Below are positions 1-48,412 of a DNA stretch of 48,412 nucleotides, in pieces. The notes under the pieces are model-generated. The model worked only from the letters and a program-made list of their open reading frames with translations. It made no database searches and had not been told where the DNA came from. Both the position numbers and the translations under genes were made by a program. The stretch lies in NCBI GenBank assembly GCA_009694295.1, contig SHVJ01000006.1, positions 1 through 48,412 on the forward strand, read 5' to 3'. The DNA is from Acidimicrobiia bacterium. Lineage in GTDB: Bacteria > Actinomycetota > Acidimicrobiia > IMCC26256 > PALSA-555. How positions within the stretch are numbered: the stretch's first letter is position 1; every line of letters begins with the position of its first letter.

Positions 1-70
1 CAAGACCACGCGTCAGCCACTCACTCCTGACCGCATCGCCGACCTCCTCGCCGGCCGCGTCGACGGTTGA
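1..70 (+). CDS. 3' end of an unidentified gene (partial)
   Basis: A reading frame open from the window edge (codons from base 2) ends at a TGA at 68-70. The last residues read PLTPDRIADLLAGRVDG. It is followed directly by a strong inverted repeat, as expected for a gene end. About 22 codons are visible, with GC-rich third positions like the neighbours, but that is too short to assign a family. The other frame is closed at 28-30. Coding status is plausible but not proven. Confidence 0.35.
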   Translation, partial: KTTRQPLTPDRIADLLAGRVDG

Positions 71-72
71 TA

Positions 73-129
73 CTCCGTTCTGGAGATCCTGCGGGCCCGA
101 ATCGGGCCCCGACACTCTCCAGAACGGGG
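73..129. terminator. Bidirectional terminator between convergent genes
   Basis: A perfect 12-bp inverted repeat (75-86 CCGTTCTGGAGA against 116-127) encloses a second 8-bp inverted repeat (93-100 against 102-109). Together they form a long nested stem-loop in the 61 bases between a plus-strand gene end (70) and a minus-strand gene end (132). The plus strand continues GGGGGTTT, and there is no real U-tract on the minus side. Position and symmetry fit a two-way intrinsic terminator. Confidence 0.7.
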
Positions 130-131
130 GT

Positions 132-1010
132 TTAGCGCTTCTTGGCGGGACGCTTCTTCGCGGGTGCGGCCTTGCGCTTGGCCGGCGCGGTTTTCCGTTT
201 GGCCGGTGCAGCTTTGCGCTTGGCGGCCTTCTTCTTCGCTGGCGCTGTGCGCTTCGGTGCGACGCGACTCTCGGCAGCCGGGGGACGCTTCGCGCTGGAC
301 AACCGCTTGGCGCCGGTCTCCACCTCAACAACGACCGCGCGGTGGTCGCCGACGGGGAGCTTGACGACTTCGACGTTCACGGCGTGCAGCCCGTCGAGCG
401 CGATGTAGTCGATCGAGCGATCGGGCTTGTCGACCGGGAACGTCGGACCGTGCTTCACCTCGACGAATCCCGCGTCTCTGATGATGGGGCTCGCGATGTT
501 GGCGTACAGGTTGAAGTCGCCCATGAGGATGCGCGGCCCTTCACGCGTGCGCAGCGCCGCGAGTACGGCGCGCAGTTGCTCTGGTGACTCCAGCAGCCGG
601 TCGTCCCAGATCTTGCGGCGATTCTGGAGGTACGTCACAGCAACCGAGCACCGGATCTTGGCGACTTCGACCGTGGCGAGGATCGCGCCACGCGGTTCGT
701 GGCCCGGTGTGCCGCGGAGCTTGAAGCGCTCCACCTCTGAAATGTTCCCCCGCGCGAGCAGCGCGTTGCCGTAGGCGCCGAGCAAGCCTTCGCGCATCGT
801 GCGCCCGAACACCGACGTATCGAAGCCGCCGCCACGACGCGCGACCCGGGGCTGGTTCCGAAGGAACGAGCGGAAGCGCCGCGCGTCCACCTCCTGCATA
901 CCGAGAACATCGACGTCGAGTGTGCGGCACGATTCGGCGAGGCCGCCGTTGTCCGCACGACCTTTCCCGAGGTCGAGGGCGTTCTTGATGTTGTAGGTCG
1001 CGATGCGAAT
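132..1010 (-). CDS. EEP-family nuclease/phosphatase with Lys/Ala-rich tail
   Basis: Endonuclease/exonuclease/phosphatase-fold protein of about 292 aa. The motifs appear in order: ATYNIKN near the N-terminus, MQEVDARR, GDFNLYAN, SIDYIAL and GDHRAV, which match the metal and catalytic positions of the family. The last ~55 residues are a low-complexity basic tail of KAAPAKRK-like repeats, resembling histone H1 or mycobacterial HupB tails and likely to bind nucleic acid. The start is unusual. The frame runs back past the first ATG (899) through YNIKN to a TGA at 1014-1016, and no ATG, GTG or TTG lies in between. I place the start at an ATT (1008-1010) preceded by AGAGG at a 9-nt spacing. It lies 32 bp downstream of the previous gene and is probably co-transcribed. 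Substrate unknown. Confidence 0.75.
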   Translation of the reverse strand: MRIATYNIKNALDLGKGRADNGGLAESCRTLDVDVLGMQEVDARRFRSFLRNQPRVARRGGGFDTSVFGRTMREGLLGAYGNALLARGNISEVERFKLRGTPGHEPRGAILATVEVAKIRCSVAVTYLQNRRKIWDDRLLESPEQLRAVLAALRTREGPRILMGDFNLYANIASPIIRDAGFVEVKHGPTFPVDKPDRSIDYIALDGLHAVNVEVVKLPVGDHRAVVVEVETGAKRLSSAKRPPAAESRVAPKRTAPAKKKAAKRKAAPAKRKTAPAKRKAAPAKKRPAKKR

Positions 1011-1042
1011 CGCTCAGTGCCTCTGTCGTTGAGTTGGTGTGA

Positions 1043-2155
1043 TCAGGGCGCGCCGTCGAGCATGCCGGTGAGCCCGTACTTCGGGAACGGTCCGAGGAAC
1101 ATGTACTCGTGCAGCCCGTATCCAACGTCGCCATTGTTGGTCTCGAACTTAGCTGCGGAGTCGACGATGCCCCAGAAGCGGTCGGCGTTCTTCTCGGTGT
1201 CGAGGTCGACGCCCTGCACCGCGAGCTCACCCTGGTACATGCCGTGCTTCCAGTCGGGCTCGGGTGCGTATCCAGTGCCGACTCCGATGTGTGAGTTGAT
1301 GAGCGGTGTGACCTCCATCTCGATCGCGCCGCCTGGAGCGTTCGGGAACGAAAGCTTCGAACGCTTGACGACTCGCGTCCCCGAGATGAATTCGTGCTCG
1401 TGCTCGGGCCGGCCGAGGTGCTCGTTCGCCTTGTTGGGGTCTTTCCACACTCTGGTTGCGTTCTCCAGGTCGCGTGACCCGTCGGGCTTCTCGGTGCAGA
1501 TGTAGATGATCGAGTAGTCGTCGAACATCACGGGGTCGTAGTTCCACATGCTCATCGCCGGTCCGGCCGCGCCGGTTGCGGTCACGCCAGGCGGCTCGGG
1601 CTCACCGACGGGGCGTACTCCCCAGGAGCGGTCGCGCGTGCCCTGCCAGCGAGCGCCAGTGACCTCGATCGTCTCGTCGCCGACCGTGATCGAACCCGCG
1701 TAGTGGCCAGTCTGCGCGAACCGCTGTGTGTCGAACATCACGCGTTCGTATTGGCGGATGTAGTGACGCGCTTCGAGCATCGCCGGCATCGAGCCGGTGA
1801 ACGTGAGATCGAACGACAAGCCGTGCTCGTTGGGATCGAGGATGTATCGAACCTTCTTCAGCCCTTCCAGCACTTCGATGTGGAACGGGCCGACGTTGAG
1901 ATCCATGCGGTCGGGGCCAAGCACTCGCGACCCGCGCACGACCCGGTGCATCGTGTCCATGCGTACGAGCGCAAAGGCGTCCTGCACTGACAGGTTCGGG
2001 TATTGACCCATCCCGAAGATCAGCATCAGCTCGTCGCTCGACCCGTGCAGCATGAAGTAGTAGCGGTCGTAGAAGTTGCGATCCGACGTGGCCGGGTGCC
2101 GGATGACCTCGGCGGTCTGATGGATCGGGTAGTCGTCGGCAGCCGACAGTGACAC
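1043..2155 (-). CDS. Conserved protein of unknown function, CrtC/DUF7064-like
   Basis: A 370-aa soluble protein with no signal peptide or membrane segment. The composition (many Trp/Tyr, repeated beta-type stretches, phrases such as GARWQGTRDRSWGVRP) resembles the lipocalin-like hydroxyneurosporene synthase (CrtC)-related proteins and DUF7064/7065 proteins common in actinobacteria; the family call is from memory. The conserved block RDRSWGVRP is typical of these double-barrel proteins. No catalytic residues can be assigned. It sits upstream of the EEP-family gene and downstream of a 52-bp palindrome that separates it from the aminotransferase. Confidence 0.6.
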   Translation of the reverse strand: MSLSAADDYPIHQTAEVIRHPATSDRNFYDRYYFMLHGSSDELMLIFGMGQYPNLSVQDAFALVRMDTMHRVVRGSRVLGPDRMDLNVGPFHIEVLEGLKKVRYILDPNEHGLSFDLTFTGSMPAMLEARHYIRQYERVMFDTQRFAQTGHYAGSITVGDETIEVTGARWQGTRDRSWGVRPVGEPEPPGVTATGAAGPAMSMWNYDPVMFDDYSIIYICTEKPDGSRDLENATRVWKDPNKANEHLGRPEHEHEFISGTRVVKRSKLSFPNAPGGAIEMEVTPLINSHIGVGTGYAPEPDWKHGMYQGELAVQGVDLDTEKNADRFWGIVDSAAKFETNNGDVGYGLHEYMFLGPFPKYGLTGMLDGAP

Positions 2156-2223
2156 GGGTTCCCTCCGCTCCTCGGGCGGCGACGAGTCTTGCAGAGGTGC
2201 CCGCTCTCGCGCCGTGCTCGAGC

Positions 2224-2275
2224 CGTTCTCGTGACGGAATCGGTTGCCATGGCAACCGATTCCGTCACGAAAACG
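2224..2275. repeat. 52-bp near-perfect palindrome
   Basis: The central 42 bases (2229-2270, centre GTTGCCATGGCAAC) are a perfect palindrome. Four more pairs extend it to 2224-2275 with one mismatch (2228/2271). It lies in the 138-bp gap between two minus-strand genes. It could act as a very stable hairpin terminator or attenuator, or as a dimeric repressor operator. There is no U-tract on the minus strand after it. Confidence 0.8.
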
Positions 2276-2293
2276 AGGAACTGAGGAGAAGCG

Positions 2294-3649
2294 TCAGGCG
2301 TCGAGGGCGGCGCAGAACTCGGAGAACACCTCGATGTAGCGGTCGATGTCGGCGTCAGTGTGCTGCACCGAGATCGTCCACTGCTCCTCGTCGCCCGGCG
2401 TCATGAACACGCCACGGTTGACGACCCATGGGAACGACGCGCCGTACAGCTCGGTACGAGTCTCGAGGAAGTCGCGGTAGTTGGTGAGCGGCTCGGCCCG
2501 GTACGAGATGCAGCCCTTGGCACCGAGATCGACGGTGTGCGCTGGGAGTCCGTGCTCGGCGATCGCCTTCGCGCAACCATCGGCCAGACGGGTTCCGAGC
2601 GCACCCAGGTAGTCGTACGCGTCGGGTGTGAGCACTTCCGTGAGCGCGGCAAGCCCGGCTGCTGCCACGAGCGGATTGCCGTTGAAGGTTCCCTGCTGCG
2701 CCGCGCCGTGCTCGATCACGTCCATGATCTCGGCCTTGCCGCCGAAGGCGGCGGCTGGCGTGCCGCCACCGATCGCTTTGGCGAAGCACGCGAGGTCGGG
2801 CTGCACGCCGTAGCGCTCGATGGCGCCACCTTCAGCGATCGTCGCTCCCGACTTCACCTCGTCGAAGATGAAGACCACACCGTGCTTGGTGCAGAGCTCG
2901 CGCACGGCTTCGAGGTATCCGGGCGCAGGCGGCACGCAGCCGATGTTCATCATCACCGGCTCCATGATGAGACACGCAATCTCGCTCCCGCGGTCCGAGA
3001 AGAGCCGATCAACGGCGACGACGTCATTGAACGGCACGGCGGTCGTCCACTGCGCCATTCCGGCCGGGATCCCCTTGGACATCGGTGTCGAGAGCGGCTG
3101 GTCGCGCCCGCCCATCGCGTCGGCGTTCGGAACGACGGAGAACATGACGGTGTCGTGGTGCCCGTGGTACGACCCCTCGATCTTGGCGACGACATCGCGG
3201 CCGGTCGCCGCGCGTGCGATCCGGATCGCGTCCATCGTTGCTTCGGTCCCTGAGTTCGCGAGCCGTACCTTGTCGAGGCGGAACCGCCGGCACAGCTCCT
3301 CGGCGAACTGCACGGTGACGTCGGTGGTCGCTGCGAAGTGCGTGCCGGTGCGGGCCGCGCGGTCGATCGCCTCGACGACCTTCGGGTGGGCGTGACCAAC
3401 CATGTTGGCGCCGAACCCTCCGTGGAAGTCGAGATATTCGTTGCCGTCCACGTCCCAGATGTGCGCACCGCTGCCCTTCGCCACGTACAGCGGGTACGGG
3501 TCGCCGGCTTGGAACGACGACGCGACGCCGAGCGGCAAATGCTTCGAGGCGCGCTCGAAGAGGGCCTTCGATGCGGTCGTGCGATCGAGCAGGCGTGCCT
3601 TCTCCGCGAAGGCGATGCGCTCGGCGTTGTCTGCGAACTTGTCGGTCAC
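2294..3649 (-). CDS. Class-III aminotransferase (HemL-like), polyamine locus
   Basis: PLP-dependent class-III aminotransferase, 451 aa. It shows the glutamate-1-semialdehyde aminomutase-like blocks [12 protein letters not shown] (about 132-143), GSYHGHHDT (159-167), the PLP aspartate in IFDEVKSG (D263) and the Schiff-base lysine in FAKAIGGG (K291). A true HemL is present at 39373-40641, so this copy probably has another substrate. Its overlap with an aminobutyraldehyde dehydrogenase and its position divergent from a pot transporter suggest transamination of putrescine or a related amine (inference). I start it at the GTG (3647-3649) that overlaps the upstream TGA; an adjacent GTG at 3652 is equally possible. 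The longer upstream frame is antisense to nothing but overlaps the dehydrogenase and was not used. Confidence 0.85.
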
Positions 3650-5067
3650 CACTTCACCATCACGTGCTTGAGCTCGGTGTAGTGCTCGATCGCATAGATC
3701 GACATGTCCTTGCCGTAGCCAGACTGTTTGAACCCACCGTGCGGGAGCTCGGAGACGATCGGAATGTGGTCGTTGATCCACACCGTACCGAACTGGAGTC
3801 GGGCCGCCATCTTCATCGCGCGACCAACATCGCGTGTCCACACGCTCGCGGCGAGTCCGTAGTCGACGCCGTTCGCCCACGCGAGCGCTTGATCGTCGTC
3901 GGCGAACCGCTGGATCGTCACCACCGGCCCGAACACCTCGCGTTGGATGATCTCGGCGTCTTGCTTCGGGTTGACGACCACCGACGGCTCGTAGAAGAAC
4001 CCGGCGCCCGAACGCGCGGCGCCTCCCACCGTGATCTCAGCGCCGGCGTCGCGCGCGCGGTCGACCATGCCGGTGACGCGCTCGAGCTGATCGCTCGACA
4101 CGACGGGACCCATAGCGACGTCGGGGTCGTGGGGATCGCCGGTCTTGATCCCCTTCACGGCGTCAGTGAGTCCGTTGACCAGGCCGTCGTGCACTTTGGG
4201 ACCGGCGAGTACACGGCACGGCGCGGTGCAGTCCTGCCCCGAGTTGTAATACGCGCCCTCGGTCAGGTTGGCGACGACGGCTTCGATGTCGGCGTCATCG
4301 AACACGACGACGGGCGCCTTGCCGCCGAGCTCGAGGTGCACCCGCTTGAGCGAGTCTGCCGCAGCCTTCGCGATCAGCTTGCCGGTCGCGACATCGCCGG
4401 TGAGCGAAACCATCGCAACGTCGGCGTGGGTGACGAGCGCGTTGCCCGCGGTCTCACCCTGGCCCGTCACGACGTTGAGCACGCCCGGCGGGAGGATGTC
4501 GGCCGTGACCTCGGCGAGCCGGAGCGCACTGAGCGGCGTGAGCTCGGACGGCTTGAGCACCACGGTGTTACCGGCGGCGAGTGCCGGACCGACCTTCCAA
4601 GTCGCCATACCGAGGGGGTAGTTCCACGGCGCGATCGACGCGACGACGCCGAGCGGATCGCGTCGCAGGAACGACGTGTGCTCCTCCATGTACTCACCCG
4701 CCGCCGCGGCGTCCATGCATCGCGCCGCGCCTGCGAAGAAGCGCCAGTTGTCGACCATGAGGTCCATCTCGAACTCGATGATCGAGACCGGCTTGCCCAC
4801 GTTGTCGATCTCGAGCTTCTGGATCGTCTCAAGGTCGCCCTCGAGCGCGTCCGCGATCTTCAGCAACGCCTCGGCGCGCTGGCGCGGTGTTGTCGCCGAC
4901 CACGCGACGAACGCGTCACGGGCTGCCGCGACCGCGGCGTCCACGTCGACGGCGTCGCTCGACGCAACCTCGTCGAGCACCTCGCCCGTCGCCGGGTTGA
5001 CCACCTTGTCGGTCGCGCCACTCTGGGCGTCGCTCCAGGCGCCACCGATGAAGTTCTGCTTCGCCAT
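3646..5067 (-). CDS. patD: Gamma-aminobutyraldehyde dehydrogenase-like
   Basis: NAD(P)+-dependent aldehyde dehydrogenase, 473 aa, most like PatD/YdcW, which oxidises 4-aminobutanal to GABA in putrescine breakdown. Visible features are APWNYPL (substrate/NAD region, 147-152), the general base in HLELGGKAP (E246) and the nucleophile in [10 protein letters not shown] (C280). The start is the ATG at 5065-5067 with AAGGGG upstream; the frame extends further but runs into the promoter region. It overlaps the downstream aminotransferase by 4 bp and is divergent from potABCD, so uptake and oxidation of polyamines are likely co-controlled. Betaine aldehyde dehydrogenase is the main alternative. Confidence 0.85.
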
Positions 5068-5139
5068 CTTGGGTCCCCTTATTGGTGCCTGGGCGTGTGG
5101 TCCTCGACCCACGATGTTGCGTCCGCGGACGGCCTCAAC

Positions 5140-5187
5140 GCAAGGGAATCCGTGGTGAAACACCCAATTCACGAGGGATTCCCTTGC
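5140..5187. promoter_or_regulatory. Inverted-repeat operator between patD-like gene and potA
   Basis: A perfect 12-bp inverted repeat (5140-5151 GCAAGGGAATCC and 5176-5187) encloses a second pair, GTGAA (5155-5159) and TTCAC (5168-5172). It sits in the 172-bp divergent region. The right arm abuts or overlaps a possible potA -35 (TTGCCA, 5184-5189), with a -10-like TAGTGT at 5209-5214 (19-bp spacer). A repressor site coordinating both directions is the simplest reading. Confidence 0.5.
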
Positions 5188-5239
5188 CAAGTCTGGGGAA
5201 TGCGTGGGTAGTGTGCGAATGACTCGGGGGGAGCGAAGC

Positions 5240-6403
5240 GTGGCTGACGAGACCGTCATCGGTATCGAGCACGTCACCAAGCGGTTTGGCGGGTTCGTCG
5301 CGGTCGAAGCGGCCGACTTCGCCATCCAGCGTGGCGAGTTCTTCTCGATGCTTGGTCCCTCGGGCTGCGGCAAGACCACCACCTTGCGGATGATCGCCGG
5401 CTTCGAGCAGCCCACCTCGGGTCGGATCACGCTCGAGGGTAAAGACGTGTCTCGAGTCCCCCCGTACAAGCGGAACGTGAACACGGTGTTCCAGCACTAC
5501 GCGCTGTTCCCGCACATGAACGTGTTCGACAACGTGTCGTTCGGCCCGCGCAGCCGCAAGGTTGCCCGTGGTGAAATCTCGAAGCGGGTGACGGAGCTGC
5601 TCGAAATCGTGCGGCTCGCCGACTTCGCGAATCGCAAGCCCGGCCAGCTCTCCGGTGGGCAGCAACAGCGCGTGGCGCTCGCCCGCGCACTCGTGAACTA
5701 CCCGAGCGCCCTCTTGCTCGACGAACCGCTTGGCGCGCTCGACCTCAAGCTGCGCCAGGCGATGCAGCTCGAGTTGAAGCGCATCCAGCGCGAGGTCGGT
5801 ATCACGTTCGTGTACGTGACGCACGACCAAGAAGAAGCGCTCACAATGTCGGACCGCATCGCAGTCATGAATGACGGGCACGTCGAACAGATCGGCACGC
5901 CGGAGGAGATCTATCACGCACCGGTTTCGGTGTTCGTTGCCGGCTTCATCGGCGTGGCGAACCTGCTGCCGGTGACCGTCGACTCCGTGCACGGTTCGTC
6001 GGCCACCGTCACGCTGCCCGGCGAGACGCACTCACCCGCGATCGTGAGTGGTCCTTCGATCGCCGCGGGTCAGCCGGCCACGCTGATGTTGCGCCCAGAA
6101 CGTGTGCGACTTTCGGCCGAAGAGCCGAGCGGTTCCGGCGCGCGTCTGACCACCAAGATCATGCAGCTCACGTTCCAAGGACCAGTGGTTCGCACCGATC
6201 TGCGCGCTGCCGACGGCACCGAGATCGTGGCGCACATCGGACCGGAAGACCACCTCCCGGCGGCGCGCCCAGGTGACGACATCTGGTTGACCTGGGACGA
6301 CGACGCAGCGCGCGTGCTCCCCCTCGCCGACATCAAGGTCGGTGGGGAAGCATATGAGATCCAAGAGATGGGCCAAGTCCACTTCGCAAGGAGCGATGCA
6401 TGA
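5240..6403 (+). CDS. potA: Spermidine/putrescine ABC transporter ATP-binding protein
   Basis: Cytoplasmic ATPase of a polyamine importer, 387 aa. Walker [10 protein letters not shown] (39-47), Q-loop in [10 protein letters not shown], signature LSGGQQQRV (137-145), Walker B ALLLDEP, H-loop YVTHDQEEA and a C-terminal TOBE-type domain are all present. I chose the GTG at 5240 because GGGGGGAG (5226-5233) precedes it by 6 nt; upstream ATG (5219) and GTG (5204) are possible. It is the first gene of potA-D-B-C and overlaps potD by 4 bp (ATGA). Confidence 0.92.
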
Positions 6404-7569
6404 GCAACGACCGATCATCCAAGCCGCCGGCAGGCGGACTGAGCCGACGCGACTTCTTGACGCGCGGCGCCGCCGTCGCCGGCGGGTTGGCTGCCGCGCC
6501 GTACCTGCTCGGCGGGTCGCCGGCGTGGGCGGCCGTCGAAGAGGGCGCGAAGGTCGGCGGCAAGCTCGACGTCCTGAATTGGATCGGGTACATCGACAAG
6601 AAGTCGAAGAAGGACTTCCCGAAGCAAACCGGGATCAAGCTGAAGTACTCCGAGGCTCTCGACGACAACAACACGTTTTTCGCCAAGTACCAGGAGCAGT
6701 TCGCGAACGATGACCACATCGGCTTCGACATCGTCGCGCCCACAACCTGGATGGCCGCGCGCCTCATCGAGCTCGAGTACGTGCAGCCGCTGCCGTTCGA
6801 CCTCATGGAGAACCGCGGCAGTCTGAGAGCCGAGCTCGAGAACCCCGTGTGGGACCCCACCGGTGAGTTCACGCTGCCTTGGCAGACCGGGTACACGGGC
6901 ATCGCGTACAACATCGAGGCGACCGGCCGTGAGATCACGAGTGTCGAGGATCTCTTCGATCCCAAGTTCAAGGGCCGGGTGGGTTGGCTGCTCGAGATGC
7001 GAGACTCGTTGACCCTTGCGATGCTCTCCACTGGGATGACGGGCGAGGAGATTGCAGCCGGCGTCACGTTCAACGACGCCAAGCCCGCGTTCGACCGGCT
7101 CGAGAAGGCCGCACAGGGTGGGCAGATCCGCCGGTTCACCGGGAACAGCTACGTGAGCGACCTGTTGAGCGGTGACTTCGCCCTGAACGTGTCGTGGTCG
7201 GGCGACGTTGCCCAGCTGACGACCCAGGAACCCAACCTGCGCTTCGTCGTTCCCGACGAGGGCGGCCATGGCTTCTGGGCCGACGTGATGTGCATGGTGG
7301 CGACGTCGAAGCGCTCGAAGCAGGTAGCCGCGTGGCTTGACTACTTCTACGACCCGGTGAACGCGGCACGGGTTGCCGATACCACGAGCTACATCTCGCC
7401 AGTGGCCGACATCACCGACGAGCTCGCCACGATCAACCCGGAGGCGGCGGAGAACACGATCCTCTTCCCGCCTCAGGACGTGCTCGACCGCCTCGTGCAG
7501 TTCCCGCTCCTCGATCCCGACGACGAAGAGCGCTTCGACAGGCGCTACGCCGAGATCACGGGTGGCTGA
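6400..7569 (+). CDS. potD: Polyamine-binding extracellular protein, Tat-exported
   Basis: Substrate-binding protein of the PotD/PotF family, 389 aa. The N-terminus has a twin-arginine signal (SRRDFLTRG) and a hydrophobic stretch ending near [10 protein letters not shown], so a folded, Tat-dependent export is expected. The mature part begins [14 protein letters not shown], the usual first strand of PotD proteins, and contains the family's DIVAPTTWM and YNIE segments. It overlaps potA by 4 bp. The exact ligand (putrescine, spermidine or another amine) cannot be read from the sequence. Confidence 0.9.
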
Positions 7570-7588
7570 GACTGTCGTCAACTGAACC

Positions 7589-8656
7589 ATGGCTGGTGCG
7601 GCCGATACGGCCCCTAAACGCGGACGGTTCGCGCCCTATGGCCTGCTCAGCCCGGGGATCATCTGGCTGATCCTGTTCTTCCTCGTACCCGTGGCGATCC
7701 TGCTGCGGGCCGCGCTCTCCAGCCAACCCGAACGCTTCGTCCCGGACGACCTGCGGTTCAAATGGAAGTGGTCGAACTTCTCGAACGCCCTCGACCGCTT
7801 CGGGCCGCAGTTCCAGGACGCGATGCGCAACGCGCTCATCGCAGCCGTCGTCGTCGCGGTGATCATCGCAGCCGTCGTCGTGCTCCGACGCGGTCTCTGG
7901 CATAACACCCGTGCTCGTCGCCTGCTCGTCGGCGCGCTCGTCGCAGGATTCTTCGGCGCCTACATCATCACGAGCACGGTCGACGGCTGGGGCGATCACT
8001 TCCAGCGTTCCTTCCTCTATGCCGGCATCGCCACGTTGCTGTGCATCGCGATCGGATACCCGCTGGCCTACGTGATCGCCTTCCGCGGCGGCGCCTACAA
8101 GAACCTCTTGCTCGGGCTCGTCGTCGTGCCGTTCTTCACCACCTACCTGATCCGGACCATCGCATGGAAGACGATCCTCTTCGATAACGGCCCGGTCGTG
8201 GACTTCCTCCAGACCATCGGTGTGCTTGGCGACTCTGGTCGATTGCTCGCCACACCCGGTGCTGTGATCGGCGGGCTGACGTACAACTTCCTGCCGTTCA
8301 TGGTGCTTCCGATATACGTGAGCCTGGAGAAGATCGACGTCAACCTTGTCGATGCCGCGCGCGATCTCTACTCCTCACCGGCGCGCGCCTTCCGTAAGGT
8401 CGTGCTCCCACTCTCGCTCCCGGGCGTCTTCGCGGGGACGCTGCTCACGTTCATCCCAGCCTCCGGTGACTTCATCAACGCCGAGTTCCTCGGATCGCCG
8501 ACCACGTCAATGATCGGCAACGTCGTGCAGAACCAGTTCCTCGTGCAGCTCGACTACCCGACCGCGGCCGCGCTGTCGTTCGTACTGATGGCGATCATCA
8601 CGGTCGCGGTGCTCGTCTACGCGAGAGTGCTCGGCACGGAGGACCTCACCGGATGA
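7589..8656 (+). CDS. potB: Polyamine ABC transporter permease, PotB type, with insert
   Basis: Inner-membrane permease of 355 aa, longer than usual PotB (about 285-320). The ordinary core starts around YAGIATLLCIAIGYPLAY and has the EAA-type loop (VDAARDLYSSPARAFRKVVLPLSLPG) that docks on PotA. The extra length lies between the first membrane segment (GIIWLILFFLVPVAILL) and the core, at about residues 80-130: two added hydrophobic stretches separated by an Arg-rich turn. The start is ATG 7589, without a clear Shine-Dalgarno. It overlaps potC by 4 bp. Confidence 0.88.
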   Translation: MAGAADTAPKRGRFAPYGLLSPGIIWLILFFLVPVAILLRAALSSQPERFVPDDLRFKWKWSNFSNALDRFGPQFQDAMRNALIAAVVVAVIIAAVVVLRRGLWHNTRARRLLVGALVAGFFGAYIITSTVDGWGDHFQRSFLYAGIATLLCIAIGYPLAYVIAFRGGAYKNLLLGLVVVPFFTTYLIRTIAWKTILFDNGPVVDFLQTIGVLGDSGRLLATPGAVIGGLTYNFLPFMVLPIYVSLEKIDVNLVDAARDLYSSPARAFRKVVLPLSLPGVFAGTLLTFIPASGDFINAEFLGSPTTSMIGNVVQNQFLVQLDYPTAAALSFVLMAIITVAVLVYARVLGTEDLTG

Positions 8657-9537
8657 CCACGGTCGAACGTGCCCTGGACAGCCCGGCCGCGGTCGAGGTG
8701 CAGCGCTCGTTCCCGCCGCCGTGGCTCCGCCGCGCGGGATCGTGGCTCCTGAACATCTACGCGGGACTTGCGCTCGTGTATCTGTTCATCCCGATCGCGG
8801 TGGTCGTGGCGTTCAGCTTCAACGCCGAGAACACGAACTTCAACTTCACGTGGGACGGGTTCACGTTCGCCAACTGGACCCACCCCTTCGCGGATCAGGG
8901 CCTCGTAGACGCGTTCGTGCTGAGCCTGGAGATCGCCGCGATCGCGACGGCGATCGCCGTCGTCCTCGGTGGGCTCATCGCACTCGCGCTCACGCGCTAC
9001 CGCTTCCGCGGAAGTGGCTTCGTCAACCTCTTCCTGGTGCTCCCTCTGACGACACCCGAGATCGTGCTCGGCGCCTCGCTGGCGAGCCTCTTCATCGCCA
9101 AGACCTACCCGTCTCCGGTACCCGACTCGCGCGGCTTTGCCGCGGTGCTCATCGCGCACGTGATGTTCTGCGTGAGTTTCGTGGCGCTGACCGTAAAGGC
9201 CCGCCTGCGAGGGTTCGACTGGACGCTCGAGGACGCGGCCATGGACCTCGGCGCCGGTCCGGTGCGCACCTTCACGAAGGTCACGTTCCCGTTGATGATC
9301 CCCGGGATCCTGGCCGCCGCATTGCTGAGCTTCGCCCTCTCGCTCGACGACTTCATCATCACGCAGTTCAACTCGGGTGACCAGACCACGTTCCCGATCT
9401 ACATCTACGGCGCCGCCCAGCGCGCGATCCCGCCGCAGATCCAAGTGCTGTCGTCGATGATCTTGATCGTGAGTGTCGGCATCCTCGTGACGGGCACGTT
9501 CTTCGGACGCCGGAAGGAACGCGCCGCTACGAGCTGA
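8653..9537 (+). CDS. potC: Polyamine ABC transporter permease, PotC type
   Basis: Second permease of the importer, 294 aa, with about six membrane segments. The EAA loop (LEDAAMDLGAGPVRTFTKVTFPLMIPG) contacts PotA, and LSFALSLDDFIITQF is a hallmark of PotC. It is translationally coupled to potB (ATGA). Its 3' end overlaps the convergent HIT gene by 11 bp, so there is no room for a separate terminator between the two. Confidence 0.9.
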   Translation: MTTVERALDSPAAVEVQRSFPPPWLRRAGSWLLNIYAGLALVYLFIPIAVVVAFSFNAENTNFNFTWDGFTFANWTHPFADQGLVDAFVLSLEIAAIATAIAVVLGGLIALALTRYRFRGSGFVNLFLVLPLTTPEIVLGASLASLFIAKTYPSPVPDSRGFAAVLIAHVMFCVSFVALTVKARLRGFDWTLEDAAMDLGAGPVRTFTKVTFPLMIPGILAAALLSFALSLDDFIITQFNSGDQTTFPIYIYGAAQRAIPPQIQVLSSMILIVSVGILVTGTFFGRRKERAATS

Positions 9538-9961
9538 CGCCCGTCGCTTGCCCGTCGCGGTGCGTGGATCGAAGCGCGGCCCGGATCTTCTCGGCGTTTG
9601 TCTCCAGCTCCTCAGGGCTCGCGTTTTCAGCGCGATCGAGGTGCAGATCGGACTCACCCGCGTGGATCGGCATCACATGGAGGTGCGTGTGCGGAACCTC
9701 GAGCCCGGCAATCAGCAGGCCGACGCGCAGCGGTGAGAACGCAGCCTGCACCGCCTTCCCGATCGTCTGGGCCACCGTCATGAGGTGCGCTGCGAGCGGC
9801 GGTTCGAGATCGAGCCACACGTCGACCTCGGCGCGCGGCACCACGAGCGCGTGGCCGGGGTTCACCGGGTTGATCGACAAGAAGCTCACGCACTCGTCGT
9901 CGCGCCACACGAACATGCCTGGAATCTCGCCGTCGATGATGCGCGTGAAAAGCGTCGGCAT
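9527..9961 (-). CDS. HIT-family nucleotide hydrolase
   Basis: Histidine-triad protein, 144 aa, with the catalytic HTHLHV motif (H91, H93, H95). It carries the usual N-terminal sequence (FTRIIDGEIP) and the NPGHALVVPR segment that binds the nucleotide. Such proteins hydrolyse AMP-linked compounds (HINT class); the true substrate is unknown. The start ATG lies 8 nt after a TAACCT hexamer on the minus strand, so the mRNA may be nearly leaderless. Confidence 0.88.
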   Translation of the reverse strand: MPTLFTRIIDGEIPGMFVWRDDECVSFLSINPVNPGHALVVPRAEVDVWLDLEPPLAAHLMTVAQTIGKAVQAAFSPLRVGLLIAGLEVPHTHLHVMPIHAGESDLHLDRAENASPEELETNAEKIRAALRSTHRDGQATGVSS

Positions 9962-9969
9962 GAGACACG

Positions 9970-9992
9970 AGGTTAGGCGCGGCCGGTAACCT
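9970..9992. promoter_or_regulatory. Divergent leaderless promoters, HIT and VOC genes
   Basis: Minus-strand TAACCT (9970-9975) lies 8 nt before the HIT ATG. Plus-strand TAACCT (9987-9992) lies 6 nt before the VOC GTG at 9999. Both match the actinobacterial -10 pattern TANNNT at a distance that puts transcription start at or next to the start codon. No Shine-Dalgarno is present for either gene. Confidence 0.5.
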
Positions 9993-9998
9993 CCCGCC

Positions 9999-10439
9999 GT
10001 GGCCGGCCGGGTGCATCACAGCGCGATCTGCGCACGGGACTTCGATGCGTCGTTGCGCTTCTACCGCGATGGTCTCGGTTTCGAAGTCATGATGGACAGC
10101 GAGTTCGACGGCGACTGGCCCGCGCTCTTCGGCGCCAAGGTGTCGCGATTGAACTCGGTGTTCCTTGGCGATCCGACCAACCCGGACTCGGGCATCGTGG
10201 AGCTTGTGTCATTCGCTGGGATGCCTGACGGTCCGGCGGCATCAAGTGAGCCGACGGTCGGCTTCTTCTTGCTGTCGTTGTACGTGGGTGATGTCGACGT
10301 GGTGCTCGCGCGCTTGTTCGACCTCGGCCTCGGTGGCGAGCCCACGCGCATCGCGCTGCCCGCACCCGACGGCGTTTCCGTTGCGATGGCGACCGTGCGC
10401 GACCCCGACGGCGTCTTGATCGAGCTCATCGGCAGATAG
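9999..10439 (+). CDS. VOC-superfamily (glyoxalase/dioxygenase-fold) protein
   Basis: 146 aa, two beta-alpha-beta-beta-beta units. Likely metal positions are the His in VHHSAIC, a Glu in GIVELVSF and a Glu near the C-terminus in VLIELIGR. The second-module His seen in many glyoxalases is replaced in EPTVGFFLLSLYV, so the metal set is incomplete or different and the reaction cannot be named. It heads a plus-strand run VOC-SDR-thioesterase-DUF2332, suggesting a small catabolic group. The GTG start is supported by the -10 hexamer 6 nt upstream. Confidence 0.8.
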   Translation: MAGRVHHSAICARDFDASLRFYRDGLGFEVMMDSEFDGDWPALFGAKVSRLNSVFLGDPTNPDSGIVELVSFAGMPDGPAASSEPTVGFFLLSLYVGDVDVVLARLFDLGLGGEPTRIALPAPDGVSVAMATVRDPDGVLIELIGR

Positions 10440-10454
10440 AGGAGCGAAACGACC

Positions 10455-11240
10455 GTGTTGCATCCTGAGATCACTTCTGACGACATCCGCGCGATGCACT
10501 CCGTGGACGGCCGCGTGATCATCGTCACCGGATCCGCGCAAGGTGTTGGGCGAGGCATGGCCCACCATCTCGGCAAGGCCGGGGCCACGGTGGTTGTCGC
10601 CGACTATCAGGCCGACAAGCTCCAACGCACGTGCGACGAGCTCACGTCGTTCGGTGCGCCGAACCTGGGCGTCGAAGTCGACATCCGCGACCAGGACCGC
10701 ATCAACGACATGGTGGCCAAGACCGTCGACGCGTTCGGCAGGGTCGACGGGATCATCAACAACGCCCAGACGTTCCGGGCGAACGCACCGATGGCGGAAA
10801 TCTTGGGAGAGGACGTCGACGTGTTCTACCGCTCAGGCGTCCTCGGCACGCTGTGGGCGATGCAAGCCGTCTACCCGCACATGAAGAAGGCCGGCTGGGG
10901 TCGCATCGTGAACTTCGGCTCGTCGATGGGTCGCGTCGGCGGCGCCGGGTTCGGTGCATACAACGCGTCGAAAGAGGCGATCCGCGGGATCAGCCGCACC
11001 GCGGCTCGCGAATGGGCGTCCGACGGGATCATCGTCAACGTCATCGCGCCGGCCGCCGCGCCACCGCGCGCAGCAGGCAGCGAGCACTACGAAGAGTTCA
11101 TGCGGACCTGCCCCATGCACCGCAACGGCGATCCCGAGCTCGACATCGGCCCGATCGCCCACTTCCTCTGCACCGACGCGTGCCGCTACGTCACGGGCCA
11201 CACATTCATGGTCGACGGCGGCAACTTCATGTGGTCGTAG
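10455..11240 (+). CDS. SDR-family NAD(P)-dependent oxidoreductase
   Basis: Classical short-chain dehydrogenase, 261 aa. Cofactor motif VTGSAQGVGRG (TGxxxGxG), structural NNAQ in place of the usual NNAG, catalytic Ser in NFGSSMG and YNASK for the Tyr/Lys pair. The end, GHTFMVDGGNFMW, is typical of the family. The start GTG (10455) follows AGGAG by 10 nt. The neighbouring VOC and hotdog proteins suggest a role in CoA-ester or ring metabolism, but the substrate is unknown. Confidence 0.88.
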   Translation: MLHPEITSDDIRAMHSVDGRVIIVTGSAQGVGRGMAHHLGKAGATVVVADYQADKLQRTCDELTSFGAPNLGVEVDIRDQDRINDMVAKTVDAFGRVDGIINNAQTFRANAPMAEILGEDVDVFYRSGVLGTLWAMQAVYPHMKKAGWGRIVNFGSSMGRVGGAGFGAYNASKEAIRGISRTAAREWASDGIIVNVIAPAAAPPRAAGSEHYEEFMRTCPMHRNGDPELDIGPIAHFLCTDACRYVTGHTFMVDGGNFMWS

Positions 11241-11259
11241 CGCGGAGCAAACGCAGCGG

Positions 11260-11904
11260 ATGGAGCGAGCGATAGCGAGCGGAAGTAGCGGAGTGGAAGC
11301 GGGGCAAGGCCAGGCGGCGCCGAAAACCCCTGAGAAGCGCGGTGAGAGCGCGGATTGGCAGGACGCGTGGCCGGTGCGCGGGATCTTGCAGGGGGAAGCG
11401 GCGCCGTCGGCGGGCGTCGATGCGCTGCGGGCCGAGGGGTTCAGCACGCTCTTCGATGTGGAGCCGATTCCTGAGGACGAAGACGCATATCAAGACCACC
11501 TCAACAACACGGCTGCGGTGCGCATCTTCAACGACCTGCGGATCGCGTACGTCGCCATGCGCTTCGCACCCGATTGGCCGCGCTTTATGCGCCGCAGCAA
11601 CCTGACATTGGTGGTGCGCGAGCTGCACGTGTCGTACGACAGCGAAGGGTGGATGCACGAGCGGTATGTCGGCGCCACCCGAGTCGAGCACGTACGCGGG
11701 AAGGCGTTGGTCCTCGACCAGCGTCTCGTGGAGGCGACGACCGGGCGGTCACTGTGCCGGGCATGGGTGGTGCAGCTCGTCATCAGTGCCGAAGGGCGCG
11801 TCATGGACTGCCCTGAGATGTACCTCGAGATGGTGGGGAAGGTGCAGGGCGCACCGGTGCCGCACCTCGACGCCGCTCGCACGGAATGGGGTCCGCCGGC
11901 GTGA
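11260..11904 (+). CDS. Hotdog-fold thioesterase-like protein
   Basis: About 214 aa. The C-terminal ~150 residues look like an acyl-CoA thioesterase (4HBT-like) hotdog: DHLNNTAAVRIFNDLRIAY, then alternating beta strands (LTLVVRELHVSYD, HVRGKALVLDQRLVEATTG, WVVQLVISAEGR). No universal catalytic residue can be named. The start is uncertain. The ATG (11260) and a GTG (11293) lie in purine-rich low-complexity DNA (GAGCGAGCGATAGCGAGCGG), which encodes an atypical N-terminus; the folded part begins near ADWQDAWPVRG. It overlaps the next gene by 4 bp (GTGA). Confidence 0.6.
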   Translation: MERAIASGSSGVEAGQGQAAPKTPEKRGESADWQDAWPVRGILQGEAAPSAGVDALRAEGFSTLFDVEPIPEDEDAYQDHLNNTAAVRIFNDLRIAYVAMRFAPDWPRFMRRSNLTLVVRELHVSYDSEGWMHERYVGATRVEHVRGKALVLDQRLVEATTGRSLCRAWVVQLVISAEGRVMDCPEMYLEMVGKVQGAPVPHLDAARTEWGPPA

Positions 11905-12962
11905 CCGACCCGCGCGCCGCGCTCGCCGAGCTGTTCCGTATGTACGAGATCGGCTGTTCCGCGTTGGGATCACCGTTGTGGGCCGCGATGTGCACGCGCT
12001 TCGCGTTCGAGGCTGAAGCCGGTGGCCCGGTCTTCGCGTTCCTCGAGCCGCACGCCGCCTCCACGTTTGCGGACGCGTATCCGCTGCGCATGCTCGGGGG
12101 CCTACACCGACTCGCGCTCAACGGGGACGCGCCAGAACTCGCACACCATCTTCCGTCGACGGATGGCGACGGTCACGAGGACGCGGTATGGGATGCGTTG
12201 GGAACGCTGATCGCGTCGCCACCCGCCGCGCTCTTGGACGCGCTGACTCGGCCGCCGCAGACGAACGAGGTCGGTCGCTCGGCCTCGCTCATCGGCGGCT
12301 TCCTCGTGATCGCCGACGAGACGCGCCTGCCGCTGCGCGTGCTTGAGATCGGCGCGAGCGCGGGGCTCAACCTGCGCTTCGACCAGTTCCGCTACGAGCA
12401 GGACGACGAGGGCTTCGGCCCGATTGCCTCGCCGGTGCGCTTCCCGGGGTATTGGCCGTTCGGCTCGCCGCCCTTTGACGTGCCGTTGGTCGTGGACTCG
12501 CGCCGGGGTTGCGACGTCGATCCCATCGACGTGTCGAACCCTGACGAGCGGATCACGCTGCTTTCCTATGTGTGGCCGGATCAGAGGGAGCGATTCGAAC
12601 GCACGACCGCCGCCATCGACATCGCGGCCCTCGTGCCGGCGGTCATCGACCGCGCTGACGCTGCAGCGTGGCTCGGCCAGCACTTGGCCGAGCCGGCCGC
12701 GGATCGGGCGACGGTGGTGTTCCACTCGATCATGTGGCAGTACCTCGACGAGGACACGAAGCGCGCCATCCGAGCAGTGCTCGAACTTGCCGGCGCTGCG
12801 GCGACCTCACGCGCGCCGCTTGCGTGGCTACGGCTCGAGCCCGATGAGGACGACTACACGTTCCCTCGAGTTCGACTCACGTCGTGGCCCGGCGGGACCG
12901 AGCGACTCCTGGCGCACGGCTCGTTCCACCTCGGCGCAGTGACGTGGATGCCGACGGAGTGA
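11901..12962 (+). CDS. DUF2332-family protein
   Basis: 353 aa, full length for the DUF2332 family of actinobacteria and proteobacteria. Recognisable segments are PLWAAMCTRFAFE, EIGASAGLNLRFDQFRY (a methyltransferase-like glycine-rich loop), DVDPIDVSNPDERITLLSYVWPDQ and VVFHSIMWQYLDEDT. Function is unknown, although the EIGASAGLN loop suggests a Rossmann-like fold. The start is the GTG at 11901 overlapping the previous stop, preferred to the ATG at 11886. It ends 9 bp from a convergent gene. Confidence 0.82.
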   Translation: MTDPRAALAELFRMYEIGCSALGSPLWAAMCTRFAFEAEAGGPVFAFLEPHAASTFADAYPLRMLGGLHRLALNGDAPELAHHLPSTDGDGHEDAVWDALGTLIASPPAALLDALTRPPQTNEVGRSASLIGGFLVIADETRLPLRVLEIGASAGLNLRFDQFRYEQDDEGFGPIASPVRFPGYWPFGSPPFDVPLVVDSRRGCDVDPIDVSNPDERITLLSYVWPDQRERFERTTAAIDIAALVPAVIDRADAAAWLGQHLAEPAADRATVVFHSIMWQYLDEDTKRAIRAVLELAGAAATSRAPLAWLRLEPDEDDYTFPRVRLTSWPGGTERLLAHGSFHLGAVTWMPTE

Positions 12963-12971
12963 AGCTGAAGG

Positions 12972-13796
12972 TCAGGCCCCGAGCTTGGTGAGGATCTCGC
13001 CGAGTGCGCGCACTGAGCGCGTGCAGGCCAGTTCGTAGCCCTCTTCGTCGATCTTCGGTCCGATGAGCTCGAGGTCGAAGCACCCGTCGTAGCCAGCCGC
13101 GAGCACCTGGCCGAGGATGCGGTTGAACGGGATGTCGCCGTCGCCCGGCACCAGCCGGTTCGGGGTCGAGAGCGTGCCGATCGCGTAGTCGCTCACCTGC
13201 ACGATGCGGAACGTGTCGACCCCATCGCGAACCGTGTCGGCGAATCCGCGCTCGCCCCAGCACGCGTTGGTCTCCACGCACACGCCGATCCCGAGTCGCC
13301 GAGCCACGTCGACGCAGTCGTGGAGGGAGTGGATGAAACCAACATCTGCGCGCAGCGAGTTCGTGTGCTCCAACCCGAAGGGGATCCCCCGCGAGTGCGC
13401 GTCTTGGATCACCGGCGTGAGTGCGGTCTCGAGCGCGTCGGCGGCGTCCTCCCACGCGAGCTGGCCGGCCGGCCCCGTCGTGAGGATCATGCACTCAGCG
13501 CCCACGGCTTCGGCGGCATCGACCGCGGCTCGCAGCCGGTCGCGCTGGGAGGGCCACTGCTCGGGAGTGCCGAGTTGGAACGGGCCGAGGCCGATGAGGT
13601 TGGACACGCGCAGCCCGGCGTCGCGAATCCGCCGCGCGCCCGCTTCGATGCCGGCGGCTTCCAGCTTGGCGAGCGACGCACCGATCGCGGTGATACCGGC
13701 GCGCTCGTAGAACGCGAGGTCTTGATCGAGTGTCCACGAGAACGATGAGATCGCGGACAAGGAAACCCGCGGGTGCATTGGGTCGGCGGTCCTCAT
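12972..13796 (-). CDS. Sugar-phosphate isomerase/epimerase-like TIM barrel
   Basis: 274 aa, xylose-isomerase-like TIM-barrel (AP endonuclease 2 superfamily). Candidate metal ligands are the Glu in FGLEHTNS, Glu in VCVETNACWG, Asp/His-type positions in RIVQVSDY and the Glu in CFDLELIGP. Members isomerise or epimerise small sugars or act on keto acids; the substrate cannot be read here. It overlaps the upstream SDR gene by 4 bp (ATGA), so the pair probably works on the same compound. Confidence 0.8.
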   Translation of the reverse strand: MRTADPMHPRVSLSAISSFSWTLDQDLAFYERAGITAIGASLAKLEAAGIEAGARRIRDAGLRVSNLIGLGPFQLGTPEQWPSQRDRLRAAVDAAEAVGAECMILTTGPAGQLAWEDAADALETALTPVIQDAHSRGIPFGLEHTNSLRADVGFIHSLHDCVDVARRLGIGVCVETNACWGERGFADTVRDGVDTFRIVQVSDYAIGTLSTPNRLVPGDGDIPFNRILGQVLAAGYDGCFDLELIGPKIDEEGYELACTRSVRALGEILTKLGA

Positions 13797-14575
13797 CCGA
13801 TGGTCAATGCTCGGGCGATGCTGCTGCCGCCGTCGAGCTGCAGATTGATGCCGGTGAGGAACCCCGACTCCTTACTGGCCAGGTACACCGCGGCGTGAGC
13901 AACGTCGCCCGCTTCGCCGAGTCGCGTGACGTGCATGCGCTCGAATCGCTCACGACGTTCCGGCGCGATGTCCGCATCGCGTCGTTCATTCAACACGTAC
14001 CCCGGGCTGATCGTGTTACAGCGGATGGCCTCGGCCCCGTACTCGACGGCCACGGCGCGAGACAGCGCGTTCATCGCCCCCTTGCTCGCGGCGTACGCGC
14101 ACAGTCCGCTGCTCGGTCGTTCGGCCTGCCGCGACGACACGTTGATGATCGAGCCGTGTCCGGCTGCGCGCATGTGGGGGATCGCGGCACGAATGAGCCA
14201 CATCGGCGCGGTCGCGTTCATGCGCAGGGCGTTCTCCCAGTGGGCGGTGTCCATGTCGCCCACCTTCGAATCGTGGGTCTCGACGCCTGACAACGAGCCA
14301 CCGACCGCATTGTTCACGAGGACGGTGAGCCCACCGGCCCACTTGTGTACCGCGTTGACGAGTGCCTCGCACTCCGCCTCGATCGCGATGTCGGCAGGAA
14401 AGAAGCGAGCGGTGCCGCCCGCGGTCTCGATCTGGCTCACGACGGCGGTTCCCCGCTCCACGTTGCGGCCGTGCACCGCCACGGCAGCACCTTGGCCCCC
14501 GAACTCAACCGCGATCGCCTTGCCGATCCCCGAGGTAGACCCCGTCACAAGCGCGTGCTCGCCGGCCAATCGCAT
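13793..14575 (-). CDS. SDR-family oxidoreductase
   Basis: 260 aa. TGSTSGIGKAIA cofactor motif, NNAVGGSL, catalytic Ser in INVSSRQAE and YAASKGAMN. The start is the ATG at 14573-14575, supported by a TAGGGT hexamer exactly 7 nt upstream on the minus strand (leaderless pattern) and by the family's usual length. The open frame continues upstream but is not needed. It is co-transcribed with the TIM-barrel gene. Confidence 0.88.
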   Translation of the reverse strand: MRLAGEHALVTGSTSGIGKAIAVEFGGQGAAVAVHGRNVERGTAVVSQIETAGGTARFFPADIAIEAECEALVNAVHKWAGGLTVLVNNAVGGSLSGVETHDSKVGDMDTAHWENALRMNATAPMWLIRAAIPHMRAAGHGSIINVSSRQAERPSSGLCAYAASKGAMNALSRAVAVEYGAEAIRCNTISPGYVLNERRDADIAPERRERFERMHVTRLGEAGDVAHAAVYLASKESGFLTGINLQLDGGSSIARALTIG

Positions 14576-14582
14576 GCGCCGC

Positions 14583-14588
14583 ACCCTA
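14583..14588 (-). promoter_or_regulatory. -10 element for leaderless SDR gene
   Basis: Reverse-strand TAGGGT with a 7-nt spacer to the ATG at 14575. It matches the TANNNT-plus-7 pattern seen at many genes in this window. Confidence 0.45.
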
Positions 14589-14685
14589 CGCGGCGCCCGT
14601 CGAACGCCGCCGTTGTGTGGCCTGCGCCGGGCGCGTAGCCTGGAGGGACCACTCGGCCGATCCCTCTGCCGGGTGGACCCCCCAC

Positions 14686-15792
14686 ATGATGTTGCTGATG
14701 TTGCCAAACGCGTCCCCTGTGACCCCCGTTCGGCGATCGCCACGCCGGAGTGCTGCCCTCATCAGCCTGGCGATGGCGGGCGCAATGGTGCTCGGCGCCG
14801 CGTCTCCCGTGGCCGCCAACCCGCTCGACGATGCCAAGGCCACCGTGGTTGCGGCGCAGCAGGCGGCCGACGCGGCCGCGGCGCGGTACGAAGAGGCGAT
14901 CGGGCACTACGAAGAGGTGACTGCGCAGATCGCGACCCTGCAGGCCGAGATCGCGAAGAACCGTACGGAGGCCGGAGAGCTCCGGGCGATCGCCCGTCGT
15001 CGGGCCGTCGAGGCGTACAAGGGCCGCAACTCCCTCCAGGGCGAGAGCTTCCTCACCGACAACGATCCGCTGACCGGGATCCGGCGCGAGAAGCTGCTGA
15101 GCAACACGAAGCGTCAAGAGGACAAGGCCGTCGAGCGGCTGGCGCAGATCACCGCCGACCTCGAGGACCAGCACCGCGCACTCGAGAAGCGACGCGCCGA
15201 ACAAGAGGTTGCGCTGGCAGCGGCCGAATCGGAGCAGTTGAAGGTCCAGGCGCAGCTCCAGGAGGCGCAGTCCGCACTCGATGTTCTCGAGGAGTACCTG
15301 CGCGCGGTCGCCGAAGCGCAGCGGGCGCGGGACATTGCCGCGTCGATCGCCCGCTCAGCCAGCAACCGTTCGAACGGCCGGAACTACGACGGCTCGTATG
15401 TCGCGACCGGCATCGTGTGCCCGACTCGCGGCGCGGTCTCGTTCATCGACTCATGGCACGCGCCGCGCCACCAGGGCCAACACATGGGCGTCGACCTCAT
15501 GGCCGCGCGCAACACACCAGATGTGGCGGTCGTGTCGGGGTCGGTAACGTTCAAGGCTGGGGGAACGTCAGGAAACGGCGCGTACCTGAGCGGCGATGAC
15601 GGGAACCTCTACTACTACTTCCATCTCGAGAGGTATCAGGGTGGCGCGCGTCGCGTGGCTCAGGGCGAGGTGATCGGATACGTGGGCAACACCGGTGACG
15701 CGCAGTACACCGCCACGCACACGCACTTCGAGATACACCCCGGCCATGGTGGGGCCGTGAATCCCTACCCGTCGGTCCGAGCCGTCTGCTGA
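14686..15792 (+). CDS. M23-type peptidase with coiled coil
   Basis: 368 aa, exported. The signal peptide is RRSPRRSAALISL...SPVAANP (from about residue 17, cleavage near 50). A long coiled coil follows (about 55-240, AEIAKNRTEAGELRAIARRR to EYLRAVAEAQRARD), then a C-terminal LytM domain with HxxxD-type HMGVD and the HTHFEIHP zinc motif. This plan (coiled coil plus M23) is that of EnvC/NlpD-like regulators and of RipA-like cell-wall factors. All zinc-site positions appear present, so it may be an active endopeptidase. Start ATG 14686 (or 14689); a TAGCCT hexamer at 14637-14642 could serve as -10. The 3' end overlaps convergent znuB by 28 bp. Confidence 0.85.
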   Translation: MMLLMLPNASPVTPVRRSPRRSAALISLAMAGAMVLGAASPVAANPLDDAKATVVAAQQAADAAAARYEEAIGHYEEVTAQIATLQAEIAKNRTEAGELRAIARRRAVEAYKGRNSLQGESFLTDNDPLTGIRREKLLSNTKRQEDKAVERLAQITADLEDQHRALEKRRAEQEVALAAAESEQLKVQAQLQEAQSALDVLEEYLRAVAEAQRARDIAASIARSASNRSNGRNYDGSYVATGIVCPTRGAVSFIDSWHAPRHQGQHMGVDLMAARNTPDVAVVSGSVTFKAGGTSGNGAYLSGDDGNLYYYFHLERYQGGARRVAQGEVIGYVGNTGDAQYTATHTHFEIHPGHGGAVNPYPSVRAVC

Positions 15793-16610
15793 TCACCGCG
15801 AACGAGGGCTACGACGCCGTAGAGGATCGACGCGCAGAGCACGATCGATCCACCGGCTTCGAGATCCCAGGCGCGCGCGGCGGCGAGGCCGGCGATGGCG
15901 GCCACCACGCCGATCCCCACGGCGAACAGCACGGTGTTGCGAAACGAGCGCGCGAGCAGTCGGCTCGACGCGACCGGGAGCACCATCATCGCGGCGACCA
16001 GCAGGATTCCGAGCACCCGCATGGCCGCAACGATCGTGACCGCGGTGAGGACTGAGAGTGCACCGTTGCACGCGGCAACCGGCAGGCCACTCACGCGGCT
16101 CGCTTCCTCATCGAGTGTGATCGCGAACAGCGCTCGGCCGATGACTCCGAGCACGACGAGGATCGCAATGCCGAGGCCGATGATCGTGAGCAGGTCGTTG
16201 GTGTCGAGCTCGAGGATCGAGCCGAACAAGTAGTTCTCGACGCGCTCGCCGCTCACGCCGGCTTTCCCCACCATGATCGACCCGGCCGCCAGGCCGCCGT
16301 AGAAGACCAGCGCAAGCGCGAGGTCGCCAGTCGCCCGTCCGCGACTACGGAGGATCTCGATCACCACGGCAGCGCCGATTGCGAACACGAGCGCCGTCCA
16401 CACTGGCCAGACGTCGAGCAGGAACCCGGCCGCGACGCCAGCGAACGCCACGTGCCCTACGCCGTCGCCCATCAACGACTGACGTCGTTGCACGATGAAC
16501 ACCCCGATAAGCGGCGCGCACGCCGCGATCACGACCGCGGCTGCGAGTGCGAGCTGCATCGATCCGGTGTCGAACGGCCAGAAGAACGGCACCTCGGCGA
16601 TCACGCTCAT
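15765..16610 (-). CDS. znuB: Zinc/manganese-type ABC transporter permease
   Basis: Membrane permease of the ABC-3 family, 281 aa, with eight or nine hydrophobic segments. The conserved MGDGVGHVAFAGVA motif near residue 47 and the VAMMVLP-type helix (GILLVAAMMVLPVASS) are characteristic. It overlaps znuC by 4 bp. There is no binding-protein gene (znuA) next to it, so that subunit must be encoded elsewhere. Confidence 0.85.
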   Translation of the reverse strand: MSVIAEVPFFWPFDTGSMQLALAAAVVIAACAPLIGVFIVQRRQSLMGDGVGHVAFAGVAAGFLLDVWPVWTALVFAIGAAVVIEILRSRGRATGDLALALVFYGGLAAGSIMVGKAGVSGERVENYLFGSILELDTNDLLTIIGLGIAILVVLGVIGRALFAITLDEEASRVSGLPVAACNGALSVLTAVTIVAAMRVLGILLVAAMMVLPVASSRLLARSFRNTVLFAVGIGVVAAIAGLAAARAWDLEAGGSIVLCASILYGVVALVRGDQQTARTDG

Positions 16611-17371
16611 GTGAGGCTCTCCAACCAGAGCGGCAGGTCGTCGGCGTGAACGCCCAAGCTGACACCGCGCGCCGAGAGCTCGGTTGGCCCGCCGTCGAAG
16701 ACGATCGACTGCTTCATCACGAGCACGTGGTCGAGGTCGGCCGCGACCGCACCGAGCTCGTGCGTGACCAGCAAGACCGCCGCGCCGTGCTCGCGCACTT
16801 CATGGACGACGGAGTCCCGGAACGCTCGTTGTGCTGACGCGTCCACGCCGGCCACTGGCTCGTCGAGTACCAGCAGTGCCGGCTCGCTGACGAGTGCCTT
16901 GGCGATCAGGACGCGCTGCTGCTCGCCACCCGACAGCGCGCCGACCGGTCGCCGGGCCAGCCCAGCGAGCCCAACCGCCTCGAGCACGTGCGCGACCGCT
17001 CTTCGGTCGTCTCGTGATGGTGGGCGCCACCACCCGCGTCGAGCGATCCGACCCGTTGACACAACTTCCTCGACGGTTGCCGGCAGTGCCGGAGCAAGCG
17101 AATGTCGTTGGGGCACGTATCCGATCCGCCAGCGCTCGGCGAGCGCTCGCGGCTCGCCGCCGAGGCACCGGACGAACCCGGCGTCGGGTTGGAGCAGGCC
17201 CAGTAGGAGGCGGACCAGCGTGGACTTGCCGGAGCCGTTCGGGCCGACGAGCGCGCAGAACTCGCCCGGTTCGACCCGCAGGCTCACGTCGACGACGGCC
17301 GGTGTTCCTCCGTACGAGAACGAGAGACCCTTGGCCTCGATCGCTGCCGGAGAAGGGTCCGTCTCGGCCAC
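16607..17371 (-). CDS. znuC: Zinc-type ABC transporter ATP-binding protein
   Basis: 254 aa from the GTG at 17369-17371 (257 aa if the ATG at 17380 is used). Walker A GPNGSGKST (43-51), signature LSGGEQQRV, Walker B LLVLDEPVAGVD and an H-loop in LLVTHELG. I prefer the GTG because the -10-like TAGAAT (17379-17384, minus) includes two bases of the ATG and lies exactly 7 nt before the GTG. A Zur-like palindrome covers the same hexamer. Fur/Zur-controlled zinc uptake is the likely role; manganese is possible. Confidence 0.85.
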   Translation of the reverse strand: MAETDPSPAAIEAKGLSFSYGGTPAVVDVSLRVEPGEFCALVGPNGSGKSTLVRLLLGLLQPDAGFVRCLGGEPRALAERWRIGYVPQRHSLAPALPATVEEVVSTGRIARRGWWRPPSRDDRRAVAHVLEAVGLAGLARRPVGALSGGEQQRVLIAKALVSEPALLVLDEPVAGVDASAQRAFRDSVVHEVREHGAAVLLVTHELGAVAADLDHVLVMKQSIVFDGGPTELSARGVSLGVHADDLPLWLESLT

Positions 17372-17378
17372 GAGACCC

Positions 17379-17401
17379 ATTCTAAGAGTGATTCTCAGAA
17401 T
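17379..17401 (-). promoter_or_regulatory. Zur/Fur-like operator over the znuC promoter
   Basis: ATTCTAAGA (17379-17387) and TCTCAGAAT (17393-17401) form a 23-bp inverted repeat with 8 of 9 pairs matching around GTGAT. The centre TGAGAATCACTCTTA resembles actinobacterial Zur and Fur boxes. It covers the TAGAAT -10 hexamer, so binding would block initiation. A Fur-family regulator is encoded at 21693-22124. Confidence 0.6.
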
Positions 17402-17416
17402 GGGCCAGCTGGCCCA
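17401..17416. repeat. 16-bp perfect palindrome beside the Zur-like box
   Basis: TGGGCCAGCTGGCCCA is self-complementary over all 16 bases and shares one base with the Zur-like operator. It lies upstream of the znuC promoter, at about the -35 region. It could be a second regulator site or a small hairpin. Confidence 0.6.
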
Positions 17417-17429
17417 AGCTCAGCCCAGA

Positions 17430-17597
17430 TCAGCCGTGTTCGTCCGCTTCTTCCTCGTGCTCCCCGGGCGCGTCGGAGCTGGCCGGGTCCTCGAAGACGA
17501 TCATGGCCGCGTCGTCAGGCGCGACCCTCGACGGGTCGTTCCACACGGACTCGCGCAGCCGAGGCCATGCCGGAAGTACGGTCGCCGGGTGACGCAC
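17430..17597 (-). CDS. Possible small acidic protein between znuC and CDF gene
   Basis: A 55-codon frame from GTG 17597 (or 38 codons from GTG 17546) to TGA 17430. The C-terminus is strongly acidic with His and Glu (ending EHEEEADEHG). Third codon positions are almost all G or C across the last 38 codons, as in real genes here. The longer form overlaps the first codons of the CDF gene on the other strand by 9 bp. There is no recognised family. The upstream continuation of this frame, antisense to the CDF gene, was not accepted. Confidence 0.3.
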   Translation of the reverse strand: MRHPATVLPAWPRLRESVWNDPSRVAPDDAAMIVFEDPASSDAPGEHEEEADEHG

Positions 17598-18500
17598 GAC
17601 CACGGGCACGGGCCGGCGCGCGGCGGGCGCCTGCTCTGGATCACCTTGATCCTCAACCTCACCTTGCTCGTCATCGAGGTGGTGGCCGGGCTGGCGTTCT
17701 CTTCGCTGGCACTCCTCGCCGATGGCGCGCACCAGGCGACCGACGTGGTGGCGTTGGGTATCGCGCTCGTCGCGCAGTCGCTCATGCGCAAGCCCGGCTC
17801 GACCCGTCACACGTACGGCCTGTTGCGCGCCGAGGCCCTCGGCGCACAGGTGAACGCATTTCTCCTGATCGGAGCGTCGATCTGGGTGCTTGTCGAAGCC
17901 GTACAGCGCATCGGCGATCCCGAGTCGGTCGATGGCGTCGGCGTCCTGGTGATCGCCACCATCGCGTTCGCGGTGAACGCCGGAAGCGCGATGGTGTTGG
18001 CGCGGGGACGCGGCCACGACCTGAACCTTCGAGCCGCGTGGATGCACATGGCCGCCGATGCCGCCGGCTCGGTTGCTGCGGCAGCAGCCGGGATCGCGGT
18101 CATCGCGTTTAGCGCCGAGAGCGCAGACCCCATCGCGTCCATCGTGATCGCGGTGCTGGTGGTGGTGGGCGCGTGGGGCCTGCTGCGCGACACCACGAAC
18201 GTGCTGCTCGAGGGCGTGCCGCGCGGGCTCGATCTCGCCGCGGTGGAAGCCGCGCTCATCGGCGCGCCGCACGTCGAGGCCGTCCATCATCTCCACGTGT
18301 GGGAGCTCGGCACCGAGCTGCCCGCGCTCTCGGTGCATGTCGTGCTCGATGGTGAGCCGAACCTGCACGATGCCCAAGCTCAGGGAAACGCACTCAAGAC
18401 GATGCTGGCCGAACGGTTCGGGATCGAGCACGCAACGCTCGAGCTCGAGTGTCACGACTGCGAGTCGGCTTCCGACGCCCTGCACTCGACCCACGAGTAG
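17589..18500 (+). CDS. Cation diffusion facilitator, Zn/Co-type efflux
   Basis: 303 aa, six membrane segments plus a C-terminal cytoplasmic domain. The transport site is visible as two HxxxD pairs, HQATD (H48, D52) and HMAAD (H153, D157), the arrangement of zinc/cobalt exporters such as ZitB and CzcD. The N-terminus is His-rich (THDHGHG), and the end holds ELECHDCES, a possible extra metal-binding Cys/His cluster. The start is the GTG at 17589; the frame is open far upstream but covers the znuC antisense region. Its placement next to znuBC suggests paired import and export control of zinc. Confidence 0.88.
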   Translation: MTHDHGHGPARGGRLLWITLILNLTLLVIEVVAGLAFSSLALLADGAHQATDVVALGIALVAQSLMRKPGSTRHTYGLLRAEALGAQVNAFLLIGASIWVLVEAVQRIGDPESVDGVGVLVIATIAFAVNAGSAMVLARGRGHDLNLRAAWMHMAADAAGSVAAAAAGIAVIAFSAESADPIASIVIAVLVVVGAWGLLRDTTNVLLEGVPRGLDLAAVEAALIGAPHVEAVHHLHVWELGTELPALSVHVVLDGEPNLHDAQAQGNALKTMLAERFGIEHATLELECHDCESASDALHSTHE

Positions 18501-18689
18501 CCCGGATCGCCCGCATCCGATCGGTGCCCGGGTCGGGCGCCACGTGGAGCGCGGCGACAATCACGACCGCGATCCCGGCGAACTGGTACACGCTGCCGCC
18601 GAGCCGTGACCCGGCTCCCCGCGGCGGACGATACTGGGGGCGCTTCCGAGCGGGGGAATGATGGACGACCTATGGGCGAAGGTGCCGGG

Positions 18690-20480
18690 ATGATGAGGAA
18701 GCGCGTTCGCCGCATTGGCGCGGCCGTGGCGCTTGGCGCGGTGCTGGTGATGCTCGTCGCGACGCCGGCATCCGCCCACGCGTCGCTGCTCGAGTCGAAC
18801 CCCGCGCCGGGTGCGGTCCTCCAATCCTCACCCAAGCAGGTGACGCTCAGCTTCACCGAACCGGTTTCCACCTCGCTCGGCGCAATCCGCGTCTACAACT
18901 CCGCCAGCAAGCGGGTTGATTCGGGCGACGTGAAGGTCCGCAACAACGTCGTCGAGCTCACGCTGCCCAAGTTGGATGACGGTTCGTACGCGGTCGCGTG
19001 GCGAGTGTCGTCCGAGGATGCACACCCGATCACAGGCGTGTTCACGTTCCAAATCGGAAACGAAGGCAATGCTTCCAGCCCGAAGACGCAAGCCCTCGCC
19101 GAGCGTTTGCTCGGTGCCGAGAGTGGCGACAAGCTTGTCGGCACCGTCTACGGCATCACACGCGGCCTGTTGTTCACGGGTCTCGCCCTCATGCTTGGGT
19201 GCGCGGCGTTCGGCCTGATCGTCACGAGCCGCGCTCGCGCGTCGACGGTCAACCGTCGTCTCGTCTGGATCGGCTGGGCGACTACGACCGTTGCTGCCGT
19301 CGTTGGTTTCCTTGTGTACGGGCCATACGCCGCAGGACTCGGGCTCGGTGAGTTGCTCAACTCCAGAGTGATCGACGAGACGTTGAGCACGCGTTATGGC
19401 CACATCGGCGTGGCCCGTCTGATCCTGCTTGTGCTCGCCATTCCCATCATCCGTGTGCTGCTCGCCCGAGACGGCGACGAACCGCGACGCGTGCCACGCC
19501 CGTGGGTTGCAGCGGCCGCGGTCTTCGCTGTGCTCATCTCGGCCACACCCGGGCTCGGCGGCCACGCCAGCTCCGGCGATCTCGTCGTGCTCGCGGTTAT
19601 CACCGACACGATCCACGTGTTGGCGATGGGTGTGTGGGTGGGCGGCCTCGTGGCATTGGGTGTCGTCGTGATGCGCGGGCATGCCGTTGCGGAGATGGAA
19701 GCGCCCGTTGCGCGATGGTCCCGACTCGCGTTCGGCTGCGTCGTGGCGATCATCGCCACGGGTGTGTTCCAGGCGTGGCGCCAGGTGGGGAACCTCACTG
19801 CGCTGCGGACCACCGAGTACGGACGAATGCTGATCATCAAGATCTTGTTGTTCGCTGGGCTGCTGATGCTCGCCGCGTTCAGTCGCGAGAGCGTGCGGTA
19901 TCTGTTTCCGGGCCCGAAGCCCGAGCCCAAGAAGGACAAGCGCGGCGTTCCGATCGTCGCGGGTGGCGCCGACGACAACAAGGAACCGAAGCCGACAGCG
20001 GCGGAGATCGCCGAGTACGAGGCGTCGGAGTACAAGCGCCTGCGCCGATCGGTGTGGGGTGAGGTGGGCGTTGCGGTGCTCGTGTTGTCAGTCACCGCCT
20101 TACTCGTCAATGCCGCGCCGGCCAAGACAGCGGCCGCGAATGCGAAGGGCAACGCCATCGGCATCACGTTGAAGTCGAAGGACGTCTGGGTCGACGTCGT
20201 CGTCGTGCCGGGGCGCACCGGACGCAACGCCGTCCACGTGAGTGCGTTGACTCCGAAGGGTCAGATCCAAGACATCAAAGAGCTGACCATCACGTTCTCC
20301 TTGCCCGAAAGCGACATCGCCGGCATCAAGGTTCCGCTCGAGAAGATCAGCGCAGGGCACTACACGGCGGCCCGATTCGCGGTCCCCATCGAGGGTGACT
20401 GGATCGTGACGGCCAAGGCAGTCGTGTCGCAGTTCACGCAGCGCACGATGCGTGCCGAGATCGAGATCGACGAACGCTGA
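18690..20480 (+). CDS. CopC-CopD fusion with C-terminal YtkA-like domain
   Basis: 596 aa from ATG 18690 (or 18693). A signal peptide ends at ATPASAHASLLES, leaving the His that begins a CopC copper site; EDAHPITG supplies the second His. The CopC part is about residues 27-125. A CopD-type membrane domain (about eight segments) follows, with a long charged cytoplasmic loop (KPEPKKDKRG to EYKRLRRSVWGE). The last ~110 residues after another membrane segment are a beta-rich extracellular domain like YtkA. Such fusions bind Cu(II) outside and may import copper for cuproenzymes. It is followed after 4 bp by a DsbB-like gene, so envelope metal and thiol chemistry are linked here. Confidence 0.85.
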   Translation: MMRKRVRRIGAAVALGAVLVMLVATPASAHASLLESNPAPGAVLQSSPKQVTLSFTEPVSTSLGAIRVYNSASKRVDSGDVKVRNNVVELTLPKLDDGSYAVAWRVSSEDAHPITGVFTFQIGNEGNASSPKTQALAERLLGAESGDKLVGTVYGITRGLLFTGLALMLGCAAFGLIVTSRARASTVNRRLVWIGWATTTVAAVVGFLVYGPYAAGLGLGELLNSRVIDETLSTRYGHIGVARLILLVLAIPIIRVLLARDGDEPRRVPRPWVAAAAVFAVLISATPGLGGHASSGDLVVLAVITDTIHVLAMGVWVGGLVALGVVVMRGHAVAEMEAPVARWSRLAFGCVVAIIATGVFQAWRQVGNLTALRTTEYGRMLIIKILLFAGLLMLAAFSRESVRYLFPGPKPEPKKDKRGVPIVAGGADDNKEPKPTAAEIAEYEASEYKRLRRSVWGEVGVAVLVLSVTALLVNAAPAKTAAANAKGNAIGITLKSKDVWVDVVVVPGRTGRNAVHVSALTPKGQIQDIKELTITFSLPESDIAGIKVPLEKISAGHYTAARFAVPIEGDWIVTAKAVVSQFTQRTMRAEIEIDER

Positions 20481-20484
20481 GGGC

Positions 20485-21057
20485 GTGGACGACATCCAGA
20501 CGGCGAACACGCTCTTCACGGTCCTCACATTCGTCGCCAACGTCGCGCTCCTCGCGTTGGTGGCAGTCGCGATCGTCAGTCGCACCGGCTCGCGCGGACA
20601 ATCCGTTGCGAAGCAGGTCGTGGGCCATGTGGGGCCATACGCGAATCGTTTCGCGCTCGGAGTCGCGATCACGGCTACTGCTGGCAGCCTCTACTACTCA
20701 GAGGTCCAGCACTTCATCCCGTGTGAGCTGTGCTGGTACCAGCGCATCGTCATGTACCCGCTCGTCGCGGTCCTCGGGGTGGGTGTGCTGCGCCGTGATC
20801 GAGCCAGCTTCTGGTACGCCGCGCCCTTCGTTGCGGTTGGAGCACCCCTCGCGCTGTACCACTGGCTGGTCGAACGGGTGCCGTCCCTCTCCAGCTCAAC
20901 GTCGTGCTCGGCCATCGCCCCATGCACCGTTCCGTACTTCGAAAAACTCGGATACATCACCCTGGCGTTCATGAGCATGAGCGCGTTCTTGCTCATCGGG
21001 GAACTGCTCCTCATTGGCCGCGCCTACAACCGAATGTCTCCTGAGGTCACCACATGA
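20485..21057 (+). CDS. DsbB/BdbC-like disulfide-forming membrane protein
   Basis: 190 aa, about five membrane segments. The redox motif IPCELCWYQR (C80, C83) is the signature of DsbB/BdbC, and a second Cys pair occurs in the outer loop (SCSAIAPC, C141 and C147). It would pass electrons from a thioredoxin-like partner to quinone. It is coupled by ATGA overlap to a thioredoxin-fold protein, its probable partner. The GTG start (20485) lies 4 bp after the CopC-CopD stop. Confidence 0.88.
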   Translation: MDDIQTANTLFTVLTFVANVALLALVAVAIVSRTGSRGQSVAKQVVGHVGPYANRFALGVAITATAGSLYYSEVQHFIPCELCWYQRIVMYPLVAVLGVGVLRRDRASFWYAAPFVAVGAPLALYHWLVERVPSLSSSTSCSAIAPCTVPYFEKLGYITLAFMSMSAFLLIGELLLIGRAYNRMSPEVTT

Positions 21058-21674
21058 AGCTCCATGCTCGTCCCGTCACGTTCGTCGTCACGGTGTTGCT
21101 GGTGATGGGCATCGCCGCGTTACCCGCTGCAGCCGCCAAGCAGGACTACAGCCCGCACATCAAGGTGCAGGGAAGCACGTTGCCCGAGCCAGACGACACG
21201 TTCGGGAGCGTGGACGACCCCGCAATCGGCGAGACCCCGCCCACGCTCGTCGGCGAAGGATTCAACGGCCAACCGGTCACGGTCGAGCACGGGAGCGCGC
21301 CGCGGATCGTGATCTTCGTCGCCCATTGGTGCCCCCACTGCCAAGCCGAGGTTCCGGAGATCGTGAAGCTGGCGAAGAACGGGAAACTTGACGGCGTGGA
21401 AGTCGACACGATCGCGACCAACACGAGCGCCGATCTGCCGAACTACCCGCCGTTCAAGTGGCTCAAGCGCGAGAAGTGGCCGTTCAAGCCGGTCATGGTG
21501 GACGACAAGCGTTCGCGTGCGCTCGTCGCGATGGGCGGCAACAGCTTCCCGTACTTCGTCTTCGTGGCCGCCGACGGAACGGTGGCGTGGCGCACGAGCG
21601 GCGAGCTCCCCCCTGACCTCATCACCGACATCGCGGCGCGGCTCGTGGCTGGTCAGCCGATCCTTCGCGAGTAG
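21054..21674 (+). CDS. Exported thioredoxin-fold protein (CPHC)
   Basis: 206 aa. An N-terminal signal or anchor (FVVTVLLVMGIAALPAAAA) precedes a TlpA/ResA-like thioredoxin domain with FVAHWCPHCQAEVPE (C93, C96). The CPHC active site is that of DsbA-type oxidants, and the cis-proline is in NSFPYFVF. Together with the DsbB-like gene it forms an oxidising pair; a ResA-like role in cytochrome c maturation is the alternative. Confidence 0.88.
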   Translation: MKLHARPVTFVVTVLLVMGIAALPAAAAKQDYSPHIKVQGSTLPEPDDTFGSVDDPAIGETPPTLVGEGFNGQPVTVEHGSAPRIVIFVAHWCPHCQAEVPEIVKLAKNGKLDGVEVDTIATNTSADLPNYPPFKWLKREKWPFKPVMVDDKRSRALVAMGGNSFPYFVFVAADGTVAWRTSGELPPDLITDIAARLVAGQPILRE

Positions 21675-21692
21675 TGGCGCGGCTCATCGCCG

Positions 21693-22124
21693 TCAGGCAC
21701 ACCGGCGACAGAGCCCGACGAGGTCAATCCGGTGGGTCGACGTGCGGAACCCCGTCTCCCCTTCGACCTGCGCCACCGCATCGGCGATCGACGCCTCGAG
21801 GCCCGACGCCGCGGGCACGTCCTCGACCGTGCCGCACGCTGTGCAGATGAGGTGGTGGTGATGGCCGGTGAGCTCTTCGGCCAGTTCGAAGCGCGCTGAT
21901 TCGGCCGTGACGATCCGGTGCACAACACCCGCCTGTTCGAGCACCACGAGGTTCCGGTACACCGAGCTCTGCACGAGCCCGTCGCCGACCTCGAGGATCT
22001 CGGGGAGCGCGAGTGGGCGGGGCGCTTGTGCCAGCACCTCGACGATCGCGGCGCGTTTCGGGGTCAGGCGCTGCTGCACGCGCCGCAACCGCGCGGCTAC
22101 CTCGTCGCGCAGTTCGGGTCCCAC
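21693..22124 (-). CDS. Fur-family metalloregulator, possibly Zur
   Basis: 143 aa. Winged helix with the recognition segment VQSSVYRNLVVLEQAGVV, then the metal-sensing stretch GHHHHLICTACG. Structural zinc cysteines are C94/C97 and C139/C142 (CRRC). I chose the GTG at 22124 because TACACT lies exactly 7 nt upstream on the minus strand (leaderless pattern) and the protein then has normal family length. The sequence cannot separate Zur from Fur. A Zur-like box at znuC in this window favours Zur. Confidence 0.85.
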   Translation of the reverse strand: MGPELRDEVAARLRRVQQRLTPKRAAIVEVLAQAPRPLALPEILEVGDGLVQSSVYRNLVVLEQAGVVHRIVTAESARFELAEELTGHHHHLICTACGTVEDVPAASGLEASIADAVAQVEGETGFRTSTHRIDLVGLCRRCA

Positions 22125-22129
22125 GGCAC

Positions 22130-22149
22130 CGAGTGTACCGTCGCACTCG
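22130..22149. promoter_or_regulatory. Overlapping divergent leaderless promoters and operator
   Basis: Minus-strand TACACT (22132-22137) is 7 nt from the regulator's GTG; plus-strand TACCGT (22136-22141) is 8 nt from the ATG at 22150. Both lie inside a 6-bp inverted repeat, CGAGTG (22130-22135) and CACTCG (22144-22149). The two -10 elements share two bases, so they exclude each other. Confidence 0.5.
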
Positions 22150-22917
22150 ATGGATCCCACTGAGAGGTTCACCGAGCTCGTACAGCGCAATGAGCGCGAT
22201 GTGCCGCTCGACGAAGTCGCGTTGCTCATTGCCGCGCACCATCACCGCGTCGATGTGCCGAAGCAGCTGGCGCGCTTCGATGATCTCGCGTCGAACGCTC
22301 CAGCCGCGCCCGATGCGCTCGCGACCTATCTCTTTGTGGAACGCGGGTTCGCCGGGAACTCGGTGGACTACTCGGATCCGCACAACTCGTTTCTCGACGA
22401 CGTACTGGATCGGCGTCTGGGTCTGCCGATCACGCTCAGCGTCCTCATGCTCGAAGTCGGCCGACGGCTAGGCCTCACACTCGACGGTGTAGGCATGCCG
22501 GGTCATTTCCTCGTTCGCGCGGATGCCGGCGTGTTCTTCGATCCGTTTCACGGCGGTGAACGTCTCGACGAAGACGGTTGTCGCGAGCGGTTCAGCGCGA
22601 CCCAGGGCGATGCACCGTTTCTCCCCGCGTTTCTCCTACCGGTGGGCTCGCACGCCATTCTCTCCCGCATGCTCGCCAATCTCGTGCGCTCGTTCGCGAC
22701 GCGTGACCCGAGCAACGCGGTGTGGACGGTTCGCCTTCGGCTCCGGGTGCCCGGTGTATCGCGGGCTGAGCGCAGCGAGGCGGCGGCACTGCTCGGCACG
22801 CTCGGGCAGTTCGAAGAGGCAGCCGAGGCGTTGAGTGCCATCGCCGACGAGTTCGACGGCCCGGCCGCGACTCGCCTCGCTCAGGACGCCGCGGCTTACC
22901 GCGCGCGAGCGAACTGA
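22150..22917 (+). CDS. SirB1-family transglutaminase-like/TPR protein
   Basis: 255 aa. The block LDRRLGLPITLSVLMLEVGRR is the conserved centre of SirB1 proteins, followed by GVGMPGHFLVR and FFDPFHGG. The C-terminal part (VSRAERSEAAALLGTLGQFEEAAEALSAI) is TPR-like. The transglutaminase-like Cys is not present in the LPITLS position, as is usual for this family, so enzymatic activity is doubtful. ATG start 8 nt from a -10-like hexamer. Function unknown. Confidence 0.82.
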   Translation: MDPTERFTELVQRNERDVPLDEVALLIAAHHHRVDVPKQLARFDDLASNAPAAPDALATYLFVERGFAGNSVDYSDPHNSFLDDVLDRRLGLPITLSVLMLEVGRRLGLTLDGVGMPGHFLVRADAGVFFDPFHGGERLDEDGCRERFSATQGDAPFLPAFLLPVGSHAILSRMLANLVRSFATRDPSNAVWTVRLRLRVPGVSRAERSEAAALLGTLGQFEEAAEALSAIADEFDGPAATRLAQDAAAYRARAN

Positions 22918-22931
22918 GCGGATCGAAACGC

Positions 22932-23552
22932 GTGATTGACGAGCTGCCGATGTTCCCGCTCGGCTCGGTGCTGTTTCCGCACGCTGTGCTCCCGCTGCAT
23001 GTGTTCGAGCCGCGGTACCGGGCGCTCGCCGAGCGGTGTCTTGCCAGCGACCGAGAGTTCGGTGTTGTGCTGATCGAGCGGGGCCACGAAGTCGGCGGAG
23101 GTGACGCGCGCTTCGACGTGGGTACCGTGGCTCGCATCGTGCAGGCCGGTCAGCTCGATGATGGCCGCTGGATGTTGGTGAACGTCGGTGTGCAGCGCCT
23201 CCGCGTGCACGAGTGGCTCGCCGATGACCCATATCCCCTCGCTCGCGTGGAGCGTCTCGCGCACGGCGACAGTGTCGGCGTCACTCCCGATCTCGTCGGC
23301 GATGTGGTCACGCTGCTCCGACGTGTGCTTGCGATGCACGTGGAGCTCGGCAACCCCGTCGCCCCGATCGATGTGGTACTCGATGACGATCCGGTGCAGG
23401 CGTCGTTCGAGGCGGCCGCGCTCGCTCCAATCGGCTCGCTCGACGCTCAGCACCTCCTGGAGATCGACGATGCCGCCGCGCGACTGACACGCCTTCACTC
23501 GATGCTCGAAGAGGAACGCGAGATGCTCGAGCTGCGACTCTCCGGTGACTGA
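22932..23552 (+). CDS. Lon N-terminal (LON substrate-binding) domain protein
   Basis: 206 aa. It begins ELPMFPLGSVLFPHAVLPLHVFEPRYR, the diagnostic start of the LON substrate-binding domain, but has neither ATPase nor protease domain. Stand-alone forms are frequent in bacteria and their function is unsettled. GTG start 14 bp after the SirB1-like gene, so probably the same transcript. Confidence 0.88.
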   Translation: MIDELPMFPLGSVLFPHAVLPLHVFEPRYRALAERCLASDREFGVVLIERGHEVGGGDARFDVGTVARIVQAGQLDDGRWMLVNVGVQRLRVHEWLADDPYPLARVERLAHGDSVGVTPDLVGDVVTLLRRVLAMHVELGNPVAPIDVVLDDDPVQASFEAAALAPIGSLDAQHLLEIDDAAARLTRLHSMLEEEREMLELRLSGD

Positions 23553-23569
23553 TCCGGCCGCCCCCGGCG

Positions 23570-23575
23570 TACGCT
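23570..23575 (+). promoter_or_regulatory. -10 element for the 66-aa repeat protein
   Basis: TACGCT followed by 6 nt and the GTG at 23582: leaderless pattern. This supports the small downstream frame being expressed. Confidence 0.45.
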
Positions 23576-23581
23576 GAGTCC

Positions 23582-23782
23582 GTGGAACACCAACCCGAGC
23601 CCCAACCTGAAGCCCACGCTGAACTCCAGCCAGAACTCCAGCCAGAACTCCAGCCAGAACTCCAGCGGGCGCTCGATACCGAGCAGGACCGCGACCTCAA
23701 CGACCTCGAGGCGCTGGAGCGCGAGCTCGCCGCGCTGGAGCACGAGCTCGAGATCGTCGACGGCACACCCGGCGACGAATAG
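23582..23782 (+). CDS. Small acidic protein with ELQP repeats
   Basis: 66 aa, not assigned to a family. The first half is Pro/Glu/Gln-rich with four in-frame ELQP/ELQR units encoded by a 12-bp tandem repeat (23621-23666). The second half (DLNDLEALERELAALEHELEIVDG) is a clear amphipathic, coiled-coil-like helix. The GTG start is supported by a -10 hexamer 6 nt upstream. It lies 4 bp before the MoaD-like gene. Role unknown; a short dimerising adaptor is possible. Confidence 0.6.
   Translation: MEHQPEPQPEAHAELQPELQPELQPELQRALDTEQDRDLNDLEALERELAALEHELEIVDGTPGDE
23621..23666 (+). repeat. 12-bp tandem repeat inside a gene
   Basis: The unit GAACTCCAGCCA is repeated at 23621, 23633 and 23645, with a partial fourth copy at 23657. 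The copies are identical, implying recent slippage. It keeps the frame (four codons per unit), so copy-number change would lengthen the ELQP tract without breaking the gene. Confidence 0.9.
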
Positions 23783-23786
23783 CGCA

Positions 23787-24038
23787 GTGGCGACGGTCCG
23801 GCTGCGGCTCTTTGCAGCCGCGCGCGACGCAGCCGGACTCGCGTCGGCGGAAGTGAAAGCCGAGACTGTGGGCGAGGTGCTCGCGTACGCTCGCACGACG
23901 TTCGGTCCGCATTTCGCCGAGGTCTTGGCGCACTCACGCGTGTGGTTGAACGGCGATGAGCCCGTCGACGGCGAGGCCACGCCCGTCGTCGACAGTGACG
24001 AGGTTGCGGTGCTTCCGCCCGTCAGCGGCGGTTCATGA
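23787..24038 (+). CDS. MoaD/ThiS-family sulfur carrier, extra C-terminal Ser
   Basis: 83 aa, beta-grasp fold like MoaD: VRLRLFAAARDAAG at the start, VWLNGDEP in the middle, DEVAVLPPVSGG at the end. MoaD proteins are activated on a terminal Gly-Gly, but here one serine follows (GGS then TGA). Either a protease must remove it or the carrier is used differently. It overlaps the convergent methyltransferase by 6 bp. No MoaE or MoeB gene is adjacent. Confidence 0.8.
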   Translation: MATVRLRLFAAARDAAGLASAEVKAETVGEVLAYARTTFGPHFAEVLAHSRVWLNGDEPVDGEATPVVDSDEVAVLPPVSGGS

Positions 24039-24875
24039 GCTTGTAGCCGTGACGAGCCAGGTGGCGCCGCCGAGCTGCACACCTTCATCGGTCAGGTGCG
24101 GCTTGAGCGCCTCTCGAACCGCAGCGATTGCCCGTTCTTGAAGGTTGGCTGGCTTGTCGTCGAGCATGGCGCGTGCGATCCCGGAGTTGCGCATGAACGT
24201 CGTCGCGTCGTCGAGCGTGCCGCGACCGCCTACCAGCATCGGCGCGGTGAACGCGTCGATCGAGAGATCACGGAATCCCGCGGTATCGAAGATCGAACGC
24301 ACGCGGTCGGGATCGGCGAGTGCGTAGGGGCCGGGCGCCGTGGGGTCGCCATCCGGGGGGTCGACGTATTCGAGAATCGCCGCGCCCGGCACGGCCATCC
24401 ACTCGTTGGCCGGGAGCGCTTGCCACACGATGAACGCGCCGCGACCACCCGGGCGCAAACCGCTCCGGATGTTGGCGAACGCGGCAGCGGGATCGTCGAA
24501 GAACATCACGCCGAACCGGCTGATCGCCACGTCGAACTCAGGGGTGAACTGGCGAGTTTGCGCGTCGTCGGCGTCGAAGGAGACGTTGGCGACTCCCTCT
24601 TTCAACGCGAGCGCTCGTGCTCGCTCCAGCATCGCTTCCGACAGGTCGACGCCAAGCGCGCGGCCGTCGACCGTCGAGCGGGCAGCACTGCGGGTGGTGA
24701 CGCCGTTGCCGCAGCCGACATCGAGCACATGCTCACCCGAGGTGATGCCAGCGGCATCCAACATCGCGGCGCCGAACGGCTCGAGCATCTCGTCGTAGCG
24801 CGCCTGTTGATCTACCCAGTGACGAGCGTCATCACGGTTCCAATACTCCCGCTGTGCTTCGTTCGCGGTCGTCAT
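24033..24875 (-). CDS. Class I SAM-dependent methyltransferase
   Basis: 280 aa. SAM-binding loop HVLDVGCGNGVTTR, then GVDLSEAMLERAR and the FDVAISRFGVMFFDD motif typical of UbiE/Coq5-like enzymes. The substrate is unknown. The start ATG is 7 nt from a minus-strand TAGGGT, again a leaderless layout. It is divergent from the rsiG-like gene, with 179 bp between. Confidence 0.85.
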   Translation of the reverse strand: MTTANEAQREYWNRDDARHWVDQQARYDEMLEPFGAAMLDAAGITSGEHVLDVGCGNGVTTRSAARSTVDGRALGVDLSEAMLERARALALKEGVANVSFDADDAQTRQFTPEFDVAISRFGVMFFDDPAAAFANIRSGLRPGGRGAFIVWQALPANEWMAVPGAAILEYVDPPDGDPTAPGPYALADPDRVRSIFDTAGFRDLSIDAFTAPMLVGGRGTLDDATTFMRNSGIARAMLDDKPANLQERAIAAVREALKPHLTDEGVQLGGATWLVTATSS

Positions 24876-24882
24876 GACCGCG

Positions 24883-24888
24883 ACCCTA
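24883..24888 (-). promoter_or_regulatory. -10 element for leaderless methyltransferase gene
   Basis: Reverse-strand TAGGGT, 7 nt before the ATG at 24875. It is the same hexamer and spacing as at 14583-14588. Confidence 0.45.
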
Positions 24889-25005
24889 CCTAGCGGCTCA
24901 CCGAGGGCGACTACCCCAGCGCAAGATCGACGGTTCGCGCGGCCGCGAAGCGAGTGGCGACGTCGCCTCAGTGTCCCTTCCTGGATTCACACGATGACAA
25001 CGCTG

Positions 25006-25048
25006 GAGGGTACGAGGTGTTCCTCTTCGATTTCTCACTGGTACCCTC
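25006..25048. promoter_or_regulatory. Inverted repeat over the rsiG-like promoter
   Basis: GAGGGTAC (25006-25013) and GTACCCTC (25041-25048) are a perfect 8-bp inverted repeat with 27 bases between. The right arm contains the -10-like TACCCT (25042-25047), which lies 7 nt before the ATG at 25055. A regulator binding both arms would cover the promoter; the spacing is long for an RNA hairpin. Confidence 0.5.
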
Positions 25049-25054
25049 ACAGTG

Positions 25055-25573
25055 ATGCCAGAAGACCACCACCGCCGAACCGATGCGGTCATCGAACCGC
25101 CGTACCTCGACGGGCTCGATGATCTCGACATCGACGGCGTGCGCGCCAAGCACGAGGAGTGCCTCGCGGTCGAGACTGAAGTCTCGTATGTGCGGCGCCT
25201 CGCGCAAGCCCGCATCGACATCGTCGAAGCAGAGCTCGACCGTCGGGCCAGTGGCGGCACGTTCACCGATCTCATGGCCAGGCTCCCGCAGATCCTGGCC
25301 GACGACACGCCGCGCCCGGCTCCGGCGTCGTCCCGGTTGCCGCGCCACCTCGGACCGGCACCCGACATCCAGTGGCGGCGTGGCCTCGAGCACCTCATCG
25401 CCGACGCAACCTTGGTGAACCTGCCCACCCTCTCCGAGGAGGAGCTCACCACGACGCTCACGCAGCTGCGCGAGCTCGAGCACCAGGTCTCGGTCACCCG
25501 CCGGGCTTTGCACCGCGTGATCGACTCGATCGAGGCCAACCTCGCCGAGCGGCTCAAGGTCGAGCACGCGTAG
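25055..25573 (+). CDS. rsiG: RsiG-family anti-sigma factor, c-di-GMP-binding
   Basis: 172 aa, mostly helical, two antiparallel coiled-coil helices joined by a Pro-rich linker (about 82-105). In Streptomyces, RsiG binds c-di-GMP through E(X)3S(X)2R(X)3Q(X)3D motifs and holds the sigma factor WhiG. The first helix here has a complete motif (E40, S44, R47, Q51, D55). The second has the same spacing with His in place of Gln (E142, S146, R149, H153, D157). This is strong evidence for a nucleotide-controlled anti-sigma factor. No whiG-like gene is in the window. The start is ATG 25055, 7 nt after TACCCT; the GTG three bases upstream is also open. Confidence 0.85.
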   Translation: MPEDHHRRTDAVIEPPYLDGLDDLDIDGVRAKHEECLAVETEVSYVRRLAQARIDIVEAELDRRASGGTFTDLMARLPQILADDTPRPAPASSRLPRHLGPAPDIQWRRGLEHLIADATLVNLPTLSEEELTTTLTQLRELEHQVSVTRRALHRVIDSIEANLAERLKVEHA

Positions 25574-25581
25574 CCCACGGA

Positions 25582-25932
25582 GTGGCCGACGCGATCGAGC
25601 AACGCCTGCACGACCTCGGTGAGTTCATCCGTGAACAACGCCGGAATGCGCGCCTGTCGTTGCGGAGCCTGAGCGACCGCGCGGGAGTCTCGAATCCGTA
25701 CCTGAGCCAGATCGAGCGCGGCCTGCGCAAGCCCAGCGCGGAGATCCTCCAGCAGATTGCGAAAGCGCTGCGCATCTCGGCCGAGACCCTCTACGTGCGC
25801 GCCGGCATTCTCGAGCCCCGCGGAGAGCACCAGGATGTCGAGCAGGAGATCTTGCGCGACGAAACCCTCAACGATCGTCAGAAGCAGGCGCTCATCGAGG
25901 TGTACCGCTCCTTCCAGAGCGAAAATCGTTGA
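25582..25932 (+). CDS. XRE-family helix-turn-helix regulator
   Basis: 116 aa. A Cro/C1-type HTH spans about residues 15-70 (FIREQRRNARLSLRSLSDRAGVSNPYLSQIERGLRKPSAEIL), followed by a short helical tail (EILRDETLNDRQKQALIEVYRSF). No ligand or enzyme domain. It follows rsiG by 8 bp and is probably co-transcribed. The GTG start is an inference from length and frame, as there is no good Shine-Dalgarno. Confidence 0.85.
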   Translation: MADAIEQRLHDLGEFIREQRRNARLSLRSLSDRAGVSNPYLSQIERGLRKPSAEILQQIAKALRISAETLYVRAGILEPRGEHQDVEQEILRDETLNDRQKQALIEVYRSFQSENR

Positions 25933-26003
25933 TCCACACCGCCTGACCCCGCCAGTGTGGGGCTGGGGGCGGGATCGGGGGCTGGATCGGGAATCCTGAC
26001 AAG

Positions 26004-26009
26004 TAGACT
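26004..26009 (+). promoter_or_regulatory. Possible -10 element of mshA
   Basis: TAGACT, with 10 nt to the ATG at 26020. If used, the 5' leader would be about 3 nt. The upstream gap (25933-26003) holds G-rich repeats (GGGATCGGGG, GGATCGGG) and weak CCCGCC/GGCGGG pairing that may end the preceding transcript. Confidence 0.35.
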
Positions 26010-26019
26010 CGGGTTTCCT

Positions 26020-27243
26020 ATGTCCGTGCGTCGTATTGCCATGCTCAGCCTCCATACGTCCCCACTGGCCCAACCGGGTTCGGGCGACGGCGGCGGGATG
26101 AACGTCTACGTGCGGTCGCTCGCGTCCGCGTTGGCCCAGGCTGGGGTTGCGTGCGACGTGCTCACCCGGGCCGAGCATGCCGAGCAGCCGCCGATCGTCG
26201 AGATCGAGCCCGGCTTCCGCGTTGTCCACCTCGATGCGGGACCGCGGGAAGCGGTCTCGAAGCTCTCGTTGCCCGATCTCGTCGACGAGCTCGTGGTTGC
26301 CGGGCGCGCCCACCTCGACGCGTCCGGAGATTTCGACGCCCTCCACGCCCATTACTGGGTCTCGGGCGCCGTAGGCCATCGTCTCAAGCACGAGCTGGAT
26401 CTGCCGCTCGTGACCACCTTCCACACGCTCGCCCGCACCAAGATCGCGGCCGGCGTGAACGACGACCCGCTCGAACGGGCCCGCATCGAGGCGGAAGTGG
26501 TGGCCTGCACGGATCGCATCGTCGCCTCCACGACCGACGAGCGCGACGAGCTGTTGCACGGCTACGACGCCGACCCGGCCCGCATCGAAGTCGTGCCGCC
26601 GGGTGTCGACCACGCCATGTTCTCGCCGGGGGAGCGCGCCGCCGCGCGCCGCCGCCTCGGATTGTCTGCGCATCCGATGCTGTTGTTCGTCGGGCGGATC
26701 CAGCCGCTCAAGGGCGCGGATCTTGCGCTGCGTTGCCTCGCCGAGCTGGCCGACGACCGCACGGAGCTCGTGATTGTGGGCGGCCCGAGTGGCGCCGACG
26801 GCCCTGGCGAGCTCAAGCGTTTGCGGGCGCTCGCCGTCGAGCTCGGGATCGATCACCGAGTCCGCTGGGTGTCGCCCCAGCCGCACGCCGATCTCGTCGA
26901 CTGGTACCGCGCCGCCAATGTGTGCATCGTGCCGTCGCGCACCGAGTCGTTCGGACTTGTCGCGCTCGAAGCATCGGCCTGCGGTACGCCGGTGGTCGCG
27001 GCCGCGGTCGGCGGCTTGCGCTCCCTTGTCGACGATGGCGAGACGGGCTTCCTCGTCGATGGACGGGCTGCGCCCGACTACGCAGCGCCGGTCGCGCAGC
27101 TGCTCGCCGACGAGCAGCTGGCCGATCGCATGGGAGCTGCCGCCGCCGCTCGGTCGCACCGCTACGCATGGAGCATCACCGCGGCCCGTCTGCGTCGGCT
27201 GTACACCGACGTCGGCGCACGCGAGCTCGTGCAGTGCTCCTAG
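26020..27243 (+). CDS. mshA: D-inositol-3-phosphate glycosyltransferase (mycothiol)
   Basis: GT4-family glycosyltransferase, 407 aa, catalysing the first step of mycothiol synthesis (UDP-GlcNAc to inositol phosphate). The N-terminal signature HTSPLAQPGSGDGGGMNVYV is that of MshA, as are FVGRIQPLKGADLA and the donor-binding ESFGLVALEASACGTPVV. It is somewhat shorter than typical MshA (about 430-480 aa). It overlaps the YbjN-like gene by 10 bp, the pairing also seen in mycobacteria. Confidence 0.88.
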   Translation: MSVRRIAMLSLHTSPLAQPGSGDGGGMNVYVRSLASALAQAGVACDVLTRAEHAEQPPIVEIEPGFRVVHLDAGPREAVSKLSLPDLVDELVVAGRAHLDASGDFDALHAHYWVSGAVGHRLKHELDLPLVTTFHTLARTKIAAGVNDDPLERARIEAEVVACTDRIVASTTDERDELLHGYDADPARIEVVPPGVDHAMFSPGERAAARRRLGLSAHPMLLFVGRIQPLKGADLALRCLAELADDRTELVIVGGPSGADGPGELKRLRALAVELGIDHRVRWVSPQPHADLVDWYRAANVCIVPSRTESFGLVALEASACGTPVVAAAVGGLRSLVDDGETGFLVDGRAAPDYAAPVAQLLADEQLADRMGAAAAARSHRYAWSITAARLRRLYTDVGARELVQCS

Positions 27244-27695
27244 AGGATCAAGGTCCTGAGGATCTCGAAGCTCGCGAACAGGCTGCGCACGCGCTGATTG
27301 CCGCGCACCTCGAAGGCTCGGTCGCCCGAGAGGCCTTCATCCAGACGGTCGAGTACGACTCTGAACTCCGCCGTTGGTACGTCCGCTTCGGGTGCGACGG
27401 TCGCGACGCGACCACGATCTACTTCGATCTGCATCAGCGCACGCTGCGCTACGAGGTGTACTTCCTTCCCAACCCGCCGTCGGATCAGCTCGAGCTCTAT
27501 CGGTTCCTGCTCCAGCGCAACCACGGGATGTACGGCGCGCGGTTCTCAATCGGGCCCGACGGCGACCTCTACCTCACCGGCCGCGTGGCCCTCGAGCACC
27601 TCACCGAGACTGAGCTCGACCGCATCATCGGCGTGCTCTACGAGCTCGTCGAGGCCTGGTTCCAGCCCGTGGTGTGGCTCGCGTACGGGCGCTGA
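27234..27695 (+). CDS. YbjN-domain protein
   Basis: 153 aa, YbjN/type III secretion chaperone-like fold. Strands and helices such as RWYVRFGCDGRDATTIYFDLHQ and LRYEVYFLPNPPSDQLELYRFLLQRN are typical. The start is the GTG at 27234 inside the end of mshA. The mshA-ybjN order is conserved across actinobacteria, suggesting a link to mycothiol or cell-envelope metabolism; its molecular role is unknown. Confidence 0.8.
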   Translation: MLLEDQGPEDLEAREQAAHALIAAHLEGSVAREAFIQTVEYDSELRRWYVRFGCDGRDATTIYFDLHQRTLRYEVYFLPNPPSDQLELYRFLLQRNHGMYGARFSIGPDGDLYLTGRVALEHLTETELDRIIGVLYELVEAWFQPVVWLAYGR

Positions 27696-27808
27696 TCCAA
27701 AAAAAGGGGACTCGCAAGCGTCATCGTTTCGGACCGAGCGTGTCGGGGTGCCTCGTCCGGCATCGACGGATGCTGGTTCGGCGGTCCATACCGGACTACC
27801 GGCGTCAT

Positions 27809-27880
27809 CGAGCCCGAGGTGCACGACGGCGAACCTCGTTCGGGGAAGTGCGAGGCAAGCCCAAAGGTTCCTCGGGCTCG
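27809..27880. other. Structured non-coding stretch upstream of proC
   Basis: The 252-bp gap 27696-27947 has no convincing gene. It contains a perfect 10-bp inverted repeat, CGAGCCCGAG (27809-27818) and CTCGGGCTCG (27871-27880). This encloses GAACC/GGTTC (27831-27835 and 27866-27870) and CCTCG/CGAGG (27834-27838 and 27851-27855). It could be a small structured RNA or the terminator of the mshA unit; no U-tract follows. Confidence 0.4.
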
Positions 27881-27935
27881 TGCGCGCCGCAGCGGAAGAC
27901 GCGATTCCATCGATGTCGAACAGTGGGTCGAGCGT

Positions 27936-27941
27936 TAGCCT
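27936..27941 (+). promoter_or_regulatory. -10 element for leaderless proC
   Basis: TAGCCT followed by 6 nt and the ATG at 27948, with no Shine-Dalgarno. Confidence 0.5.
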
Positions 27942-27947
27942 CGCGGC

Positions 27948-28751
27948 ATGTCCGCTCTGGCATTGCTTGGTGGCGGGAAGATGGGTGAGGCGTTGCTCGG
28001 TGGCCTGCTCGACGCGGGATACGAGCCCGACACGATCGCGGTGGCCGAGGTCGATGGCGATCGCCGCCGCGAGCTCGAGGAGCGCTTCAAAGGTGTGCGG
28101 GTCGTCCCGAGCGCAGCCTGGGCGGTCGCCGATGCCGACGTCGTCGTTGTTGCGGTCAAGCCCCAGGTCGTGACCTCGGTGCTGGAGCAGGCCGCCGCGA
28201 GCCTGGCGGCCGACACGCTGATCATCTCGATCGCTGCGGGAGTCACGATCGCCACCGTCGAAGCCGCGGCGCCTGGTCGCCCGGTTGTGCGCGCCATGCC
28301 CAACACGCCCGCGCTCGTGCGTCGGGCCGCCACGGCCATCGCGGCCGGGCGCCATGCCGATGCCTCCCACCTCGAGACCGCCGAGCGCGTGCTCGGCGCG
28401 GTCGGGGTGGTCGTGCAGGTCCCCGAAGCTCACCTCGATGCCGTCACCGGCCTCTCGGGCTCAGGACCCGCGTACGTGTTTCTCCTGGCCGAGGCGCTCA
28501 TCGAGGCCGGCGTGCTCGCCGGGCTCCCACGGTCGACCGCCGACACCCTCGTGCGCCAGACATTGCTCGGGTCGGCCGAGCTTCTTGCCGCGGGCGACGA
28601 CCCACCTGAGACGCTGCGCGCCGCGGTCACCTCGCCGGGCGGCACCACCGCAGCCGGCCTCCACGCCCTCGAGCAGCGCGGGGTGCGCGCCGCGGTGCTC
28701 GATGCTGTCCGCGCCGCGACCGAGCGCTCACGGGAACTTGGCGACGAATGA
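27948..28751 (+). CDS. proC: Pyrroline-5-carboxylate reductase
   Basis: 267 aa; last step of proline synthesis, NAD(P)H-dependent. N-terminal cofactor loop LLGGGKMGEALLGG, then VVAVKPQ, RAMPNTPALV and the C-terminal signature DAVTGLSGSGPAYVFLLAEALIEAGV with LRAAVTSPGGTT. It overlaps the phosphatase-like gene by 4 bp. proC next to a short excisionase-type HTH gene is also the mycobacterial arrangement. Confidence 0.95.
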   Translation: MSALALLGGGKMGEALLGGLLDAGYEPDTIAVAEVDGDRRRELEERFKGVRVVPSAAWAVADADVVVVAVKPQVVTSVLEQAAASLAADTLIISIAAGVTIATVEAAAPGRPVVRAMPNTPALVRRAATAIAAGRHADASHLETAERVLGAVGVVVQVPEAHLDAVTGLSGSGPAYVFLLAEALIEAGVLAGLPRSTADTLVRQTLLGSAELLAAGDDPPETLRAAVTSPGGTTAAGLHALEQRGVRAAVLDAVRAATERSRELGDE

Positions 28752-29650
28752 GTCGGCGCCCACGACGGAACCGGCCACCCCGTCTCGACGACCCGCCCCC
28801 ACCGCGCGCCGCTCCGCCGAGCGACAACGGGGAGGCGGTTGCCAAGCCGGTCACGCCGACCCGACGGCTGCTGGCCGGTCACGCGGCGGGACCGCATCCA
28901 GAGCTCGGTCGCGCCGAAGTGGACAGCATCGTGGGTCGCCTCACCTCGGGCGCACCCGATGCGCAGCTCGGGCTCGACCTCGGTCGAGTCAGTCGAGATG
29001 AGGCCTACGCCGCGCTCGACGCGATCTGGGGGTGGGCCGGCGACTCCTCCCGAGCCACGATCGATCCCGCTCGCACGCTCGAGGCCGCGTCGGTCGCGGC
29101 GGGCCTGTTGGCTGCCGCGGCGGTGCCGGGCGCCAAGGTTGCGCTAGCGACCGGCCGTCCGGCCGCGCTCCTCCCCCTGTACCGAGCCTTGGCCGGCGCG
29201 GTCACCGCCGCCGGTGCCGAACTGCTCGGCGGCGAGCAGCACGCCGTTGAAGGCGCATCCGAGCAGACGTTGTGGTGGCACGACGGGGTCGCCGTCGTGA
29301 GTGACGGGCTCTCGGTGCTCGCCGACGATGGGCTGCTGGCGGGGCCGGAGTGGCTGTTCGCCGTGGGCCGGCCCAAGCTCGTCATCGCCGACCATGGCTT
29401 CGCCGGTGCAGCCATTGCCGAGGGCCATCAGACCATCGCCCTCGCCGACCTCGATGCGCTCGCCCTCGGGGTCGCGGCTCGGCGGGGTCTCCCCGTCTGC
29501 GTGGTCCCCTTGCACGACGGCCGTCCCCCGGCCGCCTACGAGGTCGTGTTCGAGTGCCTGGTCTCCGAGGCGGCCAATACTCACGAGCCACACTCGACAA
29601 CACCAGCCCCGGGCGCCTACGCTCCCACGCAGAGCGGGGGAGAGGGGTGA
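28748..29650 (+). CDS. Phosphatase-like protein of unknown substrate
   Basis: 300 aa. The N-terminal ~45 residues are Pro/Arg-rich and probably disordered. The rest resembles the actinobacterial 'phosphatase' family (PF15698, from memory): DPARTLEAASVAAG, VALATGRPAALLPLYRALAGA, KLVIADHGFAGAAIAEG and VCVVPLHDGRPPAAYEVV. The ATGRP and ADHG motifs suggest an HAD-like or related phosphate-binding site. It lies between proC and an HTH gene with overlaps on both sides. Confidence 0.55.
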   Translation: MSRRPRRNRPPRLDDPPPPRAAPPSDNGEAVAKPVTPTRRLLAGHAAGPHPELGRAEVDSIVGRLTSGAPDAQLGLDLGRVSRDEAYAALDAIWGWAGDSSRATIDPARTLEAASVAAGLLAAAAVPGAKVALATGRPAALLPLYRALAGAVTAAGAELLGGEQHAVEGASEQTLWWHDGVAVVSDGLSVLADDGLLAGPEWLFAVGRPKLVIADHGFAGAAIAEGHQTIALADLDALALGVAARRGLPVCVVPLHDGRPPAAYEVVFECLVSEAANTHEPHSTTPAPGAYAPTQSGGEG

Positions 29651-29850
29651 GCCGCGTGGCAACGTCCTTTGGAACAGCGCGCTTCCTGACGGTTCAGGAA
29701 GTCGCTGACATGCTGAGAGTGTCGTCGATGACGGTCTACCGCCTGATCAAGGCGGGAGACCTACCAGCCGTGCGCGTCGGGCGCTCCTTTCGAGTGCTGC
29801 CCACAGACGTCGACGCCTACCTCGCTGCGCGGTACACGCAGGCGGGGTAA
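29647..29850 (+). CDS. Excisionase/BldC-type helix-turn-helix protein
   Basis: 67 aa. FLTVQEVADMLRVSSMTVYRLIKAGDLPAVRVGRSFRVLPTDVDAYL is one MerR/excisionase-type winged HTH, full length for BldC-like proteins. No phage genes are nearby, so it is a chromosomal regulator. GTG start overlapping the upstream TGA; a second GTG at 29656 is possible. Conserved position after proC. Confidence 0.82.
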   Translation: MSRVATSFGTARFLTVQEVADMLRVSSMTVYRLIKAGDLPAVRVGRSFRVLPTDVDAYLAARYTQAG

Positions 29851-29853
29851 GCG

Positions 29854-30735
29854 GTGAGGCGGGCCATTGCCTTCCTCTCCGACTACGGGCACGCCGACGA
29901 GTTCGTCGGAGTCTGCAAGGCGGTGATGCTCGGGGTCGCCCCTGAGCTCCAGATCATCGACATCACGCACGACCTGCCGGCCCACGATGTGCGCGCCGGC
30001 GCGCTCGCCCTCGTGCGGGCCGTGCAATATCTCCCCGACGCCACGGTTGTGCTTGCCGTTGTCGACCCCGGGGTGGCCACGGATCGACGCCTTGTGGCGG
30101 TCGAGACCGAGGCTGGCATCCTGCTCGGCCCCGACAACGGGCTGCTCGCACCCGCGGTCGCCATGCTCGGCGGTGCTCGGCGGGTTGTGGCGATCACGAG
30201 TGAAGACCATCGGCTCCCGGCACCCGGACCCACGTTCGCCGGCCGCGACGTGCTGGCACCCGCGGCGGCCCACCTCGCCACCGGCACGCCCATGGGCGAC
30301 CTCGGAGCCGACGTGGATCCGAGCGGCCTCGTTCCCGGGCTCGTCGGGTTGCCCCAGCTCGTTGACGGCGGCGCGATCCAGGCCGAAGTGTGGTGGGTCG
30401 ACCGGTTCGGCAACTGCCAGCTCAACGTCGGTCCCGACGAGCTCATCGAAGCCGGCGCCAGTCCCCAGGGCATGCTCGAGGTGCGCATGGGGACTCGCGC
30501 CAAGTCGGCCCGGTGGGTCCACGCCTACGCCGAGGCCAAGCCGTCGGAGCTGGTGCTGCTCATCGACTCCTACGGGATGGTGGCCCTTGCCCTCGATCGC
30601 CGATCCGCCGCGGCGGAATTCGCGCTCCAAGCCGGTTCGCCGGTGACGATTCTGCCTCCGGGGACCTCGACCCCGAATCCGGATCTTGGGAATCCGGATT
30701 TTGGGAATCCGAATGCTGGAAATCAGAGCACCTGA
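29854..30735 (+). CDS. SAM hydrolase / hydroxide adenosyltransferase (DUF62)
   Basis: 293 aa. Family motifs IAFLSDYGHADEFVG, VVLAVVDPGVATDRR, GPDNGLLAPA and WWVDRFGNCQLN are all present. Enzymes of this type cleave S-adenosylmethionine to adenosine and methionine with an activated water; halogenating relatives differ in the active-site region. The C-terminus carries a species-specific tail of NPDLG/NPDFG/NPNAG repeats encoded by a 15-bp tandem repeat. Confidence 0.85.
   Translation: MRRAIAFLSDYGHADEFVGVCKAVMLGVAPELQIIDITHDLPAHDVRAGALALVRAVQYLPDATVVLAVVDPGVATDRRLVAVETEAGILLGPDNGLLAPAVAMLGGARRVVAITSEDHRLPAPGPTFAGRDVLAPAAAHLATGTPMGDLGADVDPSGLVPGLVGLPQLVDGGAIQAEVWWVDRFGNCQLNVGPDELIEAGASPQGMLEVRMGTRAKSARWVHAYAEAKPSELVLLIDSYGMVALALDRRSAAAEFALQAGSPVTILPPGTSTPNPDLGNPDFGNPNAGNQST
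30676..30720 (+). repeat. 15-bp tandem repeat at the end of the SAM hydrolase gene
   Basis: Three units (30676, 30691, 30706) of AATCCGGATNTTGGG type; the third is more diverged. It encodes NPDLG, NPDFG, NPNAG in frame and looks like a recent slippage extension of the C-terminus. Confidence 0.85.
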
Positions 30736-30750
30736 CGGGAGAATGGCTCC

Positions 30751-30852
30751 GTGCGCCCCGGAACCTCCATCGCGATCGCCATCCTGCTGGCCATGATCCT
30801 GCTCGCGGCGTTGGCGCAATTCGCGCTCCACGTGGGGCCCTTCAGCGGCTAG
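30751..30852 (+). CDS. 33-aa single-pass membrane protein
   Basis: GTG start at 30751, TAG at 30850-30852. The protein has a short polar start (RPGTS), one hydrophobic helix of about 20 residues (IAIAILLAMILLAALAQFAL) and a HVGPFSG end. GGGAG lies about 9 nt upstream. It follows the SAM hydrolase by 15 bp. Too small for ordinary gene finders; no known family. The hydrophobic pattern and ribosome site make expression plausible. Confidence 0.5.
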   Translation: MRPGTSIAIAILLAMILLAALAQFALHVGPFSG

Positions 30853-31157
30853 GCGGCAAGCGCACGGTAAAAAGTTCACTCTCGTGGTAATTTGGCTCAA
30901 GGGGGGCGGGGGCCGGGCCGAAGTGGGTAGGACTCCGGTACGCGGGCGTGGGTTGCGTGAAAGCCATCGGGATTCCTCCCGATGACATTCACCGGCCTCC
31001 CAGCCCGCCCCAAGGCCCACGCTCGCGTCCCGGATCTTCTTCCGCTCAGGCCCGCCCCTCGCTCGGCCGGCTCGATACCTGTTTCGTTCTGCGCGAATTT
31101 TTCGAGCCGTTCGCACGCTCGGGCTTGGGTTGTGGATGGCCCCTAACCTCCCGCTTT
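30853..31157. other. 305-bp intergenic region with a predicted structured RNA
   Basis: No supportable gene on either strand. It begins AT-richer (30870-30895), then has a G-run (30900-30918). At 30946-31022 there is a nested structure: GCGTGGG/CCCACGC (30946-30952 and 31016-31022), GTGAA/TTCAC (30957-30961 and 30988-30992), and an 8-bp hairpin CATCGGGA/TCCCGATG (30965-30972 and 30977-30984) with a TTCC loop and a symmetric 3x3 internal loop. It matches no riboswitch I recognise. The end holds the TAACCT promoter of the ligase gene. Confidence 0.5.
31144..31149 (+). promoter_or_regulatory. -10 element for leaderless acyl-CoA ligase gene
   Basis: TAACCT with 8 nt to the GTG at 31158; no Shine-Dalgarno. 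Confidence 0.45.
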
Positions 31158-32612
31158 GTGAATCTTGTCGAGGTGCTCTTGGGCGCTGACGGTGGCGACG
31201 CCCCCGTCCTTCGTGGGGCGCGGGGGGTCACGACGTACTCGGCGTTGGTGGAGCAGAGCGAGTTGTTGGGTGGGCAGCTTTTGGCTCGGGGGGTTGTTCC
31301 TGGGGATCGGGTTGTGGTGATGAGTGGGAACGATGAGGGGTTTGTCGTTTCGTACCTCGCGGTGTTGTTGGTTGGGGGGATTGCTGTTCCTTTGAATCCT
31401 TTGGCGCCCGTGGCTGAGTTGGCGCGGGAAGTGGCTTCGATTGCGCCGAAGGTGGCGTTGGCTGCTGGGGGGTTGGTGGCGGTGTTGGGGGCCGCCGGTG
31501 TGAAGGATGTGGTGGCGGTCGATTTGGATGCACTCGGCGATGCGCGGGCATCTCGGGTGGATCGGGCCGATGACGACGTTGCTGTGTTGCTCTTCACGTC
31601 GGGGACCGCAGGGCCGCCGAAGGCGGCGATGCTGACGCACGGTAACCTCGCCGCGAACATCCGCCAGGTGCTCGACCATCCCGGGCTGCGGTTCGAGTCG
31701 TCCGACATCGCGCTTGGCGTGCTCCCGTTCTTTCATGTGTTCGGACTCAACGTGGTGCTCGGGGTGTCGTTGGCTGCGGGTGGATCGGTGGCGCTCGTCG
31801 AGCAGTTCGATCCCGTCGCTACTGCAGAGGTCATCTCCGAGCAGCACCTCACGGTGGTCGCCGGTGTCCCCACGATGTTCACGGCGTGGATCGATGCCGA
31901 TGTCCCCGCCGACACCTTCTCGAGTGTGCGACTCGCCGTCTCGGGTGCCGCGGAGCTCCCCGCGCGCACGGCCGACGGCTTTCGCGATCGCTTCGGCGTC
32001 GAGCTCCACCAGGGCTATGGGCTCACCGAAGCCGCGCCGATCGTGACCTCGACCGCCCTGATGACGGGATCGCCGCCCTCTGGCTCGATCGGGCCCCCGG
32101 TGCCCGGCGTCGAAGTGCGACTCGTGGATGTCGACGGCGCCGATGTGTTGGCCGGCGACCCGGGCGAGCTGTGGGTGCGGGGTCCCAACGTGTTCCCCGG
32201 CTACTGGCACGACACCGAAGCCACCGAGCGGGCACTTACCCCCGACGGATGGCTTCGCACCGGCGATGTCGCGGTGGTCGACGACAACGGCGGCCTGCGC
32301 CTTGTCGATCGGGCCAAGGACCTCATCATCGTGTCCGGGTTCAACGTGTACCCGGTCGAGGTCGAGGACGTGTTGCGGGAGCATCCCGACGTCGCCGATG
32401 CCGCGGTCGTCGGTGAGCCGAGCCCGCGCACCGGCGAAGCCGTCGCCGCATACGTGCTGGCAGTTCCCGGCCACCAGATCGACACCGAAGCACTGAACGC
32501 CCATTGCGCCCGTGCACTGGCTCGGTACAAGTGTCCGTCGCGCTACGAAGTGGTCACCGAACTGCCGCGCGCGGCCTCGGGCAAGCTCGTGCGCCGCGAG
32601 CTGCGCCCCTGA
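31158..32612 (+). CDS. AMP-forming acyl-CoA ligase family protein
   Basis: 484 aa, adenylate-forming enzyme. Phosphate loop LLFTSGTAGPPKAAM, acyl-site HVFGLN, QGYGLTEAAP, GELWVRGPNVFPGYW, the hinge LRTGDVAVVDDNG and DRAKDLIIVSGFNVYPVEVE, and catalytic Lys in PRAASGKLVRREL. It is probably a fatty- or aromatic-acid CoA ligase. The first ~120 codons differ sharply in codon use (TTG for Leu, GGG for Gly, GTT for Val) from the rest, which is ordinary high-GC3. The start GTG 31158 is supported by the -10 hexamer. The 3' end overlaps a convergent gene by 70 bp. Confidence 0.88.
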   Translation: MNLVEVLLGADGGDAPVLRGARGVTTYSALVEQSELLGGQLLARGVVPGDRVVVMSGNDEGFVVSYLAVLLVGGIAVPLNPLAPVAELAREVASIAPKVALAAGGLVAVLGAAGVKDVVAVDLDALGDARASRVDRADDDVAVLLFTSGTAGPPKAAMLTHGNLAANIRQVLDHPGLRFESSDIALGVLPFFHVFGLNVVLGVSLAAGGSVALVEQFDPVATAEVISEQHLTVVAGVPTMFTAWIDADVPADTFSSVRLAVSGAAELPARTADGFRDRFGVELHQGYGLTEAAPIVTSTALMTGSPPSGSIGPPVPGVEVRLVDVDGADVLAGDPGELWVRGPNVFPGYWHDTEATERALTPDGWLRTGDVAVVDDNGGLRLVDRAKDLIIVSGFNVYPVEVEDVLREHPDVADAAVVGEPSPRTGEAVAAYVLAVPGHQIDTEALNAHCARALARYKCPSRYEVVTELPRAASGKLVRRELRP

Positions 32613-33277
32613 CGCGCCTCGGCGACGAGAAAGCCGGCGTAGATCACGCCGATGCCGGTCGCGAGGGTGAGCGTGAACGCCTCGTCGTGACCGACGATCC
32701 CCTGCACGAGTCCGCCGCCTGACAGCACGAGCGTGCCCAGCGCGACGAGCGCGTTCGCGCCGGCAAGCCGACCGCTGTCGGCACTCGTTCGATCCCGTGC
32801 GAAGCGCACGGCTGAGAGGAGCGCGCCCGCGATGATCACAATCGCGCCCACGCCGCTACCGATCGCCGCGAGCGCGCGCGGACCGGCGTCGAACACGTCT
32901 TTGCCCACGGGAATCCCGGTGCCGCGCACTGCATCCATTGGCGCGCTCAGGAGTACCCCGGCGGCCAGGCCGGAGAAGAACACGAGGAACCAGCGGGCCT
33001 GGCGGGCCACGCCGGGGCCGAGCAAGAGGGCGACGCTGCCGAGCGCGAGCCACGGCACGGTGAGCACCGCGCCGAACAGGTAGAAGACGCGGAACGTCCC
33101 GCGATCCCAGCCATTCGAGGTCCCGAGGGCGAGCAGCGCCGACGCCAGCGCGAACAGACCGAGCGCCACCGCCCACGCCGAAAGATGCGGGCTCCGACGC
33201 TGGGTCCAGCGCACGAGCGCCGACTCGGCGAACAGCGACGCCGTCGCTGTGGCAAGGAATGCCAGCCCGGTGACCAT
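32543..33277 (-). CDS. Multi-pass membrane protein of unknown function
   Basis: 244 aa with about seven hydrophobic segments (for example LAFLATATASLFAESALV, AVALGLFALASALLALG, FYLFGAVLTVPWLALGSVALLL) and a polar C-terminus. No charged motif in the membrane suggests a known transporter. The start ATG 33277 lies 7 nt from minus-strand TACTGT (33285-33290), the leaderless pattern. The last ~23 codons lie inside the end of the ligase gene on the other strand. Confidence 0.7.
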   Translation of the reverse strand: MVTGLAFLATATASLFAESALVRWTQRRSPHLSAWAVALGLFALASALLALGTSNGWDRGTFRVFYLFGAVLTVPWLALGSVALLLGPGVARQARWFLVFFSGLAAGVLLSAPMDAVRGTGIPVGKDVFDAGPRALAAIGSGVGAIVIIAGALLSAVRFARDRTSADSGRLAGANALVALGTLVLSGGGLVQGIVGHDEAFTLTLATGIGVIYAGFLVAEARQGRSSRRTSLPEAARGSSVTTS

Positions 33278-33284
33278 CGCGGTG

Positions 33285-33290
33285 ACAGTA
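33285..33290 (-). promoter_or_regulatory. -10 element for leaderless membrane-protein gene
   Basis: Reverse-strand TACTGT, 7 nt before the ATG at 33277. Confidence 0.45.
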
Positions 33291-33359
33291 GATGGGACAT
33301 CGCGTCGCCCGGAGCGGCGCCGGAGGCGCTCGCCAAGGAGCGACCGAGGAGTCAGGACT

Positions 33360-33391
33360 TTGTGAAGAAAAGCACGAGCGGCGGTTAGCCT
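33360..33391 (+). promoter_or_regulatory. rex promoter with Rex-operator-like site
   Basis: TTGTGAA (33360-33366), GAAA, then AGCACGA (33371-33377): the left half is a perfect Rex-box half-site (consensus TTGTGAANNNNTTCACAA), while the right half keeps 4 of 7. TAGCCT (33386-33391) follows as a -10 element. A site between -35 and -10 fits Rex autoregulation, as known in Streptomyces. Confidence 0.45.
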
Positions 33392-33474
33392 GGTTTTGGT
33401 GCTCGGGTCGGCCCGGGCACGCGGGAGCGAGGAGCGCTGCTATCCCCGAGGCTCGTCGGATTCCCGATGCGACC

Positions 33475-34089
33475 GTGGCCCGTCTGCCGCTCTACTACCG
33501 GGCGCTGCTCGAGATCGCCGACCAGGACATCTCCACCGTGTCCTCGGAGCAGCTCGCGGAGCTCGCTGGCGTCAACGCGGCCAAGGTGCGCAAGGACCTC
33601 TCCTACCTGGGTACCTATGGCACCCGGGGCGTGGGGTACGTGGTCGGAGAGCTGGTCGACGAGATCGCTGGCGAGCTCGGCCTCACGCACGACTGGCCCG
33701 TGGCGATCGTGGGTCTCGGCAACCTCGGGCACGCGCTCGCCAACTACCGCGGCTTCGGCGCCCGCGGGTTCCGCGTCGTCGCCCTGGTCGACATCGATGC
33801 AACCAAGGTGGGGAGTCGCGTGGGTGACCTCGCGATCGAGTCGCTCGACAACCTCGACACGATCGTCGCCGAACGCGGCGTCGCGATCGGTGTGATCGCC
33901 GTGCCGGCGCTTGCCGCGCAAGAGGTGGCCGATCAGCTGGTGGCCGCGGGCGTTGGCTCGATCTTGAACTTCGCTCCCGCGGTCGTCGCCGTGCCGGAGT
34001 CGGTGTCGCTGCGCAAGGTCGACCTGGCCACCGAGCTCCAGATCCTTTCCTTCTACCAACAGCACCGCGTCCAGCCGTCACGGGTATGA
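33475..34089 (+). CDS. rex: Redox-sensing transcriptional repressor Rex
   Basis: At least 204 aa. N-terminal winged helix (LPLYYRALLEIADQD, SSEQLAELAGVNAAKVRKDLSYLG), then an NAD(H) Rossmann domain (AIVGLGNLGHALANY) and the domain-swap helix at the end (ATELQILSFYQQH). Rex senses the NADH/NAD+ ratio and represses respiratory genes. The start is problematic. GTG 33475 is the first canonical in-frame start, but the conserved family segment RIPDAT lies just upstream in the same frame (33457-33474). A well-placed leaderless GTG (33399, 7 nt after TAGCCT) is in another frame. Non-canonical initiation or a one-base frameshift is likely. Confidence 0.88.
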   Translation: MARLPLYYRALLEIADQDISTVSSEQLAELAGVNAAKVRKDLSYLGTYGTRGVGYVVGELVDEIAGELGLTHDWPVAIVGLGNLGHALANYRGFGARGFRVVALVDIDATKVGSRVGDLAIESLDNLDTIVAERGVAIGVIAVPALAAQEVADQLVAAGVGSILNFAPAVVAVPESVSLRKVDLATELQILSFYQQHRVQPSRV

Positions 34090-34781
34090 ACGACCAAGAG
34101 CGAGCGTCCGCGGGGCGGGTATCCCGGCCCGCAGGGCCGAGAGCGGGGTTGAAGGGCTATCCCGTCAACCTCCTGGTTACGGGGAAGCGGTGTGTTGTCG
34201 TGGGTGGCGGACGCATCGCGGCGCGCAAGATCGAAGCGTTGCTCGACGCGGGTGCCGACGTGCATGTGATCTCGCTGGAGCTCGTGCCTGAGCTCCAGCA
34301 GTGGCGCGATGCCGGGCGCATCACGGTCGAGGAGCGTGCCTTCGAGCCCGGCGACCTCGACGGCGCGTGGCTTGCCACCACGGCGACGAGCACCCCCGCG
34401 GTCAACCGCGCGGTGTTCGAGGCCGGCGAGGCGCGCCACCTCTGGGTGAACGCAGCCGATGATCCGGCTCACTGCTCGTGCACGCTCATGTCGGTGGTCC
34501 GCCAGGGCGACCTGGTGGTCACCATCGGCACCGGCGGGCGCAGCCCGGCTCTGGCCGCCTGGCTCAAGGACCGGCTGACCGCCGAGCTCGGGCCGGAGTA
34601 CGCCGTGGCCTGCGACGTCCTGTCGGAGGCCCGGGAGGCCATCCGGGCCACCGGCCAGTCCAGCGAGGATCTGGATTGGCGACGGGCGCTCGATTCCGGC
34701 ATGGTGGAATTGATCCGCAGCGGCCAGACGGCCGAAGCGAAGGAGCTTCTCCAGCAGTGTCTCTCGTCGTCGTCGGACTGA
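34086..34781 (+). CDS. Precorrin-2 dehydrogenase / siroheme synthase N-domain
   Basis: 231 aa, Met8p/CysG-N type, NAD+-dependent oxidation of precorrin-2 to sirohydrochlorin. It shows YPVNLLVTGKRCVVVGGGRIAARKIEALLDAGADVHVIS, ATTATSTPAVNRAVFE, WVNAADDPAHCSCTLMSVVRQGDL and GTGGRSPALAAWLKDRL. The N-terminal ~20 residues are encoded by DNA shared with the menJ upstream region (a palindromic repeat) and may be an insertion. It overlaps rex by 4 bp and hemA by 25 bp. Confidence 0.88.
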   Translation: MNDQERASAGRVSRPAGPRAGLKGYPVNLLVTGKRCVVVGGGRIAARKIEALLDAGADVHVISLELVPELQQWRDAGRITVEERAFEPGDLDGAWLATTATSTPAVNRAVFEAGEARHLWVNAADDPAHCSCTLMSVVRQGDLVVTIGTGGRSPALAAWLKDRLTAELGPEYAVACDVLSEAREAIRATGQSSEDLDWRRALDSGMVELIRSGQTAEAKELLQQCLSSSSD

Positions 34782-36052
34782 ACCACCGCACTGCGGCTGT
34801 CGATCTGCTCGAGCGGATGACGGTGCCACCAGCGGGCCTGCCCAAGGCCCTCCAGTCGCTCGCGGTGCGGGAACACCTCGCGGAGGTCGTGGTGCTGTCC
34901 ACGTGCAACCGCAGCGAGGTCTACGTGCGCACAACCCGCTTCCACGACGGGATCGACGACATCCGCCACTTTCTCGCCGAGTGCTCGGGTCTCGACCCCG
35001 ATGACCTCGCCGAGCAGCTGTACACCTTCCACGACGACGCCGCGGTCGCGCACCTCTTCGGTGTCGCCGCCGGGCTCGATTCGATGATCATCGGCGAAGG
35101 CGAGATCCTGGGGCAGGTGCGCGAGGCCTGGCAGGTCGCCGAGAGCGAGGGCACCGCCGGTCAGCTCTTGTCGCGCACATTCCGCCACGCGCTCGAGGTC
35201 GGGAAGCGCGCACGCACGGAGACCGCGATCAGTCGGCATTCGGTGTCGATCGCATCCGCGGCCGTCACGCTCGCCGGTGAGCGTCTGGGTTCACTCGAGG
35301 GCCGACGCGTCATCCTCCTTGGCGCTGGCGACGTCAGCGAAGGCATGGCCGTCGCGCTTTCGGGCGCGGGGGTCGGCGAGATCATCGTGGCGAACCGCAG
35401 CGCAGCGCGCGGGCGCGATCTCGCGAAGCGGTTCTCCGGTCGATCGATCGCGATCGACGAGGTGGTCGACACTCTTGTCACCTCCGACGTGCTGCTCGCC
35501 TCGACTGGTGCTCCGGGCACGCTCATCGAGCGCAGCGACATGGAAGAGGTCATGCGCCGGCGCGATGGGCGAGCACTGCTCGTGGTCGACGTGGCTGTCC
35601 CACGCGATGTTGACCCTGGCGTGGGTCAGGTGTTCGGGGTCACGTTGTTGGACATCGACGACCTGAAGGCGCTGGGTGAGGCAAGCCTTCAGGCGCGCCG
35701 CGCCGAGGTCGGCAACGTGCGCGTGATCATCAACGATGAGCTCGACCGATACCGCCTCGACCGGTCGGCGCGCGAGCTCTCGCCGCTCGTCGAGCAGTTC
35801 CGTGCAAAGGCCGAGTCCTTGCGCCGTGCGGAGGTCGAGCGGTTGGCCCCCAAGCTCAAGGATCTGTCGCCGGAGCAGCGTGCCGCGGTCGAGCAAGTCA
35901 CCAGCGGCATCGTGAACAAGCTGCTGCACGAACCGACCGTCCGGCTGAAGGACGCTGCCGGCACGGCCCGCGGCGAGCTCTACGCCGATGCGCTCGCCGA
36001 GCTCTTCGCGCTCGACGAGTCCGAGGCGGACGAATCCGACTCTTCGGATTGA
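34757..36052 (+). CDS. hemA: Glutamyl-tRNA reductase
   Basis: 431 aa, first enzyme of the C5 pathway, reducing Glu-tRNA to glutamate-1-semialdehyde with NADPH. Catalytic Cys in VVVLSTCNRSEVYV (C50), HLFGVAAGLDSMIIGEGEILGQV, NADPH loop ILLGAGDVSEGMA and a C-terminal dimerisation domain. The GTG start lies inside the previous gene, with AAGGAG 12 nt upstream. It probably works with HemL at 39373. Confidence 0.93.
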   Translation: MSLVVVGLNHRTAAVDLLERMTVPPAGLPKALQSLAVREHLAEVVVLSTCNRSEVYVRTTRFHDGIDDIRHFLAECSGLDPDDLAEQLYTFHDDAAVAHLFGVAAGLDSMIIGEGEILGQVREAWQVAESEGTAGQLLSRTFRHALEVGKRARTETAISRHSVSIASAAVTLAGERLGSLEGRRVILLGAGDVSEGMAVALSGAGVGEIIVANRSAARGRDLAKRFSGRSIAIDEVVDTLVTSDVLLASTGAPGTLIERSDMEEVMRRRDGRALLVVDVAVPRDVDPGVGQVFGVTLLDIDDLKALGEASLQARRAEVGNVRVIINDELDRYRLDRSARELSPLVEQFRAKAESLRRAEVERLAPKLKDLSPEQRAAVEQVTSGIVNKLLHEPTVRLKDAAGTARGELYADALAELFALDESEADESDSSD

Positions 36053-36056
36053 GTCG

Positions 36057-36917
36057 GTGAGGATTGCGACGCGTGGGAGCGCGCTCGCTCGGTGGCAGGC
36101 CGAACGAGTGGCGGCGCTCCTCGATGGCGACGCCGAGCTCGTGGTGGTGGAGACCACCGGTGATCGACGGGCCGATACGCCGATCCACGAGATGGGTGGC
36201 ACCGGCGTGTTCGTGAAAGAGGTGCAACAGGCGGTACTCGATGGCCGCGCCGACATCGCCGTGCACTCGGCGAAGGATCTCCCATCGGAACAGACCCCAG
36301 GACTCGTCATCGCCGCGGTACCCGAGCGCGGTGACCCGCGCGATGCACTGGTTGGCTCGACCCTGGCTGATCTTCCGGGCGGAGCGGTCGTTGGTACCGG
36401 TTCGGTCCGACGCCGCGCGCAGCTCGCCGCGTTGCGACCCGACGTGACCTTCGGCGACCTCCGCGGGAACATGGAGACTCGGCTCGCGAAGGCCGCGGGC
36501 TTCGATGTCATCGTGGTTGCCGCGGCTGCGTTTGATCGACTCGGACTCGAGGATCGCATCACGGAGCGCTTGGAGACTGCGGTCATGCTTCCGCAGGTCG
36601 CGCAAGGGGCCCTGGCAGTGGAGTGTCGCGACGACGATGCGGCGACCCGCGAACGCCTTGCCGCGATTGACGACCACGATGCCCACCGGGCGATCGCGGC
36701 GGAGCGTGCGTTTCTGGCCGAGCTCGGTGGCGGTTGCGACCAACCGGTGGGCGCGCTCGCACACACAACCGATGATGGTGGCGTGGAGATCGAAGGTCTG
36801 ATGGCGTCGATCGACGGTCGTTTCGTTGTTCGCCGCTCGGTCGCCGGCACCGATGCGGAGGCCGCCGGTCGAGAGCTCGCGCGGAAGCTCGTTGCCGCGG
36901 GCGAGGTGACCCAGTGA
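36057..36917 (+). CDS. hemC: Porphobilinogen deaminase
   Basis: 286 aa; polymerises four porphobilinogens to hydroxymethylbilane. It starts VRIATRGSALARWQAE, with HSAKDLP (catalytic Asp), TGSVRRRAQL, RGNMETRL and the Cys that carries the dipyrromethane cofactor in ELGGGCDQPVGA (C227). 4 bp after hemA, 4 bp overlap with the next gene. The GTG start at 36057 gives the usual N-terminus. Confidence 0.93.
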   Translation: MRIATRGSALARWQAERVAALLDGDAELVVVETTGDRRADTPIHEMGGTGVFVKEVQQAVLDGRADIAVHSAKDLPSEQTPGLVIAAVPERGDPRDALVGSTLADLPGGAVVGTGSVRRRAQLAALRPDVTFGDLRGNMETRLAKAAGFDVIVVAAAAFDRLGLEDRITERLETAVMLPQVAQGALAVECRDDDAATRERLAAIDDHDAHRAIAAERAFLAELGGGCDQPVGALAHTTDDGGVEIEGLMASIDGRFVVRRSVAGTDAEAAGRELARKLVAAGEVTQ

Positions 36918-38377
36918 CGGTCGCGCTCGTCGGGGCCGGTCCCGGTGACCCCAAGCTCCTCACGCGGCGAGGGTGGGAGCTACTCATGGAGGCCGATGTC
37001 GTGGTCTACGACCGCCTGGCCGCGCCCGCGCTGGTCGACCTCGCCCCACCGACGGCAATGCGGATCGACGTGGGCAAGACGCCCGGTTCCGACGAGATGT
37101 CGCAGGAAGCCATCAACGCGGTGCTCGTCGAGCACGGCCGCGCGGGCAAGCGCGTCGTGCGGCTCAAAGGTGGCGATCCGTTCGTCTTCGGGCGCGGCGG
37201 CGAAGAAGCTGAAGCGCTGGCGGCCGCCGGCATCGAGTTCGAGGTCGTGCCCGGCATCACCAGCGCCATCGCCGCGGCCGCGTACGCGGGTATCCCCGTG
37301 ACCCACCGTGGGCTGTCCACGCACTTCACGGTCGTCACCGGGCACGAGGACCCGACGAAGGGCCATACCGACGTCGACTGGGGCGCGCTGGCGGCCGCCG
37401 GCGGGACGCTCGTGGTCCTCATGGGCGCCGGACACATCGCCGACATCGCGCAGCAGTTGATCGCCGGGGGTCGTTCCCCCGACACACCGGTTGCTGCGGT
37501 GCGCAACGGCACCCGGCTCGATCAACACACCGTACGGGCCACCCTCGCCACGATTGGGGAGGCGGGTGTGCGTCCGCCGTCGGCGATCGTGGTGGGCGAA
37601 GTGGCTGCGCTGGATCTCACGTGGTTCGAATCGCGGCCGCTCTACGGACGCAGCGTGGTCGTGACCCGAGCGCGTGAGCAGGCGAGCGAACTGCGCGATC
37701 GCCTCGAAGAGCTCGGCGCCGAAGTGCTTGAGCTGCCCACCATCGCCATCGAGCCGCTCGAGTTCACCGTGCCGCGACTCGACCGGTACGGCTGGATCAT
37801 CTTCACCTCGGCGAACGCGGTCGCGGCCTTCTTCGATCGCGGCGTCACGCCCGCGATGCTCGATAGCCGCGCGTTGGCCGGCGTGCGCGTGGCCGCAATC
37901 GGTCTGGCCACCGAGATGGAGCTCGTCGCCCGGGGAATTCGCGCTGATCTCATGCCCGACCGCTTCGTCGCCGAGTCGCTCCTCGAAGCCTTCCCCGATC
38001 CCGCATCACCAGACGAGAAGGTGCTGCTGCCGCGGGCGGAGCAGGCACGAGATGTGCTGCCCGACGGTTTGCAGGAACGCGGCTTCATCGTCGACGTTCT
38101 CCCGCTCTACCGAACGGTCACAGCCCGACCAGGTCCCGCGATGTTGGAGCGCGTGCGCTCTGGCACCGTCGACGCGATCACCTTCACGTCGTCGTCCACG
38201 GTCACCAACTTCTGCGATGCAGTGGGCGACCTTCCCGACCCGCAGCCGCTCGTGGCGTCGATCGGGCCGATCACGTCGAAGACCGCCCTGGCCCGTGGCC
38301 TCCGGGTCGATGTGGAGGCAGCGGAGCACACCATCGACGGTCTCACCGACGCGCTGCTGGAAATGCTGGATCGCTAG
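36914..38377 (+). CDS. CobA-HemD fusion: uroporphyrinogen III methyltransferase/synthase
   Basis: 487 aa, two enzymes in one chain. Residues 1-240 are SUMT (VALVGAGPGDPKLLTRRG, VVRLKGGDPFVFGRGGEE, VVPGITSAIAAAAYAGIPVTHRG), which makes precorrin-2. Residues ~250-487 are uroporphyrinogen III synthase (SVVVTRAREQASELRDRLEELGAEVLELP, FTSANAV, ITFTSSSTVTNF). With the precorrin-2 dehydrogenase upstream it feeds siroheme and cobalamin, and it also supplies the HemD step for heme, since no separate hemD is present. Confidence 0.92.
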   Translation: MTVALVGAGPGDPKLLTRRGWELLMEADVVVYDRLAAPALVDLAPPTAMRIDVGKTPGSDEMSQEAINAVLVEHGRAGKRVVRLKGGDPFVFGRGGEEAEALAAAGIEFEVVPGITSAIAAAAYAGIPVTHRGLSTHFTVVTGHEDPTKGHTDVDWGALAAAGGTLVVLMGAGHIADIAQQLIAGGRSPDTPVAAVRNGTRLDQHTVRATLATIGEAGVRPPSAIVVGEVAALDLTWFESRPLYGRSVVVTRAREQASELRDRLEELGAEVLELPTIAIEPLEFTVPRLDRYGWIIFTSANAVAAFFDRGVTPAMLDSRALAGVRVAAIGLATEMELVARGIRADLMPDRFVAESLLEAFPDPASPDEKVLLPRAEQARDVLPDGLQERGFIVDVLPLYRTVTARPGPAMLERVRSGTVDAITFTSSSTVTNFCDAVGDLPDPQPLVASIGPITSKTALARGLRVDVEAAEHTIDGLTDALLEMLDR

Positions 38378-38382
38378 CCCTC

Positions 38383-38388
38383 TACGAT
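38383..38388 (+). promoter_or_regulatory. -10 element for leaderless hemB
   Basis: TACGAT followed by 7 nt and the GTG at 38396. It gives hemB-hemL their own promoter within the heme cluster. Confidence 0.5.
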
Positions 38389-38395
38389 TGCCGTT

Positions 38396-39376
38396 GTGCC
38401 CTTTCCTGAGCAGCGCTCGCGCCGGTTGCGGCGTACGCCCGCCCTCCGGCGACTCGTGGCCGAGGCTCGCCTTTCGGTCGACGACCTGGTGGCGCCGCTC
38501 TTCGTGAAAGAGGGGATCGACGCGCCGGAGCCGGTGGCGTCGATGCCAGGGGTGGTGCAGCACACCCAGGAGAGCCTCCGCAAGGAAGTCCGTGCGCTCG
38601 CCGATCTGGGCGTGCCGGCGGTGATCCTCTTCGGCGTGCCAGCGGCCAAGGATGCCGTCGGCTCGGGCGCAAGCAATCCGTCGGGTGTGGTGCAGACGGC
38701 CCTGCGGTCGCTGCGCGACGAGGTGGGTGAATCCCTCGTGCTCATGGCCGACGACTGCCTCGATGAGTACACCGACCACGGCCACTGTGGCGTGATCGGC
38801 GCGAACGAAACCGTCGACAACGACGCGACGATCGAGCGGTATGCGGAGATCGCGGTCAGCCAGGCCGACGCTGGAGCCGATGTGATCGCGCCGTCGGGGA
38901 TGATGGACGGACAGGTCGGCGCAATCCGCACTGCGCTCGACATCGCCGGCCACCACGAGATCGCGGTGCTCGCGTACTCGGCCAAGTACGCGTCGGCGCT
39001 CTATGGACCGTTCCGCGACGCCGCCGAGTGCGCGCCACAGTTCGGCGATCGACGCTCGTACCAGATGGATCCTCCGAACGCGCGTGAGGCGCTCGACGAG
39101 ACCGCGCTGGACGTGTCCGAAGGTGCCGACATGGTCATGGTGAAGCCGGCGCTCGCGTACCTCGATGTGATCGCGGCGGTTCGTGGCGCGTTCGACGTGC
39201 CGGTCGGCGCCTTCCACGTAAGCGGCGAGTACTCGATGATCAAGGCTGCCGCGGCCAACGGCTGGATCGACGGCGACGCCGTGGCACTCGAGCACCTCAC
39301 CGCGATCAAGCGAGCCGGTGCCGACTTCGTGCTCACATATCTGGCGCGCGAGGTCGCCGAGCGCCTCAACTCGTGA
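38396..39376 (+). CDS. hemB: Delta-aminolevulinic acid dehydratase
   Basis: 326 aa; condenses two aminolevulinates to porphobilinogen. The metal-binding segment is DDCLDEYTDHGHCG, with Cys-Asp-Cys in the positions of the three zinc cysteines, a form seen in actinobacteria. The two catalytic lysines are in AYSAKYASALYGPFR and MVMVKPALAYLD. The leaderless GTG start is supported by TACGAT. It overlaps hemL by 4 bp. Confidence 0.94.
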   Translation: MPFPEQRSRRLRRTPALRRLVAEARLSVDDLVAPLFVKEGIDAPEPVASMPGVVQHTQESLRKEVRALADLGVPAVILFGVPAAKDAVGSGASNPSGVVQTALRSLRDEVGESLVLMADDCLDEYTDHGHCGVIGANETVDNDATIERYAEIAVSQADAGADVIAPSGMMDGQVGAIRTALDIAGHHEIAVLAYSAKYASALYGPFRDAAECAPQFGDRRSYQMDPPNAREALDETALDVSEGADMVMVKPALAYLDVIAAVRGAFDVPVGAFHVSGEYSMIKAAAANGWIDGDAVALEHLTAIKRAGADFVLTYLAREVAERLNS

Positions 39377-40641
39377 GCCAGCTCTACAAGCGCGCGTTGG
39401 CCCGCATCCCGGGCGGGGTGAACTCACCGGTGCGGTCGTTTGCGTCGGTGGGCGGGGAGCCGTTCTTCGTGGCCTCGGCCTCGGGCTCGTCGATCACCGA
39501 CACCGACGGTCGCGAGTACCTCGACTACGTGCAGTCGTGGGGCGCCTCGATCCTCGGCCACGCACACCCAAAGGTCGTCGAAGCCATCCAGCGCGCTGCT
39601 GCTGCCGGTTCCTCCTACGGCGCGCCGACGCCGGGTGAGGTCGAGCTCGCGGAGGCGATCGCCGATCGGGTGGCGTCGGTGGAGAAGGTGCGGCTCGTCT
39701 CCTCGGGGACCGAAGCCGCGATGACCGCGGTTCGGCTCGCGCGTGGAGCCACCGGGCGCACCAAGATCCTGAAGTTCGCAGGCTGTTACCACGGGCATCT
39801 CGACGCGCTCCTCGTGGCGGCAGGCAGCGGCGTGGCAACGCTCGGTCTTCCCGGTTCGGCCGGGGTGACCGAGGGCACGGTGGCCGACACGATCGTCGCT
39901 CCGTACAACGATCTGGCTGCGCTCGACGAGGTGTTCGCCCGCGACGGCGAGAACGTCGCGGCCGTGCTCGTGGAGCCGGTCGCCGCAAACATGGGTCTGG
40001 TTCCTCCCGCGGTTGGGTTCCTCGCGTCTCTGCGCGACCTGTGCACGCGTCATGGTGCGCTTCTCGTGTTCGACGAGGTGATCACAGGGTTCCGGGTGGC
40101 ACTTGGCGGAGCGCAAGCGCGCTACGAGATCACGCCCGACCTGTCGATCTTCGGCAAGGTGATCGGCGGCGGACTCCCGCTCGCCGCGGTCGGTGGTCCG
40201 GCCGCGGTGATGGATCACCTTGCGCCGCTCGGCGACGTGTATCAGGCCGGAACGCTCTCGGGGAACCCACTCGCCACCGCGGCCGGGCTTGCTGTATTGG
40301 CCGAGCTCGAAGACGGGTCGTACACCGCACTCGAGCGCAGCGCGGCTCGACTCACCGAGGGGCTGCACGCCGCGCTCGGCGTCGCCGGTTTGGAAGTGCA
40401 GACGCCACGCGCGTTCACGATCGGTGGGCTGTTCTTCTCAGCCACTGAAGTGCGCGACTACGACGACGCCAAGAAGGCCGACGGAGAGCGCTACGCGAAG
40501 TTCTTCCACGCGATGCTCGATCGCGGTGTGTTCCTCGCGCCGAGCGCCTTCGAGTCGATCTTTCCGAGCCTGGCTCACACCGATGCCGACATCGACCGGA
40601 CAATTGAGCTCGCCGCCGACGCGGCGAAGGCTCTGCACTAG
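39373..40641 (+). CDS. hemL: Glutamate-1-semialdehyde 2,1-aminomutase
   Basis: 422 aa, PLP enzyme of the C5 pathway. It starts with IPGGVNSPVRSFASVGGEP (diagnostic for HemL), SSGTEAAMTAVRLARGATGR, YHGHLD, LVFDEVITGFR and the PLP lysine in IFGKVIGGGLP (K262). It completes, with HemA and HemB, a full route to porphobilinogen in the cluster. It ends 3 bp from the convergent respiratory operon. Confidence 0.95.
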   Translation: MSQLYKRALARIPGGVNSPVRSFASVGGEPFFVASASGSSITDTDGREYLDYVQSWGASILGHAHPKVVEAIQRAAAAGSSYGAPTPGEVELAEAIADRVASVEKVRLVSSGTEAAMTAVRLARGATGRTKILKFAGCYHGHLDALLVAAGSGVATLGLPGSAGVTEGTVADTIVAPYNDLAALDEVFARDGENVAAVLVEPVAANMGLVPPAVGFLASLRDLCTRHGALLVFDEVITGFRVALGGAQARYEITPDLSIFGKVIGGGLPLAAVGGPAAVMDHLAPLGDVYQAGTLSGNPLATAAGLAVLAELEDGSYTALERSAARLTEGLHAALGVAGLEVQTPRAFTIGGLFFSATEVRDYDDAKKADGERYAKFFHAMLDRGVFLAPSAFESIFPSLAHTDADIDRTIELAADAAKALH

Positions 40642-40644
40642 CCG

Positions 40645-40869
40645 CTACGAGCCGGGGAGCCCGTCTTCGTCAGTGGGGCGGCGCCGGATTCGGTCCATGA
40701 AGAACAGTGCGAACCCGATGATGAAGACCATGAGGGCGAACAGCACGAAGGCCAAGCCGCCCTGGTGCTCACCACCGGCATCGACGAGCTGCTGCGCCCC
40801 GGCGGGCGATGCGAGCACCCCAACGATGGCGGCGATCAGGCTGGCGAGGGTGATGAACCTACGACGCAT
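40645..40869 (-). CDS. Small membrane protein, last gene of the respiratory operon
   Basis: 74 aa. An N-terminal signal-like helix (FITLASLIAAIVGVLASPAGAQ), a short outside segment (QLVDAGGEHQGG) and one membrane helix (LAFVLFALMVFIIGFALFFMDRI) with a charged tail (RRRPTDEDG). No family recognised. Its place 9 bp after the 274-aa gene suggests it is a minor subunit or assembly factor of the cytochrome complex. Confidence 0.7.
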   Translation of the reverse strand: MRRRFITLASLIAAIVGVLASPAGAQQLVDAGGEHQGGLAFVLFALMVFIIGFALFFMDRIRRRPTDEDGLPGS

Positions 40870-40878
40870 GGTGTCTCC

Positions 40879-41703
40879 CTAGACCTTCACCGGAACGGGT
40901 GCGAGGGCGGTGCCGGCAGCCCGCTGCTCGGCAACCTGCTCGTCCTTCTCCCGCCAGTGCAGCAAGCACAGCCCGAGGATGAACAGCAGCGTGGTGCTTG
41001 CGAACGCAACCATCGGTGGGACGCGGATCGAGCCGAGGTCGCGTTCCATCACCAAGAACCCGGTCTCGGCGTGCTCGTCAGACGGGTCGGCGCAGTTCGG
41101 CTTGATGGGTGGCGGCACGTAGAAGGGTTGCCCTAGATCCTTCACGGCACAGAACCCGGCCACTGCGAACAGCGGCTTGTGCTTGAACTCGAAGTTCAAG
41201 GGGTTGGGAATGCCCCCACCGAGCTCATAGGTGTTCGTGATCGTGTAGTCGTTCACGGTCGCAAAGCGAGCGAACTTGTTCGCGTCTTCGGGCAGTGGCC
41301 CCTCCGCCTTCACTTCTTCCTTCGTAATGAGCGCGGCGTCGACGGCGGCCTTCACATCAGCTTGCTTGGCCTTGCCGACCTGGGTGCCCTTCTCCTCGAT
41401 GTTGCGGATCTCCGCGGTCGTCGCATCCGCCGGGGTCTTGGCGATCTCGATGACCTTCCACTCCGGGATGCGGCCCTTGATGGTGTTCAGCGGCGACGCG
41501 GTGGTGAGCCACAGCAGCGTGAGGACTACGCCGAAGCCGGTGACCGCGGTGAAGGAGATGAGGAAGCCGAGCCGCGCACCCAGGTTGGTGCCGAGGAGGA
41601 GCCAGATCAAGCCGACGAAGAGGGCCAACGCGAAGAAGACAACGAGGAACCCCAGGATTGTCGGGTACCACATCGTCTTCTCGAGAAACTCAGAGGCGAA
41701 CAC
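40879..41703 (-). CDS. Membrane protein of unknown function in cytochrome operon
   Basis: 274 aa. Two N-terminal membrane helices (about 13-37 and 45-68), an exposed middle domain of about 165 residues with a Cys pair (GFCAVKDLG, KPNCADP), and one C-terminal helix (VAFASTTLLFILGLCLLHW). No heme, iron-sulfur or known motif. It lies 12 bp after the diheme cytochrome c gene, so it is a strong candidate for an extra subunit of the complex. Confidence 0.75.
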   Translation of the reverse strand: MFASEFLEKTMWYPTILGFLVVFFALALFVGLIWLLLGTNLGARLGFLISFTAVTGFGVVLTLLWLTTASPLNTIKGRIPEWKVIEIAKTPADATTAEIRNIEEKGTQVGKAKQADVKAAVDAALITKEEVKAEGPLPEDANKFARFATVNDYTITNTYELGGGIPNPLNFEFKHKPLFAVAGFCAVKDLGQPFYVPPPIKPNCADPSDEHAETGFLVMERDLGSIRVPPMVAFASTTLLFILGLCLLHWREKDEQVAEQRAAGTALAPVPVKV

Positions 41704-41715
41704 GTCCCTACTCCC

Positions 41716-42951
41716 CTACAGACTTCGCTCGTACTCGATGATCGCTGCGATCTGCTCCTTGGTGAGCACCTTGCCGAAGTGCGGCATGCGCCCCGATGAG
41801 ATCCCGCGGACTCCGTACACACCCTGCTCGGGCACGCCGTCGGTCACCCACGTCGTCTGGTTCTGCTGTCCGACCTTGCCCGGGAACTGGAGCAGCACCG
41901 AGCCGTTGGTGAGATTGGGCCCGTACGCGCCGCTGCCCATAGCCGGGAGCGGCGCCATGTCGATGTTGGCGGGGTCGTTCTCGTAGTACGACCAACCCTT
42001 CGTGTGACAGCGGGCGCAGTTGAGTCGGAAGAGCACACCGCCGTCGGTCAACGCCTCGACGTCGTCGCGGTAGGTGATGGCCAACGCGAGCTCGGCGGCG
42101 AGCCGATCAGCGTCGCTCTGCAGCCCGTCGAGATCGTCGGCGCTCGTCGCCGGGTCGGCTTGCGCCTCGAGCAGCGCAGCCGCGGCCTTGTCCGACTCGT
42201 CCTGGAGGCCCTTGACAAGGGCGTCGGCGGACTTTCGGTAGTCGTCGACCGCGGTCTCCGCGTTCTTCATGGCTTCGTCCGACGTGACTTTGATGCTCTG
42301 CAGGTAGTTCACGAGGTCGTTGATGCTCTGAACGTTCTTCGGGCCCTTGCCGCTCTTCACACCCCATGCCGGCATCGGCGTGCCTTCACGGCCGTACGTG
42401 ACGATGTCGATGAGCTGGGCTCGCTTGTAACGCAGCGGTGCCAGCGTGAGGTTGGGAGCTGTCCACTGCACCTGTTGCGGCGCGCACTCGGGGACATCGG
42501 GGTTGTTCTTGTTCTTCTTGAGCTGGCACTCGTCGGCTTCGGGCTGCAGCGTCTGGATCGCGACGCCACCGGTGCCGTCGACGCCGTGGCAGTCGGCGCA
42601 GAGCAACGAGAACTCGGAGTTGTAGTGCTCGCTCGCCTTGTTCGCGAACAACACAGCGCCGCGATCGACGGACCTTTCGAGGAAGCCGTCTTCCATGATC
42701 GGCTGACGAAACGGCTCCCACAGGAAGTACGCGAGGAGCGAGAGGATCATCACGACGCTGAACAGCAACGTCCAGCCCAGCACGCGCTCGAGCCGACGCC
42801 CTTCGAGGGCTTCGTCTTCGAGGAACGGCGTGAGGTTGGCCGGCGTGGACTCGGGGCTGCGGCGCAGACTGAAGACGCGCCAGAAGACCACACCCAACAG
42901 CCCGCCGATGACGAGCACATTGAGCAGGATGAGCGTCAGTCGAAAGCTCAC
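41716..42951 (-). CDS. Membrane-anchored diheme cytochrome c
   Basis: 411 aa. Two N-terminal membrane helices (4-24, 58-78), then two class-I cytochrome c domains with CADCH (118-122) and CARCH (312-316). Likely sixth ligands are the Met in TPMPAWG and in SGRMPHFG. Between the domains is a long helical, probably coiled-coil insert (about 222-300). Diheme c subunits of actinobacterial bc complexes (QcrC) serve as the built-in electron acceptor, but the double anchor and insert here are unusual. It follows the Rieske gene by 13 bp. Confidence 0.88.
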   Translation of the reverse strand: MSFRLTLILLNVLVIGGLLGVVFWRVFSLRRSPESTPANLTPFLEDEALEGRRLERVLGWTLLFSVVMILSLLAYFLWEPFRQPIMEDGFLERSVDRGAVLFANKASEHYNSEFSLLCADCHGVDGTGGVAIQTLQPEADECQLKKNKNNPDVPECAPQQVQWTAPNLTLAPLRYKRAQLIDIVTYGREGTPMPAWGVKSGKGPKNVQSINDLVNYLQSIKVTSDEAMKNAETAVDDYRKSADALVKGLQDESDKAAAALLEAQADPATSADDLDGLQSDADRLAAELALAITYRDDVEALTDGGVLFRLNCARCHTKGWSYYENDPANIDMAPLPAMGSGAYGPNLTNGSVLLQFPGKVGQQNQTTWVTDGVPEQGVYGVRGISSGRMPHFGKVLTKEQIAAIIEYERSL

Positions 42952-42964
42952 TGAAGGAAGCTCC

Positions 42965-43813
42965 TCATACGCACGGAGCGCCCTCTTGGCCCTGGCCGGT
43001 GGTGTCGGTGCCGATCGGTGGTCCCTGGATCGGCGTGCTCGTGTCGACGACCAACGCGTTGTCGATCACGCTGAACGCAAAGCGATCCATGCCCCGAGGT
43101 GCAGGGCCGCCCTTCTTCTCGCCGACCCGGTTGTACTTCGAGCCGTGGCAAGGGCATTCGAACCACTGTGACGAGTCGCACCACGGGACGCGGCAGCCGA
43201 GGTGCGGGCACTTCTGGTACAGCGCGACGTACCCCTCCTTCATGCCGGTGAGCAGTCGCGAGTCGTATGCCTTCTCGGCGCCCTTGAGCGCGGTCGTCGG
43301 GTACGGCTGCACGTAAGTTCGCCCTGATGCGTTGTAATACGGCTTCTTCTGGGCGATGGACTTCTCGACATCGTCCACCGAGCCGATGTTCAGCGCCTTG
43401 TCGCCGAAGCCCCCGCCCTTGCCCGGCCAGAGGAACGCGATCGACGCCACGCCGAAGGTGCCGACGCTGAGACCGAGGGTCGCGAGGATTCCCCGGTTGA
43501 AGAACTGCCGCCGGGTGACGCCGAGCTCATCGAGGTCGACCGGCTCGTAGCGCACAACGCCGCGCTCGCCGGCCGGGACGAGCGATCCACCTTCTGCGGC
43601 ACGCCGGGACTGTGCGGCGCGCTCACGTGCGGCTTCATCAGCGGGCTCGATCGCCGAGCCCGCGTCCGGTACCGCCTCGGGCGGTGGCTGCGAGGAGTCG
43701 GCGCGGCGTGTCTCGCGACTCAGACGCCCCGTTGCGGCGCGGCCGCGAGCGGTTGCGAACAGAGCGAGCGCGCCGAAGCCGAGCACGACGACGATCCCGA
43801 TCGCGATCTCCAC
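42965..43813 (-). CDS. qcrA: Rieske iron-sulfur protein
   Basis: 282 aa. A first membrane helix (3-21), a charged linker, then a second anchor with a twin-arginine-like VTRRQFFNRG (100-108) before it. The Rieske cluster motifs are CPHLGC (C202, H204, C207) and CPCHGSKY (C220, C222, H223); C207/C222 would form the stabilising disulfide. It accepts electrons from menaquinol at the Qo site and passes them to cytochrome c. Confidence 0.9.
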   Translation of the reverse strand: MEIAIGIVVVLGFGALALFATARGRAATGRLSRETRRADSSQPPPEAVPDAGSAIEPADEAARERAAQSRRAAEGGSLVPAGERGVVRYEPVDLDELGVTRRQFFNRGILATLGLSVGTFGVASIAFLWPGKGGGFGDKALNIGSVDDVEKSIAQKKPYYNASGRTYVQPYPTTALKGAEKAYDSRLLTGMKEGYVALYQKCPHLGCRVPWCDSSQWFECPCHGSKYNRVGEKKGGPAPRGMDRFAFSVIDNALVVDTSTPIQGPPIGTDTTGQGQEGAPCV

Positions 43814-43823
43814 GTCCCTGCTC

Positions 43824-44693
43824 CTACAGCTCGAAGAAGATGCCGTCGTTCCACGGGAACACGAAGTTGAACCCCTTGCCCCGGAAGAACGAACCGATGA
43901 TGACGAGCACTGACCACATCATGATGAACATCGTGAAGATGGCGATGGCGAACTTACGATCCTTTGGCTTGTGCGACGGGTTCTTGTCGATGAACGGCGC
44001 CAACGCGAGCAAGCCGAGACCGACGCCGGGGATCGTGACCCCGGCGACCATCGGGTGGAACATCGTGAGGAGCTCTTGGAGCCCGAGGAAGTACCACGGT
44101 GCCTTCGACGGGTTCGGTGTCTTGTTGAAGTCGGAAAGGCTGAGCAGCGGTGCCCGCACGAGCGCCGAGAACACCGTGACCGCTGCGAGCAGGATCAGGA
44201 TCGACGCGAGCTCGATGACGAGTAGGTGCGGCCATACGTGGACCTTGTCCTGGGCCTCGGCGCGCGTCTGCTGGATCGAACCCGACTTGACCACCGTGAG
44301 CAGCCGCTGGGTGTGACCCCCGGGTCCGGTTGCAGTCGGCGCCGGTGGCGCTGCGACGGCTGTTGCCGTGCCCCCGCCGCCCGCAGCCGCGGCTGCCGGT
44401 GCAGCGTCACCCGACAGTGCGGCGCGCCGCCGCTTCGACCGCTCGAGCAGGTGGGCGGGAATCCCGCCAGTGTCGCCACCGCCCGCGTCGCCACCACCGT
44501 CGTCCGCCGGAGGACCAGCGTCACCGCCGCCACCAGTGGGAGGAAGATCGCCGCCCCCACCACCGCCCGCGGGGGGAGCCGCGTCGGCAGCAACTGGCGC
44601 CTCGTCGCCCCCCTCTTCGCCGGGGACGGGAAGGCCGAGCGCCTTGCGGCGCTCGCGTGAGCGCTGCAGCAGGTGATCGGGTACTTCAGCCAT
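43824..44693 (-). CDS. Cytochrome b C-terminal (subunit IV-like) protein
   Basis: 289 aa. The last ~155 residues are a three-helix subunit-IV-like domain (HVWPHLLVIELASILILLAAVTVFSALV, APWYFLGLQELLTMFHPMVAGV, KFAIAIFTMFIMMWSVLVIIG). KAPWYF stands where b6f subunit IV has PEWY of the Qo site. The first ~135 residues are Gly/Pro/Ala-rich and disordered, and contain the same motif twice: PDHLLQRSRERRKAL (5-19) and PAHLLERSKRRRAAL (79-93). Together with the next gene upstream it forms a split cytochrome b. Confidence 0.88.
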   Translation of the reverse strand: MAEVPDHLLQRSRERRKALGLPVPGEEGGDEAPVAADAAPPAGGGGGGDLPPTGGGGDAGPPADDGGGDAGGGDTGGIPAHLLERSKRRRAALSGDAAPAAAAAGGGGTATAVAAPPAPTATGPGGHTQRLLTVVKSGSIQQTRAEAQDKVHVWPHLLVIELASILILLAAVTVFSALVRAPLLSLSDFNKTPNPSKAPWYFLGLQELLTMFHPMVAGVTIPGVGLGLLALAPFIDKNPSHKPKDRKFAIAIFTMFIMMWSVLVIIGSFFRGKGFNFVFPWNDGIFFEL

Positions 44694-44717
44694 TGGTCTG
44701 GGCGACTCCTCGAGTGT

Positions 44718-45509
44718 TTAGAGCGGACCGGTGATCCCGCCGTCCTTCCGGACTCGCCAGAAGTGAACGGCCATGAAGATCACGATGACGAAGGGTAAGA
44801 GGAGCACATGCAGCACGTACCACCGGAGCAAGGTGTCACCACTGATCTCATTTGATCCGAGCAGTACGTATTTCACGCTGCTCCCGAAGACGGGGGTGTA
44901 CCCCATCATGTTCGTACCCACGGTGACCGCCCAGAGTGCGAGCTGGTCCCAGGGGAGCAGGTAGCCGGTGAACGAGAGGAGAAGGGTGAGGAGCAGGAGC
45001 ACGACACCGATCACCCAGTTGAACTCACGAGGCGCCTTGTAGGCACCGTGGTAGAAGACGCGGCACATGTGCAGGAAGACCGAGAGCACCATGAGGTGCG
45101 CGCCCCACCGGTGCATGTTGCGCACGAGTGATCCGAAGGTGACTGCCGTCTCCAGCGTCTTGATGTCGGGCCATGCCGCGGCCTCGGTCGGGCGGTAGAA
45201 GAACATCAAGAAGATGCCGGTGACCGTCAAGAGGATGAATAGGAAGAACGAGAGCCCGCCGAGGCACAGCGTGTACGACACCTTCACCGAGTGCCGCTTC
45301 ACCTTCACTGGGTGCAGGTGGTACAGCACGTTGTTCATGATCACGTAGGACCGGTTACGGGGGCTGTCGGTGTAGCCGCGCCGGTACACGGATCCGGGTC
45401 GGAAGATCGCGGTCCACGCCTGTGAGCCGCGCATCTTCTCGTCGAACTTCTCGAGCGCGGCACCGACGCGCACGCGAGGACCGTGCCCGTTGCCGTTGCC
45501 GTTCGCCAC
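44718..45509 (-). CDS. qcrB: b6-type cytochrome b with heme-ci cysteine
   Basis: 263 aa, four-helix cytochrome b6-like subunit. Heme ligands are H133 and H147 (spacing 14) and H234 and H249 (spacing 15, the b6 pattern). The sequence TLCLGG places Cys82 51 residues before H133, exactly as Cys35 and His86 in plant cytochrome b6, where that Cys binds the covalent heme ci (cn). The end GGITGPL also resembles b6. The ~50-residue N-terminal extension starts with Gly/Asn repeats. It would oxidise menaquinol in the membrane. Confidence 0.92.
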   Translation of the reverse strand: MANGNGNGHGPRVRVGAALEKFDEKMRGSQAWTAIFRPGSVYRRGYTDSPRNRSYVIMNNVLYHLHPVKVKRHSVKVSYTLCLGGLSFFLFILLTVTGIFLMFFYRPTEAAAWPDIKTLETAVTFGSLVRNMHRWGAHLMVLSVFLHMCRVFYHGAYKAPREFNWVIGVVLLLLTLLLSFTGYLLPWDQLALWAVTVGTNMMGYTPVFGSSVKYVLLGSNEISGDTLLRWYVLHVLLLPFVIVIFMAVHFWRVRKDGGITGPL

Positions 45510-45523
45510 CCAGAGCTCCTAGT

Positions 45524-45937
45524 TCAGAACCGAACGCCGTAGGCATAGCCATGGCGGTTCGTGCGTGTGTGGGGGTCGCCTTCGGCGACATTGGGATCGA
45601 GCTTGCCGAGGATGATCACACCAGTTGGGCAGCGGTCGACGCAGAGCGCGCACCGGGTGCAGATGTCCTCGTCGACGATGAAGGCCACATGGTCACGGGG
45701 ATCTTCGCCCGGTTGGTCGGTGCCAAGCGCCTCGGAGATCGCCGACACCGACACCATGTGGATGCACTTCCACGGGCAGATGTCGACGCAGCCCTCGCAG
45801 AGGATGCATTCCTCTTGGTCGATGTGGAGGAACTGCTTCGGCTTCACCGACTGGGTCAGGAAGGCCGGGTCGACCTCTTGGAGCTGGTAGTCGGTGACGA
45901 AGTCGGGCATGGGCGGGTTGGCGTCGGTGCGGGCCAT
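45524..45937 (-). CDS. Two-cluster 4Fe-4S ferredoxin in the cytochrome operon
   Basis: 137 aa from the ATG at 45935-45937. Two complete [4Fe-4S] motifs, CILCEGCVDIC (C44, C47, C50, C54) and CTRCALCVDRC (C93, C96, C99, C103), separated by ~39 residues as in NuoI-like and polyferredoxin proteins. No membrane segment. It lies between two membrane-protein genes of the operon (5 and 14 bp gaps). A ferredoxin is not a normal bc or b6f subunit, so it may link the complex to another electron donor or acceptor. Confidence 0.88.
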   Translation of the reverse strand: MARTDANPPMPDFVTDYQLQEVDPAFLTQSVKPKQFLHIDQEECILCEGCVDICPWKCIHMVSVSAISEALGTDQPGEDPRDHVAFIVDEDICTRCALCVDRCPTGVIILGKLDPNVAEGDPHTRTNRHGYAYGVRF

Positions 45938-45942
45938 CGCGA

Positions 45943-46689
45943 CTACGCCCCCTCGGGAGCGGCCGCGGTGGCGCCGACGGGCTCGGGTGCGGTGCGGCGC
46001 AGCGGACGGCCGAAGCGCGACTTCCGCTCGGGGACGGCGGCGGGGTCGGGCTCGGCCTTGACCTCGAATCGGTCCTGCCACATCACCCAGAGCTTCAGGT
46101 TCGTCGTGAGGAGCACGCCGTAAATCACCGTCACGAGGATGTCGCGCAGCGCTGGGAAGTCGAAGTTGAACGGATAGTGGATGTTGATGAGCCCCAGGAT
46201 GTTGTCGTTGCTCGTGAAGATGAACTTGGAGTTGTCGCCCCACTCGAGCTGTGCGTTCGCGAACGTGAGGTACTCGTGCGGCACGATCGCGTAGCCGAGC
46301 GCAAACAACGCGAACACACCGACCGCGCCGGCAAAGCACTCGGCCCACGTTGTCTTCTTGTCAGGGTCGCGAGGCTTGCGGCTGATCACCAGCGAGAAGA
46401 TGTGGACGGCGAGCAAAGCGATCGTCGCGAGGATGATCGTGCGTTGGAGCGAGTCGATCAGCGCGCCGAGCACCCATCCGCCGATCACGATCGCAGGGAT
46501 GAGCGCGTACCCGACGATGTCGGGGAACGGACGCTTCTTGAGGAGTGGCGGCTTGATGAGCGCCACCACGATCGCGATGCCGTAGATCAGGAGGAGGCTG
46601 AACCAGATCAGGCGTCCGGCGGCTCGAACGTCGAACTCGCCCAGACCCCACGGCAGCGTCAGGCTCCAGTCGGGCAGCAGGTTGGGCAT
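45943..46689 (-). CDS. Membrane protein, first gene of the respiratory operon
   Basis: 248 aa, about five membrane helices (from LIWFSLLLIYGIAIVVALI) and a charged, Pro/Ala-rich C-terminal tail. No heme-binding pattern I can trust, and no known family. I start at the ATG 46687-46689, which has GGGAGGG 11 nt upstream, rather than at the TTG 36 bases earlier. It precedes the ferredoxin by 5 bp. Confidence 0.7.
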   Translation of the reverse strand: MPNLLPDWSLTLPWGLGEFDVRAAGRLIWFSLLLIYGIAIVVALIKPPLLKKRPFPDIVGYALIPAIVIGGWVLGALIDSLQRTIILATIALLAVHIFSLVISRKPRDPDKKTTWAECFAGAVGVFALFALGYAIVPHEYLTFANAQLEWGDNSKFIFTSNDNILGLINIHYPFNFDFPALRDILVTVIYGVLLTTNLKLWVMWQDRFEVKAEPDPAAVPERKSRFGRPLRRTAPEPVGATAAAPEGA

Positions 46690-46923
46690 GTCGCCGGTGT
46701 CCCTCCCCGAATCGCTCGGGCTCAATGCGCCGTGTTCGGCCCTCTGCGCGGGCGTTTCCTACCACGCTACTTGTGGGTCCAGCACATTCAGGAACGGCCG
46801 GGGGAGGCAGGCCTCCCCCGGCGGCCCCCTCCGGCGCGACTTGTTCCGCTTTGCGGCGGGTTGCGGGGCGGCGAGCCGACCCTCGTTGCCACGCAGTCGT
46901 GGATGGCCTGAGAGAATGATCCC
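46690..46923. promoter_or_regulatory. Divergent control region, respiratory operon and menJ-like gene
   Basis: 234 bp without a supported gene. On the minus strand TAGCGT (46764-46769) could be the -10 of the operon, giving a leader of roughly 65 nt. A strong hairpin (46798-46821) lies between the two units. On the plus side, GAGAAT (46912-46917) is one base from TANNNT and 6 nt before a GTG at 46924. Confidence 0.4.
46798..46821. terminator. Strong GC hairpin in the divergent region
   Basis: CCGGGGGAGGC (46798-46808) and GCCTCCCCCGG (46811-46821) pair over 11 bp with a two-base spacer. It may insulate the two divergent promoters or fold in the DNA as a cruciform. No U-tract follows in either direction. 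Confidence 0.55.
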
Positions 46924-46986
46924 GTGTCGGAGCGTCCGCGAGCGAATGTCCCGGAGGGCCGCTCCGGGTATCCCGGAGCGGAATGA
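46924..46986 (+). CDS. Possible 20-aa leader peptide of the menJ-like gene
   Basis: GTG 46924 to TGA 46984-46986, encoding MSERPRANVPEGRSGYPGAE. The stop overlaps the next ATG (ATGA), so translation would be coupled. GAGAAT, 6 nt before the GTG, fits a leaderless mRNA. Its last codons lie in the hairpin at 46960-46980. Too short to judge by codon use. Confidence 0.3.
   Translation: MSERPRANVPEGRSGYPGAE
46960..46980 (+). promoter_or_regulatory. Hairpin just before the menJ-like start codon
   Basis: CGCTCCGGG (46960-46968), loop TAT, CCCGGAGCG (46972-46980): a perfect 9-bp stem ending 2 nt before the ATG. The only Shine-Dalgarno-like GGAG (46975-46978) is inside the stem, so folding would hide it. 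A ribosome reading the leader frame would open it. Confidence 0.55.
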
Positions 46987-48236
46987 GCGAGCCAATGGTG
47001 TGGGACGTGCTTGTCGTCGGGGGCGGGCCGTCGGGTGCCGCCGCGGCGTACTGGTTGGCCGAGGCCGGGCATCGGGTGCTCATCGTCGAGAAGAAGCGGT
47101 TCCCCCGCGAGAAGACCTGCGGTGACGGGCTCACGCCGCGGGCCGTCCACCAGCTCGAGGCCATTGGCTTGGGCGACCGGCTGGCCGATCACTTGCGCTT
47201 CGACGGCCTGCGGTCCATCGCCCACGGGGTGACCCTGGAGCTGGCCTGGCCCGAGCATCCCGTCTATCCCTCTTATGGGTACGTGGTTCGCCGCCGCGAC
47301 CTCGACGAGATGGTCGCCCAGCAGGCGGTGAAGGCGGGGGCCACGCTTTGGCCGGCCTCCGAAGCCACCGAGCCGATCGTCGAGGGCGGGCTGGTCACGG
47401 GCGCGGTCATTCATCGCAAGGAGAGTGGTGCCGACGAGCAGGTGCGCGCTCGGTACGTGATCGTCGCCGACGGCGCCAACTCTCGGTTCGGCCGCGCGCT
47501 CGGCACCGCCCGCGATCGGTCATACCCGATGGGCATGGCGCTGCGCGGCTACTTCAAGAGCCCTCGGCACGACGAGCCGTGGATCGAGAGCCACCTCGAC
47601 CTGCACGACCGCAACGGCGCGAACCTTCCTGGGTACGGCTGGCTGTTCCCGGTCGGCGACGGCACGGTGAACGTGGGCGTCGGTCTTCTCGACACGTTCA
47701 CGGGCTTCAAGCAGATCAACACCTCGCATCTCATGGACGCGTTCTGTGCGACGGCGCCGGCATCGTGGGAGCTCACACCTGAGAACGCGTGCGGTCCTCC
47801 CACGGGCGGCAAGCTGCCGACCGGCTTCTCGGTACGACCCAAGGTCGGACCAACGTGGCTGTGCGTCGGCGACGCAGCCGGTTCGGTGAACCCGTTCAAC
47901 GGCGAAGGCATCTCGGTTGCGTACGAGACCGGACGCTTCGCGGCCGACGCCGTGGGTGAGGCTTTGACAACGGGCGACGGACTCGCGCTGCGCGGCTACG
48001 AAGCGCGGATCAACGCGGAGTACGCCCTCTACTTCAAGGTGGCGCGCGCCTTCGTGCGAGCAATCGGCAACCCGGCGGTCATGCGTGAGCTCACGAGGGT
48101 TGGCTTCAAGAGCCGCACCCTCATGGAGTGGGTGCTGCGGATCATGGCCAACCTGTTGCGGCCCGATGAGCTCGGACCGGCCGAGGCCGCGTACAAGGTG
48201 GTTGCCAAGCTCGTCTCCATCGCACCGGAGCCGTAG
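46983..48236 (+). CDS. Geranylgeranyl reductase family flavoprotein (MenJ-like)
   Basis: 417 aa. FAD-binding VLVVGGGPSGAAAAYWLAEAG at the N-terminus, KKRFPREKTCGDGLTPRA, and the second FAD motif CVGDAAGSVNPFNGEGISVAYETGRFAA. Members reduce isoprenoid double bonds; the actinobacterial MenJ saturates the menaquinone side chain. Its place beside nuoA and the quinol-oxidising operon supports a menaquinone role. Confidence 0.88.
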   Translation: MSEPMVWDVLVVGGGPSGAAAAYWLAEAGHRVLIVEKKRFPREKTCGDGLTPRAVHQLEAIGLGDRLADHLRFDGLRSIAHGVTLELAWPEHPVYPSYGYVVRRRDLDEMVAQQAVKAGATLWPASEATEPIVEGGLVTGAVIHRKESGADEQVRARYVIVADGANSRFGRALGTARDRSYPMGMALRGYFKSPRHDEPWIESHLDLHDRNGANLPGYGWLFPVGDGTVNVGVGLLDTFTGFKQINTSHLMDAFCATAPASWELTPENACGPPTGGKLPTGFSVRPKVGPTWLCVGDAAGSVNPFNGEGISVAYETGRFAADAVGEALTTGDGLALRGYEARINAEYALYFKVARAFVRAIGNPAVMRELTRVGFKSRTLMEWVLRIMANLLRPDELGPAEAAYKVVAKLVSIAPEP

Positions 48237-48262
48237 CAGCGCCTCGGATAGCCTGCGCCCCG

Positions 48263-48351
48263 GCGAAGCGGGGCACTACAGGGGAGTCGAGCGAAGCGGA
48301 GCCGTGCTCGGAAGAGCGGGACGGCGAAGCGGAGCGACCAGAGGAGTCGAG
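48263..48351 (+). repeat. GCGAAGCGG repeats upstream of nuoA
   Basis: Three copies of GCGAAGCGG(A/G)GC (48263-48274, 48291-48302, 48324-48335) alternate with two copies of GGAGTCGAG (48283-48291, 48343-48351). The first copy is the right side of a GCCCCG/CGGGGC hairpin. A TAGCCT at about 48252 may be a -10 element. Confidence 0.75.
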
Positions 48352-48358
48352 GACATTC

Positions 48359-48412
48359 GTGCAGCAATACCTGCCGATCCTGGCGATGATCGTGCTGGTC
48401 ATGCTCTTCGTG
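48359..48412 (+). CDS. nuoA: NADH-quinone oxidoreductase subunit A (5' end)
   Basis: Partial: GTG at 48359, 18 codons to the window end (QQYLPILAMIVLVMLFV). The hydrophobic N-terminus matches the first helix of NuoA, and the position after a geranylgeranyl reductase gene is common in actinobacteria. GAGGAGTCGAGGAC upstream supplies a ribosome site. It is likely the head of a nuo operon that continues outside the window. Confidence 0.7.
   Translation, partial: MQQYLPILAMIVLVMLFV

Follow-up and report, generated by a model that had tools for sequence, protein, structure and literature searches.

The stretch of DNA analysed here (the window; 48,412 nucleotides) is contig C47 of a 2.1 Mb Acidimicrobiia assembly that is 64.5% complete. 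It contains a gene of the RsiG family of anti-sigma factors, followed on the same strand by a gene for an XRE-type helix-turn-helix (HTH) regulator. Positions of the genes, the two c-di-GMP motifs and a likely promoter element are collected in Table 1.

Table 1. Features of the rsiG locus, with positions numbered within the window.
Feature	Position	Strand	Basis or remark
TACCCT, likely -10 element of rsiG	25042..25047	+	7 bases before the ATG; function predicted
rsiG, twin-motif RsiG-family anti-sigma factor, 172 aa	25055..25573	+	ATG start, TAG stop; PF22802, 6pfj chain T, AlphaFold model
c-di-GMP motif 1, first long helix, E40-S44-R47-Q51-D55	25172..25219	+	sequence, alignments, model helix 26-66
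c-di-GMP motif 2, last helix, E142-S146-R149-H153-D157	25478..25525	+	sequence, alignments, model helix 128-171
XRE-type HTH regulator gene, 116 aa	25582..25932	+	PF01381, 2.2e-14; 8 bases downstream of rsiG

A first-pass annotation had recognised the product of the first gene as an RsiG homologue, and this assignment is borne out by the Pfam RsiG family PF22802 (E=1e-25; 89.7 bits against a cut-off of 27; two stretches matched), by alignment of residues 23-168, nearly the whole length, to Streptomyces venezuelae RsiG (6pfj chain T; E=1.1e-12), and by structure matches. On sequence grounds, the family match is far above chance level. The exact motif ExxxSxxRxxxQxxxD occurs a single time among the 96,820 six-frame residues of the whole window, and both the open reading frame translation and the six-frame scan confirm the complete copy reported by the annotation at E40-D55. 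The second copy that it described is likewise found, at E142-D157, with the same spacing and with H153 (codon CAC, 25511-25513) replacing Q. The annotation called this second motif altered; the Q-to-H difference is real, but the word is not apt, since the motif has been published as E(X)3S(X)2R(X)3[Q/H](X)3D, with the remark that the stacking contact can be made by H as well as by Q (Schumacher et al. 2021, PMC8325347). With either residue accepted, the protein carries one motif in each coiled-coil helix, and its 172 residues holding both helices rule out a single-motif homodimeric RsiG, which is small and lacks the second helix. E40, S44, R47, S146, R149 and H153 are invariant in an alignment of 23 sequences. 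Helices 1 and 5 are also alike outside the motif, with 7 identities at 36 non-motif positions (shuffle p=0.007 by score and 0.036 by identity), as expected from the known internal duplication.

An AlphaFold2 monomer model, computed from the 23-sequence alignment for the protein without ligand or WhiG, reached a pLDDT of 87.5 and places the motifs on two long helices (Table 1). When the model was compared with all PDB chains using Foldseek, only four chains matched at E<1e-3, all of them S. venezuelae RsiG (6pfv/6pfj), with TM-scores of 0.62-0.74 and 32% identity. The predicted fold is that of RsiG, namely two long helices and a loop, as in 6pfj and 6pfv. The window protein resembles S. venezuelae RsiG in length, two-helix fold, order of elements, the presence of a WhiG partner in the genome, and two E-S-R-x-D motifs with identical spacing; it differs in sequence (32% identical by structural alignment), in having H153 rather than Q in motif 2, and in its setting next to XRE and mshA-like genes in an Acidimicrobiia MAG. 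The single-motif RsiGs of Rubrobacter, Conexibacter and Thermoleophilum (7lq2-7lq4) share the c-di-GMP motif, and that of Conexibacter, a c-di-GMP binder, also carries H at the corresponding motif position; however, these are small homodimers (PDB chains of 84-118 aa) with one motif, whereas the window protein has both helices in one chain. Of the same class and architecture are the twin-motif RsiGs reported from three of four Acidimicrobiales (PMC8325347), and the window protein belongs with them. The published text places the Q-to-H variation in helix 1, while in the window protein and its whole order H lies in the last helix (PMC8325347).

All 50 aligned RsiGs of the same order have H as the fourth residue of motif 2, at identities to the window protein down to 40%. 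Across 140 twin-motif homologues from the phylum, this residue is H in 84 plus L025 (counted as H from the order alignment), F in 21, Q in 21, L in 11, M in 1 and I in 1, and the corresponding residue of motif 1 is Q in 125 and H in 15. On a tree of twin-motif RsiGs the motif-2 state requires about 13-14 changes, and family f31 alone contains Q/Q, H/H and Q/H proteins (motif 1/motif 2); family f48, which has genomes of 6-10 Mb, gives the strongest PF22802 scores and which we take to be Streptomyces, is Q/Q in all 11 sampled sequences. Since single-motif RsiGs show both Q and H, either could be ancestral. Judged from these sequences, H153 is the standard residue of its order, and the site is lineage-specific and labile.

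The proposal of the first-pass annotation that H153 records an intermediate between single-motif and two-motif RsiGs was not borne out. It draws on the position of Acidimicrobiia outside the Streptomyces lineage and on the uniform Q at motif 2 in f48, but H is fixed in the order, the site has changed repeatedly across the family, with all three combinations inside f31, and single-motif proteins themselves carry Q or H. Furthermore, both helices lie in one chain, so that the protein is post-duplication and H153 cannot mark a step towards gaining a second motif; because tandem duplication supplies the complete second motif at once, a one-residue Q/H difference would instead be later drift or tuning. 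A partial or degenerating motif 2 limited to an early-diverging lineage is not the pattern found, since motif 2 is conserved in the order, and the intermediate reading is hardly credible.

A second reading is that H153 lowers affinity at one end of the binding site, so that the Acidimicrobiia switch responds at higher c-di-GMP. Conexibacter woesei RsiG (RsiG_Cw), whose sole motif has H and which as a homodimer presents H at both sites, binds c-di-GMP with a Kd of 25 uM alone and 1.7 uM with WhiG, about twofold more weakly than the Q-bearing RsiG_Rr (12 uM alone and 0.9 uM with WhiG; PMC8325347); this gap is small, however, and confounded by other sequence differences. The F, L, I or M found at this position in other lineages would fit a tuned or weakened second site, while the retention of the E, S, R and D of motif 2 in the window protein speaks against it, and we consider such weakening unlikely.

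Residues F, L, I or M, which go beyond the published Q/H, stand at the motif-2 stacking position in rows L128, L137, L140-L144, L146-L147, L149-L153, L173, L175, L186, L188-L191, L193, L195-L197, L199-L200, L203-L207, L209-L210 and L224-L225; the portions of PMC8325347 drawn on here contain no mention of hydrophobic residues there. The last residue of the motifs also varies. Within the order, motif 1 ends in E rather than D in 27 of 50 proteins (L011, L015-L017, L019, L027-L033, L038-L047, L049-L053) and in G in 2 of 50 (L020, L023), and motif 2 ends in H, A or G in a few members (L021, L022, L025); the window RsiG keeps D at the end of both motifs. Because the motif-end D varies among relatives, the order may tolerate altered guanine contacts, and changed guanine recognition in subclades is possible.

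By the annotation's own standard, a genome lacking a WhiG-type sigma factor would have refuted its reading, but one is encoded in the same genome (G000:C102:2162-2941), scoring 348.5 bits against the cut-off of 343 for the WhiG equivalog NF004935; its best PDB match is S. venezuelae WhiG (E=1.2e-90). In the crystal structure, c-di-GMP is contacted by WhiG residues K57, G61 and R62 (PMC8325347). These three align with K, G and R in the genome's WhiG, and this set is kept in 27 of the 28 readable WhiGs of the order, while the G and R are absent from FliA (9wsm). Of 58 genomes searched from the order, 54 have WhiG and 51 have RsiG. The genome of the window also encodes at least four GGDEF domains over the cut-off, and with them a potential to make c-di-GMP. 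rsiG and whiG are unlinked in this genome, where whiG lies directly downstream of a reading frame judged by eye to encode a XerC/XerD-like recombinase.

The best explanation of these observations, to which we assign a probability of roughly 0.88, is a functional twin-motif RsiG that holds WhiG under c-di-GMP control. By homology, we infer that the protein would bind c-di-GMP and WhiG, and in which direction regulation would run. RsiG would be a monomer whose two long helices pair as an antiparallel coiled-coil; at sufficient c-di-GMP the coiled-coil would bind a c-di-GMP dimer through both motifs, with H153 taking over the guanine-stacking role of the Streptomyces Q. The ligand-loaded face would then grip sigma2 and sigma4 of WhiG and keep it off RNA polymerase, and WhiG would be released when c-di-GMP falls. 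Points against this explanation are the variable motif-end D among relatives, the separate locations of rsiG and whiG, and the lack of a clear excess of flagellar-type WhiG promoters. A further antagonist of RsiG in Streptomyces is the phosphodiesterase RmdB, which acts through its binding to WhiG (PMC13232838).

Alternatively, the sigma factor held by this protein could be one other than WhiG, or the protein could act independently of c-di-GMP. The lack of linkage between rsiG and whiG, the conserved HTH regulator gene beside rsiG, and the genome G018, in which RsiG is present and WhiG has no match (although G018 is only 68% complete), lean in this direction. The co-occurrence of RsiG and WhiG throughout the order, the conserved K/G/R ligand contacts of WhiG and the conserved ligand motif of RsiG argue the other way, and make this alternative very improbable.

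In the window, rsiG is followed by the XRE-type HTH gene, then by an mshA-like glycosyltransferase gene and, further on, by proC. Of 49 loci from the order, 43 have the HTH gene next to rsiG and in the same orientation; it is probably co-transcribed with rsiG and is a candidate co-regulated partner. Its identification as BldD found no support, its best solved relatives being ClgR- and SinR-like XRE proteins, all of them weak matches. Upstream regions compared across the order (L001, L005-L053) show a TANNNT hexamer ending 4-14 bases ahead of the rsiG start codon in 24 of 50 members, against 0-7 members for other intervals of equal width, and this position suggests a housekeeping promoter and a leaderless rsiG transcript. 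The TACCCT of the window is not a -10 of the WhiG/flagellar type; rsiG itself is therefore probably no WhiG target. An inverted repeat upstream of rsiG (GAGGGTAC/GTACCCTC) was considered as an operator and rejected, as its conservation does not extend even to the nearest relatives.

A scan for WhiG/flagellar-type promoters (TAAA-N15-GCCGATAA) with at most 1 mismatch gave 1 match in the organism's own genome and 1 in the control; with at most 2 mismatches, four genomes of the genus gave 80 matches versus 56 in the controls, a weak excess. In non-sporulating Rubrobacter the switch controls type IV pili (PMC8325347); at loci for type IV pilus-type ATPases in the four genomes of the genus, the scan with at most 2 mismatches gave no match. 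As there is no clear excess of flagellar-type WhiG promoters, the WhiG regulon is not visible, and none is claimed.

The annotation had also presented the protein as a c-di-GMP-armed anti-sigma factor beyond the sporulating streptomycetes. An RsiG homologue outside Streptomyces, with WhiG in the same genome, agrees with this, but the extension is not newly seen: RsiG has been described across Actinobacteria, including the non-sporulating Rubrobacter and Thermoleophilia (PMC8325347), and PF22802 matched in 247 of 396 genomes sampled across the phylum. The rsiG gene of the window adds an unremarkable member to a known family that is widespread in this order and phylum, and is no outlier. Both the Q-to-H change and the occurrence outside sporulating streptomycetes are already published. 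The additions made here are small, namely H in the last helix, where the published variation is in the first, lineages with hydrophobic residues at that position, and the conserved rsiG-HTH pair.

Some observations concern the sampled genomes themselves. Three genomes of the phylum each contain three separate RsiG-like places (G118:C1, G167:C1/C2/C7 and G436:C7/C12/C43), although an in-frame stop interrupts two of the matches; Acidothermus, by comparison, has been reported to have two copies. Two MAGs titled Bifidobacterium breve (L089, CAMDCC010000006.1; L153, CAMAWR010000009.1) carry an Acidimicrobiia-type RsiG and gene order, and their names look wrong; L089 is a same-genus relative of the window with 88% identity. 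Two MAGs titled Acidobacteria bacterium (L123, L145) have an Acidimicrobiia-like rsiG beside an mshA-like gene, probably through misnaming or a binning error.

A broader and doubtful proposal is that the motif-2 stacking position is a lineage-specific tuning site that sets the threshold or asymmetry of the c-di-GMP response, with Q in Streptomyces, H in this order, and F or L/I/M in other uncultured lineages. As part of the same proposal, because rsiG appears to be co-transcribed with a dedicated HTH regulator, a second transcriptional output may be tied to the Acidimicrobiia switch. The fourth motif position is in any case more variable than the published [Q/H], with hydrophobic residues in many lineages, which is a modest refinement. 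The c-di-GMP-WhiG-RsiG switch is confirmed as close to universal in the order, most of whose Acidimicrobiia are uncultured. To our knowledge, members of the order are not streptomycete-like sporulators, and WhiG therefore probably controls something else there.
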